Origin: Dethiosulfovibrio peptidovorans DSM 11002
GTDB taxonomy: Bacteria > Synergistota > Synergistia > Synergistales > Dethiosulfovibrionaceae
Direction of reading: 5' to 3'
Length of the DNA: 64,000 nucleotides
Assembly: GCF_000172975.1 (NCBI RefSeq)
Contig: NZ_ABTR02000001.1
Span: 1,402,501-1,466,500 of the forward strand
The notes under the pieces: model-generated
Told to the model about the DNA's origin: nothing
Database searches by the model: none
What the model saw: only the letters and a program-made list of their open reading frames with translations
Shown here: positions 1 through 64,000 of the stretch, one piece after another
How positions within the stretch are numbered: position 1 is the first letter of the stretch
Layout of the letters: each line of letters begins with the position of its first letter
Position numbers and translations under genes: made by a program

Positions 1-1
1 C

Positions 2-544
2 GATTCTCCGAGACACTTTGTCCCGGGAGGAAGGACGGTGGATCTTATCGATGTGAAGGAGATGTTCCTGCCTCTGGTCGTCCTGGACCTCTCTCGGGAT
101 GTCTCGGAAAATCCGGACAGATGTCTCTCCAGAGAGGATATTATCGCCTGGGAGGACTCCTACGGCAGGATCCCTGAGGGGTGCTTTTTCGCCCTCAGGA
201 CCGACTGGTCCAAACGCTGGCCCGACTGCGATGCCATGGACAACAAGGACGAGAAGGGCATTGCACATTATCCCGGGTATAGTCTGGATTCCCTCAGGTT
301 CCTCTACGAGGAGAGGGGAGTGACTGCATCGGGACACGAGACCGCCGATACGGACTGCGGTGTCGACTCTTCCAACGGTAACATGGTCTGCGAGCATTAC
401 GTTCTGGCCCAGGATCGCTATCAGATAGAGCTGATGGCGAATCTGGATAAGGTGCCGCCTAAAGGGGCTCTGATAGTGGCGGCTTTTCCGAAGCTTAAGG
501 ATGGTTCGGGCTTCCCCGCCCGCTGCTTCGCCATACTTCCCTGA
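2..544 (+). CDS. Cyclase family protein, 3' part only (kynurenine formamidase-like)
   Basis: The reading frame is already open at base 2, so the gene begins left of the window and the GTG at 38 is not its true start. The first visible residues, DSPRHF, match the D-x-P-x-HF metal-binding motif of the cyclase/kynurenine formamidase family (PF04199), which hydrolyses amide or lactone bonds using a metal. Further support is the segment FFALRTDWSKRW, then a YPGYS segment, and a C-terminal part ending in FPARCFAILP, which resembles the family's usual ending. About 180 residues are visible and family members run to roughly 210-260, so only the N-terminal strand region is missing. The substrate cannot be told from sequence. 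A strong hairpin follows the stop. Confidence 0.8.
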   Translation, partial: DSPRHFVPGGRTVDLIDVKEMFLPLVVLDLSRDVSENPDRCLSREDIIAWEDSYGRIPEGCFFALRTDWSKRWPDCDAMDNKDEKGIAHYPGYSLDSLRFLYEERGVTASGHETADTDCGVDSSNGNMVCEHYVLAQDRYQIELMANLDKVPPKGALIVAAFPKLKDGSGFPARCFAILP

Positions 545-557
545 TCTGTCTCCGTAA

Positions 558-595
558 CAATCGGAGGGAGAGCGATATCGCTCTCCCTCCGATTG
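558..595. terminator. Bidirectional terminator hairpin
   Basis: A perfect 38-base palindrome lies between two convergent genes. Its arms begin CAATCGGAGGGAG and the centre is GCGATATCGC. A short T-rich stretch follows on the plus strand. It probably ends both the cyclase gene and the S9 peptidase gene. Confidence 0.8.
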
Positions 596-600
596 TTTCT

Positions 601-2538
601 CTAGTCCTTGAGATATCTATCGAACCAACGGGAGATCTCCTCCAGACGAGCCAGTCTCTCCCGTGGTTTTCCCCCTCGACTTAGCTCGTGGTTTTCTCCC
701 TTGAAGACGCATATTTTGCTGCCCACTCCGTGGCGCTTAAGGGCGGTGAACATCTGAAGCCCCTGGGACAGCTCGCACCGATAGTCCTCATCTGAGTGGA
801 TGAATAAAGTCGGAGTTGTCGCGCGGTCCGCGTATTTCAAAGGTGAATGCCACCATAGCTTCTCGACGTCGTCCCATATGTCGGCGTCCTGCTGGTCAGG
901 GACGAAATAGTATCCTATGTCGGAGATCCCGGCCTTGGAGATCCAGTTGGAAATGCTTCTCTGGGAGACAGCGGCCTTGAATCGGTCGGTGTGGCCTATT
1001 ATCCAGTTGGTCATATAGCCTCCGTAGGACCCTCCAGTAACCCCCATGCGGTCTTCGTCCACGAAGGGCAGTTTTTCCACCTCGTCCGTGAAGGCCATGA
1101 TGTCTTCGTAGTCCACCGTGCCGTATTTACCCCTGATATCGTCGAAGTCGTTGCCCTTGCCGTCGCTTCCCCTGGGGTTGCAGAAGGCCACCACGTAGCC
1201 TCTGGCGGCCCAGAGCTGCATCTCGTGAAAATACACCTCGCCGAATGCAGTCTTGGGGCCCCCGTGTATGTGGATTATGGCGGGATACCTCTCTCCTTCT
1301 CTGTAATCCGTGGGTTTCATGATCCATCCGTCTATGGGGCAACCCGGGTCGGAACGGCTCGCCAAGGGCTCGGGAACGGACAGTATCCTATCGGACGTCG
1401 TCCATCCGTTGAAGCCCGAGACCCTGCGCTCCTCTCCGCTCTCAACGATGTAGAGCTCCTGGAGGGCGAGCCCCTTTAATCCGATCACGGCGGCCTTCCT
1501 TCCGCTTACATGGTAATCGTCCACGGAGGAGATTTTTTCGGTCTCCTGAACGATCTTTCCCGACAGGTCCAGAGAGTGTAGATGCGACTCGATTCCGTCG
1601 GTGGAGACGAACCAGATCTTGCCGCTGTCCACGAAGAAGGCCAGGTTGAGATCGGAGGTTCCGTAACGGCAGTCGCAGCCTACGGAGTTTCTGAGTCCTC
1701 TGTCGAGTCCGGGTGTGATCTCTCTCGGAACGCCGTCTTTGAGCACATGGAAGGCGACGTTCTCGTTTATGCCGTGTCTGTCGAGTTTCGACCCCGTGAG
1801 CACCACGGATTCGTCCAGATAGTCGGCGCACTTGCAGGCGAAGGCCCCGTCGGGGATCAACTCGTCGATCTCCCCTGTTTTCAGGTCCAGCTCCCTGAGG
1901 CCGCTCCTTATGGGCCTTACGTCGGTGAAGTCCGGGCCGGTTATCAGGACCTTGGTCTTGTCTGGGGAGAGCCTGTAGCGATCCACGTCCAGCGTGTCGG
2001 GGGTCAGCTTTCTGGCTTCGCCACCCCTTTCGTAGATGTACAGAGCCGTTCTCTTCTGGGCGGTGTACCCCTTGCCGTTGGAGCAGAAAGGCACCTGCTC
2101 GAAGACCATGTAGTCCGCTTCCGCCAGCTTTTCCGATTCCCTGGGATCCTCTCCCGACAGGAGATAGCGGTTCCCTCCAAGGTGGACGATGGACGAGATC
2201 GCGAACGTCAGGGATCCGATAGGCTGAGCTTCCCCTCCCCCTAGAGCTATGGCGTACAGGTCGGTGGTCCCCTTTTCTGGGTCTTTCCTGTCGCTGGCGA
2301 AGACGATCTCCTCGCCGTCGTTGTTCCAGCAAAAAAACTTTTCCCATCCGGATCCCGTCAAGGGGCGATTTTCCCCGGAGTCCAGGATATGGAGCCACAG
2401 TCTCGAATCGTAGCGGTTTTTCTCCAGGTCCGCCTTATGGACCGAGTAACAGATAGATCTTCCGTCGGGAGAGATGGACGGACCGGAGAGAAAGCGAAAC
2501 TTCAGCAGGTCCTCAGGCGACATATTTCCCCTTTTCAC
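601..2538 (-). CDS. S9 family prolyl oligopeptidase / acylaminoacyl-peptidase
   Basis: A 645-residue serine peptidase that cleaves short peptides in the cytoplasm; no signal peptide is visible. Residues 1 to about 390 resemble the beta-propeller of S9 enzymes (SPDG and SPDK repeats near 23 and 192). The alpha/beta-hydrolase domain follows: HIHGGPKT near 423 forms the oxyanion loop, Ser504 sits in GGSYGG, the catalytic Asp lies in HSDEDYR (583-585), and His617 in GENHE. The GTG at 2538 has an AAGGGA sequence upstream; an ATG at 2523 is an alternative start. The length is typical for the family. It fits an organism that lives on imported peptides and lies downstream of an oligopeptide-binding protein gene on the same strand. 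Confidence 0.93.
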   Translation of the reverse strand: MKRGNMSPEDLLKFRFLSGPSISPDGRSICYSVHKADLEKNRYDSRLWLHILDSGENRPLTGSGWEKFFCWNNDGEEIVFASDRKDPEKGTTDLYAIALGGGEAQPIGSLTFAISSIVHLGGNRYLLSGEDPRESEKLAEADYMVFEQVPFCSNGKGYTAQKRTALYIYERGGEARKLTPDTLDVDRYRLSPDKTKVLITGPDFTDVRPIRSGLRELDLKTGEIDELIPDGAFACKCADYLDESVVLTGSKLDRHGINENVAFHVLKDGVPREITPGLDRGLRNSVGCDCRYGTSDLNLAFFVDSGKIWFVSTDGIESHLHSLDLSGKIVQETEKISSVDDYHVSGRKAAVIGLKGLALQELYIVESGEERRVSGFNGWTTSDRILSVPEPLASRSDPGCPIDGWIMKPTDYREGERYPAIIHIHGGPKTAFGEVYFHEMQLWAARGYVVAFCNPRGSDGKGNDFDDIRGKYGTVDYEDIMAFTDEVEKLPFVDEDRMGVTGGSYGGYMTNWIIGHTDRFKAAVSQRSISNWISKAGISDIGYYFVPDQQDADIWDDVEKLWWHSPLKYADRATTPTLFIHSDEDYRCELSQGLQMFTALKRHGVGSKICVFKGENHELSRGGKPRERLARLEEISRWFDRYLKD

Positions 2539-2576
2539 GATAGGTCATCCCTTTCTTTCATCCAGTTCCAGAGAAG

Positions 2577-2600
2577 GGAGGCCGCAGGACGCGGCCCCCC
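2577..2600 (-). terminator. GC-rich hairpin after the peptide-binding protein gene
   Basis: GGGAGGCCGC and GCGGCCCCCC face each other across a five-base loop with one mismatch. It lies between the end of the binding-protein gene and the start of the S9 peptidase. The T-run after it is weak, so it may be only a partial terminator. Confidence 0.4.
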
Positions 2601-2641
2601 TATCGTCTTGTAGTTTCGACTTGATTTTCCTACCCTAACCC

Positions 2642-4264
2642 CTATCTGTCCAGCCAGACCTCGGTCAGTTCGGTCATGTAATCTCCCAAAAATGCCAGAT
2701 CTACCCCCTGGACGTCGGGGCGAGTGACAAGGCTGGTGGTCTGGTAGAAGAGGAACATCCAGACCGCGTCGTCCACTATTTGCTGCTCCGCCTTTCCGTA
2801 GAGCTCCCAACGTTTGTCGGGGTCGGTCTCTCTTCTGGCTTCCTTCAGCCAGCGGTCGACGTCGTCGTTTTTATATCGGCAGTAGTTGCCCTTGGGGCCG
2901 AAGTTGTCGGAACAGAACAGGGTGTAGAGGAAGTTGTCCGGATCGGCGTAGTCCCCGGCCCATCCGGCCCGGAAGAACTTGAAATCTCCTCGCCTAACCG
3001 CGTCGTAATGGGCTCCTACCTCGGAGGAGGACAGCCTGATCTTTATTCCCAGCTCTCCAAGTTGGGCCTGCATGGCCTCCGCTATGGAGCGGTGTCTGGG
3101 GTTGTTGTTGAAGTACAGCGTAAGCTCCAGACCTTTCTCATAACCCGCCTCCGAGAGGAGTTGTTTAGCTTTTTCCGGGTTGTACTCATAGCCCTTCAGA
3201 TCGTCGTTGTATCCCGGCATCCCAGGAGGCAGCACACCTTTGGCCGGTTGGTATCTGCCGTTGAGGACCAGCTCGTTTATGCCCTCTCTGTTTACCCCGT
3301 AGTTGAGTGCCTGACGGAGTTTGAGGTTGTCCATGAACGGCTCGCCAGTCTGGCTCATGCCGTAGTAGTAGGTGTTGAGCCCCGGACGTTCCTGGAAGTA
3401 GGGGGCGAAGCCGTCCTTAAGTTCCTGATAGTACTCGTCCGGTATGTCCGGAAGGACGTCTATATTGCCCTTTTTGAACTCCAGATAGGCCACGCCGTTG
3501 TCCGGTATGACCATGAGATCGACTCCGTCCAGGTATGGCAGCTTCACTCCTATATCGTCCTTGCCCCAGTAATTCGGGTTTTTGCGGAAAGAGGCGATGC
3601 TGTCGTGTTTCCATTCCTGGAGGATGAAGGGGCCGGTCCCTACGGGATGAAACGTGAAACTCTTGCCCCATTTTTCGGCGTCCTCTCGGGGAATCACCCC
3701 GAAGGACGGATAGGTCAGTACCGCCAGAAACGGCGCGAAAGGCTCGTCCAACGTAAACCGAACGGTGTAGTCGTCCAGGACCTCCACTCCGGCCCACTCG
3801 GAGACCTTGCCATCGTTGAGCTCCTGGTAGCCCTTTATCTTGTTTGCGAAGAAAACCCTGGCGGATTTCATCTTTACCAAACGTTCGAAGGAATATTTTA
3901 CGTCCTCGGCGGTCATCTCTCTGCCTCCGTTGAGAGCAGGTTCTCCCAGTACGTTATCGTGAAAAAGCACTCCCTTTCTGAGATGGAAGGTCCATACCCT
4001 GGAGTCGTCGTCAACCTCCCAGTTTTCGGCGAGGCAGGGAAGTATCTCCTTGCCGGAAGGGCTCGTCTTGACCAGTGTCTCTAGATAGAGATTGGTTCCC
4101 CTCGTGGCTGTGGTTATGTTGGATGTAACCGGGTCGAGCGAAGGTGGGTCGTTTATTATCCTCCATCTGAGGATTCCCCCGCTTTTAGGATTCGCCGATA
4201 CCGTGGTAGACAGGATAGCTACGATAAGGGTGCCCAGTAATGCCAGCGCAAAGGTTCTTTTCAT
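2642..4264 (-). CDS. Peptide ABC transporter substrate-binding protein (SBP_bac_5, DppA/OppA type)
   Basis: A 540-residue extracytoplasmic binding protein that captures oligopeptides for an ABC importer. Residues 1-24 form a signal peptide (MKRTFALALLGTLIVAIL then a VSA-N cleavage site). The mature protein starts GGILRWRIINDPPSLDPV, typical of family 5 binding proteins, and contains the signature segment VGTGPFILQEW near 205-215. Length is normal. It is transcribed away from a dppBCDF-type operon that starts at 4749, with a 484-base gap between, and probably serves that importer. No lipobox cysteine is seen after the signal peptide, so anchoring is not by lipid. Confidence 0.93.
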   Translation of the reverse strand: MKRTFALALLGTLIVAILSTTVSANPKSGGILRWRIINDPPSLDPVTSNITTATRGTNLYLETLVKTSPSGKEILPCLAENWEVDDDSRVWTFHLRKGVLFHDNVLGEPALNGGREMTAEDVKYSFERLVKMKSARVFFANKIKGYQELNDGKVSEWAGVEVLDDYTVRFTLDEPFAPFLAVLTYPSFGVIPREDAEKWGKSFTFHPVGTGPFILQEWKHDSIASFRKNPNYWGKDDIGVKLPYLDGVDLMVIPDNGVAYLEFKKGNIDVLPDIPDEYYQELKDGFAPYFQERPGLNTYYYGMSQTGEPFMDNLKLRQALNYGVNREGINELVLNGRYQPAKGVLPPGMPGYNDDLKGYEYNPEKAKQLLSEAGYEKGLELTLYFNNNPRHRSIAEAMQAQLGELGIKIRLSSSEVGAHYDAVRRGDFKFFRAGWAGDYADPDNFLYTLFCSDNFGPKGNYCRYKNDDVDRWLKEARRETDPDKRWELYGKAEQQIVDDAVWMFLFYQTTSLVTRPDVQGVDLAFLGDYMTELTEVWLDR

Positions 4265-4748
4265 TTTTTCTTCCCTCCGTTTTCTCTCTGCCGAGATGAT
4301 CGATCCCCATGCGTCCCCTGTGATGTCGAGTTTTTAGAATCCACAAAGGAATCCATTTTGAGGATACATTATGAGTATGCTGTCCTTTTGGTATCGGGGC
4401 AATAGTGGCGGTGTTAAAAAATAGGTGTTTCTATCGACAAATAGGAGTATAATAAACTCGTTGATCCTCATGTTACATCGTCTTCATCTCTCGAGTTTCC
4501 TCAAAAAAGACTATTTTTTTATCTTCCTGTTTGTTGAGTCCTGTTGTTAGCGGCAATTACTCTGACACCCGCGTCGTCGGGAAGGGGTTTTGTAACTTAT
4601 GTTCATGGCTTTGTTTGGGGAGGTGATTAGTTTGTGCGATAAAGTTATCCGCTTTGTCGTGGGAGACCTCTGAAGGGGAGGTTCTCTCGGCATCACGGCG
4701 TCTCTTACGGTAGAGTCTTCATCACGATAGATAGGAGGTGGCCCTGGT
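4265..4748. other. Divergent control region with a possible short leader ORF
   Basis: This 484-base AT-rich gap separates the binding-protein gene from the permease operon and must hold promoters in both directions. A perfect TATAAT is at 4448-4453 but lacks a convincing -35 box. At 4617-4631 a strong GGGGAGG site stands eight bases before a TTG that would encode a 13-residue peptide ending at 4673. An imperfect GAGACCTC/GAGGTTCTC hairpin then lies at 4663-4686 without a T-run. I see no longer gene. The leader ORF is speculative. Confidence 0.35.
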
Positions 4749-5675
4749 ATGTTCACTTACATAATGAGGCGAATTTTGTACACTATCCCCGTGGTCTGGG
4801 GAGTCGTTACGGCCGTTTTCATATTGATCAATGTGGTTCCCGGAGACCCGGCCATGATTATGATGGGTCAAAGAGGAGATCCCGAGACCTTGGCCAAGAT
4901 CCGTCACGATCTGGGGTTGGATCTGCCCCTTCATAAACAATATATAAATTTCATCAGTCAGTTGATCAAGGGGGACCTGGGAACATCCTACAGGACCAAC
5001 GAAAAGGTGGCAGATGCCATCAAGGATCGCTTAGGAGCGACGGCACGGCTCGCCATGTGGGCATTGGTGCTCGGTACGGTGATAGGTGTCGGTGCCGGGA
5101 TTCTCTCGGCGGTCAAGCAATACTCGGTGTTCGATTATTCGGCCATGATAATAGCTATCGCAGGGGTGAGCGCCCCGGTCTTCTGGGTCGGGCTTCTGCT
5201 TCTTCTGATCTTCGCCTATGGTCTGGGGTGGTTGCCAGGAGCGGGATATGGCGACGGATCGTGGCGCTATCTCATACTTCCGGTGATTACCTTGGGAGTG
5301 AGACCGGGGGCTTTGACCGCCCGTCTTACCAGGTCCTGTATGCTTGAGGTCTTGAACCAGGACTACATAAGGACCGCCAAGGCCAAGGGATTGGCGGGCA
5401 ATGTCGTGGTGATGAAGCATGCCCTCAAGAACGCAATGATCCCCGTGGTGACCATAGTGGGGACTCAGATAGCCTCGTTGCTTTCCGGTGCGGTCCTCAC
5501 CGAGACGATATTCGCCTGGCCCGGAATAGGTCGTCTCTCGGTGGAGGCTCTCATAGCCAGAGATTTCCCCATGATAAGGGGGACGGTCATTTTTATGGCG
5601 TTGATTTTCCTCGTCGCCAACCTGATCGTCGATATCTCCTACGGCTTCTTCGATCCCAGGATCCGTTACGATTAA
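4749..5675 (+). CDS. Peptide ABC transporter permease, DppB type
   Basis: A 308-residue inner-membrane permease, one half of the translocation pore of a dipeptide/oligopeptide importer. It starts with the usual N-terminal helix (MRRILYTIPVVWGVVTAVFIL), has the conserved NVVPGDPA loop near 28, and carries the EAA loop that contacts the ATPases (around 210-235, DYIRTAKAKGL). It ends in DPRIRYD, a hallmark of DppB proteins. AGGAGG lies ten bases before the ATG. It is the first gene of an operon with a second permease and two ATPases, with tight spacing downstream. Confidence 0.95.
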   Translation: MFTYIMRRILYTIPVVWGVVTAVFILINVVPGDPAMIMMGQRGDPETLAKIRHDLGLDLPLHKQYINFISQLIKGDLGTSYRTNEKVADAIKDRLGATARLAMWALVLGTVIGVGAGILSAVKQYSVFDYSAMIIAIAGVSAPVFWVGLLLLLIFAYGLGWLPGAGYGDGSWRYLILPVITLGVRPGALTARLTRSCMLEVLNQDYIRTAKAKGLAGNVVVMKHALKNAMIPVVTIVGTQIASLLSGAVLTETIFAWPGIGRLSVEALIARDFPMIRGTVIFMALIFLVANLIVDISYGFFDPRIRYD

Positions 5676-5688
5676 GGGGGGACCGAGG

Positions 5689-6597
5689 TTGAATAAAAAG
5701 GATAAAGCGGTCGACACCGCAAAGAACCGCAAGCACGGCAGTCTCTGGTACGAGGCATGGGTGCGTTTTCGCAGGAATAAATTGGCCATGTTGGGGCTTA
5801 TCATGGTCCTCTTTCTCCTGGCCGTGGCCCTCTTCGCTCCTCAGATAGCTCCCTACGATCCCTTTAAACAGCTTATATGGACCGAGGGAAAGGCGGCCAA
5901 ACTGGCCGCCCCTACAGCTAGTCATATCATGGGCACCGATCTCTACGGAAGGGATATCCTCAGCAGGGTCGTATTCGGGGCCCGCATCTCCCTACAGATA
6001 GGGGTTTTCGCCACGTTGGTGTCCCTAATGATAGGCATCCCTCTGGGGGCTCTGGCCGGTTACTTTGGAGGATGGGTCGACGATGCCATATCGTGGCTGA
6101 TAAACGTGGTTTTCGCCTTTCCCTTCTTTCTCTTCGTTCTGGCTATAATCGCCGTATTCAACAATCCCAGCATGATGGTCGTCTTCGTTGCCATTGGTCT
6201 GGTTTCCTGGGTGCCGGTCGCGAGGATCACCAGGGCTCAGTTCATCTCCCTCAGGGAGAGGGAGTACGTAGAGGCGGCTAAGGCGCTCGGCATACCGACC
6301 TGGAGAATAATCTTTTCCCACATCCTTCCCAACGCTCTGGCTCCGGTCATAGTTCAGGCGACCCTGGGGTTGGGCAGCATCATAATGGTGGAGGCGGGAT
6401 TGGCCTTCCTCGGTTTCGGAGCTCAGCCTCCCACTCCAAGCTGGGGGCTGATGATCTCGGTAGGGCAGAAGTACCTGGCCACCGGTCAGTGGTGGTGGGC
6501 GATCTTCCCCGGTCTGGCCATAATGTACACAGTTTTGGCCTTCAACTTCGTCGGAGACGGCCTGAGGGACGCTCTGGACGTCCGGCTTAAGAGATAG
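5689..6597 (+). CDS. Peptide ABC transporter permease, DppC type
   Basis: A 302-residue inner-membrane permease that pairs with the DppB-type protein just upstream. It has the cytoplasmic N-terminal extension and an OppC-like segment (RNKLAMLGLIMVLFL), the MGTDLYGRDILSRVV motif near 82-96, and the EAA loop REREYVEAAKALG. The C-terminus GDGLRDALDVRLKR is diagnostic. Translation begins at a TTG 13 bases after the previous stop, preceded by AAGGGGGGA. The short gap argues for coupled expression. Confidence 0.95.
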   Translation: MNKKDKAVDTAKNRKHGSLWYEAWVRFRRNKLAMLGLIMVLFLLAVALFAPQIAPYDPFKQLIWTEGKAAKLAAPTASHIMGTDLYGRDILSRVVFGARISLQIGVFATLVSLMIGIPLGALAGYFGGWVDDAISWLINVVFAFPFFLFVLAIIAVFNNPSMMVVFVAIGLVSWVPVARITRAQFISLREREYVEAAKALGIPTWRIIFSHILPNALAPVIVQATLGLGSIIMVEAGLAFLGFGAQPPTPSWGLMISVGQKYLATGQWWWAIFPGLAIMYTVLAFNFVGDGLRDALDVRLKR

Positions 6598-6609
6598 GAG
6601 GTGTCGGGC

Positions 6610-7602
6610 ATGGCATTGTTGGAAGTCAGAAACCTTAAGACCTATTTCGATACCGATGCCGGAACGGTCAAGGCCGTGGACGGTGTCTCCTTTTCCATCG
6701 AGCCCGGCAAGACCCTGGGCATAGTCGGTGAATCGGGATGTGGAAAGTCGGTGACCTCCCTGTCCATAATGGGACTTCTCCCCAAGCCGGTTGGTCGAGT
6801 GGCCGGAGGAGAGGTCGTCATGAACGGAGTCGACCTGTTGAACCTCTCCGAGCCGGAGATGAGGAAGATCCGAGGCAACGATATCTCCATGATATTTCAG
6901 GAGCCCATGACGAGTTTAAACCCGGTGTACACCATAGGGGAGCAGATCATGGAGCCTCTGAGGCTTCATCAGAAGATGGACGATCGGCAGGCCAAAAAGA
7001 GGGCCGTCGAGATGTTGGACCTGGTCGGAATCCCTTCGCCGGATCAGAGAGTGGACGAATACCCTCACCAGCTTTCCGGAGGGATGAGGCAGAGGGCCAT
7101 GATAGCCATGGCCTTGGCCTGTAACCCTGCTCTGCTGATAGCGGACGAGCCCACCACTGCTTTGGACGTGACGGTACAGGCTCAGATACTGGATCTCATG
7201 AACGACCTGAGGGAGAAACTGAACTCGGCTATAATGTTCATAACCCACGATCTGGGAGTCATAGCTCAGATGGCCCAGAGGGTGGTGGTGATGTACGCCG
7301 GTAAGGTCGTGGAGGAGGCCGATGTGATTCCCCTCTACAAGGAGCCCCTTCATCCCTATACCCAGGGGCTTCTTCGGTCCATACCGAGGATGGACAGTGA
7401 CAAGGAAAGATTGGATGTCATCCCCGGGGTGGTGCCGAACCCGTTGGACTTCACGGAGGGGTGTAAGTTCCACAATCGCTGCGATCAGTGCCTAGATCGA
7501 TGCAGCGTCGAGGAGCCTCCCATATACAGGCTCAAGGGCGACCGCAAGGTACGTTGTTGGCTGTACGAGGATCATCCCGACAGAGAGGGGGTCGAGGAAT
7601 GA
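6610..7602 (+). CDS. Peptide ABC transporter ATP-binding protein, DppD type
   Basis: A 330-residue ATPase that powers the importer. Walker A is GESGCGKS, the Q-loop is IFQEPM, the signature is LSGGMRQR, Walker B is [12 protein letters not shown] and the switch His is in ITHD. The C-terminal OppD/DppD extension has the cysteine cluster (C-x6-C-x2-C-x3-C, around 285-300, then RCW) that in relatives binds an Fe-S cluster. I chose the ATG at 6610 because AGGAGG, overlapping the previous gene's stop, lies eight bases upstream; a GTG at 6601 would sit too close to it. It overlaps the next ATPase gene by four bases. Confidence 0.94.
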
Positions 7603-8588
7603 GCGTTCCCGTCGAGAGGGAGGAGTTTCTGAGGGTAGAGAGCCTTAAGAAATATTTCCCCATAAGGAAGGGTATATTCAAGAAGGTGGTCAACCACGTG
7701 AAGGCGGTGGACGGCGTTTCCTTCTCCATCCGAGAGGGAGAGACGCTGGGATTGGTAGGAGAATCGGGATGCGGAAAGTCGACCACCGGCAGGACCTTGA
7801 TGCATCTTCTGGAACCGACCGATGGCTCGGTCTACTTTCAGGGTCGAGAGCTGGGGCAGATGCTCAAGGATAACCCCGGACAGGTTAGACAAAACATTCA
7901 GATAATATTCCAGGACCCTTACGGTAGCCTCAATCCCAGGATGACCGTGAGCGAGATAGTGGGAGAGGCGGTGAAACTGTACGGTATCGCCAAAGGTCGT
8001 AAGGAGCTTGACCGGTACGTCACCGACGTGATAGTCAAGGCCGGTCTTCGTCCCGAACATCGTTTCCGCTATCCTCACGAGTTCTCCGGCGGTCAGAGAC
8101 AGCGAATAGGTATAGCTCGGGCCCTTGCCTTGAATCCCAAGTTCATCGTGTGCGACGAGCCGGTCTCTGCCCTGGACGTGTCCATTCAGAGCCAGGTTTT
8201 GAACGAGCTGAGGGATCTTCAGCAGGAGCTGGGCCTTACCTATCTCTTCATCACCCATGATCTGTCGGTGGTCAAGCATATCTCCGACAGGATCGCCATA
8301 ATGTACCTCGGCAAGGTGGTGGAGATAACCTCCAAGGACTCGATATTCATCAATCCCCTTCATCCCTATACCAAGGCGTTGATGTCGGCGATCCCCCTTC
8401 CCGATCCCACCGTGAAGGTGGAGAGGATCCCCCTGGAGGGCGACATCCCCTCTCCTATAGACCCGCCGTCGGGATGTCGGTTTCACACCAGATGTCCTTA
8501 CGCCATGGACAGATGTAGAGAGGAAGAGCCACTTTTGGTGGAGGTGGAGAAGGATCACGAAGTGGCGTGTTTCCTTCTTGAAAGGTAG
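7599..8588 (+). CDS. Peptide ABC transporter ATP-binding protein, DppF type
   Basis: A 329-residue second ATPase of the importer. Walker A is GESGCGKST, the signature is FSGGQRQR, Walker B is [12 protein letters not shown], and the switch is ITHD. The C-terminal oligopeptide-transport extension carries C-x5[10 protein letters not shown]. The ATG at 7599 overlaps the upstream TGA (ATGA), which indicates translational coupling; the open frame continues upstream but that part is antisense-like and has no ribosome site. A strong terminator follows two bases after the stop, ending the dppBCDF-type operon. Confidence 0.94.
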
Positions 8589-8632
8589 AAAAAAGGCGGA
8601 GCCGAGATGTTGTTCTCGGCTCCGCCTTTTTT
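8589..8632. terminator. Bidirectional terminator
   Basis: An 18-base perfect stem (AAAAAAGGCGGAGCCGAG and its complement) closes over an eight-base loop, with T-runs on both strands. It ends the importer operon on the plus strand and the amidohydrolase gene on the minus strand. Confidence 0.93.
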
Positions 8633-9802
8633 CTAGGCCCTGTAGACCTCTGCTCCGTCTATGAAGGTTATGGCTACCTCCGTTCTTGCGTCGAAGGGGT
8701 CGCCCTTCCATAAGACTATGTCTCCGTCCTTCCCCGGCTCCAGAGATCCCATTCTAGCCTCCAGGCCAAGATGTTCAGCCGAGGACAGGGTTACTGCCCT
8801 TAGGGCCTCTTCCCTGGACAGTCCAGCCCGGTGGGCCATGGTGGCGCAGAGCATCAGGGAATGGACCGGGGTCACTGGGTGGTCCGTTATTATGCAGAAG
8901 TGGATCGCCCTTTCGGAGAAAACCTTAAGGGTGTCCCAGGTCATGTGTCTGAGCTCTATCTTAGGACGGCAGGAGAGGGTGGGGCCTACCGCCGCCATTA
9001 CTTTCTTCGACGCCAGGTAGTCCGGTATGAGGTGTCCCTCTGTGCAGTGTTCCAGGGTCAGCTCTATCCCGAATTCTTCGGCGGTCCTTACGGCCGTCGC
9101 TATGTCGTCGGCCCTGTGACAGTGCACCCTGAGGGGCATCTTTTTCTCCACTACCGGCAGCAGAGCCTCCATGCCGGGTTTTATATCGAAGGGATCCTTG
9201 TCTTCGTCTTTTTTGGCGAGCCAGTGTTCCTTGGCGGCCTTGTAGTTGAAGGCTTCCTGAAGGGTGTTCCTCATGCAGGCGGCGTTGCCCATTCTTGTGG
9301 TTGGAAGCTGGTTTTTCTCCTTGTAGACCCCTATGGGATTCTCTCCCAGGGCTGCCTTCATGCCGGACGGGGCAAGTACAGCCATCTCGTCCACCACTAG
9401 ACCTCTAGTTTTTATGACGGCCCCCTGTCCTCCTATGACGTTGGCGCTTCCCGGAAGGACCTGCACTGCCGTCACTCCTCCTTTTCTAGCCTCGCCGAAG
9501 GCTTCGTCGAAGGGGTATATGGAGTCCAATATCCTCAATTGAGGGGTGCTCGGGTCGGTCATGTCGTTCTCGTCAGTCATGGAGTAGGGAGTTCCCTCAG
9601 GGCAGGTTCCTATATGGGTGTGTGCGTCTATGAGGCCCGGGGTGACCGTCATGCCCGAGGCGTCTACGATATCAGCTTCGATTGGTATGGAAAGTCCCGC
9701 TCCGACCGCTTTTATCCTGCCGTTCTCTACCAGGACGGTACCTCCCTGAATCGTTCCGGACGATATCGTTTCCACCGTTCCTCCAACTATGGCTTTCAGC
9801 AT
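8633..9802 (-). CDS. Metal-dependent amidohydrolase (imidazolonepropionase-like)
   Basis: A 389-residue cytoplasmic hydrolase of the amidohydrolase superfamily (COG1228-like). The N-terminal small beta-sandwich is followed by the metal-binding DAHTHIG near 60-66, then HCHR near 232, EHC near 258 and TDHPV near 315. The C-terminus GKDGDIVLWKGDP is the usual return to the beta-sandwich. Family members cleave cyclic amides or, in several peptide-fermenting bacteria, dipeptides containing proline or N-acyl groups; the substrate here is unknown. An AAAGGAGA site precedes the ATG. Its first 131 bases overlap the end of the upstream hydrolase gene, which suggests coupled translation. Confidence 0.88.
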   Translation of the reverse strand: MLKAIVGGTVETISSGTIQGGTVLVENGRIKAVGAGLSIPIEADIVDASGMTVTPGLIDAHTHIGTCPEGTPYSMTDENDMTDPSTPQLRILDSIYPFDEAFGEARKGGVTAVQVLPGSANVIGGQGAVIKTRGLVVDEMAVLAPSGMKAALGENPIGVYKEKNQLPTTRMGNAACMRNTLQEAFNYKAAKEHWLAKKDEDKDPFDIKPGMEALLPVVEKKMPLRVHCHRADDIATAVRTAEEFGIELTLEHCTEGHLIPDYLASKKVMAAVGPTLSCRPKIELRHMTWDTLKVFSERAIHFCIITDHPVTPVHSLMLCATMAHRAGLSREEALRAVTLSSAEHLGLEARMGSLEPGKDGDIVLWKGDPFDARTEVAITFIDGAEVYRA

Positions 9803-10751
9803 ATAGTATGTCTCCTTTCAGTATTTTATCCGATATATCTTTCATAATCCCCATCACGCTGTTGGTCATGAAGTTTCTCTCTCTCGATGCCACCTCGGGG
9901 AGAAATTCCTCTATGGGCTTCAAGGCCGGGTCCGTCTTGATGAGATGGTCCACCAGGGCGTCGGGGTCTTCGTCTTCGCGAGCTAGGGAGATAGTTTCCT
10001 CCCAAAGATCCAGCTGGTCAAGGGCTTTTTTCATGAAGGTCGCTCCGTCGTCGACCGGCCCATAGTGTCCCGGACAGAACAGGTCGTGATCCAGTTTCAA
10101 GACCGATCGGAGCGATTCTCTGCCTATGTCGATGCGGAAAGGGGGAGCGGCTGCCGGTCTCAGGTAGGGAGCCTTTTTTGTTTTATCACTGTGCCACCGA
10201 TTCACCATGCGATCCGCGCATACCCCTGCGACCTCCCCTGCGAAGAGTATCCTTCTGTCCCCGGAGTATAGGAACGACAGGTGATGGTGAGCGTGTCCCG
10301 GGGTTTCTATGGTAAATATATCGGAAAGGGCATAGTTCAGAGATTTCTCCGGTACCGGCAGTGGCTTTCCGTAGGATGTCGCCGTGTCTCCGAGCACCAG
10401 AAGGCTTCCCTCCCAAAGTCTTTCGGGATCCACCAGGTGACGATGCCCTCTTTGATGTGCCGTAACAGTCATGTCGGGGTAGAGTCTACACAGATATCCC
10501 GCACCTCCTCCGTGGTCGAGGTGTACATGGGTGAGAAGAAGTCTGTTCGGCCGGAGCTTCAACGATCTCAGGGCTCCGTCCAGCACCGGTATGGTGGAGC
10601 GGGGGCCGCAGTCCACAACCGATACCGTTTCCTTTGCTCGATCCTCCAGTATCCAGGAACATATGAAGTGTTCGAATCCCTCTATCGGCTGAGGAAGATC
10701 CACAAGGTATAAAGACGTGTCGGAGGTCTCTAACACGAGATCGATTTTCAT
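9672..10751 (-). CDS. Metallo-beta-lactamase-fold hydrolase
   Basis: A 359-residue cytoplasmic metal-dependent hydrolase. The signature THVHLDHGGG is near 74-83, a histidine-rich GHAHHHLSFL lies near 155, and GEVAG and CPGHYGP carry the later metal ligands. The TGGTVD-type start is replaced by the DLVLETSDTSLYLVDL strand. AAGGAGG lies before the ATG. The last 44 codons run in another frame through the start of the amidohydrolase gene; these residues (after ILKGDILY) look unlike the rest and may be a tail gained by loss of a stop codon. The substrate is unknown. Confidence 0.85.
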   Translation of the reverse strand: MKIDLVLETSDTSLYLVDLPQPIEGFEHFICSWILEDRAKETVSVVDCGPRSTIPVLDGALRSLKLRPNRLLLTHVHLDHGGGAGYLCRLYPDMTVTAHQRGHRHLVDPERLWEGSLLVLGDTATSYGKPLPVPEKSLNYALSDIFTIETPGHAHHHLSFLYSGDRRILFAGEVAGVCADRMVNRWHSDKTKKAPYLRPAAAPPFRIDIGRESLRSVLKLDHDLFCPGHYGPVDDGATFMKKALDQLDLWEETISLAREDEDPDALVDHLIKTDPALKPIEEFLPEVASRERNFMTNSVMGIMKDISDKILKGDILYAESHSWRNGGNDIVRNDSGRYRPGRERQDKSGRSGTFHTNRS

Positions 10752-10880
10752 GGCAGCACCTCCTTGGGGTTTGGTATCTAACTTTTTAGATTCTCGATAT
10801 AAAAATCGCCATTTTTTCCTATCTTGTCGTAGAATGGGTTGACCGAACTGCGAGTCGCATGAAATATGGAGGTAGCAAAG

Positions 10881-12251
10881 ATGACATCTAAAGAACGTTC
10901 TGAGCGTATGGGTAGTGACCCGATCTGGCGGCTAATTTTTCAGTTTTCCCTTCCGGCCATAGTGGGAATGGTCGCCAGTGCCCTTTATAACATAGTGGAT
11001 CGAATGTTCATAGGTCACGCCGTCGGTCCTAACGGGATAGCCGCTATAACCGTGGCTTTCCCGTTTTTCCTTCTCGTCATATCCACCGGTATTCTTATAG
11101 GCGTGGGAACCTCGTCTCAGATATCCAGAAGACTTGGGGAAAACGAGCAGGACAGGGCTCAACTTGCCATGGGAAACGGCTTCCTGGCCATCCTGGTGTT
11201 CTCGGTGGTTCTCATGGTGCTGGCCTTTTTCTTTATGGAAGAGCTTATGTATCTCTGCGGTGCCAGCGAGACCCTGATGCCTCTGACGCGATCCTATATG
11301 TTGGTAATACTTTGGGGCGTCCCCTTCCAGCTGATAAGCTTTTGCTGCAATTACTTCATAAGGGCCGAGGGGCATCCGAGATACGCCATGTGGACCCTTA
11401 TCCTCGGGGCCTGCGCCAATGTCTTTCTGGACTGGATTTTCATAGTGAAGATGGGCATGGGGGTTAAGGGGGCGGCTCTTGGGACGGTGCTGGCTCAATT
11501 GGGAGCCGCCTGCTGGGTGTTGCTGTTTTACCTTAAGGGGATGGGCGAGCTTCGTTTCACCCGAGAGAGCTTTCGTCCCAGAAAGAGGATAATGGCGGAG
11601 ATGATAGCGGTAGGCTTTTCTCCCTTCATGATGGAGATGTTCTTTGTCTTCGTAATGGTCATATTCAACCGTACCCTGAGCCGTCTGGGAGGGGAGCTGG
11701 CGGTCTCCGCCATGGGCATCTTCTTCAGCCTCGACAGCCTGCTGTTTATGCCGGCGGTCGGTATAGGAGAGGCGTCTCAGCCCATAATAGGGTACAACTA
11801 CGGGGCGGGGAATTTCGACAGAGTTAAGAAGACCGTCAGCATGGCCATGGCGTCCGCGGTGATTTTCTTCCTCTGTTCGTTGATCGTTGCAGAACTTTTC
11901 CCGAGGCAGATGGCCATGCTGTTCAACAAGGAGAGCGAGCCTCTACTGGATATGGCTGAGAGGGCCATCCGAATAGGCTATATAGGGGCCCCTCTGGCGG
12001 GAGTCGCCATAATATCGGGGTTCGTATTTCAGGCCCTAGGTAAGGCGAAACAGAGCCTCATACTCAATATGTGCCGCCAGGTGATCTTTCTGTTGCCTCC
12101 GTTGTTTATACTTCCCCCTCTGTTGGGCGTGGACGGAGTATGGCTTTCCTTCCCGATCGTCGACGTGGGTGGCGGTATACTGGGTTGGTACATGGTCAGA
12201 GCGGAGATGCGCCGTTGGGTGAATCCTCCGGATATGGTCGTCAAGGTTTAG
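10881..12251 (+). CDS. MATE family multidrug/Na+ efflux protein
   Basis: A 456-residue membrane protein predicted to have twelve helices in two similar halves. It exports drugs or other cations in exchange for Na+ or H+. The first half begins FSLPAIVGMVASALYNIVDRMFIG, a typical MATE helix 1 to 2 region, and the second half repeats this pattern (SPFMMEMFFVFVMVIFN, then ASQPIIGYNYGAGNFDRVKK). I chose the ATG at 10881 because GGAGG stands eight bases upstream; an ATG at 10866 lies before that site. It is divergent from the metallo-hydrolase gene. No regulator is adjacent. Confidence 0.92.
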   Translation: MTSKERSERMGSDPIWRLIFQFSLPAIVGMVASALYNIVDRMFIGHAVGPNGIAAITVAFPFFLLVISTGILIGVGTSSQISRRLGENEQDRAQLAMGNGFLAILVFSVVLMVLAFFFMEELMYLCGASETLMPLTRSYMLVILWGVPFQLISFCCNYFIRAEGHPRYAMWTLILGACANVFLDWIFIVKMGMGVKGAALGTVLAQLGAACWVLLFYLKGMGELRFTRESFRPRKRIMAEMIAVGFSPFMMEMFFVFVMVIFNRTLSRLGGELAVSAMGIFFSLDSLLFMPAVGIGEASQPIIGYNYGAGNFDRVKKTVSMAMASAVIFFLCSLIVAELFPRQMAMLFNKESEPLLDMAERAIRIGYIGAPLAGVAIISGFVFQALGKAKQSLILNMCRQVIFLLPPLFILPPLLGVDGVWLSFPIVDVGGGILGWYMVRAEMRRWVNPPDMVVKV

Positions 12252-12359
12252 ATCCCGTCCCGGCATTTCGTGCTTTTGTCCCCTAAAGTTGCTATTATAG
12301 AGGACGGGGTTTTTTAAGTCTTATGGAATAGCAGATCAGTTTTTATAGGGGGGAAGCCG

Positions 12360-13424
12360 ATGACTTCGACCGTTTATTTCAGCGATATGAGGAGCAAGAC
12401 GCCGGAGGACAACAAGGGCAACAAGATACGTCGTCTTCTAGAAGCAGCCGGAGGAAGGACTTTACGAAAAGGGGACCTTACGGCGGTAAAGCTTCATTTC
12501 GGCGAGAGGGGATGCGATGGTTTCATACGCCCTATCTTCGTGAGAAAAGCGGTGGACTGGGCCAAGGAAAAGGGGGCTAAGCCCTTTCTTACAGACACGA
12601 ACACTCTCTACACCGGCAGCAGGAAGAACTCGGTGGACCACCTCCTGACCGCTATAGAGCACGGCTTCGGTTTCGAGGTAACAGGGGCTCCCCTGGTAAT
12701 AGCCGACGGACTCAGGAGCGGGAACTTTCAGGAGATCCCCGTGAGGGGAGAGGTTTTTTCCTCGGTCAAGATAGCCTCGGACATTCGTTCTTCCGACTCG
12801 ATGGTAGTACTGTCCCATTTCAAGGGGCACGTCATGGCTGGTTTCGGAGGTGCGGTGAAAAATCTAGCCATGGGATGTGCTCCCGCCGAGGGTAAGAAGG
12901 AGCAGCATTCGGCCAGGATGTCGGTGGACGACGAAAAATGCGTGGGATGCGGCCGTTGTTTCAGAAACTGCCCGGTCAAGGCCATCTCCATGACGGGAGG
13001 AAAGGCCGTTATAGATAAGGATGTCTGTATCGGCTGCGGCGAATGTCTCACTGTCTGTCCCGCCTCGGCGATCTCCCTGGACTGGAGGACCGACGTAGTC
13101 CAGTTTCACCGGAGGATGGCCGAGTACGCTCTGGGAGCCGTGGCGGACAAGGAAACAAAGACGGTTTTTTTGAACTTCATAATGGACGTGACGCCTCAGT
13201 GCGATTGCGTCCCTTGGAGCGACGCCTCGGTGGTGCCCGACATAGGACTTGCTGCCTCGACCGATCCCGTAGCTTTGGACAAGGCCTGTCTCGATATGGT
13301 GATCTCCAGGGCCGGGACCGATCCCTTCAAGGATCTGTACGATAAGATAGATTCGATGGAGCAGCTTCGTCACGGAGAGGCCGTCGGATTGGGCCATCTG
13401 GATTACGTTCTGAGGGAGATGTAG
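12360..13424 (+). CDS. DUF362 domain protein with two 4Fe-4S clusters
   Basis: A 354-residue cytoplasmic protein. The N-terminal DUF362 region (TAVKLHFGERGC, then GFGGAVKNLAMGCAP) is followed at about 195-240 by two ferredoxin motifs, CVGCGRCFRNCP and CIGCGECLTVCP. DUF362 proteins are widespread in anaerobes and are probably redox proteins; the reaction is unknown. The C-terminal part returns to the DUF362 fold (DIGLAASTDPVALDKACLD). A GGGGGGAAG site precedes the ATG. Three bases separate it from the membrane protein gene that follows, so they are likely one operon. Confidence 0.9.
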   Translation: MTSTVYFSDMRSKTPEDNKGNKIRRLLEAAGGRTLRKGDLTAVKLHFGERGCDGFIRPIFVRKAVDWAKEKGAKPFLTDTNTLYTGSRKNSVDHLLTAIEHGFGFEVTGAPLVIADGLRSGNFQEIPVRGEVFSSVKIASDIRSSDSMVVLSHFKGHVMAGFGGAVKNLAMGCAPAEGKKEQHSARMSVDDEKCVGCGRCFRNCPVKAISMTGGKAVIDKDVCIGCGECLTVCPASAISLDWRTDVVQFHRRMAEYALGAVADKETKTVFLNFIMDVTPQCDCVPWSDASVVPDIGLAASTDPVALDKACLDMVISRAGTDPFKDLYDKIDSMEQLRHGEAVGLGHLDYVLREM

Positions 13425-13427
13425 AGC

Positions 13428-13904
13428 ATGAAAGCCTTTTCTTTCACCCTGTCGTTGATACTGTGGGGATACATCATAGCGGTGCTATATGCTCGGTACG
13501 TGACCCCTTTTGTATCCGGAACCAGGCGTTCCATAGCCTCCGGGGAATTCGGCGGTACCACTGGCGACGATCTTCAGAGCAAGCTGTTGAGGGTGGGCCT
13601 GGACCTGGTGTTTTTCATCGCTCAGGCCTATTTCCTGATGGGATGGTCCGCCTACGCGGTCCTCAAGATAAGGATAATGACCCATCTACCCGACGCGGGC
13701 AGTCCGGTGATCTTCTACCTTATAGGGATGGCCATATGTATGTGGACCTTGGGCTATATCGCTTTGAGAGAGAAATACGAGGGGTTCCTGTCGATTCTCC
13801 ACAGCGTGGTCGCCATGGGGGCCTTCGCGACCTTCGCCTTTAAACCTCAGCATATACCGGTTCTATACGGTTGGATGGTAAACATAATGGGAGGCTTGAG
13901 GTAA
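13428..13904 (+). CDS. Small integral membrane protein of unknown function
   Basis: A 158-residue protein I do not recognise. About four hydrophobic helices can be seen: residues 4-25 (with LWGYIIAVLYARYVTPF), 57-75 (LDLVFFIAQAYFLMGWSAY), 95-115 and 122-140. There are no obvious catalytic or metal-binding motifs. It starts three bases after the DUF362 protein and ends one base before the alkyltransferase gene, so it is co-transcribed with both. It could be a membrane partner of the DUF362/Fe-S protein, but nothing in the sequence proves this. Confidence 0.75.
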   Translation: MKAFSFTLSLILWGYIIAVLYARYVTPFVSGTRRSIASGEFGGTTGDDLQSKLLRVGLDLVFFIAQAYFLMGWSAYAVLKIRIMTHLPDAGSPVIFYLIGMAICMWTLGYIALREKYEGFLSILHSVVAMGAFATFAFKPQHIPVLYGWMVNIMGGLR

Positions 13905-13905
13905 G

Positions 13906-14385
13906 ATGCTCTACGACAACGTCGAGACCGAATGGGGCGGTGCCTTGGTGCTCATGGACGAGGTCGGGGTCAGCGGGATCAAGCTGTACGAGGACAAGGA
14001 TATCCCTATGCCGCTTTTCGACCGTTGGCGACGGTCTCCTTCGGATCTCAGAGAGGCAGTTGGACAGCTTAGGGCCTACTTCGCCGGAGAGCTGAGGAAT
14101 TTCGACCTGCCTCTTTCCCTGAAGGGAACCGATTTTCAGCTGAAGGTATGGAACGCTTTGAAGGCCATTCCCTACGGTACCACGGTGTCGTATTCCCAAC
14201 TGGCCGCAGCGATCGACAAGCCGAAGGCCTGCAGGGCAGTAGGGGGTGCCAACGGCAGAAACCCTGTGCCGGTGGCTATCCCCTGTCACAGGGTTATAGG
14301 GGCCGATGGCTCTCTCGGTGGATATTCCGGTGGACTGGGGATCAAGAGGAGACTGCTGGCTATAGAGGGAGTTTACTTCGACTGA
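13906..14385 (+). CDS. ogt: Methylated-DNA--protein-cysteine S-methyltransferase
   Basis: A 159-residue suicide repair enzyme that transfers the methyl group from O6-methylguanine to its own cysteine. The acceptor is Cys127 in the diagnostic AIPCHRV. The DNA-binding wing region is present (TDFQLKVWNALKAIPYGTTVSYSQLA, read as consecutive family motifs, 75-100), as is the GANGRNPVP Asn hinge near 114-122. The N-terminal domain is short, as in Ogt rather than Ada. The stop codon is directly followed by a copy of a dispersed inverted-repeat element. Confidence 0.94.
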   Translation: MLYDNVETEWGGALVLMDEVGVSGIKLYEDKDIPMPLFDRWRRSPSDLREAVGQLRAYFAGELRNFDLPLSLKGTDFQLKVWNALKAIPYGTTVSYSQLAAAIDKPKACRAVGGANGRNPVPVAIPCHRVIGADGSLGGYSGGLGIKRRLLAIEGVYFD

Positions 14386-14454
14386 AGGGTATCTCTGAAA
14401 GCGCTAGTCTTCGGAGAGGTCATTTCAGCGGAGCCGAAACGACCTCTCCGAGTG
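14386..14454 (+). repeat. Dispersed TIR element, copy A (one end retained)
   Basis: The sequence directly after the ogt stop begins AGGGTATCTCTGAAAGCGCT and continues with CTTCGGAGAGGTC. It aligns with the left part of the element at 38312-38430 (about 30 of 36 bases by eye). A ten-base stem, CGGAGAGGTC at 14412-14421 with GACCTCTCCG at 14441-14450, can form. The right terminal repeat seen in the other copy is absent, so this copy is truncated. Confidence 0.65.
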
Positions 14455-14466
14455 TATGTCCATGAT

Positions 14467-14506
14467 ATCGCCCCGCCCAGGCTAAATATAGCCCGGGCGG
14501 GGCGAT
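14467..14506. terminator. Long GC-rich hairpin between convergent genes
   Basis: Eighteen-base arms with one mismatch (start ATCGCCCCGCCC) close over an AATA loop between ogt and the convergent dipeptidase gene. T-runs are weak on both strands, so termination efficiency is uncertain, although the stem is very stable. Confidence 0.6.
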
Positions 14507-14517
14507 CGTTTGTTCCA

Positions 14518-15210
14518 TTAGTTTCGCCACCTCATCTCGGGACGGACGAACCCGTATATGCAGTTTTCCTGACCTGTTCTGATTGCCCAGTTCCTGTTGC
14601 CGTAGTCGAAGTGCCACCATTCATTGGGATAATTGGAGAACCCCACGCTCTCCATGAGGTTCAGCAGTAACCTCCTGTTGTTCCGTATATCCTCTTCCTC
14701 CAGGGACAGGGAACCTTTCGTCTCCAGGATCCTGTCGTAATGGTCGGTGTAGGATCTCTCGGAGGTCTCGTCGAACCCCGAGCCCATGGAAACGGTCCGT
14801 CCTTTTTCGTCCGCCAGGGTCAGGTCTACCGATCCTCCCGTACAGTGTCCCGATACGAGCTCAGGCTTTACCGAGGGATAGGCCACGAATATCCTGGACC
14901 TTTGATCCACCTCGTCCGGCGATAGTTTCGGATGGTCCCTGAAAATCTCGTCTTTTATGGTGTCGAACAGTTCCCTCTGTAGCTCGGGAGCTCTCCAGCA
15001 ATCCAGAAGAACGAACTTCCATCCCTTCGGGAGGCTATCCGCCGCCCTTATCAGCCTTTCGTAGACCCCCATACGGAGAAACGACTCGGGGATGCTCCCC
15101 TTAAGACCCTGTATGAAATACTGCGGCCTGGACAGTATCTTTTCGGGGTACAGGCTGGCCGATACGAGAGGATCTCCGCTTTCGATCAAAAGAGGCGTTT
15201 TTTCCGTCAT
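14518..15210 (-). CDS. ddpX: D-alanyl-D-alanine dipeptidase (VanX/DdpX family)
   Basis: A 230-residue zinc dipeptidase that splits D-Ala-D-Ala. All key residues of the family are visible: Arg73 in DCWRAP, zinc ligands His122 and Asp129 in SGHCTGGSVDL, catalytic Glu197 and zinc ligand His200 in NEWWHFDYG. No signal peptide is seen, so it acts in the cytoplasm, which suits nutrient use rather than wall modification. GGAGG stands seven bases before the ATG, and only 16 bases separate it from the dctM-type gene upstream. It is thus the last gene of a dctPQM-ddpX operon. No vanHA genes are nearby, so vancomycin resistance is unlikely. Confidence 0.9.
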   Translation of the reverse strand: MTEKTPLLIESGDPLVSASLYPEKILSRPQYFIQGLKGSIPESFLRMGVYERLIRAADSLPKGWKFVLLDCWRAPELQRELFDTIKDEIFRDHPKLSPDEVDQRSRIFVAYPSVKPELVSGHCTGGSVDLTLADEKGRTVSMGSGFDETSERSYTDHYDRILETKGSLSLEEEDIRNNRRLLLNLMESVGFSNYPNEWWHFDYGNRNWAIRTGQENCIYGFVRPEMRWRN

Positions 15211-15226
15211 ATTTTCACCTCCGTCA

Positions 15227-16519
15227 CTAGAGACCTAAGATTCGTGGCAGTGTGACCGTTATCGCCGGGAAGGATATGATGGCCATCAACACGGTCATGG
15301 CCACCGCTATGAAGGGCCATATCTCCCTGAACAGGTCTCCCAGAGGAACCTTGCCCACCGCTGCCACGATATAGTTGCAGGCCCCGACGGGAGGGGTTAT
15401 CAATGCTATCGTAACGTTCAATGTCATCACTATGCCGAAGTGGAACGGGTCTATACCGGCCTTAACCGCCAGAGGGGCGAAGACAGGGGTCAGCAAAGTG
15501 AGCACCGCCACCTCCTCCATGAACATCCCTATGACGAAGATTATGGAGCTGAGCACTATCATCAGCAGCCAGGGATGTTCCAACAGTCCCATTCCCACTA
15601 TTACAGAGGCGAATTTCTGTGTGACCCTCTCCCACTTTAGAAACCATCCTACCACTGTGGCAGCTCCCATTATCAGGAAGATGGCGCTGGTGAGCCGGAC
15701 CGTCTCGTAGATCGAGTCCCAGAGGCCGGACCACGTCAGCTGCCTTGTGACGGCTATCCCCGCCAGCAGACAGTAGACCACCGCCAAAGCTCCTGACTCG
15801 GTCGGGGTCACCACCCCGGTCACGATACCGCCTACTATTATCAGTGGTGCCACCAGTGCTGCAATCGATCTCCTAAGTATGGTATTGGCCCTGGCCCTCA
15901 CCGCGGCGGTGTCGGTCATGGGAACCTTGTAGCGTCTGGAGAAGAACCAGTTCATGGCCATGAAGGCCAGCCCGAGGACGAATCCCGGGACCACTCCGGC
16001 GGCGAACAGCCCCCCTATGGAGGTGTTGGTCATGGCGGCGTAGATTATCATGAATATGCTGGGCGGTATTATCGGCCCTATCAGCGAACTTCCGGCTGTG
16101 AGCCCTGCTGCGTATGCTTTGGGAAATCCCTCTTTCTCCATTGCCGGTATAAGAATGGATCCCAGGGCCGAGGCGTCCGCCGCGGCGGAGCCGTTGACCC
16201 CAGCCAGAATAATGCCTCCCACTACGTTTACGTATCCCAGTCCCCCCCGGACCGATCCTACTAACAGACGGCTGAAGTCGATCAGTCGATCGGTCAGTCC
16301 AGAACGGTTCATCAGGCTTCCGGCCAGTATGAAGAAGGGGATGGCCATCAGCGAGAAAACGTCCATTCCTCCGAAGAACTGCTGCGGAATGGCCCTGAGG
16401 AGCGTTAGGTTTCCAGTACCCAATATGCCGAGAAATCCCGTGAACAACAAGGAGGCGTAGAGGGGCACTCCCAGAGCCATCTGGAGGAAGAATCCTCCCA
16501 GGAGTATGAGTCCCGTCAT
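15227..16519 (-). CDS. dctM: TRAP transporter large permease (DctM)
   Basis: A 430-residue membrane protein with about twelve helices, the transport channel of a TRAP importer that uses a Na+ or H+ gradient. Family signatures include VNVVGGIILAGVNGSAAADASALG near 105-128 (two motifs), GLTAGSSLIGPIIPPSI and a C-terminal TPPVGACNYIV. The ATG at 16519 overlaps the TGA of the small permease gene, as is normal for dctQM; the longer open frame upstream belongs to dctQ in another frame. Substrate class cannot be read from the membrane component. Confidence 0.95.
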   Translation of the reverse strand: MTGLILLGGFFLQMALGVPLYASLLFTGFLGILGTGNLTLLRAIPQQFFGGMDVFSLMAIPFFILAGSLMNRSGLTDRLIDFSRLLVGSVRGGLGYVNVVGGIILAGVNGSAAADASALGSILIPAMEKEGFPKAYAAGLTAGSSLIGPIIPPSIFMIIYAAMTNTSIGGLFAAGVVPGFVLGLAFMAMNWFFSRRYKVPMTDTAAVRARANTILRRSIAALVAPLIIVGGIVTGVVTPTESGALAVVYCLLAGIAVTRQLTWSGLWDSIYETVRLTSAIFLIMGAATVVGWFLKWERVTQKFASVIVGMGLLEHPWLLMIVLSSIIFVIGMFMEEVAVLTLLTPVFAPLAVKAGIDPFHFGIVMTLNVTIALITPPVGACNYIVAAVGKVPLGDLFREIWPFIAVAMTVLMAIISFPAITVTLPRILGL

Positions 16520-17019
16520 GACCGGTTGCCTCCGTCTGAGGGGCGATGCAGCTCCTGGAGCAGGAGCTGCATCAACAACATGGACATGCCGATGGGAACG
16601 GCCATGAGCGGAATGGCCTTGGGGATGCCTAGAGCCATGGTCTTCATGGTCCAGGTCCCTGCGACGTTCTTGCTGCCGAGCCATATCAGGAGGATCAGTA
16701 CCACCGCCTGTATTCCCATCCTAGCTATGTAGGAGACCTTTTGCAGCCATCTAGGGAAACGCGGTGCCAGAAAGTCTATCGACATATGGTCCCCCTTTGC
16801 CTGGGCTCCCGCCGCCCCCAGCATCACCAGCCAAACCAGGGAATATCGAGCTACCTCCTCGGTCCATATGATCGAGCTTTTCATGACGTAACGGAAGAAG
16901 ATGCCTAGCACTATATCTCCCACGTTGACCAGCAGGAGAAAACCGGCCACCACGGCGCTTAGTCGCTCCATGGCGACGGCCATCCTCTGGACTTTCCCGA
17001 GGTCGCTCGAGCCGTCCAT
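16516..17019 (-). CDS. dctQ: TRAP transporter small permease (DctQ)
   Basis: A 167-residue four-helix membrane protein that links the binding protein to the large permease. The family pattern IFFRYVMKSSIIWTEEVARY is visible near 37-56, with helices around 18-38, 55-72, 95-115 and 130-150. I chose the ATG at 17019 because AAGGA, at the end of dctP, stands about eight bases upstream; the longer frame overlaps dctP. It is preceded by dctP with a four-base gap and overlaps dctM by four bases. Confidence 0.92.
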   Translation of the reverse strand: MDGSSDLGKVQRMAVAMERLSAVVAGFLLLVNVGDIVLGIFFRYVMKSSIIWTEEVARYSLVWLVMLGAAGAQAKGDHMSIDFLAPRFPRWLQKVSYIARMGIQAVVLILLIWLGSKNVAGTWTMKTMALGIPKAIPLMAVPIGMSMLLMQLLLQELHRPSDGGNRS

Positions 17020-17023
17020 AGCG

Positions 17024-18067
17024 CTATTCCTTCGCCGCCTCGTTCGCCCTGGTGGCGCACTGCACCGCCAGGTCAAGCCATTCCTGACTCACCTTGGTCT
17101 TGAGCCACTTCACGTATTCGGGCTGTCCTTTTTTCCTGAACAGATCCATCTCGTTTTCGTTGGGAGAGTATACCTCCATCCCCTTTTCCTTCAGATACTG
17201 CACCTGTTTGGAGTCAGCCGCCTCCACTTCCATGCGGCTGATGCGATTGGCCTCCTTGGCCGCTTCGACGACTACCTTGCGATCCTCCTCGGAGAGGGAA
17301 TCGAACAGGTCACCGTTCATGACCAGGAACTGATCTGAGTACTGTATGTTGGCCAGAGTCATGTATTTCTGTACCTCGTAGAGGCTTCCTATGACTATGT
17401 ACATGGCCGGGTTCATCTGACCGTCCACGACTCCTGTCTTGAGGGCCATGTAGAGTTCCGTCCAGGGAATGGGGGTTCCGCTGGCTCCGAAGGCCTTGTA
17501 TATGGCCAATTGTCCCTCGTCCATTCCTCTGAACTTGAGCCCCTTGAAGTCGTCCGGGCCGTGTATGGCTCTCTTCGAGTTGGTGAAGGCCAGGAATCCG
17601 CCTTCCTCAACCGCCTCCAACAGCACCGCTCCGGTCCTGTTGCGGAACTCCTCCTGGGCTTTCTTCCAGTACTGGCTTTTATCGAAGAATATGTGGGCCG
17701 CCTCGTAGGAGTCGAACATGAAGGGTATGGACGAGGCGTATATCTCGGGGAAAACCGGGGCTACTCCTGCGAAGGAGGCTATGTTGGCCATAGGCTGGTT
17801 AAGGCCGGTCTTCATCAGGAGCTCCATTCGCTCCTCTTCCGTTCCCAGCTGGCTATCGGGGAAGAGCTCGAAGGTAACCCGTCCCTCGGTTCCCTCCTCG
17901 ACCAACTTCTTGAAGTTTTCCGCGAAGGCGTGGACTGCGTTATCCTCCGCTTTCGGCGGTCCGTTGTAGGACATCTTCACCGTAACCGCCGTAGAGGTGG
18001 CCGCGGTGAGCCCCATCAATATCAAGGACATAAGCAGTATAGTCAATGTACGTCTGAAGACTTTCAC
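17024..18067 (-). CDS. dctP: TRAP transporter solute-binding protein (DctP)
   Basis: A 347-residue extracytoplasmic binding protein. The signal peptide is residues 1-28 (RRTLTILLMSLILMGLTAA, cleavage near STA-V). The mature protein has the conserved GTEEERMELL stretch, FRGMDEGQLAIYKAFGASGTPIPW (the family's substrate-contacting Arg region near 160, in two motifs), and KTGVVDGQMNP. It is the first gene of a dctPQM operon whose last gene encodes a D-Ala-D-Ala dipeptidase, which hints at, but does not prove, a peptide or organic-acid substrate linked to D-alanine. Confidence 0.94.
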   Translation of the reverse strand: MKVFRRTLTILLMSLILMGLTAATSTAVTVKMSYNGPPKAEDNAVHAFAENFKKLVEEGTEGRVTFELFPDSQLGTEEERMELLMKTGLNQPMANIASFAGVAPVFPEIYASSIPFMFDSYEAAHIFFDKSQYWKKAQEEFRNRTGAVLLEAVEEGGFLAFTNSKRAIHGPDDFKGLKFRGMDEGQLAIYKAFGASGTPIPWTELYMALKTGVVDGQMNPAMYIVIGSLYEVQKYMTLANIQYSDQFLVMNGDLFDSLSEEDRKVVVEAAKEANRISRMEVEAADSKQVQYLKEKGMEVYSPNENEMDLFRKKGQPEYVKWLKTKVSQEWLDLAVQCATRANEAAKE

Positions 18068-18150
18068 GATAAAACACTTCCCTTCGATGATATGTCAGAG
18101 CGAAGCCCTGTATCGTCAATTCTAAATAGTCGTAGGTGTTTTTGCAACAA

Positions 18151-18185
18151 GAGAGGGAACGTACCTGAAAGGTGCGCTCCCTCTC
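18151..18185 (-). terminator. Terminator of the ccdA operon
   Basis: GAGAGGGA and TCCCTCTC arms enclose an inner ACCT/AGGT stem. On the minus strand the sequence TTGTTGCAAAAAC follows. It ends the thioredoxin-ccdA operon just before the TRAP promoter region. Confidence 0.7.
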
Positions 18186-18194
18186 TATCCTTGC

Positions 18195-18893
18195 CTAGGC
18201 AACGTAGAGGAAGTAAGCTCCCGCTGCCACCACCAGCCATCCGCATATCTGGGAGATCACGAAAGGCCCTTTGCTGTTGTCGGTCCAGTTCATGTATCGA
18301 TCCAGACCGTTCGCGAAGGTTCCGGCCAGGAGAATGACCAAGGCGTAGCCCAGGCCGTAGAGGGTCACGATCGACGCCCCCCTGGCGAGGCTGTCAGTCG
18401 ATGCCTTCATGGCTATGACCAGCATAGGGGCCATGTAGGCGAAGGTGCAGGGGCCCAGTGCCATGCCGGATACCGTTCCAAGAGCCAGGGCTCCCAGCAG
18501 ACCCTTTTTGTTCCCGGCCTTTATGTTTCCCGAAACGAACCATGGGATCGTTATCACGTCCAGAAGATGAAGGCCGAAGACGAAGAGAACCGCCGATACG
18601 ATGTAGTTCATGGCGGAGCTGAGTCCCTGCATTAGAGCTCCTGCTGAGGCTATAACCATACCGACAAGAGCTATGTTGACCAGTATCCCCAGGGAGAAGG
18701 CCCCCGATACCATAAGAGCGTTCTTTGTCCCCTTTTCCTCCTGCCCCTGGATATAACCGACTACAAGTGGTATGCTCACCAAGCTGCAAGGGCTCAGAAG
18801 GACGCTGAATATGCCCCATGCGAAGGCCGCCACCAGAGCCGCCGATCCTGTGCCTGACAGGGCGGCCTGAACCGCGGCAAGCAGGTTACCCAA
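18195..18893 (-). CDS. ccdA: CcdA/DsbD-type transmembrane thiol-electron carrier
   Basis: A 232-residue membrane protein with about six helices that moves reducing equivalents from cytoplasmic thioredoxin to an extracytoplasmic partner. The two redox cysteines are seen in the family motifs LLSPCSLVSIPLVVGY (near 34) and MALGPCTFAYMAP (near 162), one in each half. The TTG start at 18893 has GGGAG eight bases upstream. It lies 15 bases after the Sec-containing thioredoxin-like gene, in the same operon, so that protein is its likely electron acceptor. Alternatives such as cytochrome c maturation are less likely because no other ccm genes are here. Confidence 0.9.
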   Translation of the reverse strand: MGNLLAAVQAALSGTGSAALVAAFAWGIFSVLLSPCSLVSIPLVVGYIQGQEEKGTKNALMVSGAFSLGILVNIALVGMVIASAGALMQGLSSAMNYIVSAVLFVFGLHLLDVITIPWFVSGNIKAGNKKGLLGALALGTVSGMALGPCTFAYMAPMLVIAMKASTDSLARGASIVTLYGLGYALVILLAGTFANGLDRYMNWTDNSKGPFVISQICGWLVVAAGAYFLYVA

Positions 18894-18908
18894 GGCGGAA
18901 TCTCCCGG

Positions 18909-19316
18909 TCATTTCAGGTCCTCCAGCTCGTATCCGAGCTCTTTCCAGCTGTCCTTGAGCTGTTCGGAGTTCATTATGCCCTCGTGCTTTAAGAGTAATT
19001 CTTCCTCGGGGGACAGGAATATCAAGGTGGGGACCACCCTTACTCCGTATTTTTTCGCGTAGTCCATGTTCTCCATGAGGTTTATCTTCCTGACCGTTAT
19101 GCCGCCGTACCTTTCCTCGAACCCTTCCAGGATTCGCGCCATCTCGACGCAGGCAGGTCAGCCCGGCGCGCTGAGGTCGAGGAGGATAGGATAATTCTCC
19201 GATGCCTTGTCCTCCGCCACGGCAGGTGTCTCCGTGCCTTTCAGTCCCTTGAAGTATAACGTTCCCCCGATGATAAGAAAGACGGTCACCAGGGTTATTA
19301 TCTTTCTCGTGTTCAT
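18909..19316 (-). CDS. Membrane-anchored thioredoxin-like selenoprotein (active site Sec-Pro-Ala-Cys)
   Basis: A 135-residue protein read through one in-frame UGA (19158-19160), interpreted as selenocysteine 53. Conventional ORF calling shows only the part after an internal ATG (19142). The full frame starts at ATG 19316 with GGAGG eight bases upstream. Residues 6-20 form a signal anchor. The segment LLDLSAPG-U-PAC-VEMARILEGF matches a thioredoxin active site (C-x-x-C) with Sec in place of the first Cys, and VRVVPTLIFLSPEEE supplies the cis-Pro loop. The open frame upstream of the UGA encodes the correct N-terminal strand, which argues against a chance stop. It is followed by ccdA. A candidate SECIS hairpin lies downstream of the UGA. 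The natural stop is also UGA. Confidence 0.85.
19118..19136 (-). promoter_or_regulatory. Candidate SECIS hairpin for the thioredoxin-like selenoprotein
   Basis: On the minus strand, CGAATCC and GGGTTCG pair over seven base pairs (one G-U) with loop TGGAA. The apical loop starts 28 bases after the UGA and has a G in its first two positions, which fits the usual description of bacterial SECIS elements (loop 16-37 bases from the UGA). No folding program was run. Confidence 0.55.
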
Positions 19317-19377
19317 CCGCTCCGCCTCCTTTCGGTGGAATATCCTACGCTTATTATAAGGTATCCTCGTCGATTTA

Positions 19378-19397
19378 GATAGGTAAAAATACCTATC
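19378..19397. promoter_or_regulatory. 20-bp perfect palindrome, possible operator
   Basis: GATAGGTA and TACCTATC flank AAAA in the region between the divergent selenoprotein and YitT-like genes. A TATAAT on the minus strand (about 19354-19359) could be the -10 box of the selenoprotein operon. The palindrome suits binding of a dimeric regulator; which one is unknown. Confidence 0.45.
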
Positions 19398-19451
19398 ATG
19401 GTGTTTAGAGAGCTTTCTTTATTTCTCGGAATTTTTAGTGGGAGGTTTGAA

Positions 19452-20342
19452 ATGGAGTTTATGTCGCCTAATCGCCTTGTAGGGCGTTTTGCGGAATTGG
19501 TCCGCAGGGAGTGGAACACCTTTTGGCTAGCTACCGTAGGGACTGTCCTGATGAGCTTTGCCATAGTGGCTCTTACGATTCCCTATCGTTTTGCCGGTGC
19601 CGGTCTGGCCGGCATCGCTATTTTGACAAAATATGTCTGGGATATCTCTCCGGCCTGGGCCATAGCTTTCGGAAACGTTTTCCTGCTCGGCTGGGGATGG
19701 AAGGTCCTGTCTCCTCGGTTCGTTCTCTGGACTCTTTACGTCTCTATGCTAACGTCAGGTGCGGTGGCGTTTTTTGAGCTGTTTTCCTATCCGATGCTAC
19801 AGGACGAGTTTCTGGCAGCTATCCTGGCCGGTGTCTTCGGTGGCCTGGGTATAGGATTGGTGTTTCGTGTGGGGGCCTCCACTGGGGGGACCGACGTCAT
19901 AGTGATGGCCGCCAGGAAGAGGTGGGGAGTCGACGTCGGTATGTACTCTTTTTACATAAATATAGCCATACTTCTCGGATCATGGTTCGTCGTAGATCTG
20001 GAGAAATTGTTGCTCGGGGGCGTTGCCCTGTACGTGGAGAGCCTGGTCATAGACAGCGTTCTCAAGTCATTCGACAGACGAAAGCAGATCACTGTAATAA
20101 CGTCCAGAGACGACGAGGTTCGGCGTTTTATCCTCGAAGTCCTTGGCAAGAGCGCTACTGTGGTCAAAGCCGAGGGGGCCTATACCGGCGACGAGAGGAT
20201 GATGTTTATCGTGGTCGTCAACAGGAGACAGGCCATGGAGCTAAAGCGTTTCGTCGTGTCGGTAGATCCCAGGGCCTTCATCGTTTTGTCCGACGTAGCA
20301 GAGGTGGTCGGAGAGGGATTCAAGCACTGGAAACATATCTAA
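19452..20342 (+). CDS. YitT family membrane protein
   Basis: A 296-residue protein with five to six predicted helices followed by a soluble C-terminal DUF2179 domain. The family motif VFRVGASTGGTDVIVMAAR is near 140-160, and the C-terminal part (ITVITSRDDEVRRFILEVLGKSATVV, in two motifs) matches DUF2179. The function of YitT proteins is not established. I chose the ATG at 19452, six bases after GGGAGG, rather than the ATG at 19398, which follows the palindrome directly and has no ribosome site. A terminator follows. Confidence 0.9.
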   Translation: MEFMSPNRLVGRFAELVRREWNTFWLATVGTVLMSFAIVALTIPYRFAGAGLAGIAILTKYVWDISPAWAIAFGNVFLLGWGWKVLSPRFVLWTLYVSMLTSGAVAFFELFSYPMLQDEFLAAILAGVFGGLGIGLVFRVGASTGGTDVIVMAARKRWGVDVGMYSFYINIAILLGSWFVVDLEKLLLGGVALYVESLVIDSVLKSFDRRKQITVITSRDDEVRRFILEVLGKSATVVKAEGAYTGDERMMFIVVVNRRQAMELKRFVVSVDPRAFIVLSDVAEVVGEGFKHWKHI

Positions 20343-20354
20343 TAAAAATAGAAA

Positions 20355-20391
20355 ACGGGAAAGAGGAGGGGAGTCTCCTGCTCTTTCCCGT
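20355..20391. terminator. Bidirectional terminator
   Basis: ACGGGAAAGAG pairs with CTCTTTCCCGT, with further inner pairing of GGAG and CTCC. It lies between the convergent YitT-like and DUF554 genes. Confidence 0.75.
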
Positions 20392-20395
20392 ATGG

Positions 20396-21100
20396 CTAGA
20401 TGAAAGCCGATATAATTGCCGCCACGAGGAGTGCCGGCAGCATGTTCATCACCTTTATCCTCTTTATCTCCAGTATCCCCAAGGATAAGCCGATGAGCAT
20501 TATCCCTCCGACCGCCGAGATCTCGTCTATCATGGTCTGGGTCATGTAGGGTTGAAGGGCGCTGGCCGCAAGGGTTATGGACCCCTGATACAGTAATACC
20601 GAAAGGGCAGACAGGCCTACTCCGACTCCCAGCGATACGGCGAAGGCCACCGACCCTATGCCGTCCATCAGCGATTTCGTGAGCAGCAGTCGGGGCCATT
20701 CCCCGATCCCTTCCTCTATGGCTCCCAGTATCGCCATGGATCCCATGCAGAACACCAACGAGGCGGTCATGAATCCCTCCGTTGCGTTTCCCGACGCCCC
20801 TATCCTTTTCTGTAGGGACTCGGCCCCTCTTCGCAGCCTTCCGTCCAGGTCGAGAAATTCCCCAGCTATTGTGCCTACAACGACGCTGAACACCAGCACC
20901 AGAACGTTCTCGGTGGATCCAGTCATGGACACCCCGAGCCACAGGGTCACGAGGCCGATAGAGTGAAAGGCCGCCGTGGTGACCGAGGACGGCAGGTTGG
21001 ATCTGAAAGTCAGGCCGAACAACGTTCCTATGACGATAGCGATGGCGTTGGCTATCGATCCGAAGAGCGGTATATGTTCGACTATCTGTCGCAACCACAT
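20396..21100 (-). CDS. DUF554 membrane protein (YdfK/YqgA-like)
   Basis: A 234-residue integral membrane protein with about seven helices. The N-terminal GSIANAIAIVIGTLFG and internal FCMGSMAILGAIEEG, then SLMDGIGSVAFAVSLG, match the DUF554 family. No function is established for the family; a transporter role is only a guess. It stands alone, with a long AT-rich stretch upstream (21101-21328) shared with the divergent dipeptidase gene. Confidence 0.88.
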   Translation of the reverse strand: MWLRQIVEHIPLFGSIANAIAIVIGTLFGLTFRSNLPSSVTTAAFHSIGLVTLWLGVSMTGSTENVLVLVFSVVVGTIAGEFLDLDGRLRRGAESLQKRIGASGNATEGFMTASLVFCMGSMAILGAIEEGIGEWPRLLLTKSLMDGIGSVAFAVSLGVGVGLSALSVLLYQGSITLAASALQPYMTQTMIDEISAVGGIMLIGLSLGILEIKRIKVMNMLPALLVAAIISAFI

Positions 21101-21328
21101 ATAGTTGCCTCCTTAAACTCGAATATAGAAAGAGATGATAGCACACAAAACCTTCCTATGCCGCCATATCGAGAGGATAGTGTAAAAAAACGAACAAAAA
21201 GAAAAAGAATAGAACATAAAGTTGATTCCTAAGGCCGAAATAGGTAGATTAAAAACTATGGAGGTGTCTTTACGGGGTTGGCGTGGTTTCGACGATAGGA
21301 GTTGCTTGGAACGAAAGGAGAGATTCCT

Positions 21329-22939
21329 GTGAGAAAATCCGCAATACGCTTCATAGGCGCTCTGGCTATTTCAGTATTTATGGTCGGTCCATCCCTCGGT
21401 TGTACCGACATCGTGGCTGGTAAGAATGCCACTGTGGACGGATCGGTGATAACGTCCCATACCGCCGACGGTGCCTTCTACGACGCCAGGGTCAGGGTTA
21501 TACCCGGAAGGACCCACGATAAGGGCGAGACCGCTCCGGTGTTCTGGAACATAACCAACGAGGAATACGGCCCGGCGGTCAAGATAGGCGAGATTCCCCA
21601 GGTGGAGAAGACCTACTCCTACTTCCACGTGGGATATCCCTTCATGAACGAGCACGGAGTGGCCATAGGAGAGACCACCATCGGTCAGAAGGAAGAGCTC
21701 AAGACCTTCCGCCCCGACGCCAGGGCTATCATGACTGTGGAGCAGCTGGAGGTCTTCGGCCTTCAGAGGGGCAAGACGGCCAGGGAGGCCATAAAGGTTA
21801 TGGGAGACCTGGCCGAGAAGTACGGTTTCCTGCCCTCCTGCGGCAGCGAGGGGGAGTGTCTGACCGTGACGGACTCCCAGGAGGCCTGGATATTCGAGCT
21901 TCGCAGCACCGGCATGATGTGGACTCCCGAAAGCGGCAAGCCCGGGGCCATATGGGTTGCCCAGAGGGTTCCGGACGATATGGTCGTCGTGGTGCCGAAC
22001 ATGAGCCGTATTCAGGAGATCGATCCAAACGACAAGGATAATTTCATGGTCGCCGAGGGGTACAGGCAGTTCGCCATAGAGATGGGATGGTACGACCCCG
22101 AAGGGGACGAGCCCTTCATATGGCAGAGGGCCTATTCTCCCCTAACCGGAAACGACGACTGGGCCCTTTCGTCCATGTGGGTGCGCAACAGGCTTCACAC
22201 GATCCACAAGATTCTCGCTCCCTCTCAGGAGTGGGATCCCAATGCAGAGACCATGTCCTATCCCTTCGCCATCAAGCCGGAGAAGAAGATATCCGTAGCT
22301 GACGTGATGGGGATGCTCAGAAGCCACATGACCGGAACCCCCTTCGATATGTACGAGGACGGGGCCTGGTACGTCAGGGATGGAGAGAAGTGCGTCAAGA
22401 GCCCTCTGGCCACCCCGTTCCCCAACAGGGACGTTCGTCGCCTTCTTGGAATCGATTACAACCGCCCCGTGTCCAAATGGGACTGTGCCTACAGCTTCGT
22501 CTCCCAGGCCAGGAGTGACGTTCCGGATGTCATGAGGACCATTCTCTGGTTCGGCTACGATAACCCTCATACCAGTTGCTACGTGCCCATATACAACGGC
22601 GTGACCGACACAAAGGAGAGCTGGAGAACCTTCGATCGCGAACAGTTCAGCCTCGAGTCGGCTCAGTGGGGATTCATCCTCTCCGACGAGCTGGTTAACC
22701 ACCGTTACGGTGACGCCATGGCCGATCTCAGAGCTGTTAGGGATCCCATGGAGAAAGGGTTCTTCGACCGCATAGCCGAGGTGGACGCCAAGGCCGCCAA
22801 TCTTTACAAAGAGAGCCCAGAGAAGGCCAGAAAATACCTCACCGATTTCACCTTGGAGTGTATGGACCAGGTGGAGAGAGCCTGGTGGGGACTTAACTGG
22901 AACCTCATAACCAAGTATAACAACAACAAGTTCCACTAG
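21329..22939 (+). CDS. C69 family dipeptidase, secreted
   Basis: A 536-residue N-terminal-nucleophile dipeptidase that releases amino acids from dipeptides. Residues 1-24 look like a signal peptide; after it comes Cys25 in GCTDIVAGKNATVDGS, the expected catalytic cysteine exposed by processing. Other family marks are YFHVGYPFMNEHGVAIGETT (two motifs near 95-115), a GSEGECLTVTDSQEAWIFEL region near 180, and NMVP-like VVVVPNM. I chose the GTG at 21329, seven bases after AAAGGAGA; the longer frame upstream lacks a ribosome site. Length matches the family. It acts outside the cytoplasmic membrane and would feed the amino-acid and peptide importers. It is monocistronic with a terminator. Confidence 0.92.
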   Translation: MRKSAIRFIGALAISVFMVGPSLGCTDIVAGKNATVDGSVITSHTADGAFYDARVRVIPGRTHDKGETAPVFWNITNEEYGPAVKIGEIPQVEKTYSYFHVGYPFMNEHGVAIGETTIGQKEELKTFRPDARAIMTVEQLEVFGLQRGKTAREAIKVMGDLAEKYGFLPSCGSEGECLTVTDSQEAWIFELRSTGMMWTPESGKPGAIWVAQRVPDDMVVVVPNMSRIQEIDPNDKDNFMVAEGYRQFAIEMGWYDPEGDEPFIWQRAYSPLTGNDDWALSSMWVRNRLHTIHKILAPSQEWDPNAETMSYPFAIKPEKKISVADVMGMLRSHMTGTPFDMYEDGAWYVRDGEKCVKSPLATPFPNRDVRRLLGIDYNRPVSKWDCAYSFVSQARSDVPDVMRTILWFGYDNPHTSCYVPIYNGVTDTKESWRTFDREQFSLESAQWGFILSDELVNHRYGDAMADLRAVRDPMEKGFFDRIAEVDAKAANLYKESPEKARKYLTDFTLECMDQVERAWWGLNWNLITKYNNNKFH

Positions 22940-22945
22940 ACCTCC

Positions 22946-22977
22946 CACGGCCCTCGCTTTTAAGGAGCGGGGGCCGT
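22946..22977 (+). terminator. Terminator of the C69 dipeptidase gene
   Basis: CACGGCCCTCGCT pairs with AGCGGGGGCCGTG over a short loop, and an outer ACCTCCC/GGGAGGT pair extends it. The T-run is split, with GTTTTTGAG a little further on. Confidence 0.65.
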
Positions 22978-23084
22978 GCTATTTCTGGGAGGTATGTTTT
23001 TGAGCACTTTTTGTCTATGCCGTTTTTGTTTTTTCTGCTTATCCAAGCTGTTTGGGAGTCGGCTGTAGTCATCTAGTTTGTACT

Positions 23085-23129
23085 GTTACGCAGATGATGT
23101 TACGCTTACAGCGTGCGGTTCACTGTAAG
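23085..23129 (+). promoter_or_regulatory. Direct and inverted repeats upstream of the LuxR-type regulator
   Basis: GTTACGC occurs at 23085-23091 and again at 23099-23105, fourteen bases apart. It is followed by the inverted pair CTTACAG (23105-23111) and CTGTAAG (23123-23129). They lie 50-95 bases before the GTG start of a MalT-like regulator, a position suited to autoregulation or activation. No clear -35/-10 pair was found. Confidence 0.4.
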
Positions 23130-23178
23130 GTCTAATATAGATTATTACCCGACTTCCATTTCAGGGAGGGGCTGTATT

Positions 23179-25677
23179 GTGAAAAACGTCCAGGAGAATT
23201 ACCGACCTCAGGTCCACTATTATTCCAACAGGTTAAAGGACAAGCTGAGGAAGATCCGTGACTTTAGAACGACGTTTATAGAGGCTCCCTCCGGTGCAGG
23301 CAAGACCACGGCCATACGAGATTTTTTCAATTGTCCGAATATGAATCCCCCTTCGATTCGTTGGTTCGTAGCCAGTGAGGAGCCTGGCACGTCGGGATGG
23401 ACCAGGTTTTGCCATGTCCTGGGGGAGATAGACCCCTACGTAGGATCCAGACTTTTGCACCTTGGTTTTCCAGTGGAGGACAATCAGGGAGAGGTCGCCC
23501 AGGCTCTCGTCGATCTGGTATGTGACGATGAAACTTACCTTATATGTGATAATTTTCAGTTTGTCCACAAAAACCTTCCTCTGTCGGTATGGAGGGCTCT
23601 AGTCGATCATGGTGGATATGGTCTTAGGGTGGTTATCATCACCCAGCAGCTCTCCTCCAGGGGGCTTGCGATTTTGGGCAATGCCAACGTTCTTAGGGTT
23701 GAGAACGAGGATCTGTGTCTCACGGAGGAAGAGATCGGAGACTACTACTGTCTGGCTGGGGTGGACTTGGACTTGGATCAGAGACGTCGTCTTTACCTTT
23801 ATTCGGAGGGATGGATCGCCGCACTGTATCTCCAGCTGGTGGGCTATGCCCGAACCGGGTCTCTTGAGGGCAGATCAAGTATTCACGAGCTTGTAAACGA
23901 GTTGCTTTGGAAAGGACTTTCTCTAGAGGATCGTCAGGTCCTGTTCCGTTTGTCTCCTTTCGACAGCTTTACCGTCCCACAGCTCTCATTCCTTCTCGGT
24001 CTTGATCGGGTTCCTGATGTTTTAGTCGAGAGATTGGGAGGGTGGCTCTTCGTCCGCTACGATATCGAAAGTCGTCGGTATTTTCTACATGCCATACTCC
24101 TGGATTTTGTTCGTTCCGCCATCCGAGATGAACCAGAAGCCTTTCAAAGAGGGATCCTGGCCGCCGCCGGGGAATGGTGTGCATCTCAGGGAGACAAGAC
24201 CCAGGCGTTGTTTTTTCTCTATCGCATATGTGATTATCGAGGGATTTTTTCGTTGGATCTTCATTGCTACGACATGACCAGGGCCACCTTGGACGCAGGG
24301 CGGGAATATATGTTGAAATTTCTTCGGGATACGGTAAATAACTCCACCGTCGAGATGCGATGCGACTACGCGTTTAATTTTATATCCATGGCCTTTGAGG
24401 CCTTTAACCTGGGGGACGTAGAGCTCTATGTCGGTCTCTGTCGAGAGATGGAGGCTGTCCTGGATGGCTACGATATAGACGAGGAAAGCCGTAGGTCCCT
24501 GAGGGGCGAGCTTTACCTTGCGAGGTCGTTCGGTTTCTACAACGATATAGAGGCAATGGGGAAGGACCATAGCCGTGCCTACGAGCTTCTAGGTCCCAAC
24601 AGTAGGCTCTTCAAGCCCGACACCCCTTGGACCTTCGGGTGGCCGTCGGTCCTGGGCATGTTCCACAGCGGGGCTGGCGAATTGGACAGGGAATTGTCCG
24701 ACATGGATCGGTGGCTCCCTCTGTATAATTCCCTGACTTCCGGAAACGGCAGTGGGGCGGAGTTGATATTCAGGGCGGAGGCCCTGCTTCATAAAGGCCG
24801 GGATGACGAGGCGGAGCCATTGGTCCTTCGGGCGCTGGAGATCACCAAACGATTGAACCAGGATAGCCTCTACCTCTGTGCGGCCTTTTTGTTGCAGAGG
24901 ATGGCCCTACTGAGGGGAGACGGACCGGTCTTCACAGAGGGTCGTGCAATGAGGGACCGATGTGCCCGTATGTCTTCCTACGCCCTGTCCAACCGCATAA
25001 CCGATGTGGCGACGGGCTTTGTATCCTGTCTCTTAGGTGATACAGAGGGAATGCCCTCCAGGGTGTGCTCCGAGGGGTTCCTAACGGGGGCTTCTCCCGC
25101 GGTCCCTTTCTCCTGCATGGTTTACGGCCGTCTAGCTCTTTTGACCGGTGGGGAGAGAGATCTCGTTTTAAGGTCCGAGGAGCTGCTGTTTCCGGCGCGA
25201 AGGTATCGAAACCTACTTGTGGAGATCTATATGGGGATCTATCTTTCCGTGGCCTACTCCCGTCTTGGCAGGGAATCCGACGGAGCCGAGGCCCTCGGCA
25301 GAGCCCTTGACATGGCCATGCCGGACGGACTTATACTGCCCTTTGCCGAAAACGCCGATGTCCTAGGGAGCTCTCTCGATGTGGTAATGGAGGAGCGCTG
25401 GAGCTCCGAAAGGAATAGGTTCTCCTCCTTCGTAAAACGCTATTCCCTGGGCAAGGAAAGGGTTCTACAAAGCCTCTCCGGCAGAGAAGCCGTGGAGGGA
25501 CTGACCTTCAGGGAAAACGACGTAGCCCTTCTGGTGAGCGAGGGGTTGAGCAACCGTGAGATAGCGAAGAGACTTTTCCTCTCCGAGAATACGGTAAAAT
25601 TTTATCTTAAATCTATCTTTCAAAAACTTGGCATAAGCTCTCGTAGGGATGTAAAGAAGATCTTATCGCTCCGCTAA
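23179..25677 (+). CDS. MalT-type LuxR family ATP-dependent transcriptional regulator
   Basis: An 832-residue cytoplasmic regulator of the signal-transduction ATPase (STAND) type. Walker A is APSGAGKTT (near 36-44) and Walker B is TYLICDNFQF. The middle part (about 330-750) is helical and TPR-like, as in MalT, and probably senses an inducer. The last 60 residues are a LuxR-type HTH: FRENDVALLVSEGLSNREIA then LFLSENTVKFYLKSIFQKL. I chose the GTG at 23179, behind GGGAGGGG; the frame stays open to 23113. It is followed after a terminator by a run of small, mostly secreted-protein genes on the same strand, which are its plausible targets, though that is inference. Confidence 0.9.
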   Translation: MKNVQENYRPQVHYYSNRLKDKLRKIRDFRTTFIEAPSGAGKTTAIRDFFNCPNMNPPSIRWFVASEEPGTSGWTRFCHVLGEIDPYVGSRLLHLGFPVEDNQGEVAQALVDLVCDDETYLICDNFQFVHKNLPLSVWRALVDHGGYGLRVVIITQQLSSRGLAILGNANVLRVENEDLCLTEEEIGDYYCLAGVDLDLDQRRRLYLYSEGWIAALYLQLVGYARTGSLEGRSSIHELVNELLWKGLSLEDRQVLFRLSPFDSFTVPQLSFLLGLDRVPDVLVERLGGWLFVRYDIESRRYFLHAILLDFVRSAIRDEPEAFQRGILAAAGEWCASQGDKTQALFFLYRICDYRGIFSLDLHCYDMTRATLDAGREYMLKFLRDTVNNSTVEMRCDYAFNFISMAFEAFNLGDVELYVGLCREMEAVLDGYDIDEESRRSLRGELYLARSFGFYNDIEAMGKDHSRAYELLGPNSRLFKPDTPWTFGWPSVLGMFHSGAGELDRELSDMDRWLPLYNSLTSGNGSGAELIFRAEALLHKGRDDEAEPLVLRALEITKRLNQDSLYLCAAFLLQRMALLRGDGPVFTEGRAMRDRCARMSSYALSNRITDVATGFVSCLLGDTEGMPSRVCSEGFLTGASPAVPFSCMVYGRLALLTGGERDLVLRSEELLFPARRYRNLLVEIYMGIYLSVAYSRLGRESDGAEALGRALDMAMPDGLILPFAENADVLGSSLDVVMEERWSSERNRFSSFVKRYSLGKERVLQSLSGREAVEGLTFRENDVALLVSEGLSNREIAKRLFLSENTVKFYLKSIFQKLGISSRRDVKKILSLR

Positions 25678-25716
25678 AACCGCAAAGACTACCCGAAAAG
25701 GGTGTACCGAAAACCG

Positions 25717-25762
25717 AGGACATCCCTTATCCTGATATCAGGATAAGGGATGTCCTTTTTTA
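25717..25762 (+). terminator. Strong terminator after the LuxR-type regulator
   Basis: A 40-base perfect palindrome (arms AGGACATCCCTTATCCTGAT and complement) is followed directly by TTTTTT. It separates the regulator from the cassette downstream. Confidence 0.93.
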
Positions 25763-25801
25763 TTGGGACGTAAGTGGCTGCGGAGAGGAGTTTGTCTAAA
25801 G

Positions 25802-26704
25802 ATGAAAAGATACCTGAGGAAGGTCCTGGCCGGTCTGGCCTTCGTCGTAATGATGGGAGCTGGGGCGTCAGGGGCCGAGCCGGCCTTCACTTTCAAGGTA
25901 AGCGATGATGGTCCTACCCTCTCGGTTACTTTCGACGGCGAGACCTTCTACGTCAGGAGCAAGGACGAGGTGATCAGCGAGATCCAGTGCGAGATATACG
26001 AGGAGGAGGTGAAGAACGATCCATCTTTATGTGTCTCCTCGGTCGATGCGAACTTCGATGGTTTCAACGATCTTATGATAACCGAGACCCTGTACGTTCC
26101 CAACCCGTATTGCTCGTTCTATCTGTGGAATCCCGAGACCGTAAAACTGGAAAGGGACGAGAGTTTGGAAGAGATCATAGGTCCCAGGTTCGACTCGGAG
26201 GCAAGAAGGATAATAGGCTTTTCCCATGGAAGCGTCACCGATAATCAAGAGACCGAGTATCGATGGATAGATGGACGACTAACCTTGACCTGGAGAAAGA
26301 CCCAGATTTACGACGAGAATCGTGGCCTGTTTGTCATCACCGAGGAAGTTCGAGACGAGGAGGGGGCTATGGAGGTCAGCTCCGAGATCTCCCTTACCGA
26401 GGGGCAGATGGACCGCTTTCTGGAGGGTGAGCCGTTTTTTGACAGGGAGACGATCGACAAGATTTCCGAGGTTGCAAGAGGACTTTTGGGATCTCCCTTA
26501 TCGGGCGACGGCGAGTTTCACGGTCGGGCCATAACGGACGATAAGCCGGTCTCCGCATGGCTCTTCGAGCTGGATAGCGGGGAGATAGCTTGTTTCGAGG
26601 TAGCTGACGATCTCTCAGGACTATACTTAAACAAGGGAGGAGACGACGGTGTCTTCAGGATCGATTTTGGAGATGGCGTCTCCTTGGGGCAAAGGGTTTA
26701 CTGA
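25802..26704 (+). CDS. Secreted protein, XAC2610-like
   Basis: A 300-residue protein with a signal peptide (1-24: VLAGLAFVVMMGAGASG, cleavage near SGA-E). Around 80-145 it carries VDANFDGFNDLMITETL, SFYLWNPET and FDSEARRIIGF, the arrangement seen in XAC2610-related proteins, where a calcium-loop-like D-x-N-x-D-G is followed by the end of a beta domain. The rest (about 150-300) is unrecognised; FDRETIDKISEVARGLLGSP is helical. I chose the ATG at 25802 because it starts a clean signal peptide; the ribosome site GAGAGGAG is eleven bases away. It opens a tandem set of small genes. Function is unknown. Confidence 0.72.
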   Translation: MKRYLRKVLAGLAFVVMMGAGASGAEPAFTFKVSDDGPTLSVTFDGETFYVRSKDEVISEIQCEIYEEEVKNDPSLCVSSVDANFDGFNDLMITETLYVPNPYCSFYLWNPETVKLERDESLEEIIGPRFDSEARRIIGFSHGSVTDNQETEYRWIDGRLTLTWRKTQIYDENRGLFVITEEVRDEEGAMEVSSEISLTEGQMDRFLEGEPFFDRETIDKISEVARGLLGSPLSGDGEFHGRAITDDKPVSAWLFELDSGEIACFEVADDLSGLYLNKGGDDGVFRIDFGDGVSLGQRVY

Positions 26705-26725
26705 CTTAAAAAAGAGGAGGAGGCA

Positions 26726-26983
26726 TTGAAAGTGGGATTTATCAAGTCGGTGACTGCTCTCAACGACTGGCGTCTGTTCGTGGAGATGGAGACGGGGAGC
26801 GTGATGGTTGTCGATCTTTCCCATAAACTTGATACCGCAAGATTTGGTGACCTAAGGGATCTGAAGTTATTCCGATCGGTCTCCACCGATGGCGATATCG
26901 TATTGTGGGGAGACGGCCGAGTGCGTCTGATGGCCCGAGAGCTTATGGACGTCGTTTTCGTGGAGAAAAAGGAGGCTCTATAA
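26726..26983 (+). CDS. DUF2442-like small protein
   Basis: An 85-residue cytoplasmic protein. The pattern LNDWRLFVEMETGSVMVVDL, a central FGDLRDLKLFRSV, then IVLWGDGRVRLMARELMDVV is that of DUF2442 proteins, which are small beta-rich proteins often found near toxin-antitoxin or metabolic genes. A GAGGAGGAGG run precedes a TTG start; a GTG at 26732 is an alternative. It overlaps no other gene and is two bases from the next start. It is the only member of the cassette without a signal peptide. Confidence 0.7.
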   Translation: MKVGFIKSVTALNDWRLFVEMETGSVMVVDLSHKLDTARFGDLRDLKLFRSVSTDGDIVLWGDGRVRLMARELMDVVFVEKKEAL

Positions 26984-26984
26984 A

Positions 26985-27461
26985 GTGCTTGGAATTAATA
27001 AAATTATTAAAAGAGGAAGCCTTTGCCTTGTCGCGTTAATAGTCTTTCTCTGTTTTGCTCATGAGGCGTCTGCCGCCAAGATCACCTTGGTCAACAAAAC
27101 CTCTGTTAAGGTCTCGGTTGCCCTGCAGTGGTGGACAGATGGCTCTGAGAGTAGAGGGGGCACCAAGGGGTGGTACGGAGTGGAGCCAGGAAAATCAAGA
27201 ACTATCGTCTGGAGTGGCATAGATGGTGCGGCTGTCCAGGTTGGTTACATGGGCTTTTACGCTAAGGGCAAGGGGCTTGTTTGGAATGGTGACTCTAGTG
27301 AGCTATATGGATCTGGATGGATACACCCCAAGAAAGCTTTCAAGACCGAGACTCCAGACCAAGCCATACCCGGAGGGCAGAAGGTCAACTTTCGCTGGTT
27401 TGATATCGATTTTACCGATGGAGGAGCCACCGCTGTTGGCAGGATAGTTTTAAGGCCTTAG
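26985..27461 (+). CDS. Secreted protein, DUF1036-like
   Basis: A 158-residue protein with a signal peptide (1-31: LCLVALIVFLCFAHEASA, cleavage near ASA-A). The mature part begins KITLVNKTSVKVSVALQWW and continues WYGVEPGKSRTIVWSGI, which resembles DUF1036, where a short beta-sandwich follows a VxNKT-type start. The match is by eye and tentative. AAGGAGG lies nine bases before the GTG. The stop codon is followed directly by a fragment of the dispersed TIR element, on which the next gene's leader is built. Function is unknown. Confidence 0.65.
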   Translation: MLGINKIIKRGSLCLVALIVFLCFAHEASAAKITLVNKTSVKVSVALQWWTDGSESRGGTKGWYGVEPGKSRTIVWSGIDGAAVQVGYMGFYAKGKGLVWNGDSSELYGSGWIHPKKAFKTETPDQAIPGGQKVNFRWFDIDFTDGGATAVGRIVLRP

Positions 27462-27478
27462 AGCCCATCTCTAAAGCG
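27462..27478 (+). repeat. Short match to the dispersed TIR element (copy C, end fragment)
   Basis: AGCCCATCTCTAAAGCG directly follows a TAG stop and resembles the terminal repeat AGGGCATCTCTAAAA seen at 38312 and 38430. Only about 15 bases match, so it may be a remnant or chance, but its position against a stop codon is the same as in the other copies. Confidence 0.4.
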
Positions 27479-27922
27479 ATGAAAATTAAAAAGAGCATGA
27501 AAATTGCTGCCGTGGCCCTTTTTTTTGGTGCTTTTTTCCTGTATGGGTTGAGTCCACCTATACCGAAATCGGGTTTTTTCTACGAGATTAGAGATTGTAA
27601 TATGGTTTATCGGGTTAAGGGGGTCTTTAGATCGTCCTATGTGAAAACCGAAGGGCTTAATTTTGTGGAGGGGGGATTTCCTAGGTTTGTGGCGTGGATA
27701 GCTATAACCCCTTCCAACGCCCTGGATAAGGAGCCTACTGGGATATGCTTTTTTGACGACGACGGCGACTACTCGGGATTTCTGCCCATTTCGGAGGATC
27801 TCTCCGGGGTTGTCGAATCTATAAGGATCGACGGTAAGGTAATAGATCTGACCCTACTTCGCAACGGAGTAAGGGAAAAGTTACGTTTCACAGATGTAGA
27901 CGCCGATATCCCTTGGTCCTGA
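27479..27922 (+). CDS. Small secreted or membrane-anchored protein, unknown
   Basis: A 147-residue protein I do not recognise. Residues 7-25 (MKIAAVALFFGAFFLYGLS) form a signal peptide or anchor. The segment WIAITP...GICFFDDDGDYSGFLPISEDLSG is similar to the next gene's WIIVDP...GIYFFNELEEPLGFLPFEG, so the two are probably diverged tandem duplicates of one domain. The ATG at 27479 has no good ribosome site because the repeat fragment occupies its leader; an ATG at 27497 is possible. The base composition is more AT-rich than that of the flanking genes. Confidence 0.6.
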   Translation: MKIKKSMKIAAVALFFGAFFLYGLSPPIPKSGFFYEIRDCNMVYRVKGVFRSSYVKTEGLNFVEGGFPRFVAWIAITPSNALDKEPTGICFFDDDGDYSGFLPISEDLSGVVESIRIDGKVIDLTLLRNGVREKLRFTDVDADIPWS

Positions 27923-27946
27923 AAGATGAATAGGGGTGGTTTAATC

Positions 27947-28696
27947 GTGAACGCAAATAGAAGATATCTTTGCGTGTTTTTATTGGCATCGATCATGTTT
28001 GTTCTGCTGGCCTTTCCAGCTCTGGCAGCACAGGAAAGCTACGTTCTCAAAGAGGGTTGTGCCTTTAGGGTCAAAGCCGATGGCAAAGAGATCAAACTGG
28101 AGGAGGATCAGCCTGCATACTGGAGTACCGACAGCGGCATGTATTCCTGGATAATTGTGGATCCCGAGCTTTCCGACGCAATGAAGGGATCCAAAAGCGG
28201 CATATACTTTTTCAATGAGCTTGAGGAGCCCCTTGGCTTCCTGCCTTTTGAGGGGGCTGCATACTGTAACGTATCCCTCAGCCCAGACGGCGAGATGATA
28301 ACCATCAGCTTCGGCACCGGTGTTTCTCAGGAGCTTATCCTCTACTCCATGGATGGTTTCGAGAAAAAAAAGTCCTTCCAGATTATCGGAGAGACCTGCT
28401 GGCTTGATCCATATCGGTTAGTCTTCACCATGGATGAAGCTGGTAAGGGGGCCAGGGGAAATGCTATGGATCAACAGGAGGGCTGGCTTTCGGTGATGAT
28501 GTACGATGCCGCTATGGAGGAGCTTTTTAGTATCGTGGATGCCACCGAGACGGAGGATTACATGCTTGTAGGGGTCAACTTTGAAGGGGAGGAAATAGAG
28601 GTCCTGAAGCGTTCGGTTAAGGAAGCAAACGACTGGAAGGATGAACAGAATATCGAGGATTCCACAATTTCGATACCGATCCCCGCAGCTGGATAA
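27947..28696 (+). CDS. Secreted protein, unknown, paralog of the upstream gene
   Basis: A 249-residue protein. Residues 1-28 form a clear signal peptide (FLLASIMFVLLAFPALAA, cleavage near ALA-A). A domain at about 65-120 (WIIVDPELSDAMKG, IYFFNELEEPLGFLPFEG, then LSPDGEMITISFG) is related to the preceding gene. A second region (145-235) has LDPYRLVFTMDEAGKG and LSVMMYDAAMEELFSIVDATE, resembling single blades of a beta-propeller. I chose the GTG at 27947, seven bases after GGGGTGG; an ATG at 27926 in frame is the alternative. Function is unknown. Confidence 0.65.
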   Translation: MNANRRYLCVFLLASIMFVLLAFPALAAQESYVLKEGCAFRVKADGKEIKLEEDQPAYWSTDSGMYSWIIVDPELSDAMKGSKSGIYFFNELEEPLGFLPFEGAAYCNVSLSPDGEMITISFGTGVSQELILYSMDGFEKKKSFQIIGETCWLDPYRLVFTMDEAGKGARGNAMDQQEGWLSVMMYDAAMEELFSIVDATETEDYMLVGVNFEGEEIEVLKRSVKEANDWKDEQNIEDSTISIPIPAAG

Positions 28697-28705
28697 GAGA
28701 GGACG

Positions 28706-29332
28706 ATGATGATGAGATTTCACATGAAGCATGTTTTTTTGGCTACCTGTATGGCTCTCCTGATCTGCGTCGGGTCCGCACTGGGTGCTCCGACCCAGAA
28801 GGAGCTCAAGGATACGAGCTTGTTCCTGAGCAACTTCACGGAGCTTGGCTTTATGGAGATTGACGTGGAGGAGATGTCCCATCCCGATAGCTACCCCGAT
28901 CTGGTTCGATTCGGGATCCAGCACAATTACATCAACAACTTCAAAAGCCGTGTTCGACAGAATAAGGACAACCCTGGAGATACGGGGGAACTGCGGATCA
29001 AGGCGGCTTACGTCGAGGAGTCGGTTCAGAAGTACTTCGGAATAAAGATAAAGGCAGACAGATCGGTGGATCAGTCCGACCCCCCCTATTTTTTCAAGGG
29101 CGGCTATTTCAGCTTTTTCGGAGCCGATGGTGAGGCTCCCTGGTACGCAAGGGTCGAAGAGGCCTTAAGCCCTAAAAAAGGGATATGGGAATTACGAGGT
29201 GAAATATACAACGCTGACGACCCGGAGGACATCTTCGGTACTTTTAACGCCACCATAAAAGAGGCCATGTGGGGCAAGAAACGCACCTATGTGATGGTGT
29301 CCATGACGTCAGAATACAGCCCGTCCAATTAA
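28706..29332 (+). CDS. Secreted protein, unknown
   Basis: A 208-residue protein I do not recognise. Residues 8-28 form a signal peptide (VFLATCMALLICVGSALG, then A-P). The mature part has an alternating alpha/beta appearance: KDTSLFLSNFTELGFMEIDV, KAAYVEESVQKYFGIKI and PPYFFKGGYFSFFGADGEAP. Three ATGs in a row start the frame, and GAGAGGA favours the second or third (28709 or 28712). It lies nine bases after the previous gene and eleven before the next, which fits one transcript. It has no clear catalytic residues. Confidence 0.65.
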   Translation: MMMRFHMKHVFLATCMALLICVGSALGAPTQKELKDTSLFLSNFTELGFMEIDVEEMSHPDSYPDLVRFGIQHNYINNFKSRVRQNKDNPGDTGELRIKAAYVEESVQKYFGIKIKADRSVDQSDPPYFFKGGYFSFFGADGEAPWYARVEEALSPKKGIWELRGEIYNADDPEDIFGTFNATIKEAMWGKKRTYVMVSMTSEYSPSN

Positions 29333-29343
29333 GGAAGATGATC

Positions 29344-30129
29344 ATGTCGAACAAGAAAAATATCGCTTTATCGCTTATTTGTGCCTCTTTGGCTACTATT
29401 TTTCTCGTATCGGTTGGTTTCTGCTCCAATAGAGATAACTGTATCGCCATAGTCTACACCGAAGCAGATTTTCAGGGTACGTCCTGGGAGATCTACGTGA
29501 CAGGGGAGTACGACCTTTGGTGGAAGATCGACAAGGATGTGGAAAATCCCAGGATGATATTTGACCTCCCCAACGATACCATCGCCTCGATCAGGGTCCG
29601 ACCTGGCTATGAGGTGATACTTTTCGAGCATGCCGAGCTTGCCGGTGATTCACTCGTCCTCGACATCGATGCGCCTTCTCTGGAGGGAAGATGGACTGGT
29701 CAGGCATCTTCTCTGACGGTTTTCAGGATAGAGGACCAGGAGCTTGTGGGAAGGTGGCAGGCCTCGGTCAAGTCCGATTCGACGGAGTTCGCCAAGGGGG
29801 GGATTATGGACAGGGACGAAATCGTCGCCTTTATGGAGGAAAATCGCGAGGGCTTTTCTGAGCTCATAGAGGCTGGGGAAAACCAGTGGTATGACGATAC
29901 CACCGACGAGCAGCGGATAAACGTGGCTGCGTACATGCTAGGACTGTTCGAGGCCCTTGGCTACGACGTTTCCTCCTGGACCCCGAATACCTTTGCCCAG
30001 AGCATCAATAACTTCTACGACTGGAGGAAGGATCTCAGCCTATGGCAGACAGCCTGCTTGGTCCTTAACGTGGATGGGGCAATGTACGAGGAGATCTTCT
30101 CCTCTTCCCGATGTCGTTCTTTGGGTTAG
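29344..30129 (+). CDS. Secreted protein with a beta/gamma-crystallin-like domain
   Basis: A 261-residue protein with a signal peptide (1-27). Residues about 33-130 contain two Greek-key-like halves: IVYTEADFQGTSWEIYV ends with NDTIASIRVRPGYEV, and ILFEHAELAGDSLVLDI ends with GQASSLTVFRI. The aromatic-x6-Gly corner, the G-Y-x-V-x-L-(F/Y)-E centre and the N/D-D-x-x-A/S-S calcium-site positions follow the beta/gamma-crystallin family. The remaining 130 residues are helical (RDEIVAFMEENREGFSEL) with no match I know. I chose the ATG at 29344, eight bases after AAGGA. It is the last gene of the cassette. The domain assignment is by eye but rather specific. Confidence 0.7.
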   Translation: MSNKKNIALSLICASLATIFLVSVGFCSNRDNCIAIVYTEADFQGTSWEIYVTGEYDLWWKIDKDVENPRMIFDLPNDTIASIRVRPGYEVILFEHAELAGDSLVLDIDAPSLEGRWTGQASSLTVFRIEDQELVGRWQASVKSDSTEFAKGGIMDRDEIVAFMEENREGFSELIEAGENQWYDDTTDEQRINVAAYMLGLFEALGYDVSSWTPNTFAQSINNFYDWRKDLSLWQTACLVLNVDGAMYEEIFSSSRCRSLG

Positions 30130-30147
30130 GGACATTCTACAATACCC

Positions 30148-30172
30148 TTGACCTTTTCGATCGAACTGTGGT
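30148..30172 (+). promoter_or_regulatory. Likely promoter of the cysE-cysK transcript
   Basis: TTGACC at 30148-30153 is followed after 16 bases by GGTACT. The -10 box is weak. It stands about 40 bases before the leader peptide start, which is the usual distance for an attenuator. Confidence 0.45.
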
Positions 30173-30211
30173 ACTCTTCGACGAAACATACTTAGAGGGA
30201 GAGATTGAACG

Positions 30212-30265
30212 ATGTATACTCGTTTCATAGACGTTAGCTGTTGTTGTCGGTGGATGCTCGACTAA
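30212..30265 (+). CDS. Cysteine leader peptide (attenuator), 17 residues
   Basis: A short ORF reads MYTRFIDVSCCCRWMLD with three consecutive Cys codons (TGT, 30239-30247) and a GAGGGAGA site upstream. Right after the Cys codons CGGTGGAT (30248-30255) pairs with ATCCACCG (30265-30272); this shares bases with a second perfect stem, CCGCAGTC (30270-30277) with GACTGCGG (30281-30288). A T-run terminator follows at 30364. The next genes are cysE and cysK. This is the layout of ribosome-mediated attenuation: stalling at Cys codons when charged Cys-tRNA is scarce would change the fold and allow cysEK transcription. The mechanism is inferred; peptide and stems are seen directly. Confidence 0.75.
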   Translation: MYTRFIDVSCCCRWMLD

Positions 30266-30363
30266 TCCACCGCAGTCTTGGACTGCGGGGCATATGGCCC
30301 GTTGCGGTCCGGAGACGGAACGTCATCTCTCGACGAATATGCACCTGATCTATCAGGCTTAAA

Positions 30364-30394
30364 ACGGGATCGCCCTAGGCGGTTCCGTTTTTTT
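30364..30394 (+). terminator. Attenuator terminator upstream of cysE
   Basis: ACGGGATCGCC and GGCGGTTCCGT pair over eleven positions (two or three G-U) around a CTA loop and are followed by seven T. An upstream ACGGAAC (about 30316-30322) is complementary to GTTCCGT in the terminator's right arm and could form the competing structure. Confidence 0.85.
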
Positions 30395-30434
30395 CGTCTT
30401 CGACCGCCGGAGTTTTTTTTAGGAGGTTCGATGA

Positions 30435-31073
30435 ATGATAGGCAAGGGTATGGGGTTCGTAGACGCTATAGCGGAGGACTGGAAGGCGGTCAGGAGAAAC
30501 GATCCGGCGTTGCCAGCTGGATGGAGAGGAAAGGGGGAGTTCGTTCTGTGCTATCCCGGAGTCCACGCTCTTTGGCTTTACAGGCTGGCACATGGCCTTC
30601 ACGTCAGCAAAATTCCGGTTTTGCCGAGGCTTATAAGCCACCTTGGCCGTTGGCTGACCGGAATAGAGATCCATCCCGGCGCGACGATAGGAAGAGGTCT
30701 CTTCATAGATCATGGCATGGGAGTGGTCATAGGGGAGACCGCAGAGATAGGCGACAACGTGTCCCTGTTCCACGGGGTTACCCTTGGAGGAAGGGGCGGT
30801 GAGGTCGGAAAACGTCACCCTACTCTGGAGGATAACGTGATCGTAGGTGCGGGAACCCAGGTTCTTGGACCTATAACCATAGGGAAAGGGGCCAAGGTCG
30901 GGGCCGGAAGCGTTGTGTTGGAGGACGTGGCTCCTGGCTCTACCGTGACGGGGGAGCAGGCTAGGGTGAGGGACGGCTCAGGGCCTCTTCTCAGGAGAAT
31001 AGAGGAGTTGGAACGTCGTATTGAGGAGATGGCGCTCCTTTTAGGGTCATCTACTGGGCAGGAGGTCGCATGA
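30435..31073 (+). CDS. cysE: Serine O-acetyltransferase
   Basis: A 212-residue cytoplasmic enzyme that makes O-acetylserine from serine and acetyl-CoA, the first step of cysteine synthesis. The N-terminal helices are followed by a left-handed beta-helix with hexapeptide repeats: [20 protein letters not shown] (substrate-binding His region), [23 protein letters not shown] and [13 protein letters not shown]. The C-terminal tail is longer and helical ([15 protein letters not shown]). AGGAGG stands eight bases before the ATG. The gene follows a cysteine leader-peptide attenuator and overlaps or abuts cysK at its end, so one transcript makes both enzymes. Confidence 0.94.
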
Positions 31074-31996
31074 TGAGCTACAGAGTGGATGAATTGATGA
31101 ACGCGAGGGTTATCGGTAAGACGCCTATGATCGTGGTGCGTCCCTTCGAGGACGGTGCGGAGATAGCCCTGAAGATTGAGGGGAACGGCGCAGGGGGGTC
31201 CATAAAGGACAGGGCCGCCTGGGGGATGCTCCGTCGGGCGGAGGAAAGAGGGGAGCTTTGTGACGAGACCGTCGTGGTGGAGCCCACCTCGGGCAATACC
31301 GGAATAGCCCTGGCCATGTTGGGTCGAGGTCTGGGGCTCAAGGTAATGCTGACCATGCCCGAGTCTATGTCGGTCGAGCGGAGGTCTTTGCTGAAGGCTT
31401 ACGGAGCCGAGGTCGTCCTTACTCCCGCAGGAGAGGGAATGTCAGGGGCCGTCCGAAGGGCGGATGAGCTGGTAGCGGAAATCCCAGGAGCCTTGACGAT
31501 GGACCAGTTTTCCAATCCCGGAAATCCCTGGGCCCATAGGGTGACCACCGGTCAGGAGATACTCCGTGATCTCTGGGGAAGGCGGATAGATGCCTTCGTG
31601 GCGGGGGTCGGTACCGGCGGTACCTTGACCGGAATCGCCGAAGCCTTCAGAGGGGCAGGTCGTTCTGTTTCGGTGGTCGCTGTGGAGCCTAAGGGAAGCT
31701 CCGTACTGTCCGGTGGCCGTTCCGGTTCTCACGATATTCAGGGCATCGGAGCCGGCTTCGTTCCCAAGGTCCTGGATGTCGATTTGATTGATGAGATCGT
31801 CGCAGTAGACGACGAAGAGGCGAGGGATGGAGCCAGGCTGCTGGTCTCTCGATGGGGTCTCCTCTGCGGAATATCCTCCGGGGCAAATCTCCACGCCGCT
31901 GTGGTGAAGGCCAGGGAGATCGGCCCCGAAGGTTTGGTGGTGACGGTTTTGCCCGACAGAGGGGAGAAGTACCTCAGCACGGGGCTTTTCTCCTAG
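31073..31996 (+). CDS. cysK: Cysteine synthase (O-acetylserine sulfhydrylase)
   Basis: A 307-residue PLP enzyme that converts O-acetylserine and sulfide to cysteine. The PLP lysine is Lys45 in GGSIKDRAAW. Also present are the substrate loop PTSGNTGIALA, the phosphate-binding GTGGTLTGIAEA and the C-terminal GISSGANLHAA. An ATG at 31070 overlaps the cysE stop; the ATG at 31073 is seven bases from AGGAGG and is preferred. Length matches CysK/CysM. It ends against the convergent DUF502 gene, whose stop overlaps its own, and no terminator is visible between them. Confidence 0.94.
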   Translation: MSYRVDELMNARVIGKTPMIVVRPFEDGAEIALKIEGNGAGGSIKDRAAWGMLRRAEERGELCDETVVVEPTSGNTGIALAMLGRGLGLKVMLTMPESMSVERRSLLKAYGAEVVLTPAGEGMSGAVRRADELVAEIPGALTMDQFSNPGNPWAHRVTTGQEILRDLWGRRIDAFVAGVGTGGTLTGIAEAFRGAGRSVSVVAVEPKGSSVLSGGRSGSHDIQGIGAGFVPKVLDVDLIDEIVAVDDEEARDGARLLVSRWGLLCGISSGANLHAAVVKAREIGPEGLVVTVLPDRGEKYLSTGLFS

Positions 31997-32604
31997 CGCT
32001 TAAGCCCAAGCGAGATGATGATCTTGAAGGCGTGCTCCGGAGATATGTTCACGTAGGTTATGTCGTCCTCGTAGAAGAACATGACTATCCCGGATGTAGG
32101 GTTGGGAGCCGTGGGCATGAATATGCTGAGCATAACTCTGCCGTCCGGCTCCACGTCCCTTCTGGTGACGAATCCCAGAAGGTGTCCAGGCCCCATTGGT
32201 ATTTGCACTACCCCCAGGTACGCGTCTGTCTTCCCGGTTCCGGTGAAGGACCCGACCAAGTCCTTTATGGTCTCGTACCAGGACCCGACCAAAGGGATGG
32301 CTACTATGGCCCTCTCCAGCGAGTTCAGGGTCCATCGTTCTCTGCGGGCGAACTTGCTCCCGGCGTAGGTTATCACGAATACTATGGACACGAACATGAT
32401 CATGGTCATCTCCACCGATTCGGTGAAGCCGAAAAGTATCTTGGCTACGGCGGTCAAGGTCTGCACCAGGAGCCTTACTATGAATATAAGTATCGCCAGA
32501 GGGAGAAACACCAGAAGTCCTGTGACGAAGTTTCTCCCGAATCTCTTCAGGAGGGGCGGTTTTTTCTCTTCTTCTTCCTGTCTCGGTCTTTCCGTTTCCG
32601 TCAT
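31993..32604 (-). CDS. DUF502 membrane protein
   Basis: A 203-residue protein. Two N-terminal helices, VTGLLVFLPLAILIFIVRLL and MFVSIVFVITYAGSKFA, are followed by a soluble domain with the family features LVGSWYETIKDLVGSF, MGPGHLLGFVTRRD and FMPTAPNPTSG. The DUF502 function is not known; its plant relatives (COV proteins) are membrane proteins. The ATG at 32604 has AAGG about eleven bases upstream; a GTG at 32616 is an alternative. The HD hydrolase gene lies just upstream on the same strand, ten bases from that alternative start. Confidence 0.88.
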   Translation of the reverse strand: MTETERPRQEEEEKKPPLLKRFGRNFVTGLLVFLPLAILIFIVRLLVQTLTAVAKILFGFTESVEMTMIMFVSIVFVITYAGSKFARRERWTLNSLERAIVAIPLVGSWYETIKDLVGSFTGTGKTDAYLGVVQIPMGPGHLLGFVTRRDVEPDGRVMLSIFMPTAPNPTSGIVMFFYEDDITYVNISPEHAFKIIISLGLKR

Positions 32605-32625
32605 CTGCGGTCGCACCTTCTTTTT

Positions 32626-33840
32626 CTATCTGAAGTAATCGAACAGTATCCCCACCGGGTAGTCGTTGACGCATTTATGGGCGTATCGCATATATATGCT
32701 TCTCTTGCCCTCGAACAGTTCATTGGATTTTATGCCTAGCCTTATGGATTCGGACGCTTCTATGAAGGCCGTCAGTTTGTCGCAGGATTCGATGATCCTG
32801 CCGTCTATAGGATTCAGCTCGTCTCTGTCCTGATCCCCCCCTATGTCTTGGTCCAATATCGTAGGGGTCGTCTGACCTTTCGGCCATATTCGATTCTCGA
32901 ACTCGTCCTTAACGAAGGCCAGCATCTCGGGATGCCACGATTCGGGAAGTAGAGGGAGCACGTCGGTGGCTATGGCCTCCATCTCAAGCTCCTTTATCAG
33001 CTGGTCCAGCCCCTCCACGGATCGCTTCACCGGGGATATTATGTCCCTGGTCAGGACCTCGGGAAGATCGTGGAATAGCCCTCCGTAGAAGGCGTTGTAT
33101 CTTCTTCTGAAACATCCCCCCGTCTCCAGCACGACCAGCCACGACAGGACGGCTACGAACAGAAGGTGCCCTAACACCGAGGTCTGAGGGATCCTGGGAG
33201 TCTGAGCCCATCTTTTCTGGAACCTCAACTGTCCGACAAGGGAGATGAATCCGGCCAACCCCCTGTCGCTCTCCGGGAGGCTATCGCTCATTATAAGCTG
33301 TCTGACCCCCTCTATGTCCATATGTTCTTTTACCTGTCTTTCTATCTCTTCTTTGGTCCTCTCGATGTGAAATATGGGACGGCTCCAGCCGTATATGAAC
33401 TCGAACTCCCATTTCGTTGCCAGATAGTGGGCGGCCTGGAGATATCTTTTCTCTACTCTGTGGTCATCCTCGTCGAAATAGGTCCGACATCTGTCTGCGA
33501 CTCCGCCCGGAAGAGGTGATAGAAGCGGATAAAGCCTGTCCATGACCCATCGATTGAGGTCTTTTCTCTGGGGCTCGTTTGCCATCAATCGATGGAAGAC
33601 CGGAGGTTTTATGTCTGTGACCACGACCCTGTGAAGGTATTCGAACACTCCTCCCTCTATGATCGCGTTCCAGTCGACCTTCGCGCCTCTGTCCTCTTCG
33701 TAGCGGCCTATGACGTAGGCTATGACGAACTTATGGGCCTGTTTAGCCATCTCGGTAAACTGAACCGGCCTGGGATGGTCGTTCCACCTCTCTATACTGG
33801 CCGCTGAGAATATCAGCTCTATAAGGGAACGGGTTATCAT
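32626..33840 (-). CDS. HD domain phosphohydrolase (YfbR-like)
   Basis: A 404-residue cytoplasmic protein. The HD signature is spread as in YfbR-like 5'-nucleotidases: SVLGHLLFVAVLSW (His), then YGGLFHDLPEVLTRDIISPVK (HD plus the catalytic Glu/Asp, near 256-276), and a later ESCDKLTAFIEA with the fourth metal-ligand Asp near 362. The N-terminal 200 residues are not recognised and make the protein about twice the size of YfbR. It most likely hydrolyses a nucleotide monophosphate or related phosphoester. A GGAGG-type site (AAAGGAGGTTT) precedes the ATG. Confidence 0.82.
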   Translation of the reverse strand: MITRSLIELIFSAASIERWNDHPRPVQFTEMAKQAHKFVIAYVIGRYEEDRGAKVDWNAIIEGGVFEYLHRVVVTDIKPPVFHRLMANEPQRKDLNRWVMDRLYPLLSPLPGGVADRCRTYFDEDDHRVEKRYLQAAHYLATKWEFEFIYGWSRPIFHIERTKEEIERQVKEHMDIEGVRQLIMSDSLPESDRGLAGFISLVGQLRFQKRWAQTPRIPQTSVLGHLLFVAVLSWLVVLETGGCFRRRYNAFYGGLFHDLPEVLTRDIISPVKRSVEGLDQLIKELEMEAIATDVLPLLPESWHPEMLAFVKDEFENRIWPKGQTTPTILDQDIGGDQDRDELNPIDGRIIESCDKLTAFIEASESIRLGIKSNELFEGKRSIYMRYAHKCVNDYPVGILFDYFR

Positions 33841-33945
33841 GGTAAACCTCCTTTTTCTCGATTCTACAGTAGAGATTATAGCCCTTTGAAGGCGAGGTGC
33901 GCCATGGTATGCTGTTGTATGATTCGGAAGGAGGCCCGTTTTTAC

Positions 33946-35892
33946 ATGAAAAAATTTATGTTTCCCATGGTTTTGTGTCTAGCTATGTCGCTTTCGCTTG
34001 AGGTCTCGCCGTCGTTCTCCTCGGAGGTCGAACGACTTTTCTGGGAACGTCGATGGGACGAGTTGGCCTCCGTGACGTCGGAGGACCTGTCTCCCAGGGA
34101 GATGTCTATGTTGGCCAACGGTCTCTGGACGAAGGGCCGTTGGGAAGATGCGCTTGTCTTGATGGATGAGGTGGGAGACCGTTACCCTGAGGAAATCAGA
34201 CCCTACGCGTCGATGCTGAGGGTGCTGGCCCTGGAGAGGATCGGCGATCCAAAGGCCGCCTACGGAGAGGCTTTGGACCTCTATCTGTCCTCGCCCCCCG
34301 AGGATTTGACCTACTATGTCTGCTATGCCCTGTCGAGGCTCACCGGCAACGAGGAGGAAAGACGTAAATGGATGCGAAGGATGCTCTCGGCCACGGACGA
34401 TTCCACCTTGAAGGCCAAGACCCTGGACGATCTGATGGATTTTTCCGATCCCTCTATATCCGACGCCTCGGCGGCTCTCAGGATAAGGCCCCTCAACTCC
34501 AGGGCCTTGAAGCTCTTCGAGAAGGCCTCTCCGTCCCGGGAAAGGTCTTACCGTCTGGGATACGCCGCCTATCTTCGTGAGGATCACGACGAGGCGGTGA
34601 AATACCTGGCCCAGGTCCCGCTGAGCGGTTCCTTCTCACAGAGTGCCCTCTACTATAGGTCCATGGCGCTCTATCGACTGAAACGTTATGGAGAGGCCCT
34701 TCCTCTGTTGTCCAGGTTGATCTTCATGGAGGACAACGATTATGTCGTTCGGGGTAGCAGGAGGATTGCCCTTATAGCCAAGAGAGGGTATATGGAGGAG
34801 GCGGAGAAGATCCTCTTCAGGGCCTCCAGAGAGCTCTCTGGAGACAGGGCTCTGTCGGCGGCGGTCTCCTACGTCGGGATCCTCTCCGGAGAGGCTAAGA
34901 CTGACGAGGAGGACAGGATCCTGAAGCTTTACCCCCGATCCTCCGAGGCGAGCTCGATCCTGTGGGACAGGGCCTGGGTTCGTTGGGACAAAGGGGACTA
35001 CGAAGGGGCTCTCTCCTTTTTCGAGAAGGCGTCGAGTTCCAAGGGAATGGCTCCGGCGGAGCACCTTTACTGGAAGGGCAGATGCCTGGAGAGACTGAAT
35101 CGTCCGGACGAAGCGGTTAAATCATTCAAGGCCCTCTCGGAAAACTATCCGTTATCGATATATTCCTATCTTGCCTTTCCCGGCGACCCCGTATCTATGG
35201 TTCCTGGAGCGGGAAAGTTAAAGAGGGAGGAATCCGAGCTGGAACGTTGGGGCTTCGTCATTCACGCTAAGATGCGTCTTTCCGGCAGCTCCGATCCTCA
35301 GAAGAGATACAACGGAGCTTGGCTGGCGGCGTGGATGGGCAACGAGGACGAGGCTTTTAGAGCCGCCCGTTCGCTGTCGTCCTACGCCGTAGGACCCGAC
35401 GGGGTTTACAGGGATCTGGCGAAATTCCTATATCCTAGGCCATATAGAGAAGTCGTGGAGGAGATGGCGAACCGTTTTCAGGTGGAGCCTGCCATGATAT
35501 GGTCCATAATGAAGCAGGAAAGCGCTTTCAACCCCTCCGCAGTGAGCTGGGTAGGGGCTTCCGGTCTCATGCAGCTGATGCCCCGTACGGCCAAGTGGGA
35601 GGCGGATACCCTAAAGATGGAGAAATATGATCTGTTCTCGGTGAGGGACAACGTAACCCTCGGGACCGCTCATATCTCCAGGCTGCTCCGTTCCTACCGA
35701 AGGTTGGAGTGGTCACTGGCGGCCTACAACGCCGGGAGCGGCAACGTCAACAAATGGAACAGGTCTTTCGGAGACAGACCCCTGGACCTGTGGATGGAGG
35801 AGATACCCTTCACCGAGACCAGAGGATACGTGAAGAAGGTCATGGGAAACCTTTTCGTATACCGGCAGCTCTACGGCGAAGCCGATAAGTAA
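33946..35892 (+). CDS. Soluble lytic murein transglycosylase with TPR-like repeats
   Basis: A 648-residue periplasmic enzyme that cleaves peptidoglycan glycan strands to anhydro-muropeptides. A signal peptide is at 1-24. Residues 30-420 are helical repeats of the Slt70/TPR type (SALYYRSMALYRLKRYGEAL). The SLT domain starts near 505; catalytic Glu525 is in MKQESAFNP, with the family motifs GASGLMQLMP and LAAYNAGSGNVNKW. I chose the ATG at 33946, eleven bases after AAGGAGG, since the upstream part of the open frame lacks signal-peptide character. It is single, with a long terminator. Its products could supply the D-amino-acid dipeptides handled by other genes here. Confidence 0.93.
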   Translation: MKKFMFPMVLCLAMSLSLEVSPSFSSEVERLFWERRWDELASVTSEDLSPREMSMLANGLWTKGRWEDALVLMDEVGDRYPEEIRPYASMLRVLALERIGDPKAAYGEALDLYLSSPPEDLTYYVCYALSRLTGNEEERRKWMRRMLSATDDSTLKAKTLDDLMDFSDPSISDASAALRIRPLNSRALKLFEKASPSRERSYRLGYAAYLREDHDEAVKYLAQVPLSGSFSQSALYYRSMALYRLKRYGEALPLLSRLIFMEDNDYVVRGSRRIALIAKRGYMEEAEKILFRASRELSGDRALSAAVSYVGILSGEAKTDEEDRILKLYPRSSEASSILWDRAWVRWDKGDYEGALSFFEKASSSKGMAPAEHLYWKGRCLERLNRPDEAVKSFKALSENYPLSIYSYLAFPGDPVSMVPGAGKLKREESELERWGFVIHAKMRLSGSSDPQKRYNGAWLAAWMGNEDEAFRAARSLSSYAVGPDGVYRDLAKFLYPRPYREVVEEMANRFQVEPAMIWSIMKQESAFNPSAVSWVGASGLMQLMPRTAKWEADTLKMEKYDLFSVRDNVTLGTAHISRLLRSYRRLEWSLAAYNAGSGNVNKWNRSFGDRPLDLWMEEIPFTETRGYVKKVMGNLFVYRQLYGEADK

Positions 35893-35956
35893 GATAGACG
35901 AAAGGAGCGCTCGCCCCTTACAAGGGGCGAGCGCTCCTTTCGTCTATCTTTTTTGT
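35891..35956. terminator. Long bidirectional terminator
   Basis: A 29-base perfect stem (AAGATAGACGAAAGGAGCGC and on) closes over two bases (35891-35950) with T-runs on both sides. It overlaps the stop codons of the lytic transglycosylase and the convergent diguanylate cyclase gene. Confidence 0.92.
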
Positions 35957-38265
35957 TTCCTCCTGGTCTTGGCGGCGTACATTCTGTCGTCCGCCACCTT
36001 TATGATTTTTTCGATGGTCTCTCCGTCGTCGGGGAACCCCGCTATACCATAATCGAGGGCGATCGGATGGGGAAAGTCACGTATCGCCACCATCTGGCTG
36101 GCTCTGGACAGCACTACCTCCGCCTGCTTGGGAGACGTATTAGGCAGGTACACGAGGAATTCGTCTCCTCCGTATCGGGCCACCATGTCGCAACTCCTTA
36201 TGCTTTCCTTCAGGACAGAAGCGATTTTCTTCAAGGTCTCGTCTCCGGCCTCGTGGCCGTAAAGATCGTTCACCAGTTTGAACTCTCCCAGGTCTATTAT
36301 TGCCAGGCTGGCCTTCTCGCCGTAGCGCTTTATCCGGTTGTTCTCGCTCTCCAGGTGTTTGAGGATGTACCTTCTGTTCCATATCTCGGTCAGGGGATCT
36401 ATCAATGCCTCTCTGGTCCTCTTGTCCATCACCTCCAGCAGAACGAGCAGCCCTGCTAGATGGTCCGACAATATGGAGATCTTTTTGATCTCTCTTTCTT
36501 TCGGTTTCATCGTAGACAGGACCGAAAGCACGCCGAGTTTTCTTCCCTTGAAGGCCACCGGCACGGACAGTTGTGTGAGTCGATCTTCCCTTTGGAAGAC
36601 GATGTGGTGCTCAGTAGTCATAGCTTGGTCCTCGGTCTTAACATGAGGTCTTTTCCTGTCGCCGCTGCTGAACAGCTCCGATCCTTCGTCGTTTCCGGAT
36701 CTCAGGGACACGAAGGCGCTTCGGTAGTCCATTTCCTTCGTCAGAGATTCTATCAGGGACCGTATCAATTCCGACTTGCTCCCGGCGGAGGTCAGCTTCT
36801 GTACTATGCTGTGCAGGTTCTCCAGCTGTAAAGTCTCCTCTTGGAGGGCCAACGCGACCTCTTTTCTGTCGGTGATGTCCCGGGCGACGCCCTGTATCTC
36901 GATGAGTTTCCCCTCTTCGTCGAAGATCCCTCGGTTCGACCAGCTTAGATATCTCGTCGAACCGTCCGGCATGGATATCCTCTCCTCGTTGAAGTTGAAC
37001 GGGTTGTCTAAGGAGATGGATTTGAACAGCTCCATGGAAATACGAGCGTATCTCGAGTCCCTGACCGATCCCAGTGGTTTGCCCAGAACGTCCTCTCTCT
37101 TAACTCCGAAAAAGCAGCAATATGCGTCGTTGACGAAGGAGTACCTTCCGTCCGTGTCGAAACGGCTCACCAGTTCGAATTGATCGTCGATTATGGTCTG
37201 GTATCTTGCCTCGCTTTCCCTTAGCTTAGCCCTGTGTCTTCTGTCGGCTACCCAAAGAAACGAAAGAGATAGAGAGCTGAGGAGCATGAGCCCAAGGAGA
37301 AAACGCAGTGTCCTGTCCTCCTGCACTATGGCGTCCACGTCCTCTTCAGGAGTAGACAGAACCAGTAACAGCTTGCGATTCAATATCCTGAGGGTATCCC
37401 AGGCCACCAGCTTTCTGTCCCGTCCCGAGCCGTAGTTCTCGTAAAGGGAGCCCTCTCCGCAGGGATGCCCCATCATGGTATCTATACTTTCTCCGTCTCC
37501 TGTCAGAAAGGACGATGCCGAAGAGCCGGTCAGAGAGGGATACTGGTGGTAAAGGATCTTTCCGCCCTCGTCGACGAGGTAAGCCCATCCGTGAGAACCC
37601 CCTCGAAGGGGAACGACGTAGCGATCTATCGCCGGGAGCAGGTCCAGGGCGACAACCATATGTCCTCGATGTTCTCCATGGCCTGAGAATATGTCGAAGG
37701 TAATCACCATTATCGGGTGTCTATCAACTATATTCACGGTATCCACCCTTACGGGAGAGGCTTTTCTGGAGAGGTCGCCCATTCCCACTGTCATGACTTC
37801 TCTGGCCTTTCTGAGGGCCGCCGGTCCGGGGGAGATCAGGCGGTTGTAGGAGTATTCCCATCCTGTACCGTCCTTCAGCTTCAACAGAACCGCCGCTATG
37901 TCTTCGTTGGCGTGGACCATCAGAGAGAGTCTCTCCTTAATGAAGTCCGTGGCGTCCATCCTTATGGCCTGAGGGAGAGACGTGTTGGTGAGGCTCGACA
38001 GCCTGCTTATGAGGGATCTTAGCCTGTCCTCCATAGCCTCCCTGCCGACCATTACCTGGCGGCTTTGCTGTATGTTGAAGGTCGACTCGTGTCTCTCTAT
38101 GGCCCTTCGGTCCATCCAGATCTGGGTCGATATGAAGGTGACGAAAACCAGCATGCTCAGGAAGATCTGAAGGGCGTTTTTCCTCAGATCCGGGAGAGGT
38201 TCTTCTTTTATGTCGTCGCGGGTAAGGGTGAAGAAACTGTCTTTGTCTCGTCCTTCCCTGTTCAA
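35944..38265 (-). CDS. Membrane-bound diguanylate cyclase with sensor, PAS and GAF domains
   Basis: A 773-residue protein that makes cyclic di-GMP. Helix 1 (about 30-50, IFLSMLVFVTFISTQIWM) and helix 2 (about 320-337, LLGLMLLSSLSLSFLWVA) bracket an extracytoplasmic Cache-type sensor domain. A PAS domain follows (350-470, YQTIIDDQFELVSRFDTDGR, with a PAC end EIQGVARDITDRKE), then a GAF-like region (490-600) and a GGDEF domain with intact GGDEF at 699-703. RSCD, five residues before it, is an inhibitory I-site, so product inhibition is expected. The TTG start has GGAGG nine bases upstream. The signal sensed is unknown. Confidence 0.93.
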   Translation of the reverse strand: MNREGRDKDSFFTLTRDDIKEEPLPDLRKNALQIFLSMLVFVTFISTQIWMDRRAIERHESTFNIQQSRQVMVGREAMEDRLRSLISRLSSLTNTSLPQAIRMDATDFIKERLSLMVHANEDIAAVLLKLKDGTGWEYSYNRLISPGPAALRKAREVMTVGMGDLSRKASPVRVDTVNIVDRHPIMVITFDIFSGHGEHRGHMVVALDLLPAIDRYVVPLRGGSHGWAYLVDEGGKILYHQYPSLTGSSASSFLTGDGESIDTMMGHPCGEGSLYENYGSGRDRKLVAWDTLRILNRKLLLVLSTPEEDVDAIVQEDRTLRFLLGLMLLSSLSLSFLWVADRRHRAKLRESEARYQTIIDDQFELVSRFDTDGRYSFVNDAYCCFFGVKREDVLGKPLGSVRDSRYARISMELFKSISLDNPFNFNEERISMPDGSTRYLSWSNRGIFDEEGKLIEIQGVARDITDRKEVALALQEETLQLENLHSIVQKLTSAGSKSELIRSLIESLTKEMDYRSAFVSLRSGNDEGSELFSSGDRKRPHVKTEDQAMTTEHHIVFQREDRLTQLSVPVAFKGRKLGVLSVLSTMKPKEREIKKISILSDHLAGLLVLLEVMDKRTREALIDPLTEIWNRRYILKHLESENNRIKRYGEKASLAIIDLGEFKLVNDLYGHEAGDETLKKIASVLKESIRSCDMVARYGGDEFLVYLPNTSPKQAEVVLSRASQMVAIRDFPHPIALDYGIAGFPDDGETIEKIIKVADDRMYAAKTRRKQKR

Positions 38266-38311
38266 ACTGCACCACCTCCCGGTTTATTGCGGATAGTAGC
38301 GGACCACCTCT

Positions 38312-38430
38312 AGGGCATCTCTAAAAACGCTGATCTTCGTAGAGGTCGTTCCGACAGGCTCGGGCGAGACAGGGCGCAGGCGGGATGACCTCTACGAGGA
38401 GACTCGGACGTTAGCTTTTAGAGATGCCCT
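38312..38430. repeat. Dispersed TIR element, copy B (complete, 119 bp)
   Basis: AGGGCATCTCTAAAA at 38312-38326 and its exact complement at 38416-38430 form 15-bp terminal inverted repeats. Inside, CGTAGAGGTC and GACCTCTACG also pair, so the whole element folds back on itself. The right end touches the stop codon of the M20 gene. It has no coding capacity and no clear target duplication, so it resembles a miniature inverted-repeat element or a palindromic intergenic repeat. Confidence 0.75.
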
Positions 38431-39600
38431 CTATCGTGATATGGCCGAGCTCATCTTTTCCCTGAGATCATGGTCCAGCCAGGTCTTAAGCGTCGCCCTG
38501 GCCAGTATCCTGGCGCCGGTCTCTATGGCCCTATGAGCTCTGTCGGTTTTGACTGCCCTCTCGAACTCCTCCGTATGGTGGGCGGCGTATACGTCCATTA
38601 TGGAGAGCTGCGGCTGGAGGGCCGGACATTTGTGTGACACGTTTCCCACGTCGCTGGAACCTTGGGCTCCGTGGGGCGGGTCGTAGGGAACTCCCAGTTC
38701 GTCGAAAACCCCTTCCATCATTCTCTCCGCTGGCTCGTTCGGGATCATCTCGTCGAAGCTGAACTCGACGTTAGACCATGATACCTCGGTCCCGGTCGCC
38801 ATGGCGGAGCCTCTTGCGCAATCGTAGATTTTTTCGGTGAGTTCGTTTAGATAGGATCTGGTGGGCGATCGGAAGTAGAATTTCGCCGCTCCCTCTTGGG
38901 GCACTATGTTGGGGGCCTCGCCTCCAGAGGAAATTATTCCGTGCATTCTGACCTCCGGTTTTACGTGCTGTCTTAACATATCCACCGCATGGAAGAAAAG
39001 TTGTACGCCGTTTAGAGCGTTTCTGCCCTCCCAGGGAGCCCCGGCGGCGTGGGCGGCCTTTCCTGTGAAACGAAACTCCAGGGCGTCCATGGCCAGGCTC
39101 CTGTAGCCTACGTGGGATCCATCCGAGTCGGCGTGGATCATAGCCGCCAGGGCGACCTCGTCGAATATTCCCGCCTCCGACATGGTGACCTTGGCCCCGT
39201 CGGTCTCCTCCGAGGGAGTTCCGACTACCCAAAGGGTCGCCTCGACCTTTTTAGCTACCTTGGCCAGAGCCGCTCCAGCCAGAAGGCTCATTGCCCCGCT
39301 GAGACAGTGGCCGCAGGCGTGACCGAGCCCAGGCAGAGCGTCGTATTCCGCCAGAAGGGCGACCACCGGTCCTCCGTCTCCTGCTGTAGCTCTGTAGGCT
39401 GTGGGAATATCCATAAAGGGTCTCTCCACCAGAAGCCCCGCTTCCCGCAGGAAATTGGACATCTTCTCGCTCGAACGGAATTCCTGTCCTCCCAGCTCGG
39501 GATTGTCGGCCAGATCATCGCTTAGAGCTGCCGCATAGGGGGCTTTTTCGGATATGATGTCGTCTATCTCAGACGTAAGTTCTTGGTATAGATCTTTCAT
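38431..39600 (-). CDS. M20 family amidohydrolase / aminoacyl peptidase
   Basis: A 389-residue cytoplasmic metallohydrolase of the AbgB/IAA-amidohydrolase branch. Zinc ligands are seen in ACGHCLSGAM (His near 96), VVGTPSEETDG (catalytic Glu pair near 131), MIHADSDG and a late AAHHTEEF. The inserted dimerisation domain starts FRFTGKAAHAAGAPWEGRNA. Relatives remove the acyl or peptide part from N-acyl amino acids or p-aminobenzoyl-glutamate. I chose the ATG at 39600, which GGAGGG precedes by eight bases. It is divergent from the ligase gene. Confidence 0.9.
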   Translation of the reverse strand: MKDLYQELTSEIDDIISEKAPYAAALSDDLADNPELGGQEFRSSEKMSNFLREAGLLVERPFMDIPTAYRATAGDGGPVVALLAEYDALPGLGHACGHCLSGAMSLLAGAALAKVAKKVEATLWVVGTPSEETDGAKVTMSEAGIFDEVALAAMIHADSDGSHVGYRSLAMDALEFRFTGKAAHAAGAPWEGRNALNGVQLFFHAVDMLRQHVKPEVRMHGIISSGGEAPNIVPQEGAAKFYFRSPTRSYLNELTEKIYDCARGSAMATGTEVSWSNVEFSFDEMIPNEPAERMMEGVFDELGVPYDPPHGAQGSSDVGNVSHKCPALQPQLSIMDVYAAHHTEEFERAVKTDRAHRAIETGARILARATLKTWLDHDLREKMSSAISR

Positions 39601-39686
39601 TGGATTTTCCCTCCGTATTCTCTTGGTGGAATGAGCCAATGATACCACTGGATAGGTCTTAGGTACTTGCTTTTTGATGCATCCCT

Positions 39687-39716
39687 TTGGACAGGAATGG
39701 ATTTAGATATTACAAT
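39687..39716 (+). promoter_or_regulatory. Promoter of the acyl-CoA-synthetase-like gene
   Basis: TTGGAC (39687-39692) and TACAAT (39711-39716) are 18 bases apart in an AT-rich stretch, 53 bases before the chosen GTG start. The promoter lies inside the upstream extension of the open frame, which supports the later start. Confidence 0.6.
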
Positions 39717-39768
39717 ATTTCCCTATGTGTATTTTACCGTATTGGGGGAACCCGGGGGAGGCGTTAGA

Positions 39769-41235
39769 GTGGAAAGATTGGAAGAGAGGATTTTACCAGT
39801 TCTAGCAGAGGACGGAGAGGCCGATGCCCTTTGGTGGGGTGGCGATTGGCTGAGCAGGTCAAATCTATCCTCTATGGCGGACAGAGACGAGGTTCTGTTG
39901 AGGGAGGCCGGATTCGGCGAAGGCCATCGTCTGGTGACGTTGGTCCCCAACTGCCCCGCCTTTTTGGCCCTGGCTCTTGCGGTTTGGCGACTTAAGGGAA
40001 CCGTCGTACCTCTCAACTATCGCGCCGGGTCGGACGTATTGCTGTCTACTTTGGATCTGGTGGGTCCTTTTACCGTCGTGTGCGGAGAAGGCGACGACAA
40101 GACGGAGATCTTCGTGGAGAGATACCCTGTATCAAGGATGCCGTTGGACGGTCCGATATCCTCCCTTTCCGGAAAAGCCGACACGGAGAGAACCGACGGG
40201 GACATGGCGGTTATCTTCGCTACCTCCGGTACCACCGGGCTACCCAAGGCTGTCCCCCTCTCCCACAGCAACCTGTTGGACAACGTGGACGTTTGCTGGT
40301 CCGTGCTTAACCTGGGGCAGGAGGATCGGATCCTGTGGGCCCTTCCCAACTTTCACTCTTTCGGGCTTACCCTGGGAGGACTGATGGGATTGGTCCACGG
40401 TGCGATGCAGGTAGTCGTCCCCCTTTTCATGCCTCCCGGAGGAACGCTGGAGGCCATAAAGGAGGGGGAGGCCACCGTTCTCCTTCTCGTCCCGGCCATG
40501 GTGGACTTCCTCAAGAGGGCCATAATCCACGGAGCTCCCCGTCCCGAATCGGTCCGTATGGTCGTTACCGGAGGAGACCGTCTGAATCTTGAGCTGGACT
40601 CGGCCTCGAAGGAGTTTTTAGGTGTGCCCTTGCTTGAGGGGTACGGAACCACCGAGTGTTCTCCTGTCGTGGCGGTCAACCCGAGCTACGATTCCAGAAA
40701 GCTGGGAACCATCGGTCCGGTGATTCCAGGTTACAGCTGGGAGGTTCGGGACGACTCCGGCAAGGCATTGGGGCACGGAGAGGACGGTATCCTCTGGGTC
40801 AAGGGTCCGTCGGTGTTCAACGGTTACTACAAGGCTCCGGAGATTACGGCGGAACGGATGGCTGACGGATGGTACAATACCGGGGATATCGTGAGGTTCG
40901 ACGAGAACGGATATATCACGGTCCTAGACAGGGCCACCGACATAATAATAGTGGGAGGTTTCAACGTATATCCCCAGGAGGTGGAAAGAGTCATCAGTCG
41001 CCATCCGGCGGTTGCTCAGGTGGCTGTGGTCGCCATGGCCCACCCGGTTCAGGGCGAGATAGGAAGGGCCTTCGTCGTTTTGGAAGAGGGCCGATCCGTA
41101 TCGGCCAGGGAGCTCATATCCTATTGTAAGGGCAAGCTCGCTCATTACAAGATCCCTAGAAAGGTGGATTTCGTGGAGGGACTTCCCGTTTCTCCTTCTG
41201 GAAAGGTCCTGAGGAGAAAGCTCAGGGAGCTATGA
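39769..41235 (+). CDS. AMP-forming acyl-CoA synthetase / ligase
   Basis: A 488-residue cytoplasmic ligase of the ANL superfamily that activates a carboxylic acid as an acyl-adenylate and then thioester. The P-loop-like motif is IFATSGTTGLPKAVPLSH, the A5 motif is EGYGTTECSP, A7 is GWYNTGDI, A8 is DRATDIIIVGGFNVYPQEVE and the final A10 Lys is in SPSGKVLRRKLREL. It is most like medium/long-chain acyl-CoA ligases, but the substrate cannot be told. The GTG at 39769 has GGGGGAGG seven bases upstream. A terminator follows. Confidence 0.92.
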   Translation: MERLEERILPVLAEDGEADALWWGGDWLSRSNLSSMADRDEVLLREAGFGEGHRLVTLVPNCPAFLALALAVWRLKGTVVPLNYRAGSDVLLSTLDLVGPFTVVCGEGDDKTEIFVERYPVSRMPLDGPISSLSGKADTERTDGDMAVIFATSGTTGLPKAVPLSHSNLLDNVDVCWSVLNLGQEDRILWALPNFHSFGLTLGGLMGLVHGAMQVVVPLFMPPGGTLEAIKEGEATVLLLVPAMVDFLKRAIIHGAPRPESVRMVVTGGDRLNLELDSASKEFLGVPLLEGYGTTECSPVVAVNPSYDSRKLGTIGPVIPGYSWEVRDDSGKALGHGEDGILWVKGPSVFNGYYKAPEITAERMADGWYNTGDIVRFDENGYITVLDRATDIIIVGGFNVYPQEVERVISRHPAVAQVAVVAMAHPVQGEIGRAFVVLEEGRSVSARELISYCKGKLAHYKIPRKVDFVEGLPVSPSGKVLRRKLREL

Positions 41236-41242
41236 TTTTTCT

Positions 41243-41287
41243 AAAGGCGCCGAGGACAGGGGTATGCCCCATGACCTCGGCGCCTTT
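41243..41287. terminator. Bidirectional terminator
   Basis: AAAGGCGCCGAGG pairs with CCTCGGCGCCTTT across a 19-base loop that itself has GGGG/CCCC pairing. T-runs flank it on both strands, between the ligase and the ferritin-like gene. Confidence 0.88.
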
Positions 41288-41313
41288 TGTAGATGTTCTC
41301 AGGTAGACTGGAA

Positions 41314-41772
41314 TCAGAAGGCCTTGAAGCCTACGACGTCCTCCCTTATGCTCATATATCTTTTCTTGGCCAGATCCATGTGGCTTTCCTCCATCTTCTT
41401 GAGCTTGACGAAGATGTCCTTGGCCTCTCCGGTTGAGCCCTCCGCCATCCTTTCGTATAGTTCGGCGGCGCGCATCTCGGACAGATAGGCGGCGGAGGCT
41501 ATCCTGAGAAGGCTGGTAACGTCGCCGAAGTCCTTCGTCTGGACCTTTAGCTCTGGTTCCACCACGATGGACGGATCTCTCTCGAAGGCTACACCGAATT
41601 CCTGTAGATACAGCTTCTTGAGCCCCTCCTCGTGTTCTCCTTCCCATATCGCCAGGTTGTCGAGCTCTTTTTTAAGGAAATCCTTGTCGGTGTTCTCCGC
41701 CCAGGCCCTGTAGAACTCTCCAGCCTCTATCTCCGCATGGATCGCTAGCTCCAGTGCTTCTTTCATCTTCAT
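41314..41772 (-). CDS. Ferritin-like (rubrerythrin-type) diiron protein
   Basis: A 152-residue helical protein. The pattern AIHAEIEAGEFYRAW then IWEGEHEEGLKKLY, and in the second half RAAELYERMAEGS then KMEESHMDLAKKRY, gives the two E-x6-Y and E-x-x-H pairs of the rubrerythrin/ferritin-like diiron fold. No rubredoxin domain (C-x-x-C) is present, so it is the erythrin type. A role in oxidative-stress defence or metal handling is likely in an anaerobe. GGGAGG stands eight bases before the ATG. Confidence 0.85.
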   Translation of the reverse strand: MKMKEALELAIHAEIEAGEFYRAWAENTDKDFLKKELDNLAIWEGEHEEGLKKLYLQEFGVAFERDPSIVVEPELKVQTKDFGDVTSLLRIASAAYLSEMRAAELYERMAEGSTGEAKDIFVKLKKMEESHMDLAKKRYMSIREDVVGFKAF

Positions 41773-41831
41773 GAAAAAATCCTCCCCTCTCCTCTGTCGA
41801 TGGACTTTTTTGAAAGAACCGTATATTCACA

Positions 41832-42449
41832 TTATATCCTTTTCCTCGCTTTGGACAAGGCGATTCCGACCTTTATGGCCAAAGGCATGGCCTCTTCCAG
41901 ATGCTCTATCAGCTTGAAGATGGAGATCCCCGACCTTATCGTCTTCGGATCGGAGGTCCTGGCCATGGAGTTCACCAACTCATCCTTTATGCACGAAAGC
42001 CTTTTTTTGGAGGCTCTGACGCCGGAGGATGGCAGATAGCATCTCGCCGGCGATGGTGCTAGGTCGTCCAGTATGGTCTTGATATAGAGGGGAAGTTCGC
42101 CCATCACGGATTTCATGACGTCGTCCTCTCTGCCTGCCTCTACCGCTAGAGAGGCTACGTGGCTGAGCCTTTTCGCCAGGTCGAGGAGATCCCTCTCCGG
42201 CGATTCCATTTGGGAGAGGTCGTTCTCCTGCATGAACAATTCCTCTACTATATGGCCGTTTCTGGCGGCCTGTGCCAGGGCGGCTCCATCCCCATCGGTA
42301 AGCCCTCGGAGGGCCGACCTGACCGCCGCGATGGTGGCGGTGGACATCTGGGATATAAGAGAAGAATCGAGACGAGGTGGTTCCTTGGCGGAACAGGAGC
42401 TTTCCTTTTTTCTGACCCTCACGGCAGGAGGGGTGTCTTCGTATCTCAT
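41832..42449 (-). CDS. Hypothetical helical protein
   Basis: A 205-residue protein I do not recognise. It is almost all helical after a polar, Cys- and Pro-containing N-terminus (1-30), with segments LLDLAKRLSHVASLAVEAG, LPLYIKTILDDLAPSP and IFKLIEHLEEAMPLAIKVG. No signal peptide or membrane segment is seen. Some helices loosely resemble PhoU-like bundles, but this is weak. It stands alone upstream of the ferritin-like gene on the same strand, with about 60 bases between them. Confidence 0.7.
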   Translation of the reverse strand: MRYEDTPPAVRVRKKESSCSAKEPPRLDSSLISQMSTATIAAVRSALRGLTDGDGAALAQAARNGHIVEELFMQENDLSQMESPERDLLDLAKRLSHVASLAVEAGREDDVMKSVMGELPLYIKTILDDLAPSPARCYLPSSGVRASKKRLSCIKDELVNSMARTSDPKTIRSGISIFKLIEHLEEAMPLAIKVGIALSKARKRI

Positions 42450-42645
42450 AGGGTCACCGCCTTGTTTTTTCTGTTATTTTACATCCGATCGTGGATCTGA
42501 AAAGGCCCCTATTCAGGTCATTAGAGTGTTTTTAGGGGGTGACCTTTTTTGACCTTTGTCGATCGTGGGCTGCGATAGTAAAATGGCTTTGTAGTCTGCA
42601 GATATGCCCCCGGTGGGCATAATCGAGAATAAAAGGAGGGTTTTT

Positions 42646-43629
42646 ATGTCTGGCAGGATAGGGATAACCTTCGGACCCGACGGGGTATCGGAGAATGTGG
42701 AGAGGATACTTAAAGGCATAGAGGTCGTTTGGTTGAAGGACCTCGCCGAGGAAGACAGGCCGGGAGAGCTTGAAAAATGCGATCTTCTTCTCTGTCAGTT
42801 TCTCACTTCGAAGGAATTGACAGATGGGGAATGGGCGGCTCTTAGGAATGTTCCTGCGGTCCAGACGGTTTCGGCCGGGGTGGACCAGGTTCCGATGGAT
42901 CGTCTGGGCGACGATACCGATCTCTACGCCAACGTGGGCGGTTGGGCCCCTCCCATAGCGGAGCACGTCCTTGCTATGGCCCTGTGCTGTTCCAGGAGGC
43001 TGGTCCAGCAGACCCGGGACCTGTCGGATGGGATTTTCGGTTTTATGGGATACGGACTGAAAACCCTGAAGGAGAAAGTCGCTCTGATAGTAGGCTACGG
43101 GGGAATCGGCAGGGAAACCGCGTCGGTATTGTCTCGGTTCGGAATGGAGGTTCAAGGTCTGGGAAGGCGTAGGCCGGAGGACTCCCTTCTCAGCCGGGGC
43201 TGGACCATGTCGGAGCTCAAGGAAGCTCTCGGACAGGCCGATCTGGTAGTCCTGGCGCTTCCTCTGACCAAGGAGACCGAGGGTCTTTTCGACGACGATA
43301 TCCTGACTTCCATGAAGGACGACGCAATTCTGGTAAACATAGCCAGGGCCGCCATAGTAGATGAAGGAGCTCTCTACCGCAGATTGAAGAGCAGCCCCGA
43401 CTTTTTCGCCGCTTTGGACGTATGGTGGAACGAGCCCAGAGACGGAGGGGCCTTCTCGACCGATGAACCCCTGATGGAGTTGCCGAATCTTGTGGGCTCG
43501 TCTCACAACTCGAACCAGACCGAGACAGCTCCTCGTGAGGCTCTGGAGATAGCTCTTGAGAACTGTCTCAGGATCGTGGACGGAAACGGTCCTTCCGGAC
43601 TGGTTCGAAAAGACGAGTATCTCCGTTAG
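42646..43629 (+). CDS. D-2-hydroxyacid dehydrogenase (NAD-dependent)
   Basis: A 327-residue cytoplasmic oxidoreductase that interconverts 2-keto and D-2-hydroxy acids. The NAD-binding motif GYGGIGRETAS is near 145-155; the catalytic Arg lies in LVNIARAAIVDEGAL (near 235), Glu near 266, and His in VGSSHNSNQT near 287. SAGVDQVP, near 80, forms part of the substrate pocket. I chose the ATG at 42646, five bases after AGGAGGG; the frame extends upstream to 42604 but has no site. The gene ends four bases inside the convergent channel gene's stop region. Confidence 0.9.
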   Translation: MSGRIGITFGPDGVSENVERILKGIEVVWLKDLAEEDRPGELEKCDLLLCQFLTSKELTDGEWAALRNVPAVQTVSAGVDQVPMDRLGDDTDLYANVGGWAPPIAEHVLAMALCCSRRLVQQTRDLSDGIFGFMGYGLKTLKEKVALIVGYGGIGRETASVLSRFGMEVQGLGRRRPEDSLLSRGWTMSELKEALGQADLVVLALPLTKETEGLFDDDILTSMKDDAILVNIARAAIVDEGALYRRLKSSPDFFAALDVWWNEPRDGGAFSTDEPLMELPNLVGSSHNSNQTETAPREALEIALENCLRIVDGNGPSGLVRKDEYLR

Positions 43630-44630
43630 GTAGCTAGTTTTCCGAGGGCTTCCCTTAGAGATGCTATACGGTGTCTTTCTCCGAAGACCATTATCTTGTC
43701 GCCGCCCCTTATGGTCTGCCCTCCCGTTGGGTTGTACACCGGGGCGTCGTCGGCGCCTAGTATGGCAAGGACCGTGACGTCGTATGCGTTTCTGAAGTCC
43801 AGTTCCATAAGGGTCTTCCCTGCCAGGGAGGACCCTTTTTCCACCGTAACGGTGGAAAAGTCGAGGTCCAGTTTTCTCGACATGACCACCAGGTCCAAAA
43901 GATCCGCTACCGAGGGTTTGAGCGAGGCTCGGACCAGAGACGCCGATCCCGCTATCACCGGGTTGACCACCCTGTTGACCCCTGCCTTGGTCAGAACCGA
44001 TACGGATTTCGTGTCGCTGGCTCGGGCTACTATGTGGATATCCCTGTTGAGGGCTCTGGCGGTCAGTGCGACGTACACCGTCTGAGCGTCGCTGTCGAGT
44101 GTGACGATAAGTCCCTTGGCTCTCTCGACCCCGGCGTTGAGTAGTGCGTCCTCCTCACTGGCGTCGCCCTGTACCATGAGATACCCCTGATCCCTGGCCT
44201 CCACTACCACTTCCTCCTTGCTCTCTATTACGGAAAAGGGAACTTCCTCGTGTCGCAGCATCGCCGCCACCTGTCTACCGTATCTTCCCAGTCCGCATAT
44301 TATCCAGTGGTTGTCCATTCTTTTTATCCTCCTGTCGTGTCCCTTGCCCAGGGAGGCCCTTATATGCATGGTGAAGAAATTCTGGCTGACTATGCCTATG
44401 GCGTATCCCACCGTTCCCAGGCTGGCGGCGATGAGAATAGCGAGAAAGAGCTTGTCCGAGTCGTCCACTCCCGGAGGAGCTCCGTATCCCACGGTGGAGA
44501 CTGTGGTGGCGGTGTAGAAGATCGAGTCCACCCACGACAGGCCCAGAAAAAACCTCATGCCCAGTATCCCCGTCAGAGTTACCCCCGATATCCAGCCCAG
44601 GAGGTAGCGACTCTGTCTCTGTATCTTCAT
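43626..44630 (-). CDS. Potassium channel with TrkA-N and TrkA-C domains
   Basis: A 334-residue membrane protein. Two helices (about 10-30 and 62-85) flank the pore helix and the selectivity filter TVSTVGYG (near 42-50), as in two-helix K+ channels such as MthK. The RCK/TrkA-N domain has the nucleotide-binding ICGLGRYGRQVA (near 113-124) and the acidic VIESKEE; a TrkA-C domain ends the protein. It probably gates K+ flow in response to a nucleotide or ion. I chose the ATG at 44630, eight bases after AGGAGG. Confidence 0.9.
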   Translation of the reverse strand: MKIQRQSRYLLGWISGVTLTGILGMRFFLGLSWVDSIFYTATTVSTVGYGAPPGVDDSDKLFLAILIAASLGTVGYAIGIVSQNFFTMHIRASLGKGHDRRIKRMDNHWIICGLGRYGRQVAAMLRHEEVPFSVIESKEEVVVEARDQGYLMVQGDASEEDALLNAGVERAKGLIVTLDSDAQTVYVALTARALNRDIHIVARASDTKSVSVLTKAGVNRVVNPVIAGSASLVRASLKPSVADLLDLVVMSRKLDLDFSTVTVEKGSSLAGKTLMELDFRNAYDVTVLAILGADDAPVYNPTGGQTIRGGDKIMVFGERHRIASLREALGKLAT

Positions 44631-44703
44631 GTACCGACCTCCTCTTCGTCTCTCCGATTGATGTAAAATGTAGGCTAAATCGACTAGAAAGGCGGGGATC
44701 TCA

Positions 44704-45483
44704 GTGTCCTGGACCATAGCGACCTTCAACGTCAACTCGGTGAGAAGCCGACTTCCCATTTTGGAGAGATGGCTCAATGATAGCAAAGTGGACGTCCTGT
44801 GTCTTCAGGAGACCAAGGCGAGGGATGAGGATTTTCCTCTCCAGGCCTTCGTGGACATGGGGTACTTTGTGGCCTTCAGAGGCCAAAAAAGTTACAACGG
44901 CGTGGCGATAGCTTCCCTGGAGGAGCCGGACGAAATAGTCTACGGCTTTGACGATGGAAAGGAACCTGTCTTCGACACAAGGGCTCTGTCGGTTCGTTTC
45001 GGCGATATCTGGGTTATGAATACCTACGTTCCTCAGGGAAAATCCATCGATCACGACGACTATCTGATGAAACAGGAGTTTCTGAGAAGGACACAAAGGA
45101 CGATATCCGATCGTATCTCCGACGGTAAGAGGGTCCTGTGGGTGGGGGATATGAACGTAGCTCCGGAGGAAAAGGACGTCGCCAACCCTAAGAACAAGGC
45201 GAAACACGTGTGCTTTCACAGGGATATCAGGGATCTCTTCGGGACCGTCTGTCAGGGGCTGGTGGATGTTTTCCGATCCCATCGGCCGGAGGAAGGTGAG
45301 TTTTCCTTCTGGGACTATCGGGTCAAGAACGCCCTGGACAGAAACATCGGCTGGAGGATAGATCATATCCTGGCTTCTCCCGATCTGGCCAAGTTATCGT
45401 CGGACAGCTGGGTATATCGGGACCCTCGAGGTTGGGAAAAGCCCTCGGATCACACGCCGGTATTGGCCTCTTTCGACCTATAA
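44704..45483 (+). CDS. xth: Exodeoxyribonuclease III
   Basis: A 259-residue cytoplasmic AP endonuclease and 3'-5' exonuclease used in base excision repair. Catalytic residues are seen in ATFNVNSVRSR (Asn), LQETK (Glu near 36), GDMNVAP (Asp/Asn near 150) and the C-terminal SDHTPVLASF (Asp-His). The GTG start has GGCGGGGA upstream. It is followed after one base by the P1 peptidase gene, so they may share a transcript. Length is typical for the family. Confidence 0.93.
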   Translation: MSWTIATFNVNSVRSRLPILERWLNDSKVDVLCLQETKARDEDFPLQAFVDMGYFVAFRGQKSYNGVAIASLEEPDEIVYGFDDGKEPVFDTRALSVRFGDIWVMNTYVPQGKSIDHDDYLMKQEFLRRTQRTISDRISDGKRVLWVGDMNVAPEEKDVANPKNKAKHVCFHRDIRDLFGTVCQGLVDVFRSHRPEEGEFSFWDYRVKNALDRNIGWRIDHILASPDLAKLSSDSWVYRDPRGWEKPSDHTPVLASFDL

Positions 45484-45496
45484 GGTGGACGTCGAT

Positions 45497-46552
45497 GTGG
45501 TAAGAGCCAGGGAGATGGGAATAGAGATCGGTTTTATGCCGACCGGTGCTAAAAATTCCATTGGCGATGTCCAAGGGGTATCGGTGGGGCACGTCACATT
45601 GGACGACGGACCGGTGAAGACCGGGGTGACGGCGATCATACCGGGATCGGGAAATACTTTCAGACACAAGTTTCCCGCCGGTTGCCACGTCATAAACGGG
45701 TTCGGAAAGTCGGTGGGACTCGTCCAGATAGAGGAACTGGGAACCCTGGAAACCCCGATCGTGCTGACCAATACCCTTTCGGTGGGAGACTGCGTCAGAG
45801 GGCTGGTCGACGAGATGCTGGCCACGGACGAGGGGATTGGAGACACCACAGGAACGGTAAATTCGGTGGTGTGCGAGTGCAACGACGGTTTTCTGAACGA
45901 TATAAGAGGGCTTAACGTTAAACCCCGACATGTAGGCGAGGCCGTTAGATCCGCCTCGCCGAATTTCTCCATGGGAGACGTCGGAGCGGGAAAGGGCATG
46001 TCCTGCTATCAGCTCAAGGGAGGCATAGGGAGCTCCTCCCGTCTGGTAGAACTGGACGGGGCTCGTTACACCGTGGGAGTGCTGGTGCTCTCGAATTTCG
46101 GTGAGATGAAAGACCTGTCGATCGACGGGGTCAAGGTCGGGAAGGCCATTTTTAGGGAGGCTCCTCCTGAGAGATTGAAGGAACAGGGTTCGATAATAGC
46201 GGTCGTCGCCACCGATGCTCCCATGACCTCCAGACAGCTGAAGCGACTCTGCAAGAGGGCGTCGGTGGGCATAGTCAGGACCGGAGCCTACATAGGAAAC
46301 GGGAGCGGAGAGATCGCGTTGGCCTTTTCTACGGCCTACAGGGTACCCCACGAAGGGGTGGAACCAGTCGAGATCTCTCCTGTCAGCGATAGCTTGGCGA
46401 ACCGCTTCTTCCGGGCCGTCGTGGAGGCTACGGAGGAATCGGTGATCGACTCCATGCTCCTCTCTTCCCCGGTGGAGGGACGGGAGGGCAGGAAAAGGAG
46501 AAGTCTGGCCGAGTTCGAAGAGCATATAATCGGGAGGTATGATCGTTGTTGA
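45497..46552 (+). CDS. P1/S58 family peptidase (DmpA-type aminopeptidase)
   Basis: A 351-residue self-processing N-terminal-nucleophile peptidase. The N-terminus REMGIEIGFMPTGAKNSIGD then VSVGHVTL, and the GTVNSVVCECNDG segment near 115-130, are family marks. The auto-cleavage region lies before YTVGVLVLSNFG near 190, where Thr would be the new nucleophile. Relatives remove N-terminal D- or L-amino acids. I chose the GTG at 45497, eight bases after AAGGTGG; a GTG at 45485 is in frame. It overlaps the ProRS-like gene by seven bases, so they are coupled. Confidence 0.88.
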   Translation: MVRAREMGIEIGFMPTGAKNSIGDVQGVSVGHVTLDDGPVKTGVTAIIPGSGNTFRHKFPAGCHVINGFGKSVGLVQIEELGTLETPIVLTNTLSVGDCVRGLVDEMLATDEGIGDTTGTVNSVVCECNDGFLNDIRGLNVKPRHVGEAVRSASPNFSMGDVGAGKGMSCYQLKGGIGSSSRLVELDGARYTVGVLVLSNFGEMKDLSIDGVKVGKAIFREAPPERLKEQGSIIAVVATDAPMTSRQLKRLCKRASVGIVRTGAYIGNGSGEIALAFSTAYRVPHEGVEPVEISPVSDSLANRFFRAVVEATEESVIDSMLLSSPVEGREGRKRRSLAEFEEHIIGRYDRC

Positions 46553-48060
46553 AGTCCAGCGAACTGTTGGCGCCTAGAGGAAAGACCCCGTCCAAGCTTA
46601 AAGACGGAGGCGTAATAGCTATGGTCAAGGCCGGATTCGCCATATGGAATCCCAACGCCCACACGGTGATGAGGCTTCCTTTGGGAGAGGATATGGACAG
46701 ACGGCTTGAGGTCTACCTCATAGAGGCCCTCGCCTCCTGGTACCCCCAGAGGGTCCATTGTCCAGTACCGGAAGGTGCTTTGGCTATAGCGGTACGTCAC
46801 ATAAAGAGATCGATCCAGCTGCCGGCGTTGTTCCTCCAGAGGAGGGGAGACGATCTGGAACTACAGGGTTACTGTCTCGACGAAGAAGAGGGAGCCTCCA
46901 TGGCTATCTCGGTTTTAAGAGCCCTGGGAATCGCCCTGGCCGAGGTCGGGCTTACGGTCAGACGATGGGACGAGACCGTCCGCCAGGGGACGAGATGTCG
47001 TCTGGTCCGTGACGGTGAGAAAGGGGCTCTCTCCCTGCTTGATGGACTGGGATGTTCCTGCGGTTGGAGAGGGGCTGCCTCCTCTTCTATGGAGTTCGGA
47101 GGGGCTCCAGTCGAAGACGAGGCCGAGCTCGCCAGAGTCCATACCCCCGGGGTCAGCACCATAGATTCCCTATGTGATTTTCTGTCCATTTCGCCGGAGA
47201 AGACCGTCAAGACCATGTGTTTCTCCGATCTGGATGGCAAGGGGGTAATCGCCCTGATAAGGGGGGACAGATCGGTCTCTTTGGATAAGCTGTCCGCCGC
47301 TGTCGGTGCGGATCTGCACCCGTCGTCGGACGACGAGCTCCGGGATCTCCTGGGAAACCTGGCCGGATATCTCGGTCCTATCGGGCTTCCCGAGGGAATC
47401 GTTCTTCTGGCGGACAGATCGGTGGAGGGAATCTCCTGGTCGGTCGTGGGGGCCAACGAGAGGGATTACCATCTCACCGGTGCCAGGTGGGGTAGAGATT
47501 TCTCGGCTTCCGTGGCGGACATAGCTGCGATGGAGCCCGGGGATATGTGTCCTCTCTGCGGTGCCCCTCTCTTCGAGGCATCGGTGACCCCTTTGGCGAC
47601 TTTGGAGCTTTGGAACGAGGTCGCCGATTCGGAACCTTCTCTTACCTACGTGGACGAGGAGAGGAAAAAGGCCCGGCCGTTCTGCTGGACCACGAGGGTC
47701 CACATGACCACCTTGGAGGGGGCCATGTTCGATCTTTCCTCCTTGCCCGGTGTAGTCTCGCCTGCGGAGGTCTCGATCCGCTTTGAAAGAGAGGAGGATG
47801 AGGCTCGAGCAGCGTCGGTTGGAATGAAACTCGAATCGGAGGGACTATCGGTTTTGCTCGACGATGAAGGCGGGAAAGCCTCGATGAGAGCCTTCCCTTT
47901 CCCGTGGGACATCGCTATCGTGGAAGGGGGGGTGGAGCTTCGTCGTCCCGACGGAGAAACGGAGAGCAAGGACGAGAACGGTGCTGTAGAGGAAATACTT
48001 AAAAAACGGCCTCAGAAAAACGTAATAGGGGGATACAAAAAAGGACCTTTTCGGTTATAA
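46546..48060 (+). CDS. Degenerate prolyl-tRNA-synthetase-like protein with a YbaK editing domain
   Basis: A 504-residue protein with the architecture of bacterial ProRS. Residues 1-180 correspond to the class II catalytic domain but keep little: [10 protein letters not shown] and MRLPLG resemble the ProRS N-terminus. The motif-2 region shows [20 protein letters not shown] instead of the canonical F-R-x-E loop, and no G-x-G-x-x-R motif 3 is found. By contrast the editing domain (about 198-345) is well kept: [15 protein letters not shown] with its lysine, LVRGD-like [28 protein letters not shown] and CPLCG. A C-terminal anticodon-binding-like domain (405-490) follows. I infer a tRNA-editing or regulatory protein rather than a synthetase. 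A TTG start lies eight bases after GGGAGG. Confidence 0.8.
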
Positions 48061-48061
48061 T
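48056..48061 (+). promoter_or_regulatory. Candidate -10 box of grdA
   Basis: A perfect TATAAT overlaps the end of the ProRS-like gene, about 78 bases before the grdA start. The -35 position (around 48034) has only a weak match. grdA products are usually abundant, so a promoter of its own is expected. Confidence 0.4.
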
Positions 48062-48139
48062 GTAGCCTCAGACGGTGGCATGAGGGCTCGTGTCGCCCCT
48101 TTGTCGAGAGCCGTCATTAAGAAGAGGGAGGTGAAAAGC

Positions 48140-48616
48140 ATGGGCAAATTGGCCGGAAAGAAACTTATCCTTCTAGGCGAGCGTGACGGTGTTCCCGCAC
48201 CTGCCATGGAGGCGTGTTTCAAGAACAGTGGAGCCGAGGTGATCTTCTCCGTCACCGAGTGCTTCGTCTGAACGGCGGCTGGAGCGATGGACCTGCAGAA
48301 CCAGCAGCGCGTCAAAGACGCTGCTGAGAAGTACAACCCCGAGGATATCGTGGTTATACTGGGTTCCTCCGACGCGGAAGGCGCAGAGATTTATGCCGAG
48401 ACCGTGTGTAACGGAGACCCCACCTACGCAGGACCACTCGCTGGCGTCCAGTTAGGACTAGCCGTCTACGACATTTTCGAGCAGGATATCCGCGATGAGG
48501 CGGATCCGGAGGAATGGGAGAACCAGATCAGCATGATGGAAATGGTTCTTGAGCCCGAGGCTTTGGCTGAAGCCGTAAAGGGCATGAGAGATCAGTTCTC
48601 TAAGTACAGCCTGTAA
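48140..48616 (+). CDS. grdA: Glycine/sarcosine/betaine reductase protein A (selenoprotein)
   Basis: A 158-residue selenoprotein that carries the carboxymethyl-selenoether intermediate of glycine reductase, a reaction that gives acetyl phosphate. Sec44 is coded by the in-frame UGA at 48269-48271, in [18 protein letters not shown]; Cys41 and Sec44 form the C-x-x-U motif. Position 44 matches known GrdA proteins. The frame is open on both sides of the UGA and the C-terminal half ([18 protein letters not shown]) is typical. GGGAGG lies ten bases before the ATG. GCTGG/CCAGC arms after the UGA may be part of the SECIS. No other grd genes are in the window. Confidence 0.96.
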
Positions 48617-48665
48617 TAAAAAAGGATCGCCTTAAGGCGATCCTTTTTTATTACAGGCTGTACTT
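48602..48665. terminator. 64-bp perfect palindrome acting as bidirectional terminator
   Basis: The sequence is exactly self-complementary around 48633/48634 (CTTAAG). The centre, AAAAAAGGATCGCC and complement, is a normal terminator with T-runs both ways, but the symmetry continues outward through the grdA stop codon and last four codons on one side and the C-terminal codons of the convergent dipeptidase gene on the other. Confidence 0.93.
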
Positions 48666-50440
48666 TCCTCGACCACGTCTATGACTACGCTCCCCACGAT
48701 GGGGCTGCCCGAGTCGTCCACTCCGTAGAGCCAGAAGTCGCTGTAGCAGGGGACGCATTTTTCCGTTAGCTCCCTCACCCTGAAGGAGACCTCCCAGTCC
48801 GAGTCCCTCCTCCTGAGGGAACCTCTTATAGCCGTAGCCCAGCTTTCGGGGGATTGCATTCCCTGGCCGAAAAAGAGTCTATCCTCGACGGGTCGGGCGT
48901 CGCTTTTGATGTAAAGGGTTATCTCCTCTTCTCTCGATTTGTAGCTGATCCTCTTCGAGTCGGTCGATAGTTCCGTTCTGGGAAGTCTACCGGTCATATA
49001 GCGAACCAGGTCCATCGACTGCCTCGCCTTTTTCGCGGTCTCTCCGGTCAGCAACAGCAATCCTTCTTCCTCGTCCTTTTCCATTAGAGCTCGGGCTTTT
49101 TCCGCTATTTCGTCGTCCTCGTCGAGCCAGTTTTTCTCCACCTCTCCGACGTGATTTTTCACCGTCTCGAAGTTACGGTTATGATCGAACTGGCCGTCCA
49201 GGAGCGACTGAAATTGCTGTATCTCCCACCAAGGTATAGAAAGATCGTAGGCCATGTCCTTAGGGGTGAAGTGAAAATGTCTCTTCAGAGAGCTCTCGTT
49301 ATCCTCCACCAGAAATTCCTGGGGCATGCCTAGAATCCCTCCGTACCAGGGAACGAATGGAGACGTGCAAGGTCTTCCGGTAGAGGTCCAGAGTGTATTG
49401 AGCTCCGGGCGGTCTCTGAACCGGATCACCAGGGCTCCTAATGTCGTGCCGGTGCATATCCGTCGGACCTCTGTGTAGTGGGGCGAGCTATCCCATTTCC
49501 CCCTGACGTCGTCGGGGCTTCCCTCGTAGTGGTCCCTGAGGACCCCCATGACGTCCTTGACGTCCATGGGGTGCCTCGGTTCGACAGAGAAGGGAAGGTC
49601 CTCCTCTTCGCTCCAGTCCGTTCCGGTTATCCGAGACAAGGCGTGTCTGTTTCTGTACAGGTTTCCCGGAAGGTTTACACTGCTACCGTCCTGTACCGTC
49701 CTGGCGAAGTCGAAACAGTCGTCTTTTACCGTCAGCCATCCTTTTTTTTCGCACATTTCGATAAATCCTCGGGACATAAGTACCCCTTCTTCTCCCGGGG
49801 CAATATCTCTTATGGTGTAATGGTTCGGTATAAAGGCTACCTCGTCGTCGCTAACTCTCTTGGCGCAGTAGTGTTTTCCCTTTATAACCTGTAGAAGCCA
49901 GGCTTCCTCGGCGTCGGCTATTATGTAGCATCTGCCGGTATTATCGTATCCGTATCGTTCGATAAGAGCTGCTGCTATCTCGATTCCCTCGCGGGCCGAT
50001 CTGGCCTTTTCCGCTATGGATATCCTGAGTCCGTACACCAGGCCTCCGTTGGACAGATCCGGTTCGTTGTCCTGTCTGGAACGCCGGCAGCTGTCGCTCG
50101 CTACGAAGACCCCTTTTTCGTTCAGGAAGCAGTCTGCCCCGGATAAGGCTGGCACCGAACGGGCCTGAGACCATATGTATCCTAGAGATCTCCCGGAGCG
50201 GTCTATCGAGGCGGAGCAGGGCTCGAAGGAAGTTGCGGTTCCCACGGGCCTGTCGGCAGGAGGTACCAGGTGGTGCTCCATAACGCATCTTCCCGGGTCG
50301 TCCTCGTTGTGTCCCACTAAGACCCTGCCTGTGGCGGATGCATTTTTCCCCACCACTATGCAGGTACAGCCTCGGGCTTTTGTAGGCATAAGAAACAATG
50401 AAGCTGCGACGAATAAAAGAGCTATGCCGAAAGAGATCAA
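48632..50440 (-). CDS. C69 family dipeptidase, secreted (second copy)
   Basis: A 602-residue N-terminal-nucleophile dipeptidase related to the one at 21329. A signal peptide (1-24) is followed by Cys25 in GCTCIVVGKNASATGRVL, the expected nucleophile. Other marks are NEDDPGRCV, AWLLQVIKGKHY and FIPNHYTI. It is about 65 residues longer than the first copy, with a C-terminal extension (510-600, EEITLYIKSDARPVEDRL) that may be a small beta domain. The last residues, [10 protein letters not shown], are encoded by the mirror image of the grdA end and terminator. The TTG start has GGGAGGGG upstream. It lies downstream of a dpp operon, behind a terminator. Confidence 0.9.
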   Translation of the reverse strand: MISFGIALLFVAASLFLMPTKARGCTCIVVGKNASATGRVLVGHNEDDPGRCVMEHHLVPPADRPVGTATSFEPCSASIDRSGRSLGYIWSQARSVPALSGADCFLNEKGVFVASDSCRRSRQDNEPDLSNGGLVYGLRISIAEKARSAREGIEIAAALIERYGYDNTGRCYIIADAEEAWLLQVIKGKHYCAKRVSDDEVAFIPNHYTIRDIAPGEEGVLMSRGFIEMCEKKGWLTVKDDCFDFARTVQDGSSVNLPGNLYRNRHALSRITGTDWSEEEDLPFSVEPRHPMDVKDVMGVLRDHYEGSPDDVRGKWDSSPHYTEVRRICTGTTLGALVIRFRDRPELNTLWTSTGRPCTSPFVPWYGGILGMPQEFLVEDNESSLKRHFHFTPKDMAYDLSIPWWEIQQFQSLLDGQFDHNRNFETVKNHVGEVEKNWLDEDDEIAEKARALMEKDEEEGLLLLTGETAKKARQSMDLVRYMTGRLPRTELSTDSKRISYKSREEEITLYIKSDARPVEDRLFFGQGMQSPESWATAIRGSLRRRDSDWEVSFRVRELTEKCVPCYSDFWLYGVDDSGSPIVGSVVIDVVEESTACNKKGSP

Positions 50441-50462
50441 GTTCGTCCCCTCCCAGAGGTCG

Positions 50463-50493
50463 AAAAAAGGCCCCCTCCGATTAGAGGAGGCCT
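50463..50493 (-). terminator. Terminator of the second dpp operon
   Basis: On the minus strand GGCCTCCTC pairs with GAGGGGGCC around a short loop (one G-U) and is followed by TTTTTT. It separates the peptide-binding protein gene from the C69 dipeptidase gene. Confidence 0.85.
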
Positions 50494-50503
50494 GTCTTAA
50501 ACG

Positions 50504-52087
50504 CTACTTTTTGTCGGTTTCGTGAGATATGACAACGAAGTCCAGAGGAAGATATTCCACTTTCTCCAGTTTTTTGCTGAAGGCGTGGAGGGTCTTTCTG
50601 CTGTAGAGGGGAATCCAGGGAAGCTCCTGGTTGAGTATTTCCTGGGCCTTCCTGTATGCCTCTCTGCGCTCGTCTTGATCTACACTGTGGAAACCGATCA
50701 TTATGTACTCGTCCACGGTCTCGTTGCTGTAGAACGGTCGGTTGGGGCCCTTGGGCTGCCAGTAGTCAGAGTGGACGAGAGGGCGATATACCCAGTCGGC
50801 GTCTCCCGTGGATGGGCTCCAGCCCAGCCACATCAGCTGAGATGTACTCTCCTCGACGGGTTTTCTCGTTGCGGCCAGAAATGCGCCCCAGTCCATGACC
50901 TTCATTTTACAGTCGAAACCGACGGCCGAGGCGAAGGACTGAACAGCCTGAGGAACCTTCAGCGACAGGGTATCCCTGCCGTGGGTCCAGAATTCCACGG
51001 TGAGTTTCTTGCCGTCTTTATCCCTGATCCCGTCTCCGTCGGAGTCGGCCCATCCCGCTTCCTCCAGGATCGCCTTTGCCTTCTCGGGATCGTAGGTGAA
51101 GCCGGAGACCTCGCTGTATCCGTTAACCAGAGGGGCCACCATGGAGTTGACCGGCTCGGCGTATCCCAGGAGGATTTTATCGCATATGGCCTGGCGGTCT
51201 ATGGAGTAGGCCAGGGCCCTGCGGACCGCCGGGTCCTTCAATACTTCGTTTTGGCAGTTGACCCCCACGAACTGAACGACTATGGAGGGGAGGACCTTCA
51301 TGTCGATACGCTTGTTTTTCCCGAGCCTCTCCACGTCGGTGGGAGGAATCTGCTCCGCTATGTCGACCTCTCCGGTCTCTATCATCATCGCCCTGGCGCT
51401 GTCCTCCGGGACGGTGCGGAACACGAGGCGGTCGATCTTGGGTTCCCCCTGCCAGTATTTTTTATTGGCCTTGAGGGCGATATAGTCTCCCTGTTCCCAC
51501 TCGTCCAGCATGAAGGGTCCGGTGCCGGAGGGCCTGTGTTTGATCGACTCGTTCTTCTTCGGGTCCTGGACGTAGCTGGGGTCCAGGATCAGACCGGCGG
51601 TATGGGCCAGTACGTTCAGAAACGGGCCGAAGGACTCCTTCAATGTGAACTTGACCGTATGGTCGTCCACCACGGAGACCTCCTCAATGACAGGGGCGTA
51701 TAGGGAGGTCCTCTTGTATTTGCCGTTCAGTATCCGGTCGAAGTTGACCTTTACCGCCTTGGCGTCGAAGGGAGTGCCGCTGTGAAACGCGATCCCTTCT
51801 TTAAGCTTGAAGGTCCACTCCAGGCCGTCCTCCGAGTGGCTCCACTCTTTCGCCAGCATGGGCACTATGTTCAGTTTTTCGTCGAAGGTAACCAGCCCCT
51901 CGTATATGGCGTGGTTTATCTCCTCCGAGGGAGTGTCGCTTATGTCCTGGGGATCCAGGGCGAGGGCCTCTCTGCTCTTTGCTATCACAAGTTCCTTGCC
52001 GCCTCCGAAGGCGGCCGCGGTAAAGCTTGTGGCCGCCAGGGCCGTCAAGAGGGCGAGCAACAGTCCTTTTCTTCCGATTCGCAACAT
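50504..52087 (-). CDS. Peptide ABC transporter substrate-binding protein (second system)
   Basis: A 527-residue extracytoplasmic peptide-binding protein (SBP_bac_5). The signal peptide is about 1-27 (LLLALLTALAATSFTAAAFG). The mature part has the family start ELVIAKSREALALDPQD, the YEGLVTFD motif, HRPSGTGPFMLDEWEQGDY (the signature, near 155) and the DADWVYRPLVHSDYW binding region. I chose the ATG at 52087, nine bases after AGGAGG; the frame runs further into the ATPase gene. It is the last gene of the dppBCDF-sbp operon and is ended by a terminator. Confidence 0.93.
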   Translation of the reverse strand: MLRIGRKGLLLALLTALAATSFTAAAFGGGKELVIAKSREALALDPQDISDTPSEEINHAIYEGLVTFDEKLNIVPMLAKEWSHSEDGLEWTFKLKEGIAFHSGTPFDAKAVKVNFDRILNGKYKRTSLYAPVIEEVSVVDDHTVKFTLKESFGPFLNVLAHTAGLILDPSYVQDPKKNESIKHRPSGTGPFMLDEWEQGDYIALKANKKYWQGEPKIDRLVFRTVPEDSARAMMIETGEVDIAEQIPPTDVERLGKNKRIDMKVLPSIVVQFVGVNCQNEVLKDPAVRRALAYSIDRQAICDKILLGYAEPVNSMVAPLVNGYSEVSGFTYDPEKAKAILEEAGWADSDGDGIRDKDGKKLTVEFWTHGRDTLSLKVPQAVQSFASAVGFDCKMKVMDWGAFLAATRKPVEESTSQLMWLGWSPSTGDADWVYRPLVHSDYWQPKGPNRPFYSNETVDEYIMIGFHSVDQDERREAYRKAQEILNQELPWIPLYSRKTLHAFSKKLEKVEYLPLDFVVISHETDKK

Positions 52088-52140
52088 CCTTTTAAACCTC
52101 CTTTTGTCCTTTAGGTTCGTTATGCCGGTTCCCCGGCCTT

Positions 52141-53106
52141 TCAGACGCGGTGGCACGCCACGAAGTGTCCCTCTCTCACCTCCCTCCAAACCGGTTCCTC
52201 GTCTCTGCATCTTTCACAGGCCTCGGGGCACCTGGTGTGGAATCTGCACCCCGCCGGGGGATCTATGGGGCTGGGTATGTCTCCCTTTATGACCTTGTCC
52301 TCTATGTCCTCTCCTGTGACGTAGGGTTTAGGAATGCTCTCCAGGAGAGCTCTGGTATAGGGGTGGAGAGGCGAGGAGAACAGATCCCTTTTCGAAGCGT
52401 ATTCCATCATCTTTCCCAGATAGAGTACCGCCACTCTGTGGCTTATGTGTCTTATGACGCTGAGGTCGTGCGATATGAACAGATACGTTAGTCCTCTCTC
52501 GCTCTGAAGATCCTTGAAAAGGTTCAGGATCTGGGCCTGAACCGATACGTCCAAGGCTGAGGTGGGCTCGTCCAGGACTATGAAGTCCGGGTCGGATATG
52601 AGAGCTCTGGCCACAGCGATTCTCTGTCTCTGTCCTCCGGAAAACTCGTGTGGATAGCGGGTCATATGTTCTTCCTTGAGTCCCACTTCGAGGAGGATTT
52701 TTAGCACCCTGTCGGATATGTCGTTTTCGTCCCTTACCCCGTGGACCTTCAGCACCCGCCCCACTATATCCCTGACTATCATCCTGGGATTGAGAGAGGC
52801 GAATGGGTTCTGGAACACCATCTGGGCCTTAGACCTGAACCGGTGAAGCTCGACGTCGTCCATCTCGAGCACCGATCTCCCCCTGTAGAGGACGTCCCCC
52901 GACGTGGGGGAGAGCAGCCGTAGGATCATGTTCCCCGCCGTGGACTTTCCGCTCCCCGATTCTCCTACCAGCCCTAGGGTCTCTCCCTCCGGAATGGAGA
53001 AGGAGATCCCGTCGACGGCCTTTACGTGGCCGACGACCTTGGGGAAAACGATTCCTTTGTCGATGGGGAAGTGCTTCTTCAGGTTGGAAACCTCAACGAT
53101 AGGCAT
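52141..53106 (-). CDS. Peptide ABC transporter ATP-binding protein, DppF type (second system)
   Basis: A 321-residue ATPase. Walker A is GESGSGKST, the Q-loop VFQNPF, the signature FSGGQRQR, Walker B FIVLDEPTSALD and the switch ISHD. The C-terminal oligopeptide extension has C-x5-TRCPEACERC. I chose the ATG at 53106, which overlaps the end of the partner ATPase gene by fourteen bases and follows GAGGTGG; a start at 53133 lies too deep in the upstream gene. It is followed 53 bases later by the binding-protein gene. Confidence 0.93.
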   Translation of the reverse strand: MPIVEVSNLKKHFPIDKGIVFPKVVGHVKAVDGISFSIPEGETLGLVGESGSGKSTAGNMILRLLSPTSGDVLYRGRSVLEMDDVELHRFRSKAQMVFQNPFASLNPRMIVRDIVGRVLKVHGVRDENDISDRVLKILLEVGLKEEHMTRYPHEFSGGQRQRIAVARALISDPDFIVLDEPTSALDVSVQAQILNLFKDLQSERGLTYLFISHDLSVIRHISHRVAVLYLGKMMEYASKRDLFSSPLHPYTRALLESIPKPYVTGEDIEDKVIKGDIPSPIDPPAGCRFHTRCPEACERCRDEEPVWREVREGHFVACHRV

Positions 53107-54064
53107 AGCAGGCCACCTCGTGTCCGTTGTCATCGATAATCCTAGGAGGACGGGCCGTGGCGCAGATCGGCTCCGCCATGGGACAGCGTTCCCGGAACTT
53201 GCATCCCTCCGGCAGATGTATGAGATTCGGCAGGGATCCCTTTATGACGTCCAGCCGCTCCTGATCCCTGTCCAGCCTCGGGATCGCCCCTATGAGTCCC
53301 TTAGTGTAGGGATGGAGGGGCGAGTCGAATATGTCGTGAACCGTTCCGTACTCTATGATGCTGCCGGCGTACATGACCGCTACCATCTGCGCCATGGTGG
53401 CTATCACTCCCAGGTCGTGGGATATCAGCATTATCGAGCTGCCGAAGTCCCTTTGAAGATCCTTGATGAGCGACAGTATCTGGGCCTGTATCGATACGTC
53501 CAGGGCGGTCGTAGGCTCGTCGGCGATCAACAACTTTGGGTTGCAGCAGAGGGCCATGGCTATCATCACCCTCTGTTTCATCCCTCCGGAGAACTGATGG
53601 GGATATCTTTCCAGTGACTTCTCCGGGTCCGGTATGTTGACCTTATGGAACATCTCGAGGGCCCTGGATCTTGCCTTCGCGTCGGAGACCGAACCGTGGG
53701 CCTTTATTGCCTCCTCGACCTGGAATCCGACCTTCAGTACCGGATTCAGACTGCTCATGGGATCCTGGAATATCATCGCCATATCGCAGCCCCTGACGGA
53801 GCGCATCTCGTCGTCCGGTAGGGTAAGCAGATCCCTGCCCTGAAACAGGACTTGCCCTTCCACTATCTTTCCCGGAGGCTGGGGAATCAGGCCCATTATG
53901 GAACGGGAGGTGACGGATTTGCCGCATCCGGTCTCTCCCACTATGCCCAGGATCTCTCCCTGGCCTATGGAGAAGCTCACCTTCTCCAGGGCTTTCACGA
54001 TCCCTTCCTCCGTATAGAACCACGTAGAGAGGTCCTTGACCTCCAATATCTTCTCAGCCACCAC
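53093..54064 (-). CDS. Peptide ABC transporter ATP-binding protein, DppD type (second system)
   Basis: A 323-residue ATPase. Walker A is GETGCGKS, the Q-loop IFQDPM, the signature FSGGMKQR, Walker [13 protein letters not shown] and the switch ISHD. The C-terminal part has the cysteine group GCKFRERCPMAEPIC and a final VACYAY. Several GTG codons could start the gene; 54064 or 54061 fit the AAGGAG that forms the end of the preceding permease gene, whereas 54070 sits too close to it. Overlaps on both sides show strong coupling within the operon. Confidence 0.92.
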   Translation of the reverse strand: MVAEKILEVKDLSTWFYTEEGIVKALEKVSFSIGQGEILGIVGETGCGKSVTSRSIMGLIPQPPGKIVEGQVLFQGRDLLTLPDDEMRSVRGCDMAMIFQDPMSSLNPVLKVGFQVEEAIKAHGSVSDAKARSRALEMFHKVNIPDPEKSLERYPHQFSGGMKQRVMIAMALCCNPKLLIADEPTTALDVSIQAQILSLIKDLQRDFGSSIMLISHDLGVIATMAQMVAVMYAGSIIEYGTVHDIFDSPLHPYTKGLIGAIPRLDRDQERLDVIKGSLPNLIHLPEGCKFRERCPMAEPICATARPPRIIDDNGHEVACYAYR

Positions 54065-54066
54065 GG

Positions 54067-54936
54067 TCACTCCTTAAGTCTGGGGTTCAAGGCGTCCTGA
54101 AGCCCGTCTCCGAAAAAATTGAATCCCAGGACAACTATCATTATTGCCAGGCCGGGAAAGAACGCCACGAAGGGGGCGGTTCGAAGGTACATCCTGGCTC
54201 CGCTGAGCATGGTTCCCCATTCCGGGGTGGGGGGCTGCACTCCCAGTCCGAGAAAACCCAGTCCCGCCGCGGTGAGGAGTACCGTTGCCATCCTCAGGGT
54301 GGTCTGGACGATGATGGGGGAGAGGGCGTTTGGCAGCACGTATCTCATTATCACCGATCGGTTCGACTCTCCTATGGCCTGGGCCGCCGTGACGTAGTCG
54401 TTTTTCTTCACCGATATGACCGCACCCCTGGTTACCCTGGCGAACTGGGGCACCGAGTATATCCCTATGGCGACTATGAGATTAGTCAGGTTGGGGCCCA
54501 GCATGGCCACTATGGCCAGGGCCAGAAGCATGCCGGGAAAAGCCAGCATTATATCCATCAGTCTCATTATTATCTCGTCGATCAGCCCGCCGAAATAACC
54601 TCCTATTGCTCCGAGGGCTATACCTATGACCAAGGCTATTACCACCGAGTTGAACTGAATTATCAGCGAGACCCTAGCTCCGTGGATTATCCTGCTGAAT
54701 ATATCTCGTCCGAACTCGTCGCAGCCCATCAGATGATCTCCCGACGGCGCCAGAAATGCGTCGCTGAGGTTCTGGGCCAGGGGATCGTATGGAGCCATAT
54801 GGGGTCCCACCAGGGCTATGAGGACGTAAAGGGTCACTATGAACAGTCCCAGCACGGCGGTTTTGCTGCGGCTGAGTCTGCGCCATATTATGCTCAGGTG
54901 CGATCTGTTTTTTGCCGTTTTTTTAACGTCAGTCAT
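54067..54936 (-). CDS. Peptide ABC transporter permease, DppC type (second system)
   Basis: A 289-residue inner-membrane permease. The N-terminal helix KTAVLGLFIVTLYVLIALVG, the MGCDEFGRDIFSRII motif (near 70-84), the EAA loop VKKNDYVTAAQAIGES and the C-terminus GDGLQDALNPRLKE identify the family. The ATG overlaps the end of the DppB-type gene by eight bases. It forms the pore with that protein. Confidence 0.94.
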   Translation of the reverse strand: MTDVKKTAKNRSHLSIIWRRLSRSKTAVLGLFIVTLYVLIALVGPHMAPYDPLAQNLSDAFLAPSGDHLMGCDEFGRDIFSRIIHGARVSLIIQFNSVVIALVIGIALGAIGGYFGGLIDEIIMRLMDIMLAFPGMLLALAIVAMLGPNLTNLIVAIGIYSVPQFARVTRGAVISVKKNDYVTAAQAIGESNRSVIMRYVLPNALSPIIVQTTLRMATVLLTAAGLGFLGLGVQPPTPEWGTMLSGARMYLRTAPFVAFFPGLAIMIVVLGFNFFGDGLQDALNPRLKE

Positions 54937-55849
54937 TGTATCTGATCCTCGGATCTAAAAGCGCATACAGGACGTCAACCACAAGGTTCGCCAGTACGAA
55001 TATGAGAGCTATTACCAGCAGGGCCGTCTGGACGACCGGATAGTCCCTTCCCATTATGGAGTCGACCAGCAGCCTCCCTATTCCCGGCCAGGAGAAGACC
55101 GACTCGGTCAGAACAGCTCCCGCCAGCATATATCCGAACTGGAGGCCTATTACCGTCACCGTCGGAATTAGGGCGTTTCTCAGGGCGTGGCGGTATATGA
55201 CCAGTTTCTCTTTCAGTCCCTTGGCGACGGCGGTCGTGATATAGTCCTGCTGGAGTACGTCCAGCATGCTGGAGCGGGTCATCCTGGCTATGATCCCGGT
55301 TGACGCCGTTCCCAAGGCAATGGCCGGCATTATCAGATGTCTTATGCCCCCCATTCCTCCCGATGGAAGCCACATCAGGGTTACGGAGAACAGGAGGATC
55401 ATCAGAAGCCCCCACCAGAAGACCGGCATAGATACACCGAGAAGGGCTATGAAGGTCGACAGGTAGTCTATCCACGAGTACCGATGCACCGCCGAGAGGA
55501 TCCCGGCCATTATCCCTATCACGACGGAGATGACTATGGCGGCGGAGGATAGGATCAACGTGTTTTTGAGCCTCTTGCCGACTATCTCCATCACCGGTAT
55601 CTCGTATTTCATGGAGATCAGCTCTCCTGTGAAGACCCCTCGGATAAAGCGGAAGTACTGGGTCGACAGGGGTTTGTCGAGTCCGAACTCCTCCCTGATC
55701 AGCTGGATATCCGCCTGGGTCGCCTCGTCTCCGGCCAGGAGCTCCGCCGGGTCTCCCGGGGATAGATGAAGAATCAAGAAGGCTATTATGGAGACCCCTA
55801 TCAATACCGGAATCGCCAGCATCAGCCTCCTAACTATGAATCTACCCAA
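54929..55849 (-). CDS. Peptide ABC transporter permease, DppB type (second system)
   Basis: A 306-residue inner-membrane permease. The first helix (RRLMLAIPVLIGVSIIAFL), the LSPGDPAELLAG loop near 30-41, the EAA loop QQDYITTAVAKGL and the C-terminal DPRIRYND are typical. The TTG start follows AGGAGG by seven bases. It is 42 bases downstream of the GntR-type regulator gene on the same strand, so the regulator may be the first gene of the operon. Confidence 0.94.
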   Translation of the reverse strand: MGRFIVRRLMLAIPVLIGVSIIAFLILHLSPGDPAELLAGDEATQADIQLIREEFGLDKPLSTQYFRFIRGVFTGELISMKYEIPVMEIVGKRLKNTLILSSAAIVISVVIGIMAGILSAVHRYSWIDYLSTFIALLGVSMPVFWWGLLMILLFSVTLMWLPSGGMGGIRHLIMPAIALGTASTGIIARMTRSSMLDVLQQDYITTAVAKGLKEKLVIYRHALRNALIPTVTVIGLQFGYMLAGAVLTESVFSWPGIGRLLVDSIMGRDYPVVQTALLVIALIFVLANLVVDVLYALLDPRIRYND

Positions 55850-55891
55850 AATCCTTCCTCCTTTTCGAGTTGATCTCTGTCGTCGCTTTCT

Positions 55892-56584
55892 CTACAGCAT
55901 CCCAAGGCTGAGCCTGTGTTTCACCGTGTTCAGAATGTGTTCCTCCATGTGTTTTCGAGCCATCAACCCGTCTCTCTCCCTCAGAGCCCTGACTATCAGC
56001 TTATGTTCCATCGAGCTTTTATATCTTCCGTCCTTTCTGCGGGCTACATACTCCGGAGCGTTTACGTCCAGTATGTAGTAGGGCGAGAAGTAGAAGGTGT
56101 AAAGGGAAGACCGATGGTAGAGTTGGCTGAAATGACGTTGAAAATAGAGATTCCCGCTGAGTCTAACTATCTTGGTGTGAAAATCCTCGTTGAGCTCGGC
56201 GAAAAGTCCCTTCCTCTGGTTCCCGTAGAGCTCTACGAAATCGGATTCCCTGTGGTTGAGCTCTAAAAGGGTCTCTATGTCCTCCTCCGTCGCCAGTTCT
56301 GCCGCCAGCTCCGCCGCTCTGCCCTCCAGGGTGGATCGGGCCACGAAAACCTGAAGCAGGTCCTCCTTGGTCAAGGCGGGGATTCTGTATCCCTTCTGCC
56401 CCGGGATCTTCTCAAGGATGCCCTCGGTCATTAGTCTGCCGAGAGCCTGTCTTATGGGAGTCCTGCTCATCCCCAACATCTCGACCAGTTCCGGCTCGTA
56501 CAGTCTCTCTCCCGGAGAAAGCCTGTGTTCCACTATCAAACCGATAATCGTCCTGAAAGCCTGTTCATCGGCCAGTATCTCCAT
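55892..56584 (-). CDS. GntR family regulator, FadR (FCD) type
   Basis: A 230-residue DNA-binding repressor or activator. The winged HTH is at about 20-70 (LYEPELVEMLGMSRTPIRQALGRL in two motifs, then EGILEKIPGQKGYRI). The FCD ligand domain follows, with its metal-binding His in FAELNEDFHTKIVRLSG and the late HKLIVRALRERD and HMEEHILNT. I chose the ATG at 56584, six bases after GGGAGG. Its place between the D-aminopeptidase gene and the dpp operon suggests it controls peptide uptake; the ligand may be an amino or organic acid. The target site was not found. Confidence 0.88.
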   Translation of the reverse strand: MEILADEQAFRTIIGLIVEHRLSPGERLYEPELVEMLGMSRTPIRQALGRLMTEGILEKIPGQKGYRIPALTKEDLLQVFVARSTLEGRAAELAAELATEEDIETLLELNHRESDFVELYGNQRKGLFAELNEDFHTKIVRLSGNLYFQRHFSQLYHRSSLYTFYFSPYYILDVNAPEYVARRKDGRYKSSMEHKLIVRALRERDGLMARKHMEEHILNTVKHRLSLGML

Positions 56585-56656
56585 GGCTAGCCTCCCTTTC
56601 TTCGTCTGTTCGAATGGATTCAAAAGTGGATACGTTTCTATTTTAGAGATTTGTCC

Positions 56657-56708
56657 GAAAAAAGTCAACAGGAGCGGATGAACCTAGGTTCATCCGCTCC
56701 TGTTGACT
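56657..56708 (-). terminator. Terminator of the D-aminopeptidase gene
   Basis: A 46-base perfect palindrome (AGTCAACAGGAGCGGATGAA and on, centre CCTAGG, 56663-56708) is followed on the minus strand by TTTTTT. It isolates the D-aminopeptidase from the GntR-dpp operon downstream. Confidence 0.93.
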
Positions 56709-56716
56709 GGCCGTCC

Positions 56717-57559
56717 TTAAAATGCCACCGATCCGCCTAGGGAGATGAGGGATCCAGCCCATCTTCTCATCAGGTCCATCCCGATCCCCTTTATTCTGAC
56801 GGTCCTTCCGTCGATTCTGGTCGTTCCCGGGATCGTTGCGGCGCTATCCGCCTGGGACGTGTAGTGGAAGGATATGTCCATCTGGAAAGCTCCCCTGGGA
56901 ATTTCGTTTTTTCCTGTCCCTCCATACTTCAGACTCTTAGCCGCCTCGAAGGCCCCCTTTCGGATGATCTCGAAAGTATCGTCGGGAGGAAGGCAGTCGG
57001 CGGAGGAGTGGCCGATTCCTCGTTTTACCGAACAGGTTAGGACCTCTTGTCCCAGGGCGGAACGGGCCTCTTCGCAGGCGGCGGTGTCTCCTGTCACTAG
57101 AAGTACCGGGATCGAGTGCTCCGAACATACCGCTGCGTTGAGCCCTATTTCCCCGACCTCTTTGTCGTTAAGCCTGACACCGAATACCGCTTTACCCGAT
57201 ATGGTGTGATCGAGAATGGCCCTCTCCGTGCCTGCCATAGCGTGATAGCAGAGGAAAAAGGCACCGTCGCAACATTCCACTCCCTCCATCATGCCGAGTG
57301 TCTTGGGAGAGCCGGATATTATCCTGACCCGGCCACCGTATCTTGAGAGATCCGCAGGGGATATGTTTATCATTCCGTCGTGGGAGTCGTTGACCAGGAT
57401 CTCCCTTGCCCCTCCTTCTAGTGCCCCCTCTATCGCGGCCTTAAGGTCGTGGGTCTGCATAGCTTGTCCGAAACGGTATTCGTCCCGAGAAGCTTTTGTC
57501 TGCTCCGATCTAACTACTCCTGTGGCGCCTTCCATGTCGACGCTCATGTATATTTTCAT
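56717..57559 (-). CDS. dppA: M55 family D-aminopeptidase (DppA)
   Basis: A 280-residue cytoplasmic zinc peptidase that removes N-terminal D-amino acids, notably from D-Ala-D-Ala. Metal ligands are seen at Asp8 and Glu10 (SVDMEG), His60 (NDSHDG), His106 (CYHAM) and a Glu at 134-137 (KEVGEIG). The family feature VLLVTGDTAACEEA is near 155-170. The ATG at 57559 has GGAGG eight bases upstream; the longer open frame upstream is not supported. In Bacillus subtilis the same gene belongs to a peptide importer operon, which fits the dpp system downstream here. Confidence 0.92.
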   Translation of the reverse strand: MKIYMSVDMEGATGVVRSEQTKASRDEYRFGQAMQTHDLKAAIEGALEGGAREILVNDSHDGMINISPADLSRYGGRVRIISGSPKTLGMMEGVECCDGAFFLCYHAMAGTERAILDHTISGKAVFGVRLNDKEVGEIGLNAAVCSEHSIPVLLVTGDTAACEEARSALGQEVLTCSVKRGIGHSSADCLPPDDTFEIIRKGAFEAAKSLKYGGTGKNEIPRGAFQMDISFHYTSQADSAATIPGTTRIDGRTVRIKGIGMDLMRRWAGSLISLGGSVAF

Positions 57560-57665
57560 GTCGATAACCTCCTCGTTGGTATAAAAACTGAGGCGATAAT
57601 ACACCGGAGTGGAGCTGAACTCCAGTACGTTGTGGTACCATAAAACAACGATGGGGGGAGATAGG

Positions 57666-59951
57666 ATGAGAAAAACGTTTTTGATCTTCGTTCTGTTGCT
57701 GTCCTTTACGGTCTTTCCCGAGGTGTCCGACGGGAACGCCCTTACCGCCGTTGTCAAGGAAGGCGCGATCGGAGAGACTCAGGGTGACCCCGCGTCGGGC
57801 GATTCCTCATCTGGCGACATATACGACGTCGCGAAGAACGAGAACAGGATAGCAGAGCTGGATCGATCCATAGGAACCTGGGCATCCGTGCCGGTAGCCG
57901 AGTCGGCCGCTCGTTACGGGGTGTCGGAGGCGGATGTGGAGGACAGGATCACCGTTCTGTCTTCACTCCAAAATTTCTACAAGCGACTTAACGGTGCGGT
58001 CGAGAAGACCGTCGGTTTTAGGGAGGATCTGAAAAAGAGGGAGTCCGAAAAGGGGCAGGCCAGACTATCCCTGAAGGAAGAGCCTCCCTATAAGTTGAGT
58101 TTTTATGATGAATATCTGGCCAACGCTGACGATCTATCCTCCAAACTGGAGACTTTGGAGGAGTCCATAGCCAGAGAGCAGAAGGCCATAGTAAGCGCTA
58201 GATCCCAGCTGGACGAGGCGGGAAAGGACCTTCGATTGGCCCAGAGTGAGCTGGATAAAGCCAAAGGTACAGAGGAGGAGAACAAAAAGCTCTGGGCCTT
58301 TCAAAAAGCGCAGGTGAACGAGGAACTCTGGAAGGTGACCCTGGCCTATCTGGAGAGAAACCTCGAGAATCTTCGTCTTCAGAGGGATGCCGCAAGACTT
58401 CGTCTGGGTCAGGCCGAGGACGTCAAGAAATATATCTACTCTAACGTCTCTTTCGACGAGGGGGACATGAAGGCCGGCCTGGCCAGATACGAGGAGGGTC
58501 TCAAGGCCCTTCAGAAAAAGGTGGAGGTCTTGGGAAAAGACATACCCAAGGCCGAGGACGCCTATGCGGAAGCTCACGCCAAACTCAGCGCCGCCACCGG
58601 CGATAAGGCGGTGAAAGAGGCTCAGAGAGTGTTCTCCATGGCGGAGATAGAGAGAGAGTATCTGCATCTAACCATGGAGCAGGCCCAGGAGATGGTTGGC
58701 TTTCTCAACGAGATGAAAGACATATGGATGGACCGATACGATCTTTTAAAGCCCGGTGGGGCAAGTGCCGATATCTTGCTAAAGCAAAGGGACGAGGTCG
58801 AGCAAAGGATCGGCCGTTTCGAGGATGTCCTCATCTCGCAGCAGAAGTATCAGGCCGCCCTTCACGCCAGGTCGATAGCCCTGAGCGGAGAGCTTGATCA
58901 GGCGAAGGACAAGGTTGTTGTAGCTTCACTAAAGAGAAGGTCCAAGATTCTGGACGACATAATGTCCCAAAACATGAATTACATGGTGTCCCTTATAACA
59001 TTGGATACCATGAACAAGAGGCTGCTGGAGGAGATCAAGAGCCACATAAAGGAGGTCGCCATAACGGAGAAGGTATCCTCCATGTGGCGTGCCAGAACGG
59101 CCGAGATATTGAACACCGAGCTATGGCATATGGGGGGGTATGCCGTCAGGCTGAGGGAGTTCGTGATAGCTCTGGTGGTGTTGTCCTTCGGTCTAATGGC
59201 CAGCAGAAGGATAGCCAAGTTCATCCGTAAGTGGCTCTTGATCCACTCTAAGAGAGTCGACGTTACCGGGGTTCATGCCATAGAACGGCTTATCTACTAC
59301 TTCCTGATATGTGGAAGCTTTCTCATAGCCCTCAAGGTCGTCAACGTGCCTCTCACCGCCTTCGCGTTTCTAGGTGGTGCCGTAGCCATCGGTATCGGTT
59401 TTGGAGCCCAGAACCTATTCAACAATCTGATCAGCGGCTTTATACTCATGGTACAACAGCCGTTCAAGATCAACGATATAGTCCAGGTGGACGATATCAC
59501 CGCTACTGTGTTGGAGATCGACTCCCGTTCCACCAAGATCAGGACCTTCGATAACTACGACGTTCTGGTTCCGAACAGCTATTTTCTGGATAACCGCATA
59601 ACCAATTGGACCCTGTCGGACAAGATCATAAGGGGGAAGCTGGAGATCGGAGTGGCCTACGGTACTCCCGCCAGAAAGGTTGAGGAGATCCTATTGGGAC
59701 TGGCCAGGGATCATCAGACTGTGCTTCCCGATCCGAAGCCCTTCGTTCTTTTTTCGGAATACGCAGACAGTTCGATGAACTTCGTACTGTATTTCTGGGT
59801 CAACGTCAAGAACGGTTTCCCGACCGGCGTGGCCAGCGATATGCGTTACAGGATCCAGGAGATATTCGAGAAGGAGGGAATAGAGATACCGTTCCCTCAG
59901 GTGGATGTCCATATGGAAAAATCGGGTGTAGGAGCTCCAGATCCGGTTTGA
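57666..59951 (+). CDS. Large mechanosensitive channel (MscS/MscK type)
   Basis: A 761-residue membrane protein that releases solutes on osmotic downshock. A signal peptide (1-21) is followed by a long, largely coiled-coil extracytoplasmic region (about 60-470, with many KKRES, LEESIAREQ and EAQRVFSMAE heptads). Three helices follow (about 500-600), then the MscS core: FAFLGGAVAIGIGFGAQNLF forms the pore helix and PFKINDIVQVDD, NYDVLVPNSYFLDNRITNW the beta domain. The size and layout resemble MscK. A GGGGGGAG site precedes the ATG. It is close to an osmoprotectant importer, which fits a role in osmotic balance. Confidence 0.9.
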   Translation: MRKTFLIFVLLLSFTVFPEVSDGNALTAVVKEGAIGETQGDPASGDSSSGDIYDVAKNENRIAELDRSIGTWASVPVAESAARYGVSEADVEDRITVLSSLQNFYKRLNGAVEKTVGFREDLKKRESEKGQARLSLKEEPPYKLSFYDEYLANADDLSSKLETLEESIAREQKAIVSARSQLDEAGKDLRLAQSELDKAKGTEEENKKLWAFQKAQVNEELWKVTLAYLERNLENLRLQRDAARLRLGQAEDVKKYIYSNVSFDEGDMKAGLARYEEGLKALQKKVEVLGKDIPKAEDAYAEAHAKLSAATGDKAVKEAQRVFSMAEIEREYLHLTMEQAQEMVGFLNEMKDIWMDRYDLLKPGGASADILLKQRDEVEQRIGRFEDVLISQQKYQAALHARSIALSGELDQAKDKVVVASLKRRSKILDDIMSQNMNYMVSLITLDTMNKRLLEEIKSHIKEVAITEKVSSMWRARTAEILNTELWHMGGYAVRLREFVIALVVLSFGLMASRRIAKFIRKWLLIHSKRVDVTGVHAIERLIYYFLICGSFLIALKVVNVPLTAFAFLGGAVAIGIGFGAQNLFNNLISGFILMVQQPFKINDIVQVDDITATVLEIDSRSTKIRTFDNYDVLVPNSYFLDNRITNWTLSDKIIRGKLEIGVAYGTPARKVEEILLGLARDHQTVLPDPKPFVLFSEYADSSMNFVLYFWVNVKNGFPTGVASDMRYRIQEIFEKEGIEIPFPQVDVHMEKSGVGAPDPV

Positions 59952-59970
59952 CTCTCGTAGTTTTTTAACT

Positions 59971-60016
59971 AGCGGATCGGCAGCCCTCAAGCTGAGGTCG
60001 TCGATCCGCTTTTTTA
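59971..60016. terminator. Bidirectional terminator
   Basis: AGCGGATCG and CGATCCGCT arms enclose a structured 22-base loop and are followed by TTTTTT on the plus strand. A TTTTTT-complement run is present on the other side. It lies between the MscS-type gene and the convergent HTH gene. Confidence 0.85.
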
Positions 60017-60370
60017 TCTCTCGTCTTGCGACGCCATCTCGGAGAGAGCTACGATCTTATCCGAGGCATCCTCGAGCTGGGGGAGAACGGTGCACAATGC
60101 CCTTATGAGCTGGACGTTGCCGCCTGATCCGATCAATTCGGTTATCCGGTCCATCGATTCCTGTAGCTTCTCGAGAGATCCTTTCAATAGGGTTTCCGTT
60201 TTCTTGTCCATTTTCTCTATCTCTACGTCGCTGTCCTCCACGACCCTCCACAGTCTCCCCATCTTTATTCCGTCTATATATCCTTCCCTGAGCCATTTTC
60301 TAATGGTCGCCGGAGTCACCCCTCTGGTTGTCGCGGCCTCCTCCGATGTAATGTATCTTTTCTTAATCAT
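60014..60370 (-). CDS. Small HTH (MerR/excisionase-type) DNA-binding protein
   Basis: A 118-residue cytoplasmic protein. Residues 5-45 (ITSEEAATTRGVTPATIRKW then GYIDGIKMGRLWRV) form an HTH_17-type winged helix. The rest is a probable coiled coil (MDKKTETLLKGSLEKLQESM) followed by an amphipathic helix. It is divergent from the OpuC-type importer operon and is its likely regulator, with the binding site expected in the 150-base gap. No integrase or phage gene is near, so a role as an excisionase is unlikely. Confidence 0.82.
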   Translation of the reverse strand: MIKKRYITSEEAATTRGVTPATIRKWLREGYIDGIKMGRLWRVVEDSDVEIEKMDKKTETLLKGSLEKLQESMDRITELIGSGGNVQLIRALCTVLPQLEDASDKIVALSEMASQDER

Positions 60371-60438
60371 CCTTGATGTTCTCCTCTTTCTGCTTGCGTG
60401 TTTTGTGTTGCGGATACGTCTCTTTATGGTCTTGTGTG

Positions 60439-60467
60439 TTGTCCTATTCGGCTATTGGTGTTATTTT
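60439..60467 (+). promoter_or_regulatory. Candidate promoter of the osmoprotectant importer operon
   Basis: TTGTCC (60439-60444) and TATTTT (60462-60467) are 17 bases apart, about 60 bases before the first permease start. The gap is AT- and T-rich. The boxes are moderate matches. Confidence 0.35.
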
Positions 60468-60523
60468 ATATGTCTCGAATCTTTTTGTCGATGGAAAGGA
60501 GTGAGTGTCCCATATCGTTATCG

Positions 60524-61168
60524 ATGTTTTTAAAGTACTATCACGTAAAGCTTCTAGAGGCTCTTCTTCAACATCTCCTCATAGTCGGAATAAGCGTTCC
60601 CATAGCGATCTGCATCAGTCTTCCCCTGGGGATATGGATATCCTCTCGTCCCAGAATAGCCCGTTTGGTCATATACGGTTCCAGTATCTTGATGACCATA
60701 CCCAGCTTGGCCCTTTTCGGAATAATGGTGGCCCTTTTGGCCTCCATCAAGATGGGGCTTGGAGTTGTCCCGGCAGTCTTGGCTATATCCATCTATTCCC
60801 TTCTTCCCATAACGAGGAACACCTATACCGCCTTGAACGGAGTGTCTCCGGCGATCATCGAGGCCGCCACGGGAATCGGTCTTTCAAGGATGCAGGTTCT
60901 CTGGAAGGTCCGCATACCTCTGGCTCTGCCGGTTATAATGGCCGGGGTCCGTCTCGCCGTAGTCATGGGGATCAGCGTGGCCGCCTTTGCCTCTCTGGTG
61001 GGAGCTGGCGGATTGGGTGGTTTCATCTTTTCTGGGATAGCCCGGTCGAACATAATGATGGTGGGAGCTGGTGCTCTGTCGGTGGCTCTCTTGGGGATAT
61101 TGGCCAACTGGCTTTTGCTGCGTTTCGAGACGATCGTAACCCCTAAGGGATTATCGCCAGAAGATTAG
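60524..61168 (+). CDS. opuCB: Osmoprotectant ABC transporter permease (OpuCB/ProW type)
   Basis: A 214-residue inner-membrane permease of the glycine betaine/carnitine/choline importer. The N-terminal LLEALLQHLLIVGISVPIAI, the TIPSLALFGIMVALL helix (near 58-72), the NTYTALNGVSPAIIEAATGI stretch (EAA loop, 105-125) and a C-terminal helix are typical. The ATG at 60524 matches the family's start, but the nearest AGGAG is 22 bases upstream, so translation may begin elsewhere in the open frame. It is the first of four genes of the importer. Confidence 0.86.
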   Translation: MFLKYYHVKLLEALLQHLLIVGISVPIAICISLPLGIWISSRPRIARLVIYGSSILMTIPSLALFGIMVALLASIKMGLGVVPAVLAISIYSLLPITRNTYTALNGVSPAIIEAATGIGLSRMQVLWKVRIPLALPVIMAGVRLAVVMGISVAAFASLVGAGGLGGFIFSGIARSNIMMVGAGALSVALLGILANWLLLRFETIVTPKGLSPED

Positions 61169-61180
61169 GAGCTGAAATAG

Positions 61181-62290
61181 TTGATAGATCTCATAGACGT
61201 AACCAAAAAATTTGACGATCAGGTCGCGGTAGACTCCCTGAACGTCTCGATAGAGAAGGGCAAGATCACCATGCTCATAGGTCCTTCCGGATGCGGGAAG
61301 ACGACGACCCTTAAGATGATCAACCGTCTGGTAGAGCCGTCGGGAGGAAGGATCATGATAGGTGGAGAGGACGTCACCGATATGAACCCAGTGGACCTGA
61401 GGAGGTCCATAGGGTACGTCATACAGCATGTCGGCCTTTTTCCTCATTACACGGTGTTCGACAACGTCGCCACCGTTCCCAGGCTTCTGGGGTGGAAGGA
61501 AGAAAAAATTTCCAAGCGGGTCTACGAACTGCTAGATCTTGTGACCTTGGACGGAAGCTACGCCGAAAAGTATCCTCTTCAGCTCTCCGGAGGAGAGCAA
61601 CAGAGGGTAGGCCTGGCCAGAGCTTTAGGGGCGGACCCTGAGGTACTTTTGATGGACGAGCCCTTTGGAGCGATAGACCCGATAAACAGGACCACCATTC
61701 AGGACTCTTTCCTGGAGGTCCAGGAGGAGATAGGAAAGACCATAGTCTTCGTTACCCACGATATAAACGAGGCCATCAAGATGGGAGACAGTGTGGTAGT
61801 CATGAAGGACGGGGCGGTCGTCCAGCACGATTCGGTCTCGGAGATACTGGACAATCCCTCTGACGAGTTCGTCGAGAACCTACTTGGACACGACAGGACC
61901 CTCAAGGCCTTGTCTCTCAGAAGGGCCAAGGAATTTGTCACGGACAGGGGGTACTTCTCCATAGTGAGGGAGGACACTGTCTCTCAGACCAGGGAGGCTT
62001 TGATGAAACGTCTGGAGGGAGAGGTGATTAACACTGCCTATCTGATAGACGACGGAGGGATCCTGTTGGGCAGATACGTCCTGGACAAGGGAAACAAAAA
62101 GGGACGTGTCTCCATAGACTACGAGGAAAACTGTGCCAGAGTGGAGAGGAATACCAGTGTCACCGACTCTCTGTCGAGAATGCTGGAGGTCGGAGCTAGG
62201 CAGCTTCCTGTAGTGGATCGAATCGGAAAACTGTTGGGAGTCATCCATCTCTCCGACGTGTTTTCCCAGGTAGAAGGTGATCGTAGGTGA
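61181..62290 (+). CDS. opuCA: Osmoprotectant ABC transporter ATP-binding protein with CBS domains
   Basis: A 369-residue ATPase. Walker A is GPSGCGKTT, the Q-loop VIQHVG, the signature LSGGEQQR, Walker B VLLMDEPFGAID and the switch VTHD. Residues about 245-365 form two CBS-type domains (TREALMKRLEG then SVTDSLSRMLEVGARQLPVV), which in OpuA/OpuCA-type ATPases sense ionic strength. The TTG start follows AGGAG by about nine bases. It overlaps the next permease start by four bases, showing coupling. Confidence 0.94.
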   Translation: MIDLIDVTKKFDDQVAVDSLNVSIEKGKITMLIGPSGCGKTTTLKMINRLVEPSGGRIMIGGEDVTDMNPVDLRRSIGYVIQHVGLFPHYTVFDNVATVPRLLGWKEEKISKRVYELLDLVTLDGSYAEKYPLQLSGGEQQRVGLARALGADPEVLLMDEPFGAIDPINRTTIQDSFLEVQEEIGKTIVFVTHDINEAIKMGDSVVVMKDGAVVQHDSVSEILDNPSDEFVENLLGHDRTLKALSLRRAKEFVTDRGYFSIVREDTVSQTREALMKRLEGEVINTAYLIDDGGILLGRYVLDKGNKKGRVSIDYEENCARVERNTSVTDSLSRMLEVGARQLPVVDRIGKLLGVIHLSDVFSQVEGDRR

Positions 62291-62928
62291 TCTCCTACAT
62301 TGCCGGTCACGGAGAACAGATATGGATTGCCTTCTCTTCCCATATCACCCTATTCCTCTCCTCCATGGCTATATCAATAATCCTGGGTTTGCTGTTGGGC
62401 ATCTTCATAGCCACCGGCGGCGGTAAGGGGTTTGGGCGTGCCCTTCTTACTATCCTGGGAGCTTCTCAGGCTACTCCCTCCATAGCGGTAGTGGCCTTTT
62501 CCTTCCTCTTCGTCGGGATAGGAAAGGCTCCGGCTATCCTTGCATTGGTGATCTATTGTCTCGTTCCTGTGGTCTTCAACGTGGTGTCCGGCCTTCTAGG
62601 AGTGCCCGGCGAGGTCGTGGAGGCCGCCAGAGGAATAGGGATGACCAGAGCTCAGATTCTCCTGAAGGTCAAGTTACCTTTGGCCTCGGAGGTCATCATG
62701 TCCGGGGTGAGAAGCGCCGCCACCATAAATATAGGGACCGCCACGGTGGCCGCGGTCATAGGAGGCGGAGGCCTGGGAGATATCATCTTCACCGGTTTGA
62801 AGATGCAGAATAACGGGGCCATCCTGGTAGGGGCAGGACTCTCTGCCATCTTGGCCTTGGTCGTCGATTTCGTATTTGCGTCCGTTGAGAAAAAGGTCGT
62901 CCCCAAGGGATTGTCCCAGGGAAGATAA
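62287..62928 (+). CDS. opuCD: Osmoprotectant ABC transporter permease (OpuCD type)
   Basis: A 213-residue inner-membrane permease, the second pore half. Residues about 13-33 (SSHITLFLSSMAISIILGLL) start the first helix. The TPSIAVVAFSFLFVGIG helix, the GLLGVPGEVVEAARGIGMTR EAA-loop and IGGGGLGDIIFTGLKM are family features. The GTG start overlaps the stop of the ATPase gene. The first permease of the operon is its partner. Confidence 0.93.
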   Translation: MISYIAGHGEQIWIAFSSHITLFLSSMAISIILGLLLGIFIATGGGKGFGRALLTILGASQATPSIAVVAFSFLFVGIGKAPAILALVIYCLVPVVFNVVSGLLGVPGEVVEAARGIGMTRAQILLKVKLPLASEVIMSGVRSAATINIGTATVAAVIGGGGLGDIIFTGLKMQNNGAILVGAGLSAILALVVDFVFASVEKKVVPKGLSQGR

Positions 62929-62944
62929 TGTTTAGGAGGTAAAC

Positions 62945-63853
62945 ATGAATTTTTTTCGTAAGTCAGCGTCAAAGGTTTTAGCATTAGGGATTTTTAGTCT
63001 GCTCCTGACTATCGGGGCGTCTTCGGTTTCTGCCAAAGAGGTCACGGTAGGGGCAAAGAACTTCACCGAGCAGTACGTGGTCGGCGAGATGATGGCACTT
63101 CTCCTGGAGAACGGGGGCTACGATGTATCGAAGAAGATGGGAACAGGAAGTTCCATCACCAGGACTGCTCTCACCTCAGGTCAGATCGATATCTACGCCG
63201 AGTATACCGGAACCGCTTGGCCTCTTTATCTCAAACACGATGAAAAGGTGGGAGACCCCAAGGAGCTTTACGAGAAGGTCAAGGCCGAGGACCTGGAGCG
63301 AAACGGCATAGTTTGGCTTGACCGTTCCAAGATCAACAATACCTTCGCATTGGCCATAAGAAAGGGCGATGCGGAGAAATTGGGCACATCCATCTCGGAG
63401 CTAACCGAGTACAATAACTCTCACCCAGAGGAGATCATTTTCGGTATAGGCTCTGAGTTTAACGAACGTCCCGACGGTATTCCCGGGATAATCGAGACTT
63501 ACGGCATCGAGCTGACCACGGGACAGAGAAAGCTTATGGACATAGGTCTGACTTTCGAAGCCATCGACAGAGGCCAGATAGACGTAGCCATGGCCTATCC
63601 TACCGACGGGAAGCTGGTTAAATTCGACCTACTGGTCCTCGAGGACGACAAGAAATTCTTCCCTGCCTATAATCTGTGCGTGACCGTCAGGAAGGAGTTC
63701 CTCGATGCCAATCCCGACGTTGTGGAAATACTGGCACCCATATCGGAGCTGGACAACGAGACAATGCAGGAGCTGAACTATAAGGTCGACGCCGTGGGAC
63801 TTCCCGCCGACGTGGTGGCGAGGGAGTATCTGGAGGAAAAAGGTCTGATTTAG
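62945..63853 (+). CDS. opuCC: Osmoprotectant ABC transporter substrate-binding protein (OpuCC type)
   Basis: A 302-residue extracytoplasmic binding protein. The signal peptide is about 1-29 (VLALGIFSLLLTIGASSVSA). The mature part begins KEVTVGAKNFTEQYVVGEMM, has the GQIDIYAEYTGTAWP motif (near 75) and ends in QELNYKVDAVGLPADVVARE. Substrate class is glycine betaine, choline or carnitine; the aromatic cage cannot be read confidently. No lipobox is seen. AGGAGG lies five bases before the ATG. It is the last gene of the importer operon; no strong terminator follows. Confidence 0.92.
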   Translation: MNFFRKSASKVLALGIFSLLLTIGASSVSAKEVTVGAKNFTEQYVVGEMMALLLENGGYDVSKKMGTGSSITRTALTSGQIDIYAEYTGTAWPLYLKHDEKVGDPKELYEKVKAEDLERNGIVWLDRSKINNTFALAIRKGDAEKLGTSISELTEYNNSHPEEIIFGIGSEFNERPDGIPGIIETYGIELTTGQRKLMDIGLTFEAIDRGQIDVAMAYPTDGKLVKFDLLVLEDDKKFFPAYNLCVTVRKEFLDANPDVVEILAPISELDNETMQELNYKVDAVGLPADVVAREYLEEKGLI

Positions 63854-63945
63854 CCGCATCCTTCGGCGACTTCCCTGTCGTTTCGGTCCTTTTGAGATAG
63901 AATAACGGATAGATCGTAAATTCATGACGATAGGGAGGTCCTGAC

Positions 63946-64000
63946 TTGAATAATATCGTGATGGACGGTAGAGCCGTATCCAAGAAAGCCAAGGAGTCTA
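63946..64000 (+). CDS. folD: folD, 5' part only (methylenetetrahydrofolate dehydrogenase/cyclohydrolase)
   Basis: Eighteen codons before the window ends. The start MNNIVMDGRAVSKKAKES matches the FolD N-terminus (pattern I-x-D-G-x-x-x-A/S-x-K). A TTG start with GGGAGG seven bases upstream. The enzyme supplies one-carbon units in folate metabolism. The call rests on the first residues only. Confidence 0.6.
   Translation, partial: MNNIVMDGRAVSKKAKES

Follow-up and report, generated by a model that had tools for sequence, protein, structure and literature searches.

The stretch of Dethiosulfovibrio peptidovorans DNA analysed here (64,000 nucleotides, C1:1402501-1466500 of a 2.58 Mb assembly; hereafter the window) contains a short thioredoxin-like reading frame that is interrupted by a UGA at positions 19158-19160. 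This raises the question whether the codon ends the protein or is read as selenocysteine (Sec) and, in the latter case, what the resulting protein would do in the cell. A preliminary description, made from the sequence alone, had noticed that the UGA breaks an otherwise intact frame and was right on this point, as a 135-aa ORF extends around it. Genes of this type are annotated as truncated fragments unless the UGA is read through. Taking all lines of evidence together, we consider it nearly certain that the UGA is recoded to Sec, and very probable that the gene product is an exported, membrane-anchored Sec-thioredoxin served by a CcdA-type electron carrier.

Organization of the trx-ccdA locus

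The Sec-containing thioredoxin-like gene (trx) is located on the minus strand at 18909-19316 and runs from an ATG at 19316 to a terminal TGA stop at 18909-18911. If the internal UGA (19158-19160, minus strand) is translated as Sec, the product MNTRKII...LLDLSAPG-U-PACVEM...LEDLK comprises 135 aa and carries Sec at residue 53 within the motif G-U-P-A-C. The good Shine-Dalgarno site reported earlier is indeed present: AAAGGAGG (19325-19332, minus strand) is found 8 nt ahead of the trx ATG, with similar sites at the same-genus loci. A TATAAT at 19353-19358 (minus strand), which also occurs near the corresponding place in several relatives, is a candidate -10 element of the operon promoter. The second gene (18195-18893, minus strand) begins 15 nt after the trx stop with a TTG start and encodes a membrane electron carrier of the CcdA/DsbD-TM type with 232 aa.

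Just upstream of the -10 box, the perfect inverted repeat GATAGGTA-AAAA-TACCTATC (19378-19397) separates the trx-ccdA operon from a divergent membrane-protein gene (19398-20342), which by eye is YitT-like. The repeat is perfect only in the three closest genomes and half-kept in others, and represents a possible operator.

An anchored thioredoxin-like protein next to CcdA

Reading through the UGA yields a protein with a hydrophobic N-terminal helix (approximately residues 3-22 in the predicted model), which would serve as membrane anchor, and a thioredoxin domain covering about residues 40-130 with P96 as the candidate cis-proline. The protein matches PF00085 with 41.9 bits (cut-off 23.5) as well as PF13098 with 39.3 bits (cut-off 27), and its UPAC motif is of the UxxC form. 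In the predicted model the domain reaches a pLDDT above 90, and the structure matches found with Foldseek and VIA-align are thioredoxins, with a VIA Z of up to 15.3. Furthermore, Cys/Sec 53, Cys 56 and Pro 96 show no variation among 34 sequences. The earlier description of an anchored, thioredoxin-like product in which Sec replaces the first Cys of the active site holds.

That the next gene encodes a CcdA/DsbD-like carrier had also been proposed and is borne out by a match of 56.0 bits to PF02683 (DsbD_TM, cut-off 27.1) and by two membrane Cys that are invariant in 13 sequences (C36 in SPCSL and C149 in GPCTF). The pairing itself is conserved, as ccdA starts within about 50 nt downstream in 25 of the 31 UGA loci and also follows the Cys forms of the same trx clade; no third gene is conserved beside trx-ccdA across families. 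An identity of the CcdA-type protein as ArsG (NCBIfam) was rejected (52 versus 200 bits), and a PDB sequence search with CcdA gave no match.

A nitroreductase-like ORF, assigned by eye, follows ccdA in some relatives (L081, L085, L086 and L093). In two genomes of the same genus, G004 and G005 (L020, L021), a further thioredoxin-like gene of the Cys type is present, with a distant CcdA-like gene (about 30% identity) after it; among the matches listed for the window's genome there is none of this kind.

Proposed function and possible acceptors

In the CcdA/DsbD route, electrons pass from cytosolic thioredoxin to CcdA, from there to an exported thioredoxin-like partner and finally to an extracytoplasmic disulfide. 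Transferred to the trx-ccdA pair, SelB together with tRNA-Sec would read the UGA at codon 53 owing to the hairpin just downstream, while the terminal UGA of this ORF would end translation. The Sec-Pro-Ala-Cys active site would then be exposed on the outer side of the membrane. Via its two membrane Cys, CcdA would obtain electrons from the cytosolic thioredoxin system and reduce the Se-S bond of its Sec-thioredoxin partner, and the reduced Sec-thioredoxin could in turn reduce extracytoplasmic disulfides or comparable oxidised thiols. Of the selenium-dependent path for extracytoplasmic thiol reduction suggested in the preliminary description, the conserved trx-ccdA pairing stands as an observation, and the path itself we infer from the anatomy of the two proteins. 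This applies to the insertion of Sec in the cell, to the membrane topology, to the presence and identity of an extracytoplasmic acceptor and, by analogy with the known route, to the electron flow through CcdA to the Sec-thioredoxin.

The arrangement resembles CcdA-ResA/DsbD-type systems in that a carrier of the PF02683 family, with its invariant pair of membrane Cys, is encoded beside an N-terminally anchored thioredoxin-like protein. In contrast to these systems, the partner carries Sec and no PF01578 protein was found in the genome, and unlike in DsbD the two functions reside in separate genes.

A variant of the best explanation, in which the acceptor alone is different, is that the pair is dedicated to extracellular small sulfur compounds such as cystine, polysulfide or thiosulfate and not to proteins. 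The genus Dethiosulfovibrio is known for the reduction of sulfur compounds and DsbA was not found in the genome, both of which would fit such a specialization. However, other Synergistota families have the pair as well, and no substrate gene is conserved beside it; we therefore regard this variant as rather unlikely.

Considerably less probable is a role in apocytochrome c maturation or in a disulfide-forming system in the style of ResA, CcmG or DsbA instead of a general reductase. CcdA-type proteins feed ResA and CcmG in other bacteria, but neither PF01578 (cytochrome c assembly protein) nor PF01323 (DsbA) has a match in the window's genome, which is rated 100% complete, and control genomes do match both models. 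As neither was found, cytochrome c maturation and the classical DsbA branch are unlikely.

Relation to known selenoprotein families

UxxC thioredoxins (PF00085) and UxxC thiol:disulfide interchange proteins (PF13098) are both listed as selenoprotein families (PMC9312934; PMC13188914). As these reviews name families by domain and motif, the trx protein falls into the PF00085 or the PF13098 UxxC class; it fits known selenoprotein classes and is not a new kind of system. With the Sec-thioredoxins of the PF00085 UxxC class it shares the thioredoxin fold, Sec in place of the N-terminal Cys of CxxC and a UGA with a downstream SECIS element, but it differs by its membrane anchor, the UPAC motif, the CcdA neighbour and a score below the cut-off of the thioredoxin equivalog TIGR01068 (47.3 versus 96.8 bits), an identity that was accordingly rejected. 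The likeness to the PF13098 UxxC selenoproteins (reference WP_011366075.1) consists of a PF13098 match above cut-off and the UxxC motif, and is thus a placement by domain and motif. SaoT (NF040730) and TsoB (NF045694) likewise have thioredoxin-like or DsbD-like sequence with Sec; both were rejected as identities, as the trx-ccdA proteins stay far below the curated cut-offs of 65 bits for SaoT (20.5 bits) and 805 bits for TsoB (14.6 and 31.6 bits).

The Synergistetes are described as a selenoprotein-rich phylum (PMC5029168). Our literature search found no paper on a pair of Sec-thioredoxin and CcdA, with the proviso that the supplementary tables of a 2016 survey may list the gene. In trx-ccdA, this anaerobic, selenoprotein-rich phylum offers a clean and testable selenoprotein-CcdA pair.

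Evidence for recoding of the UGA across homologues

The homologue search covered 185 genomes of the phylum and returned homologues in 93 of them. Within the first 55 loci, the first active-site codon is TGA in 31, TGC in 20 and TGT in 4 cases, and never TAA or TAG; the TAG and TAA codons listed inside some search matches turned out to be true 3' stops in the loci and not active-site codons. A further 40 loci contain TGC or TGT in 38 homologues and one plain thioredoxin, and in one locus no CxxC site was detected. Hence, when aligned across the UGA, as the preliminary description had recommended, homologues with U and with C are both found in Synergistota. The TGA is present at the active site in all seven genomes of the same genus and also in far more divergent homologues from other families, and none of the TGA-bearing homologues has a second in-frame stop. 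In distant same-genus pairs (Nei-Gojobori), dN amounts to about 0.13-0.27 downstream of the UGA and to 0.16-0.29 in the N-terminal 24 codons. Because these low values go along with a dS near or above 1, both halves of the gene are under purifying selection. Outside this set, a scan of genome contigs with the single trx protein had a MAG labelled Dethiosulfovibrio as its sole match, and a phage collection gave one weak match.

These data bear directly on the idea that the UGA is a true stop and that two products are made, a short peptide with the anchor and a separate protein of 77 aa starting at the internal ATG at 19142. The 77-aa ORF does exist, but this piece is devoid of the active site, and in the Cys homologues G-U/C-P-A-C and the preceding strand are conserved and continuous. 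Internal starts had been named beforehand as an argument against recoding; conservation among the homologues reaches beyond the UGA into the upstream part, and none of them starts at the internal ATG. In addition, the hairpin described below accompanies UGA and not Cys, and we give two separate products very little credit. Even less remains of a pseudogene or a sequencing error, a concern also raised beforehand, in which the TGA would be a mutated or misread TGC or TGT and the gene either dead or coding for a plain Cys protein: a single base change would be sufficient, but the TGA shared by seven genus genomes and further families, the lack of any other in-frame stop and the low dN/dS on either side of the UGA refute it with independent genomes.

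A probable SECIS hairpin downstream of the UGA

For a UGA that is recoded to Sec, the preliminary description had pointed to a hairpin at SECIS distance. The putative bacterial SECIS element CGAAUCCUGGAAGGGUUCG (19118-19136, minus strand) folds as CGAAUCC-UGGAA-GGGUUCG with -8.1 kcal/mol and presents the loop GGA (19126-19128) 29 nt after the UGA. With these values it lies within the published bSECIS limits of a 3-9 nt loop with a G in the first two loop bases, a distance of 16-37 nt from the UGA and an MFE of at most -7.5 (PMC13188914). The hairpin and its distance could therefore be confirmed, but considered in isolation it is no better than chance. Folding the 81-nt stretch after the UGA resulted in a z of -0.75, which is hardly better than shuffles, synonymous-codon shuffles of the window sequence alone give an equally long stem in 28% of trials, and Rfam at gathering thresholds found nothing in the window. 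It is the comparative test across homologues, and not the window sequence alone, that makes the hairpin significant.

Two registers can be distinguished in this comparison. The window's genus and family f7 have an 8-bp stem with a GGA loop 29 nt past the UGA (one copy has 7 bp around UGGAU), and in family f6 the stem measures at least 6 bp (GUCCAA/UUGGAC or GGCCAA/UUGGCC) and carries the loop AGUU, GGUU or GGUC 23 nt past the UGA. Loop, position of the G and spacing to the UGA agree with the bSECIS model in both cases. Within the genus/f7 set, 98.4% of cells are paired and two pairs show compensatory changes on both sides, compared to 98.1% and one compensatory pair in five sequences for f6. 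Stems of 6 bp or longer at either fixed register occur in 28 of 30 UGA homologues versus 2 of 58 Cys homologues, whereby the registers were picked from the same sequences that were counted and both counts and Fisher values ignore kinship. The count for the first set, which took in plain thioredoxins and paralogues, was 28 of 31 UGA versus 1 of 24 Cys. Counting only independent pairs of a Sec and a Cys form on starred branches (roughly five), the hairpin tracks the UGA in about four and never the reverse. Silent sites are identical in 5 of 8 hairpin codons versus 7 of 28 others (p 0.06), a conservation that is only suggestive.

Sec machinery and further Sec codons

The sel genes, whose presence had been left to be checked, are all in place: the window's genome encodes SelA (558 bits), SelB (362 bits) and SelD (324 bits) as well as a tRNA-Sec with the anticodon UCA (68.8 bits). 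Across the phylum, SelB was detected in 27 of 29 UGA-form genomes versus 42 of 64 others, and the two UGA-form genomes without it are 80% and 86% complete and both have tRNA-Sec. The window also holds a second Sec codon, the in-frame UGA at 48269-48271 (plus strand) within the CFVU motif of a frame resembling GrdA (glycine reductase selenoprotein A), in line with the earlier claim that GrdA in this window is a selenoprotein. Against this background, a suppressor tRNA that reads the UGA as Cys or Trp instead of Sec can be dismissed, as nothing specific supports it besides the Cys found at this position in relatives, while the trx ORF, like its orthologues in G001 and G003, ends in a regular UGA stop, the Sec machinery is complete and every UGA-form genome has SelB or, in the two incomplete ones, tRNA-Sec.

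As a separate observation, the selD gene of the window's genome (L055, G000:C1:2399762-2400694) contains one in-frame TGA, so that SelD itself is probably a selenoprotein.

Exchange of Sec and Cys within the family

The unrooted trx tree, built from 101 alignment columns, contains at least nine Sec/Cys changes, five of which are forced by starred branches. Two Cys members, G053 without a hairpin and G048, are nested in an 11-row clade that is rich in Sec. A third Cys member, G056, retains GUCCAAGGUUCUGGAU, two bases off the B-register stem seen in related UGA forms, and in G071 (L110), a Cys form in whose genome SelB was not detected, a 6-bp SECIS-like stem still stands at the usual place and is possibly a relic. 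The Cys members among Sec members look like cases of Sec-to-Cys change with SECIS decay. Extended to the whole family in Synergistota, this would mean repeated switching, partly from Sec to Cys, with hairpins lost or relict in G053, G056 and G071, some members without detected selB, and SECIS elements at two registers 6 nt apart between lineages. We put this extended reading forward tentatively, as a plausible account that leans slightly to the doubtful side.

Sec-to-Cys change is considered rare in bacteria and has been documented mainly for FdhA and SelD (2026 review, PMC13188914), so the trx family would be a useful addition. Between five and nine switches of Sec and Cys within a single bacterial gene family, some of them with eroded or relict SECIS hairpins, make the evolutionary side modestly interesting. 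SECIS elements that are present, shifted or eroded among relatives offer a direct test of SECIS origin and decay, and the Sec and Cys versions of the operon in close relatives amount to a natural experiment on the contribution of Sec to extracytoplasmic thiol reduction.

Apart from the trx-ccdA pair, another Synergistota family harbours a thioredoxin-like gene with an active-site TGA (L071, G134:C1:1605765-1605983; G-U-P-P-C). It has no visible N-terminal anchor and no ccdA beside it, and represents a separate Sec-thioredoxin candidate.

Follow-up and report, generated by a model that had tools for sequence, protein, structure and literature searches.

The cysE–cysK operon of Dethiosulfovibrio peptidovorans DSM 11002 is very probably (about 0.9) under the control of a ribosome-mediated transcription attenuator whose signal is charged tRNA-Cys. 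We infer that a short leader open reading frame (ORF) is translated, that the outcome depends on the charging of tRNA-Cys, and that transcription is terminated ahead of cysE in vivo. An attenuator of this kind had been proposed in the initial annotation of the region. It was supported at the sequence level by the conservation of the Cys codons, by mutually exclusive helices, by a terminator that separates leader and cysE in 48 of the 49 relatives tested, and by a predicted fold that changes when the ribosome stalls.

Organization of the leader

The window, a contiguous stretch of 64,000 nt, contained the following features.

30148–30177, + strand: candidate promoter, with TTGACC at 30148–30153 and an extended −10 element TGG-TACTCT at 30169–30177 (18-nt spacer)
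30195–30203, + strand: Shine-Dalgarno-like sequence GAGGGAGAG of the leader ORF, identified from the sequence and conserved in congeners
30212–30265, + strand: leader ORF of 17 codons, MYTRFIDVSCCCRWMLD*, read from the sequence
30239–30247, + strand: Cys codons TGT TGT TGT, codons 10–12 of the leader ORF, the proposed sensor
30248–30272, + strand: hairpin 1:2, arms CGGUGGAU (30248–30255) and AUCCACCG (30265–30272), immediately 3' of the Cys codons
30270–30288, + strand: hairpin 2:3, perfect, arms CCGCAGUC (30270–30277) and GACUGCGG (30281–30288)
30280–30310, + strand: hairpin 3:4, putative anti-antiterminator, 30280–30291 paired with 30297–30310, loop containing CAUA
30297–30310, + strand: segment 4, candidate antiterminator strand and 3' arm of hairpin 3:4
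30315–30321, + strand: ACGGAAC, alternative antiterminator proposed in the initial annotation, complementary to GUUCCGU at 30382–30388
30361–30394, + strand: intrinsic terminator, stem 30361–30374/30378–30391, loop CUA, seven T at 30388–30394
30435–31073, + strand: cysE, serine O-acetyltransferase
31070–31996, + strand: cysK, cysteine synthase A

The expectation that the downstream genes make cysteine was borne out, as both proteins passed curated cut-offs (CysE, TIGR01172, 221.5 bits, cut-off 210.65; CysK, TIGR01139, 367.1 bits, cut-off 350.95). The two genes overlap by 4 nt. The candidate promoter was read from the sequence and is kept in four congeners (L003, L005–L007); it was not reported by a consensus scanner and is therefore a weak candidate.

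The 17-codon ORF was present as annotated, with its three TGT codons directly before a hairpin. The 3' arm of this hairpin overlaps the second, perfect hairpin, with which it shares CCG (30270–30272). The terminator had been described as an 11-bp stem followed by seven T; the T run was found, but the stem is slightly longer, with 12 pairs, including two G-U, and a further two A-U pairs formed with the U-run. It was also detected independently by a terminator scanner (two sites, 0.4 expected) and lies approximately 45 nt before cysE. The leader folded more stably than all 200 shuffled versions (z = −3.93). Just past the terminator, CGUCUUCGACCGC (30395–30407) is complementary to GCGGUCCGGAGACG at 30304–30317, and the genus has mostly retained it; this pairing would form on read-through RNA only. 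The whole element occurred once in its own genome (2,576,359 bases, three contigs), in which TGYTGYTGY alone occurred 130 times.

Conservation of the Cys codons

The upstream DNA of 59 CysE-type loci (E below about 1e-55) from 188 Synergistota genomes was examined. A leader ORF containing three or more Cys codons in a row preceded 49 of these loci, including two accepted after inspection by eye (L117 and L126), and a further seven had CC, CxC, CxCC or CCxC leaders (L009, L010, L011, L027, L123, L124 and L134), giving a Cys-run leader in 56 of 59, although the loci are mutually related and the counts are not independent. The three loci with no Cys leader were L029, and L112 and L113, both from outside the order. 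In a comparison set of 80 cysE loci, the sole CCC match was the locus of Acetomicrobium (L043), itself a synergistote; none of the 79 loci of other phyla had a CCC leader. A search for related DNA in phage records found none. Conservation in relatives had been set as the test on which the attenuator could fail, and the Cys codons were kept.

Between families, the Cys run is the only part that the leader peptides have in common (CCCRW, CCCMEG, CCCCTA, CCCGRR). Its codons vary synonymously between TGT and TGC: 28 leaders had TGTTGTTGT, eight TGCTGTTGT and seven TGTTGCTGT, with other combinations in the remainder. Since the run changes synonymously and the peptide around it diverges, the pattern points to selection for the amino acid that is read.

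The same comparison bears on the identity of the sensor. A nascent CCC peptide that responds to cysteine, sulfide or some other small molecule might itself stall the ribosome; the sensor would then be the peptide rather than the charge of the tRNA, and the sharing of CCCRW by several families fits such an arrest peptide. We consider it quite improbable: the remaining peptide is fully diverged, leaders with no more than CC or CxC exist, and families whose RNA stem is different (CCCMEG, CCCCTA, CCCGRR) do not keep RW. The RW codons, CGGUGG, form the 5' arm of hairpin 1:2, and this double role explains why RW is retained.

In four loci (L114, L115, L135 and L138), another reading frame rich in Cys (MPMESDCPYAC.., VESGCGCC..) lies between the terminator and cysE and is in frame with cysE; in L008 it is out of frame. 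It may extend the N terminus of CysE with Cys-rich sequence, or it may be an additional leader.

Mutually exclusive helices and covariation

Helices 1:2, 2:3 and 3:4 are mutually exclusive. Each was assessed in an alignment of 18 diverged leaders, with 500 shuffles per helix, and each was retained with covariation. Standard pairs occupied 90% of cells for helix 1:2, 96% for 2:3 and 88% for 3:4, and the covariation scores were matched by 3, 0 and 0 of the 500 shuffles, respectively. When the helices were slid by one to three columns as a control, 26–66% of cells were paired.

The loop of hairpin 3:4 contained YAUA in 36 of 49 leaders, versus 12% of random folds (30290–30298 in the window), and the motif recurs across families whose 3:4 stems differ. 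Speculatively, YAUA could programme a pause of the polymerase or be contacted by a protein; the attenuator would then have a dedicated second input, for timing or sensing, and the phylum would have one conserved Cys-codon sensor serving at least two outputs. We regard this as unlikely. If true, the outputs would be an intrinsic terminator before cysE and something else before cysK. Pairing of the 3:4 loop with a downstream AUAUGC, as a pseudoknot, was considered and rejected, as L005 does not keep it.

Stall-dependent folding

For folding, the leader of the window was taken as far as the terminator loop, and the bases under the ribosome footprint were blocked. Without a ribosome, hairpins 1:2 and 3:4 formed with probabilities of 0.99 and 0.94 and the antiterminator with 0; with a ribosome at the stop codon, the values for 3:4 and the antiterminator were the same. 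When the ribosome was placed at any one of the three Cys codons, helix 2:3 reached 0.81–0.84, compared with 0 when it was not stalled, and CCCGUU:AACGGG reached 0.67–0.79. Alternative-structure folding, a check suggested in the initial annotation, thus gave helix 2:3 and an antiterminator on stalling at Cys, and otherwise 3:4 with a free terminator. When the middle region was shuffled 300 times, a difference between stalled and unstalled states as large as that of the window arose twice.

Across 48 loci, the terminator 5' arm became more sequestered on stalling in 30 and less so in 4, which, the loci being related, indicates a direction rather than a probability. The simple fold failed to separate the states in three distant loci (L013, L015 and L024), and the stall folds of L007 and L115 went the opposite way. 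The fully transcribed terminator won at equilibrium in every ribosome state (0.97); the decision must accordingly be a kinetic one, made during transcription. Known attenuators likewise decide during transcription.

We propose the following mechanism. RNA polymerase would make the leader, and a ribosome would follow through MYTRFIDVSCCCRWMLD*. With ample Cys-tRNA, the ribosome would pass the three Cys codons, reach the stop codon and cover segments 1 and 2; segment 3 would then pair with 4, leaving the 5' arm of the terminator (segment 5) free, and the 5:6 terminator would form and stop transcription before cysE. With scarce Cys-tRNA, the ribosome would wait on the Cys codons and cover segment 1, allowing 2 to pair with 3. 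Segment 4 could then pair with the terminator 5' arm, and the polymerase would read through into cysE–cysK. Without translation, 1:2, 3:4 and 5:6 would form and transcription would stop.

Identity of the antiterminator

Segment 4 can pair with the terminator 5' arm in two registers: CCCGUU (30298–30303) with AACGGG (30363–30368), or GCGGUCC (30304–30310) with GGGAUCGC (30366–30373). Since segment 4 is also the 3' arm of hairpin 3:4, this pairing ties directly into the helix chain. The initial annotation had instead assigned the role to ACGGAAC. Its complementarity to the right arm of the terminator is real (30315–30321 with 30382–30388), and the divergent congener L007 keeps part of the match. 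We consider segment 4 with the 5' arm the more probable antiterminator, because the terminator 3' arm is transcribed last and the ACGGAAC match is reduced in L007.

A test in which terminators were swapped between families was weakly positive overall (own mean −13.5 versus −10.8 kcal/mol, median rank 0.26) and backed the 5'-arm pairing in families f4g13, f10, f5 and f4g18. In the genus of the window, however, this pairing was no better than pairings with the terminators of other families, and ACGGAAC with the 3' arm ranked better. The helix chain is well supported, while segment 4 with the 5' arm and ACGGAAC with the 3' arm are each one option for the exact antiterminator.

Relatives with cysK first

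In a clade in which cysK lies ahead of cysE, a CCC leader precedes cysK in five of six loci, which indicates that the leader goes with the first gene of the operon. The leaders of these cysK-first operons (L189–L193; e.g. MRNHRITISILEAVCCCRPFTF*) have the conserved ending CCCR(P/F). The hairpin chain is absent from the cysK-first loci. The almost unstructured region 3' of their CCC leaders suggests that this clade uses a different output, perhaps translational or Rho-dependent control.

Control of this type, as in mycobacterial poly-Cys ORFs, could also be imagined for the window leader, with the hairpin near 30361–30391 a minor contributor. The cysK-first relatives, which have the CCC leader but lack the hairpin chain, and the mycobacterial Cys leaders predicted without terminators (PMC1262725) would be in keeping with it. 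It is nevertheless very improbable here, given the strong terminator with seven T in the window, the terminators in nearly all relatives, and a cysE ribosome-binding site (near 30421–30427) that lies outside the exclusive helices. The terminator-based attenuator remains our reading for cysE–cysK.

Other leaders in the genome

Upstream of trpB, the same genome encodes a WWWW leader, MTDNSMLCWWWWT*, with hairpins and a terminator after it (L229, about 1478–1519; G000:C1 near 1544500), and Trp-run leaders with hairpins and a terminator also precede trpB in two congeners (L182 and L183). This lineage therefore uses codon-run attenuation as a device. Like the Cys leader, the Trp leader has a codon run, a hairpin directly after it, a further hairpin and a terminator; it differs in its Trp codons and in preceding trpB. 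The congeners' Trp leaders were weakly matched by the Cys covariance model (25–27 bits). Additional hits of this model were set aside: those in G004 and G003 were real Trp leaders before trpB, reading another amino acid, and those in G002, G008 and G010 looked like chance matches within other sequence and were dropped.

Three T-box-like elements (L231–L233) were located at G000:C1 2499257–2499441 (−), 713657–713890 (−) and 1349881–1350125 (+), below the gathering score with E values of 1e-14 to 1e-17, and adjoin thrC, lysA and dapA genes. Taken with the Trp leader, they suggest that this genome has two devices for reading tRNA charging.

The presence of T-box-like elements elsewhere in the genome, the highly structured leader and the conserved YAUA loop of hairpin 3:4 raise the question of whether the leader is a metabolite riboswitch or a T-box, the short ORF being incidental. 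Rfam, searched at the gathering threshold in the window and at relaxed thresholds, returned nothing at the leader. Likewise, the T-box model RF00230 had no match in the window at the gathering threshold, nor in 29900–30700 at E values up to 5. In addition, the conservation of the Cys run is at the codon level, with synonymous substitutions. The probability of a riboswitch or T-box is, in our estimate, close to negligible.

If charged tRNA-Cys is the signal, as we propose, tRNA charging would set cysteine synthesis in these sulfide-producing anaerobes. The element would be a cysteine control element covering most of a poorly studied phylum and is apparently undescribed; a search of the open-licence literature found no description of a cys attenuator in Synergistota. 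Its approximately 50 diverged natural versions offer material for testing the co-evolution of leader, pairings and terminator.

Comparison with known attenuators

The enteric his attenuator works by a six-segment logic, and the trp and leu attenuators are related to it in kind. The window leader resembles the his attenuator in that its ORF carries consecutive codons for the amino acid that the operon produces, and in its alternating and mutually exclusive hairpins and its intrinsic terminator before a biosynthetic operon. It differs in the amino acid (cysteine), the operon (cysE–cysK), the phylum (Synergistota) and the YAUA loop that recurs in hairpin 3:4; a sequence relation is not expected.

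The initial annotation considered a peptide attenuator of these genes uncommon. For cysEK combined with an intrinsic terminator this is correct, but known examples of leaders with Cys codons exist in mycobacteria and, ahead of cysS, in Rhodobacterales. According to PMC13236596, which cites Canestrari et al. 2020, leaderless short poly-Cys ORFs act as cysteine-responsive attenuators of cysteine genes in mycobacteria; PMC13236596 terms this control translation attenuation. The mycobacterial Cys leaders were predicted without conserved terminator hairpins (PMC1262725). The window leader is like them in placing a run of Cys codons in a leader ORF ahead of cysteine genes, and unlike them in its Shine-Dalgarno-like sequence and its intrinsic terminator, the latter shared by 48 of 49 relatives.

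In Rhodobacterales, uORFC-8-2 precedes cysS and combines a tandem-Cys upstream ORF, hairpins and a terminal U run, for which ribosome-mediated attenuation has been proposed (PMC8632094). This alphaproteobacterial leader lies before a Cys-tRNA synthetase gene and has a two-stem consensus with Cys near codons 14–15. Compared by description, the window leader precedes cysE–cysK, has its Cys at codons 10–12, and falls outside uORFC-8-2. The Synergistota element joins a known kind of Cys-codon, ribosome-mediated attenuators, and would add cysEK with an intrinsic terminator to the operons under peptide attenuation.
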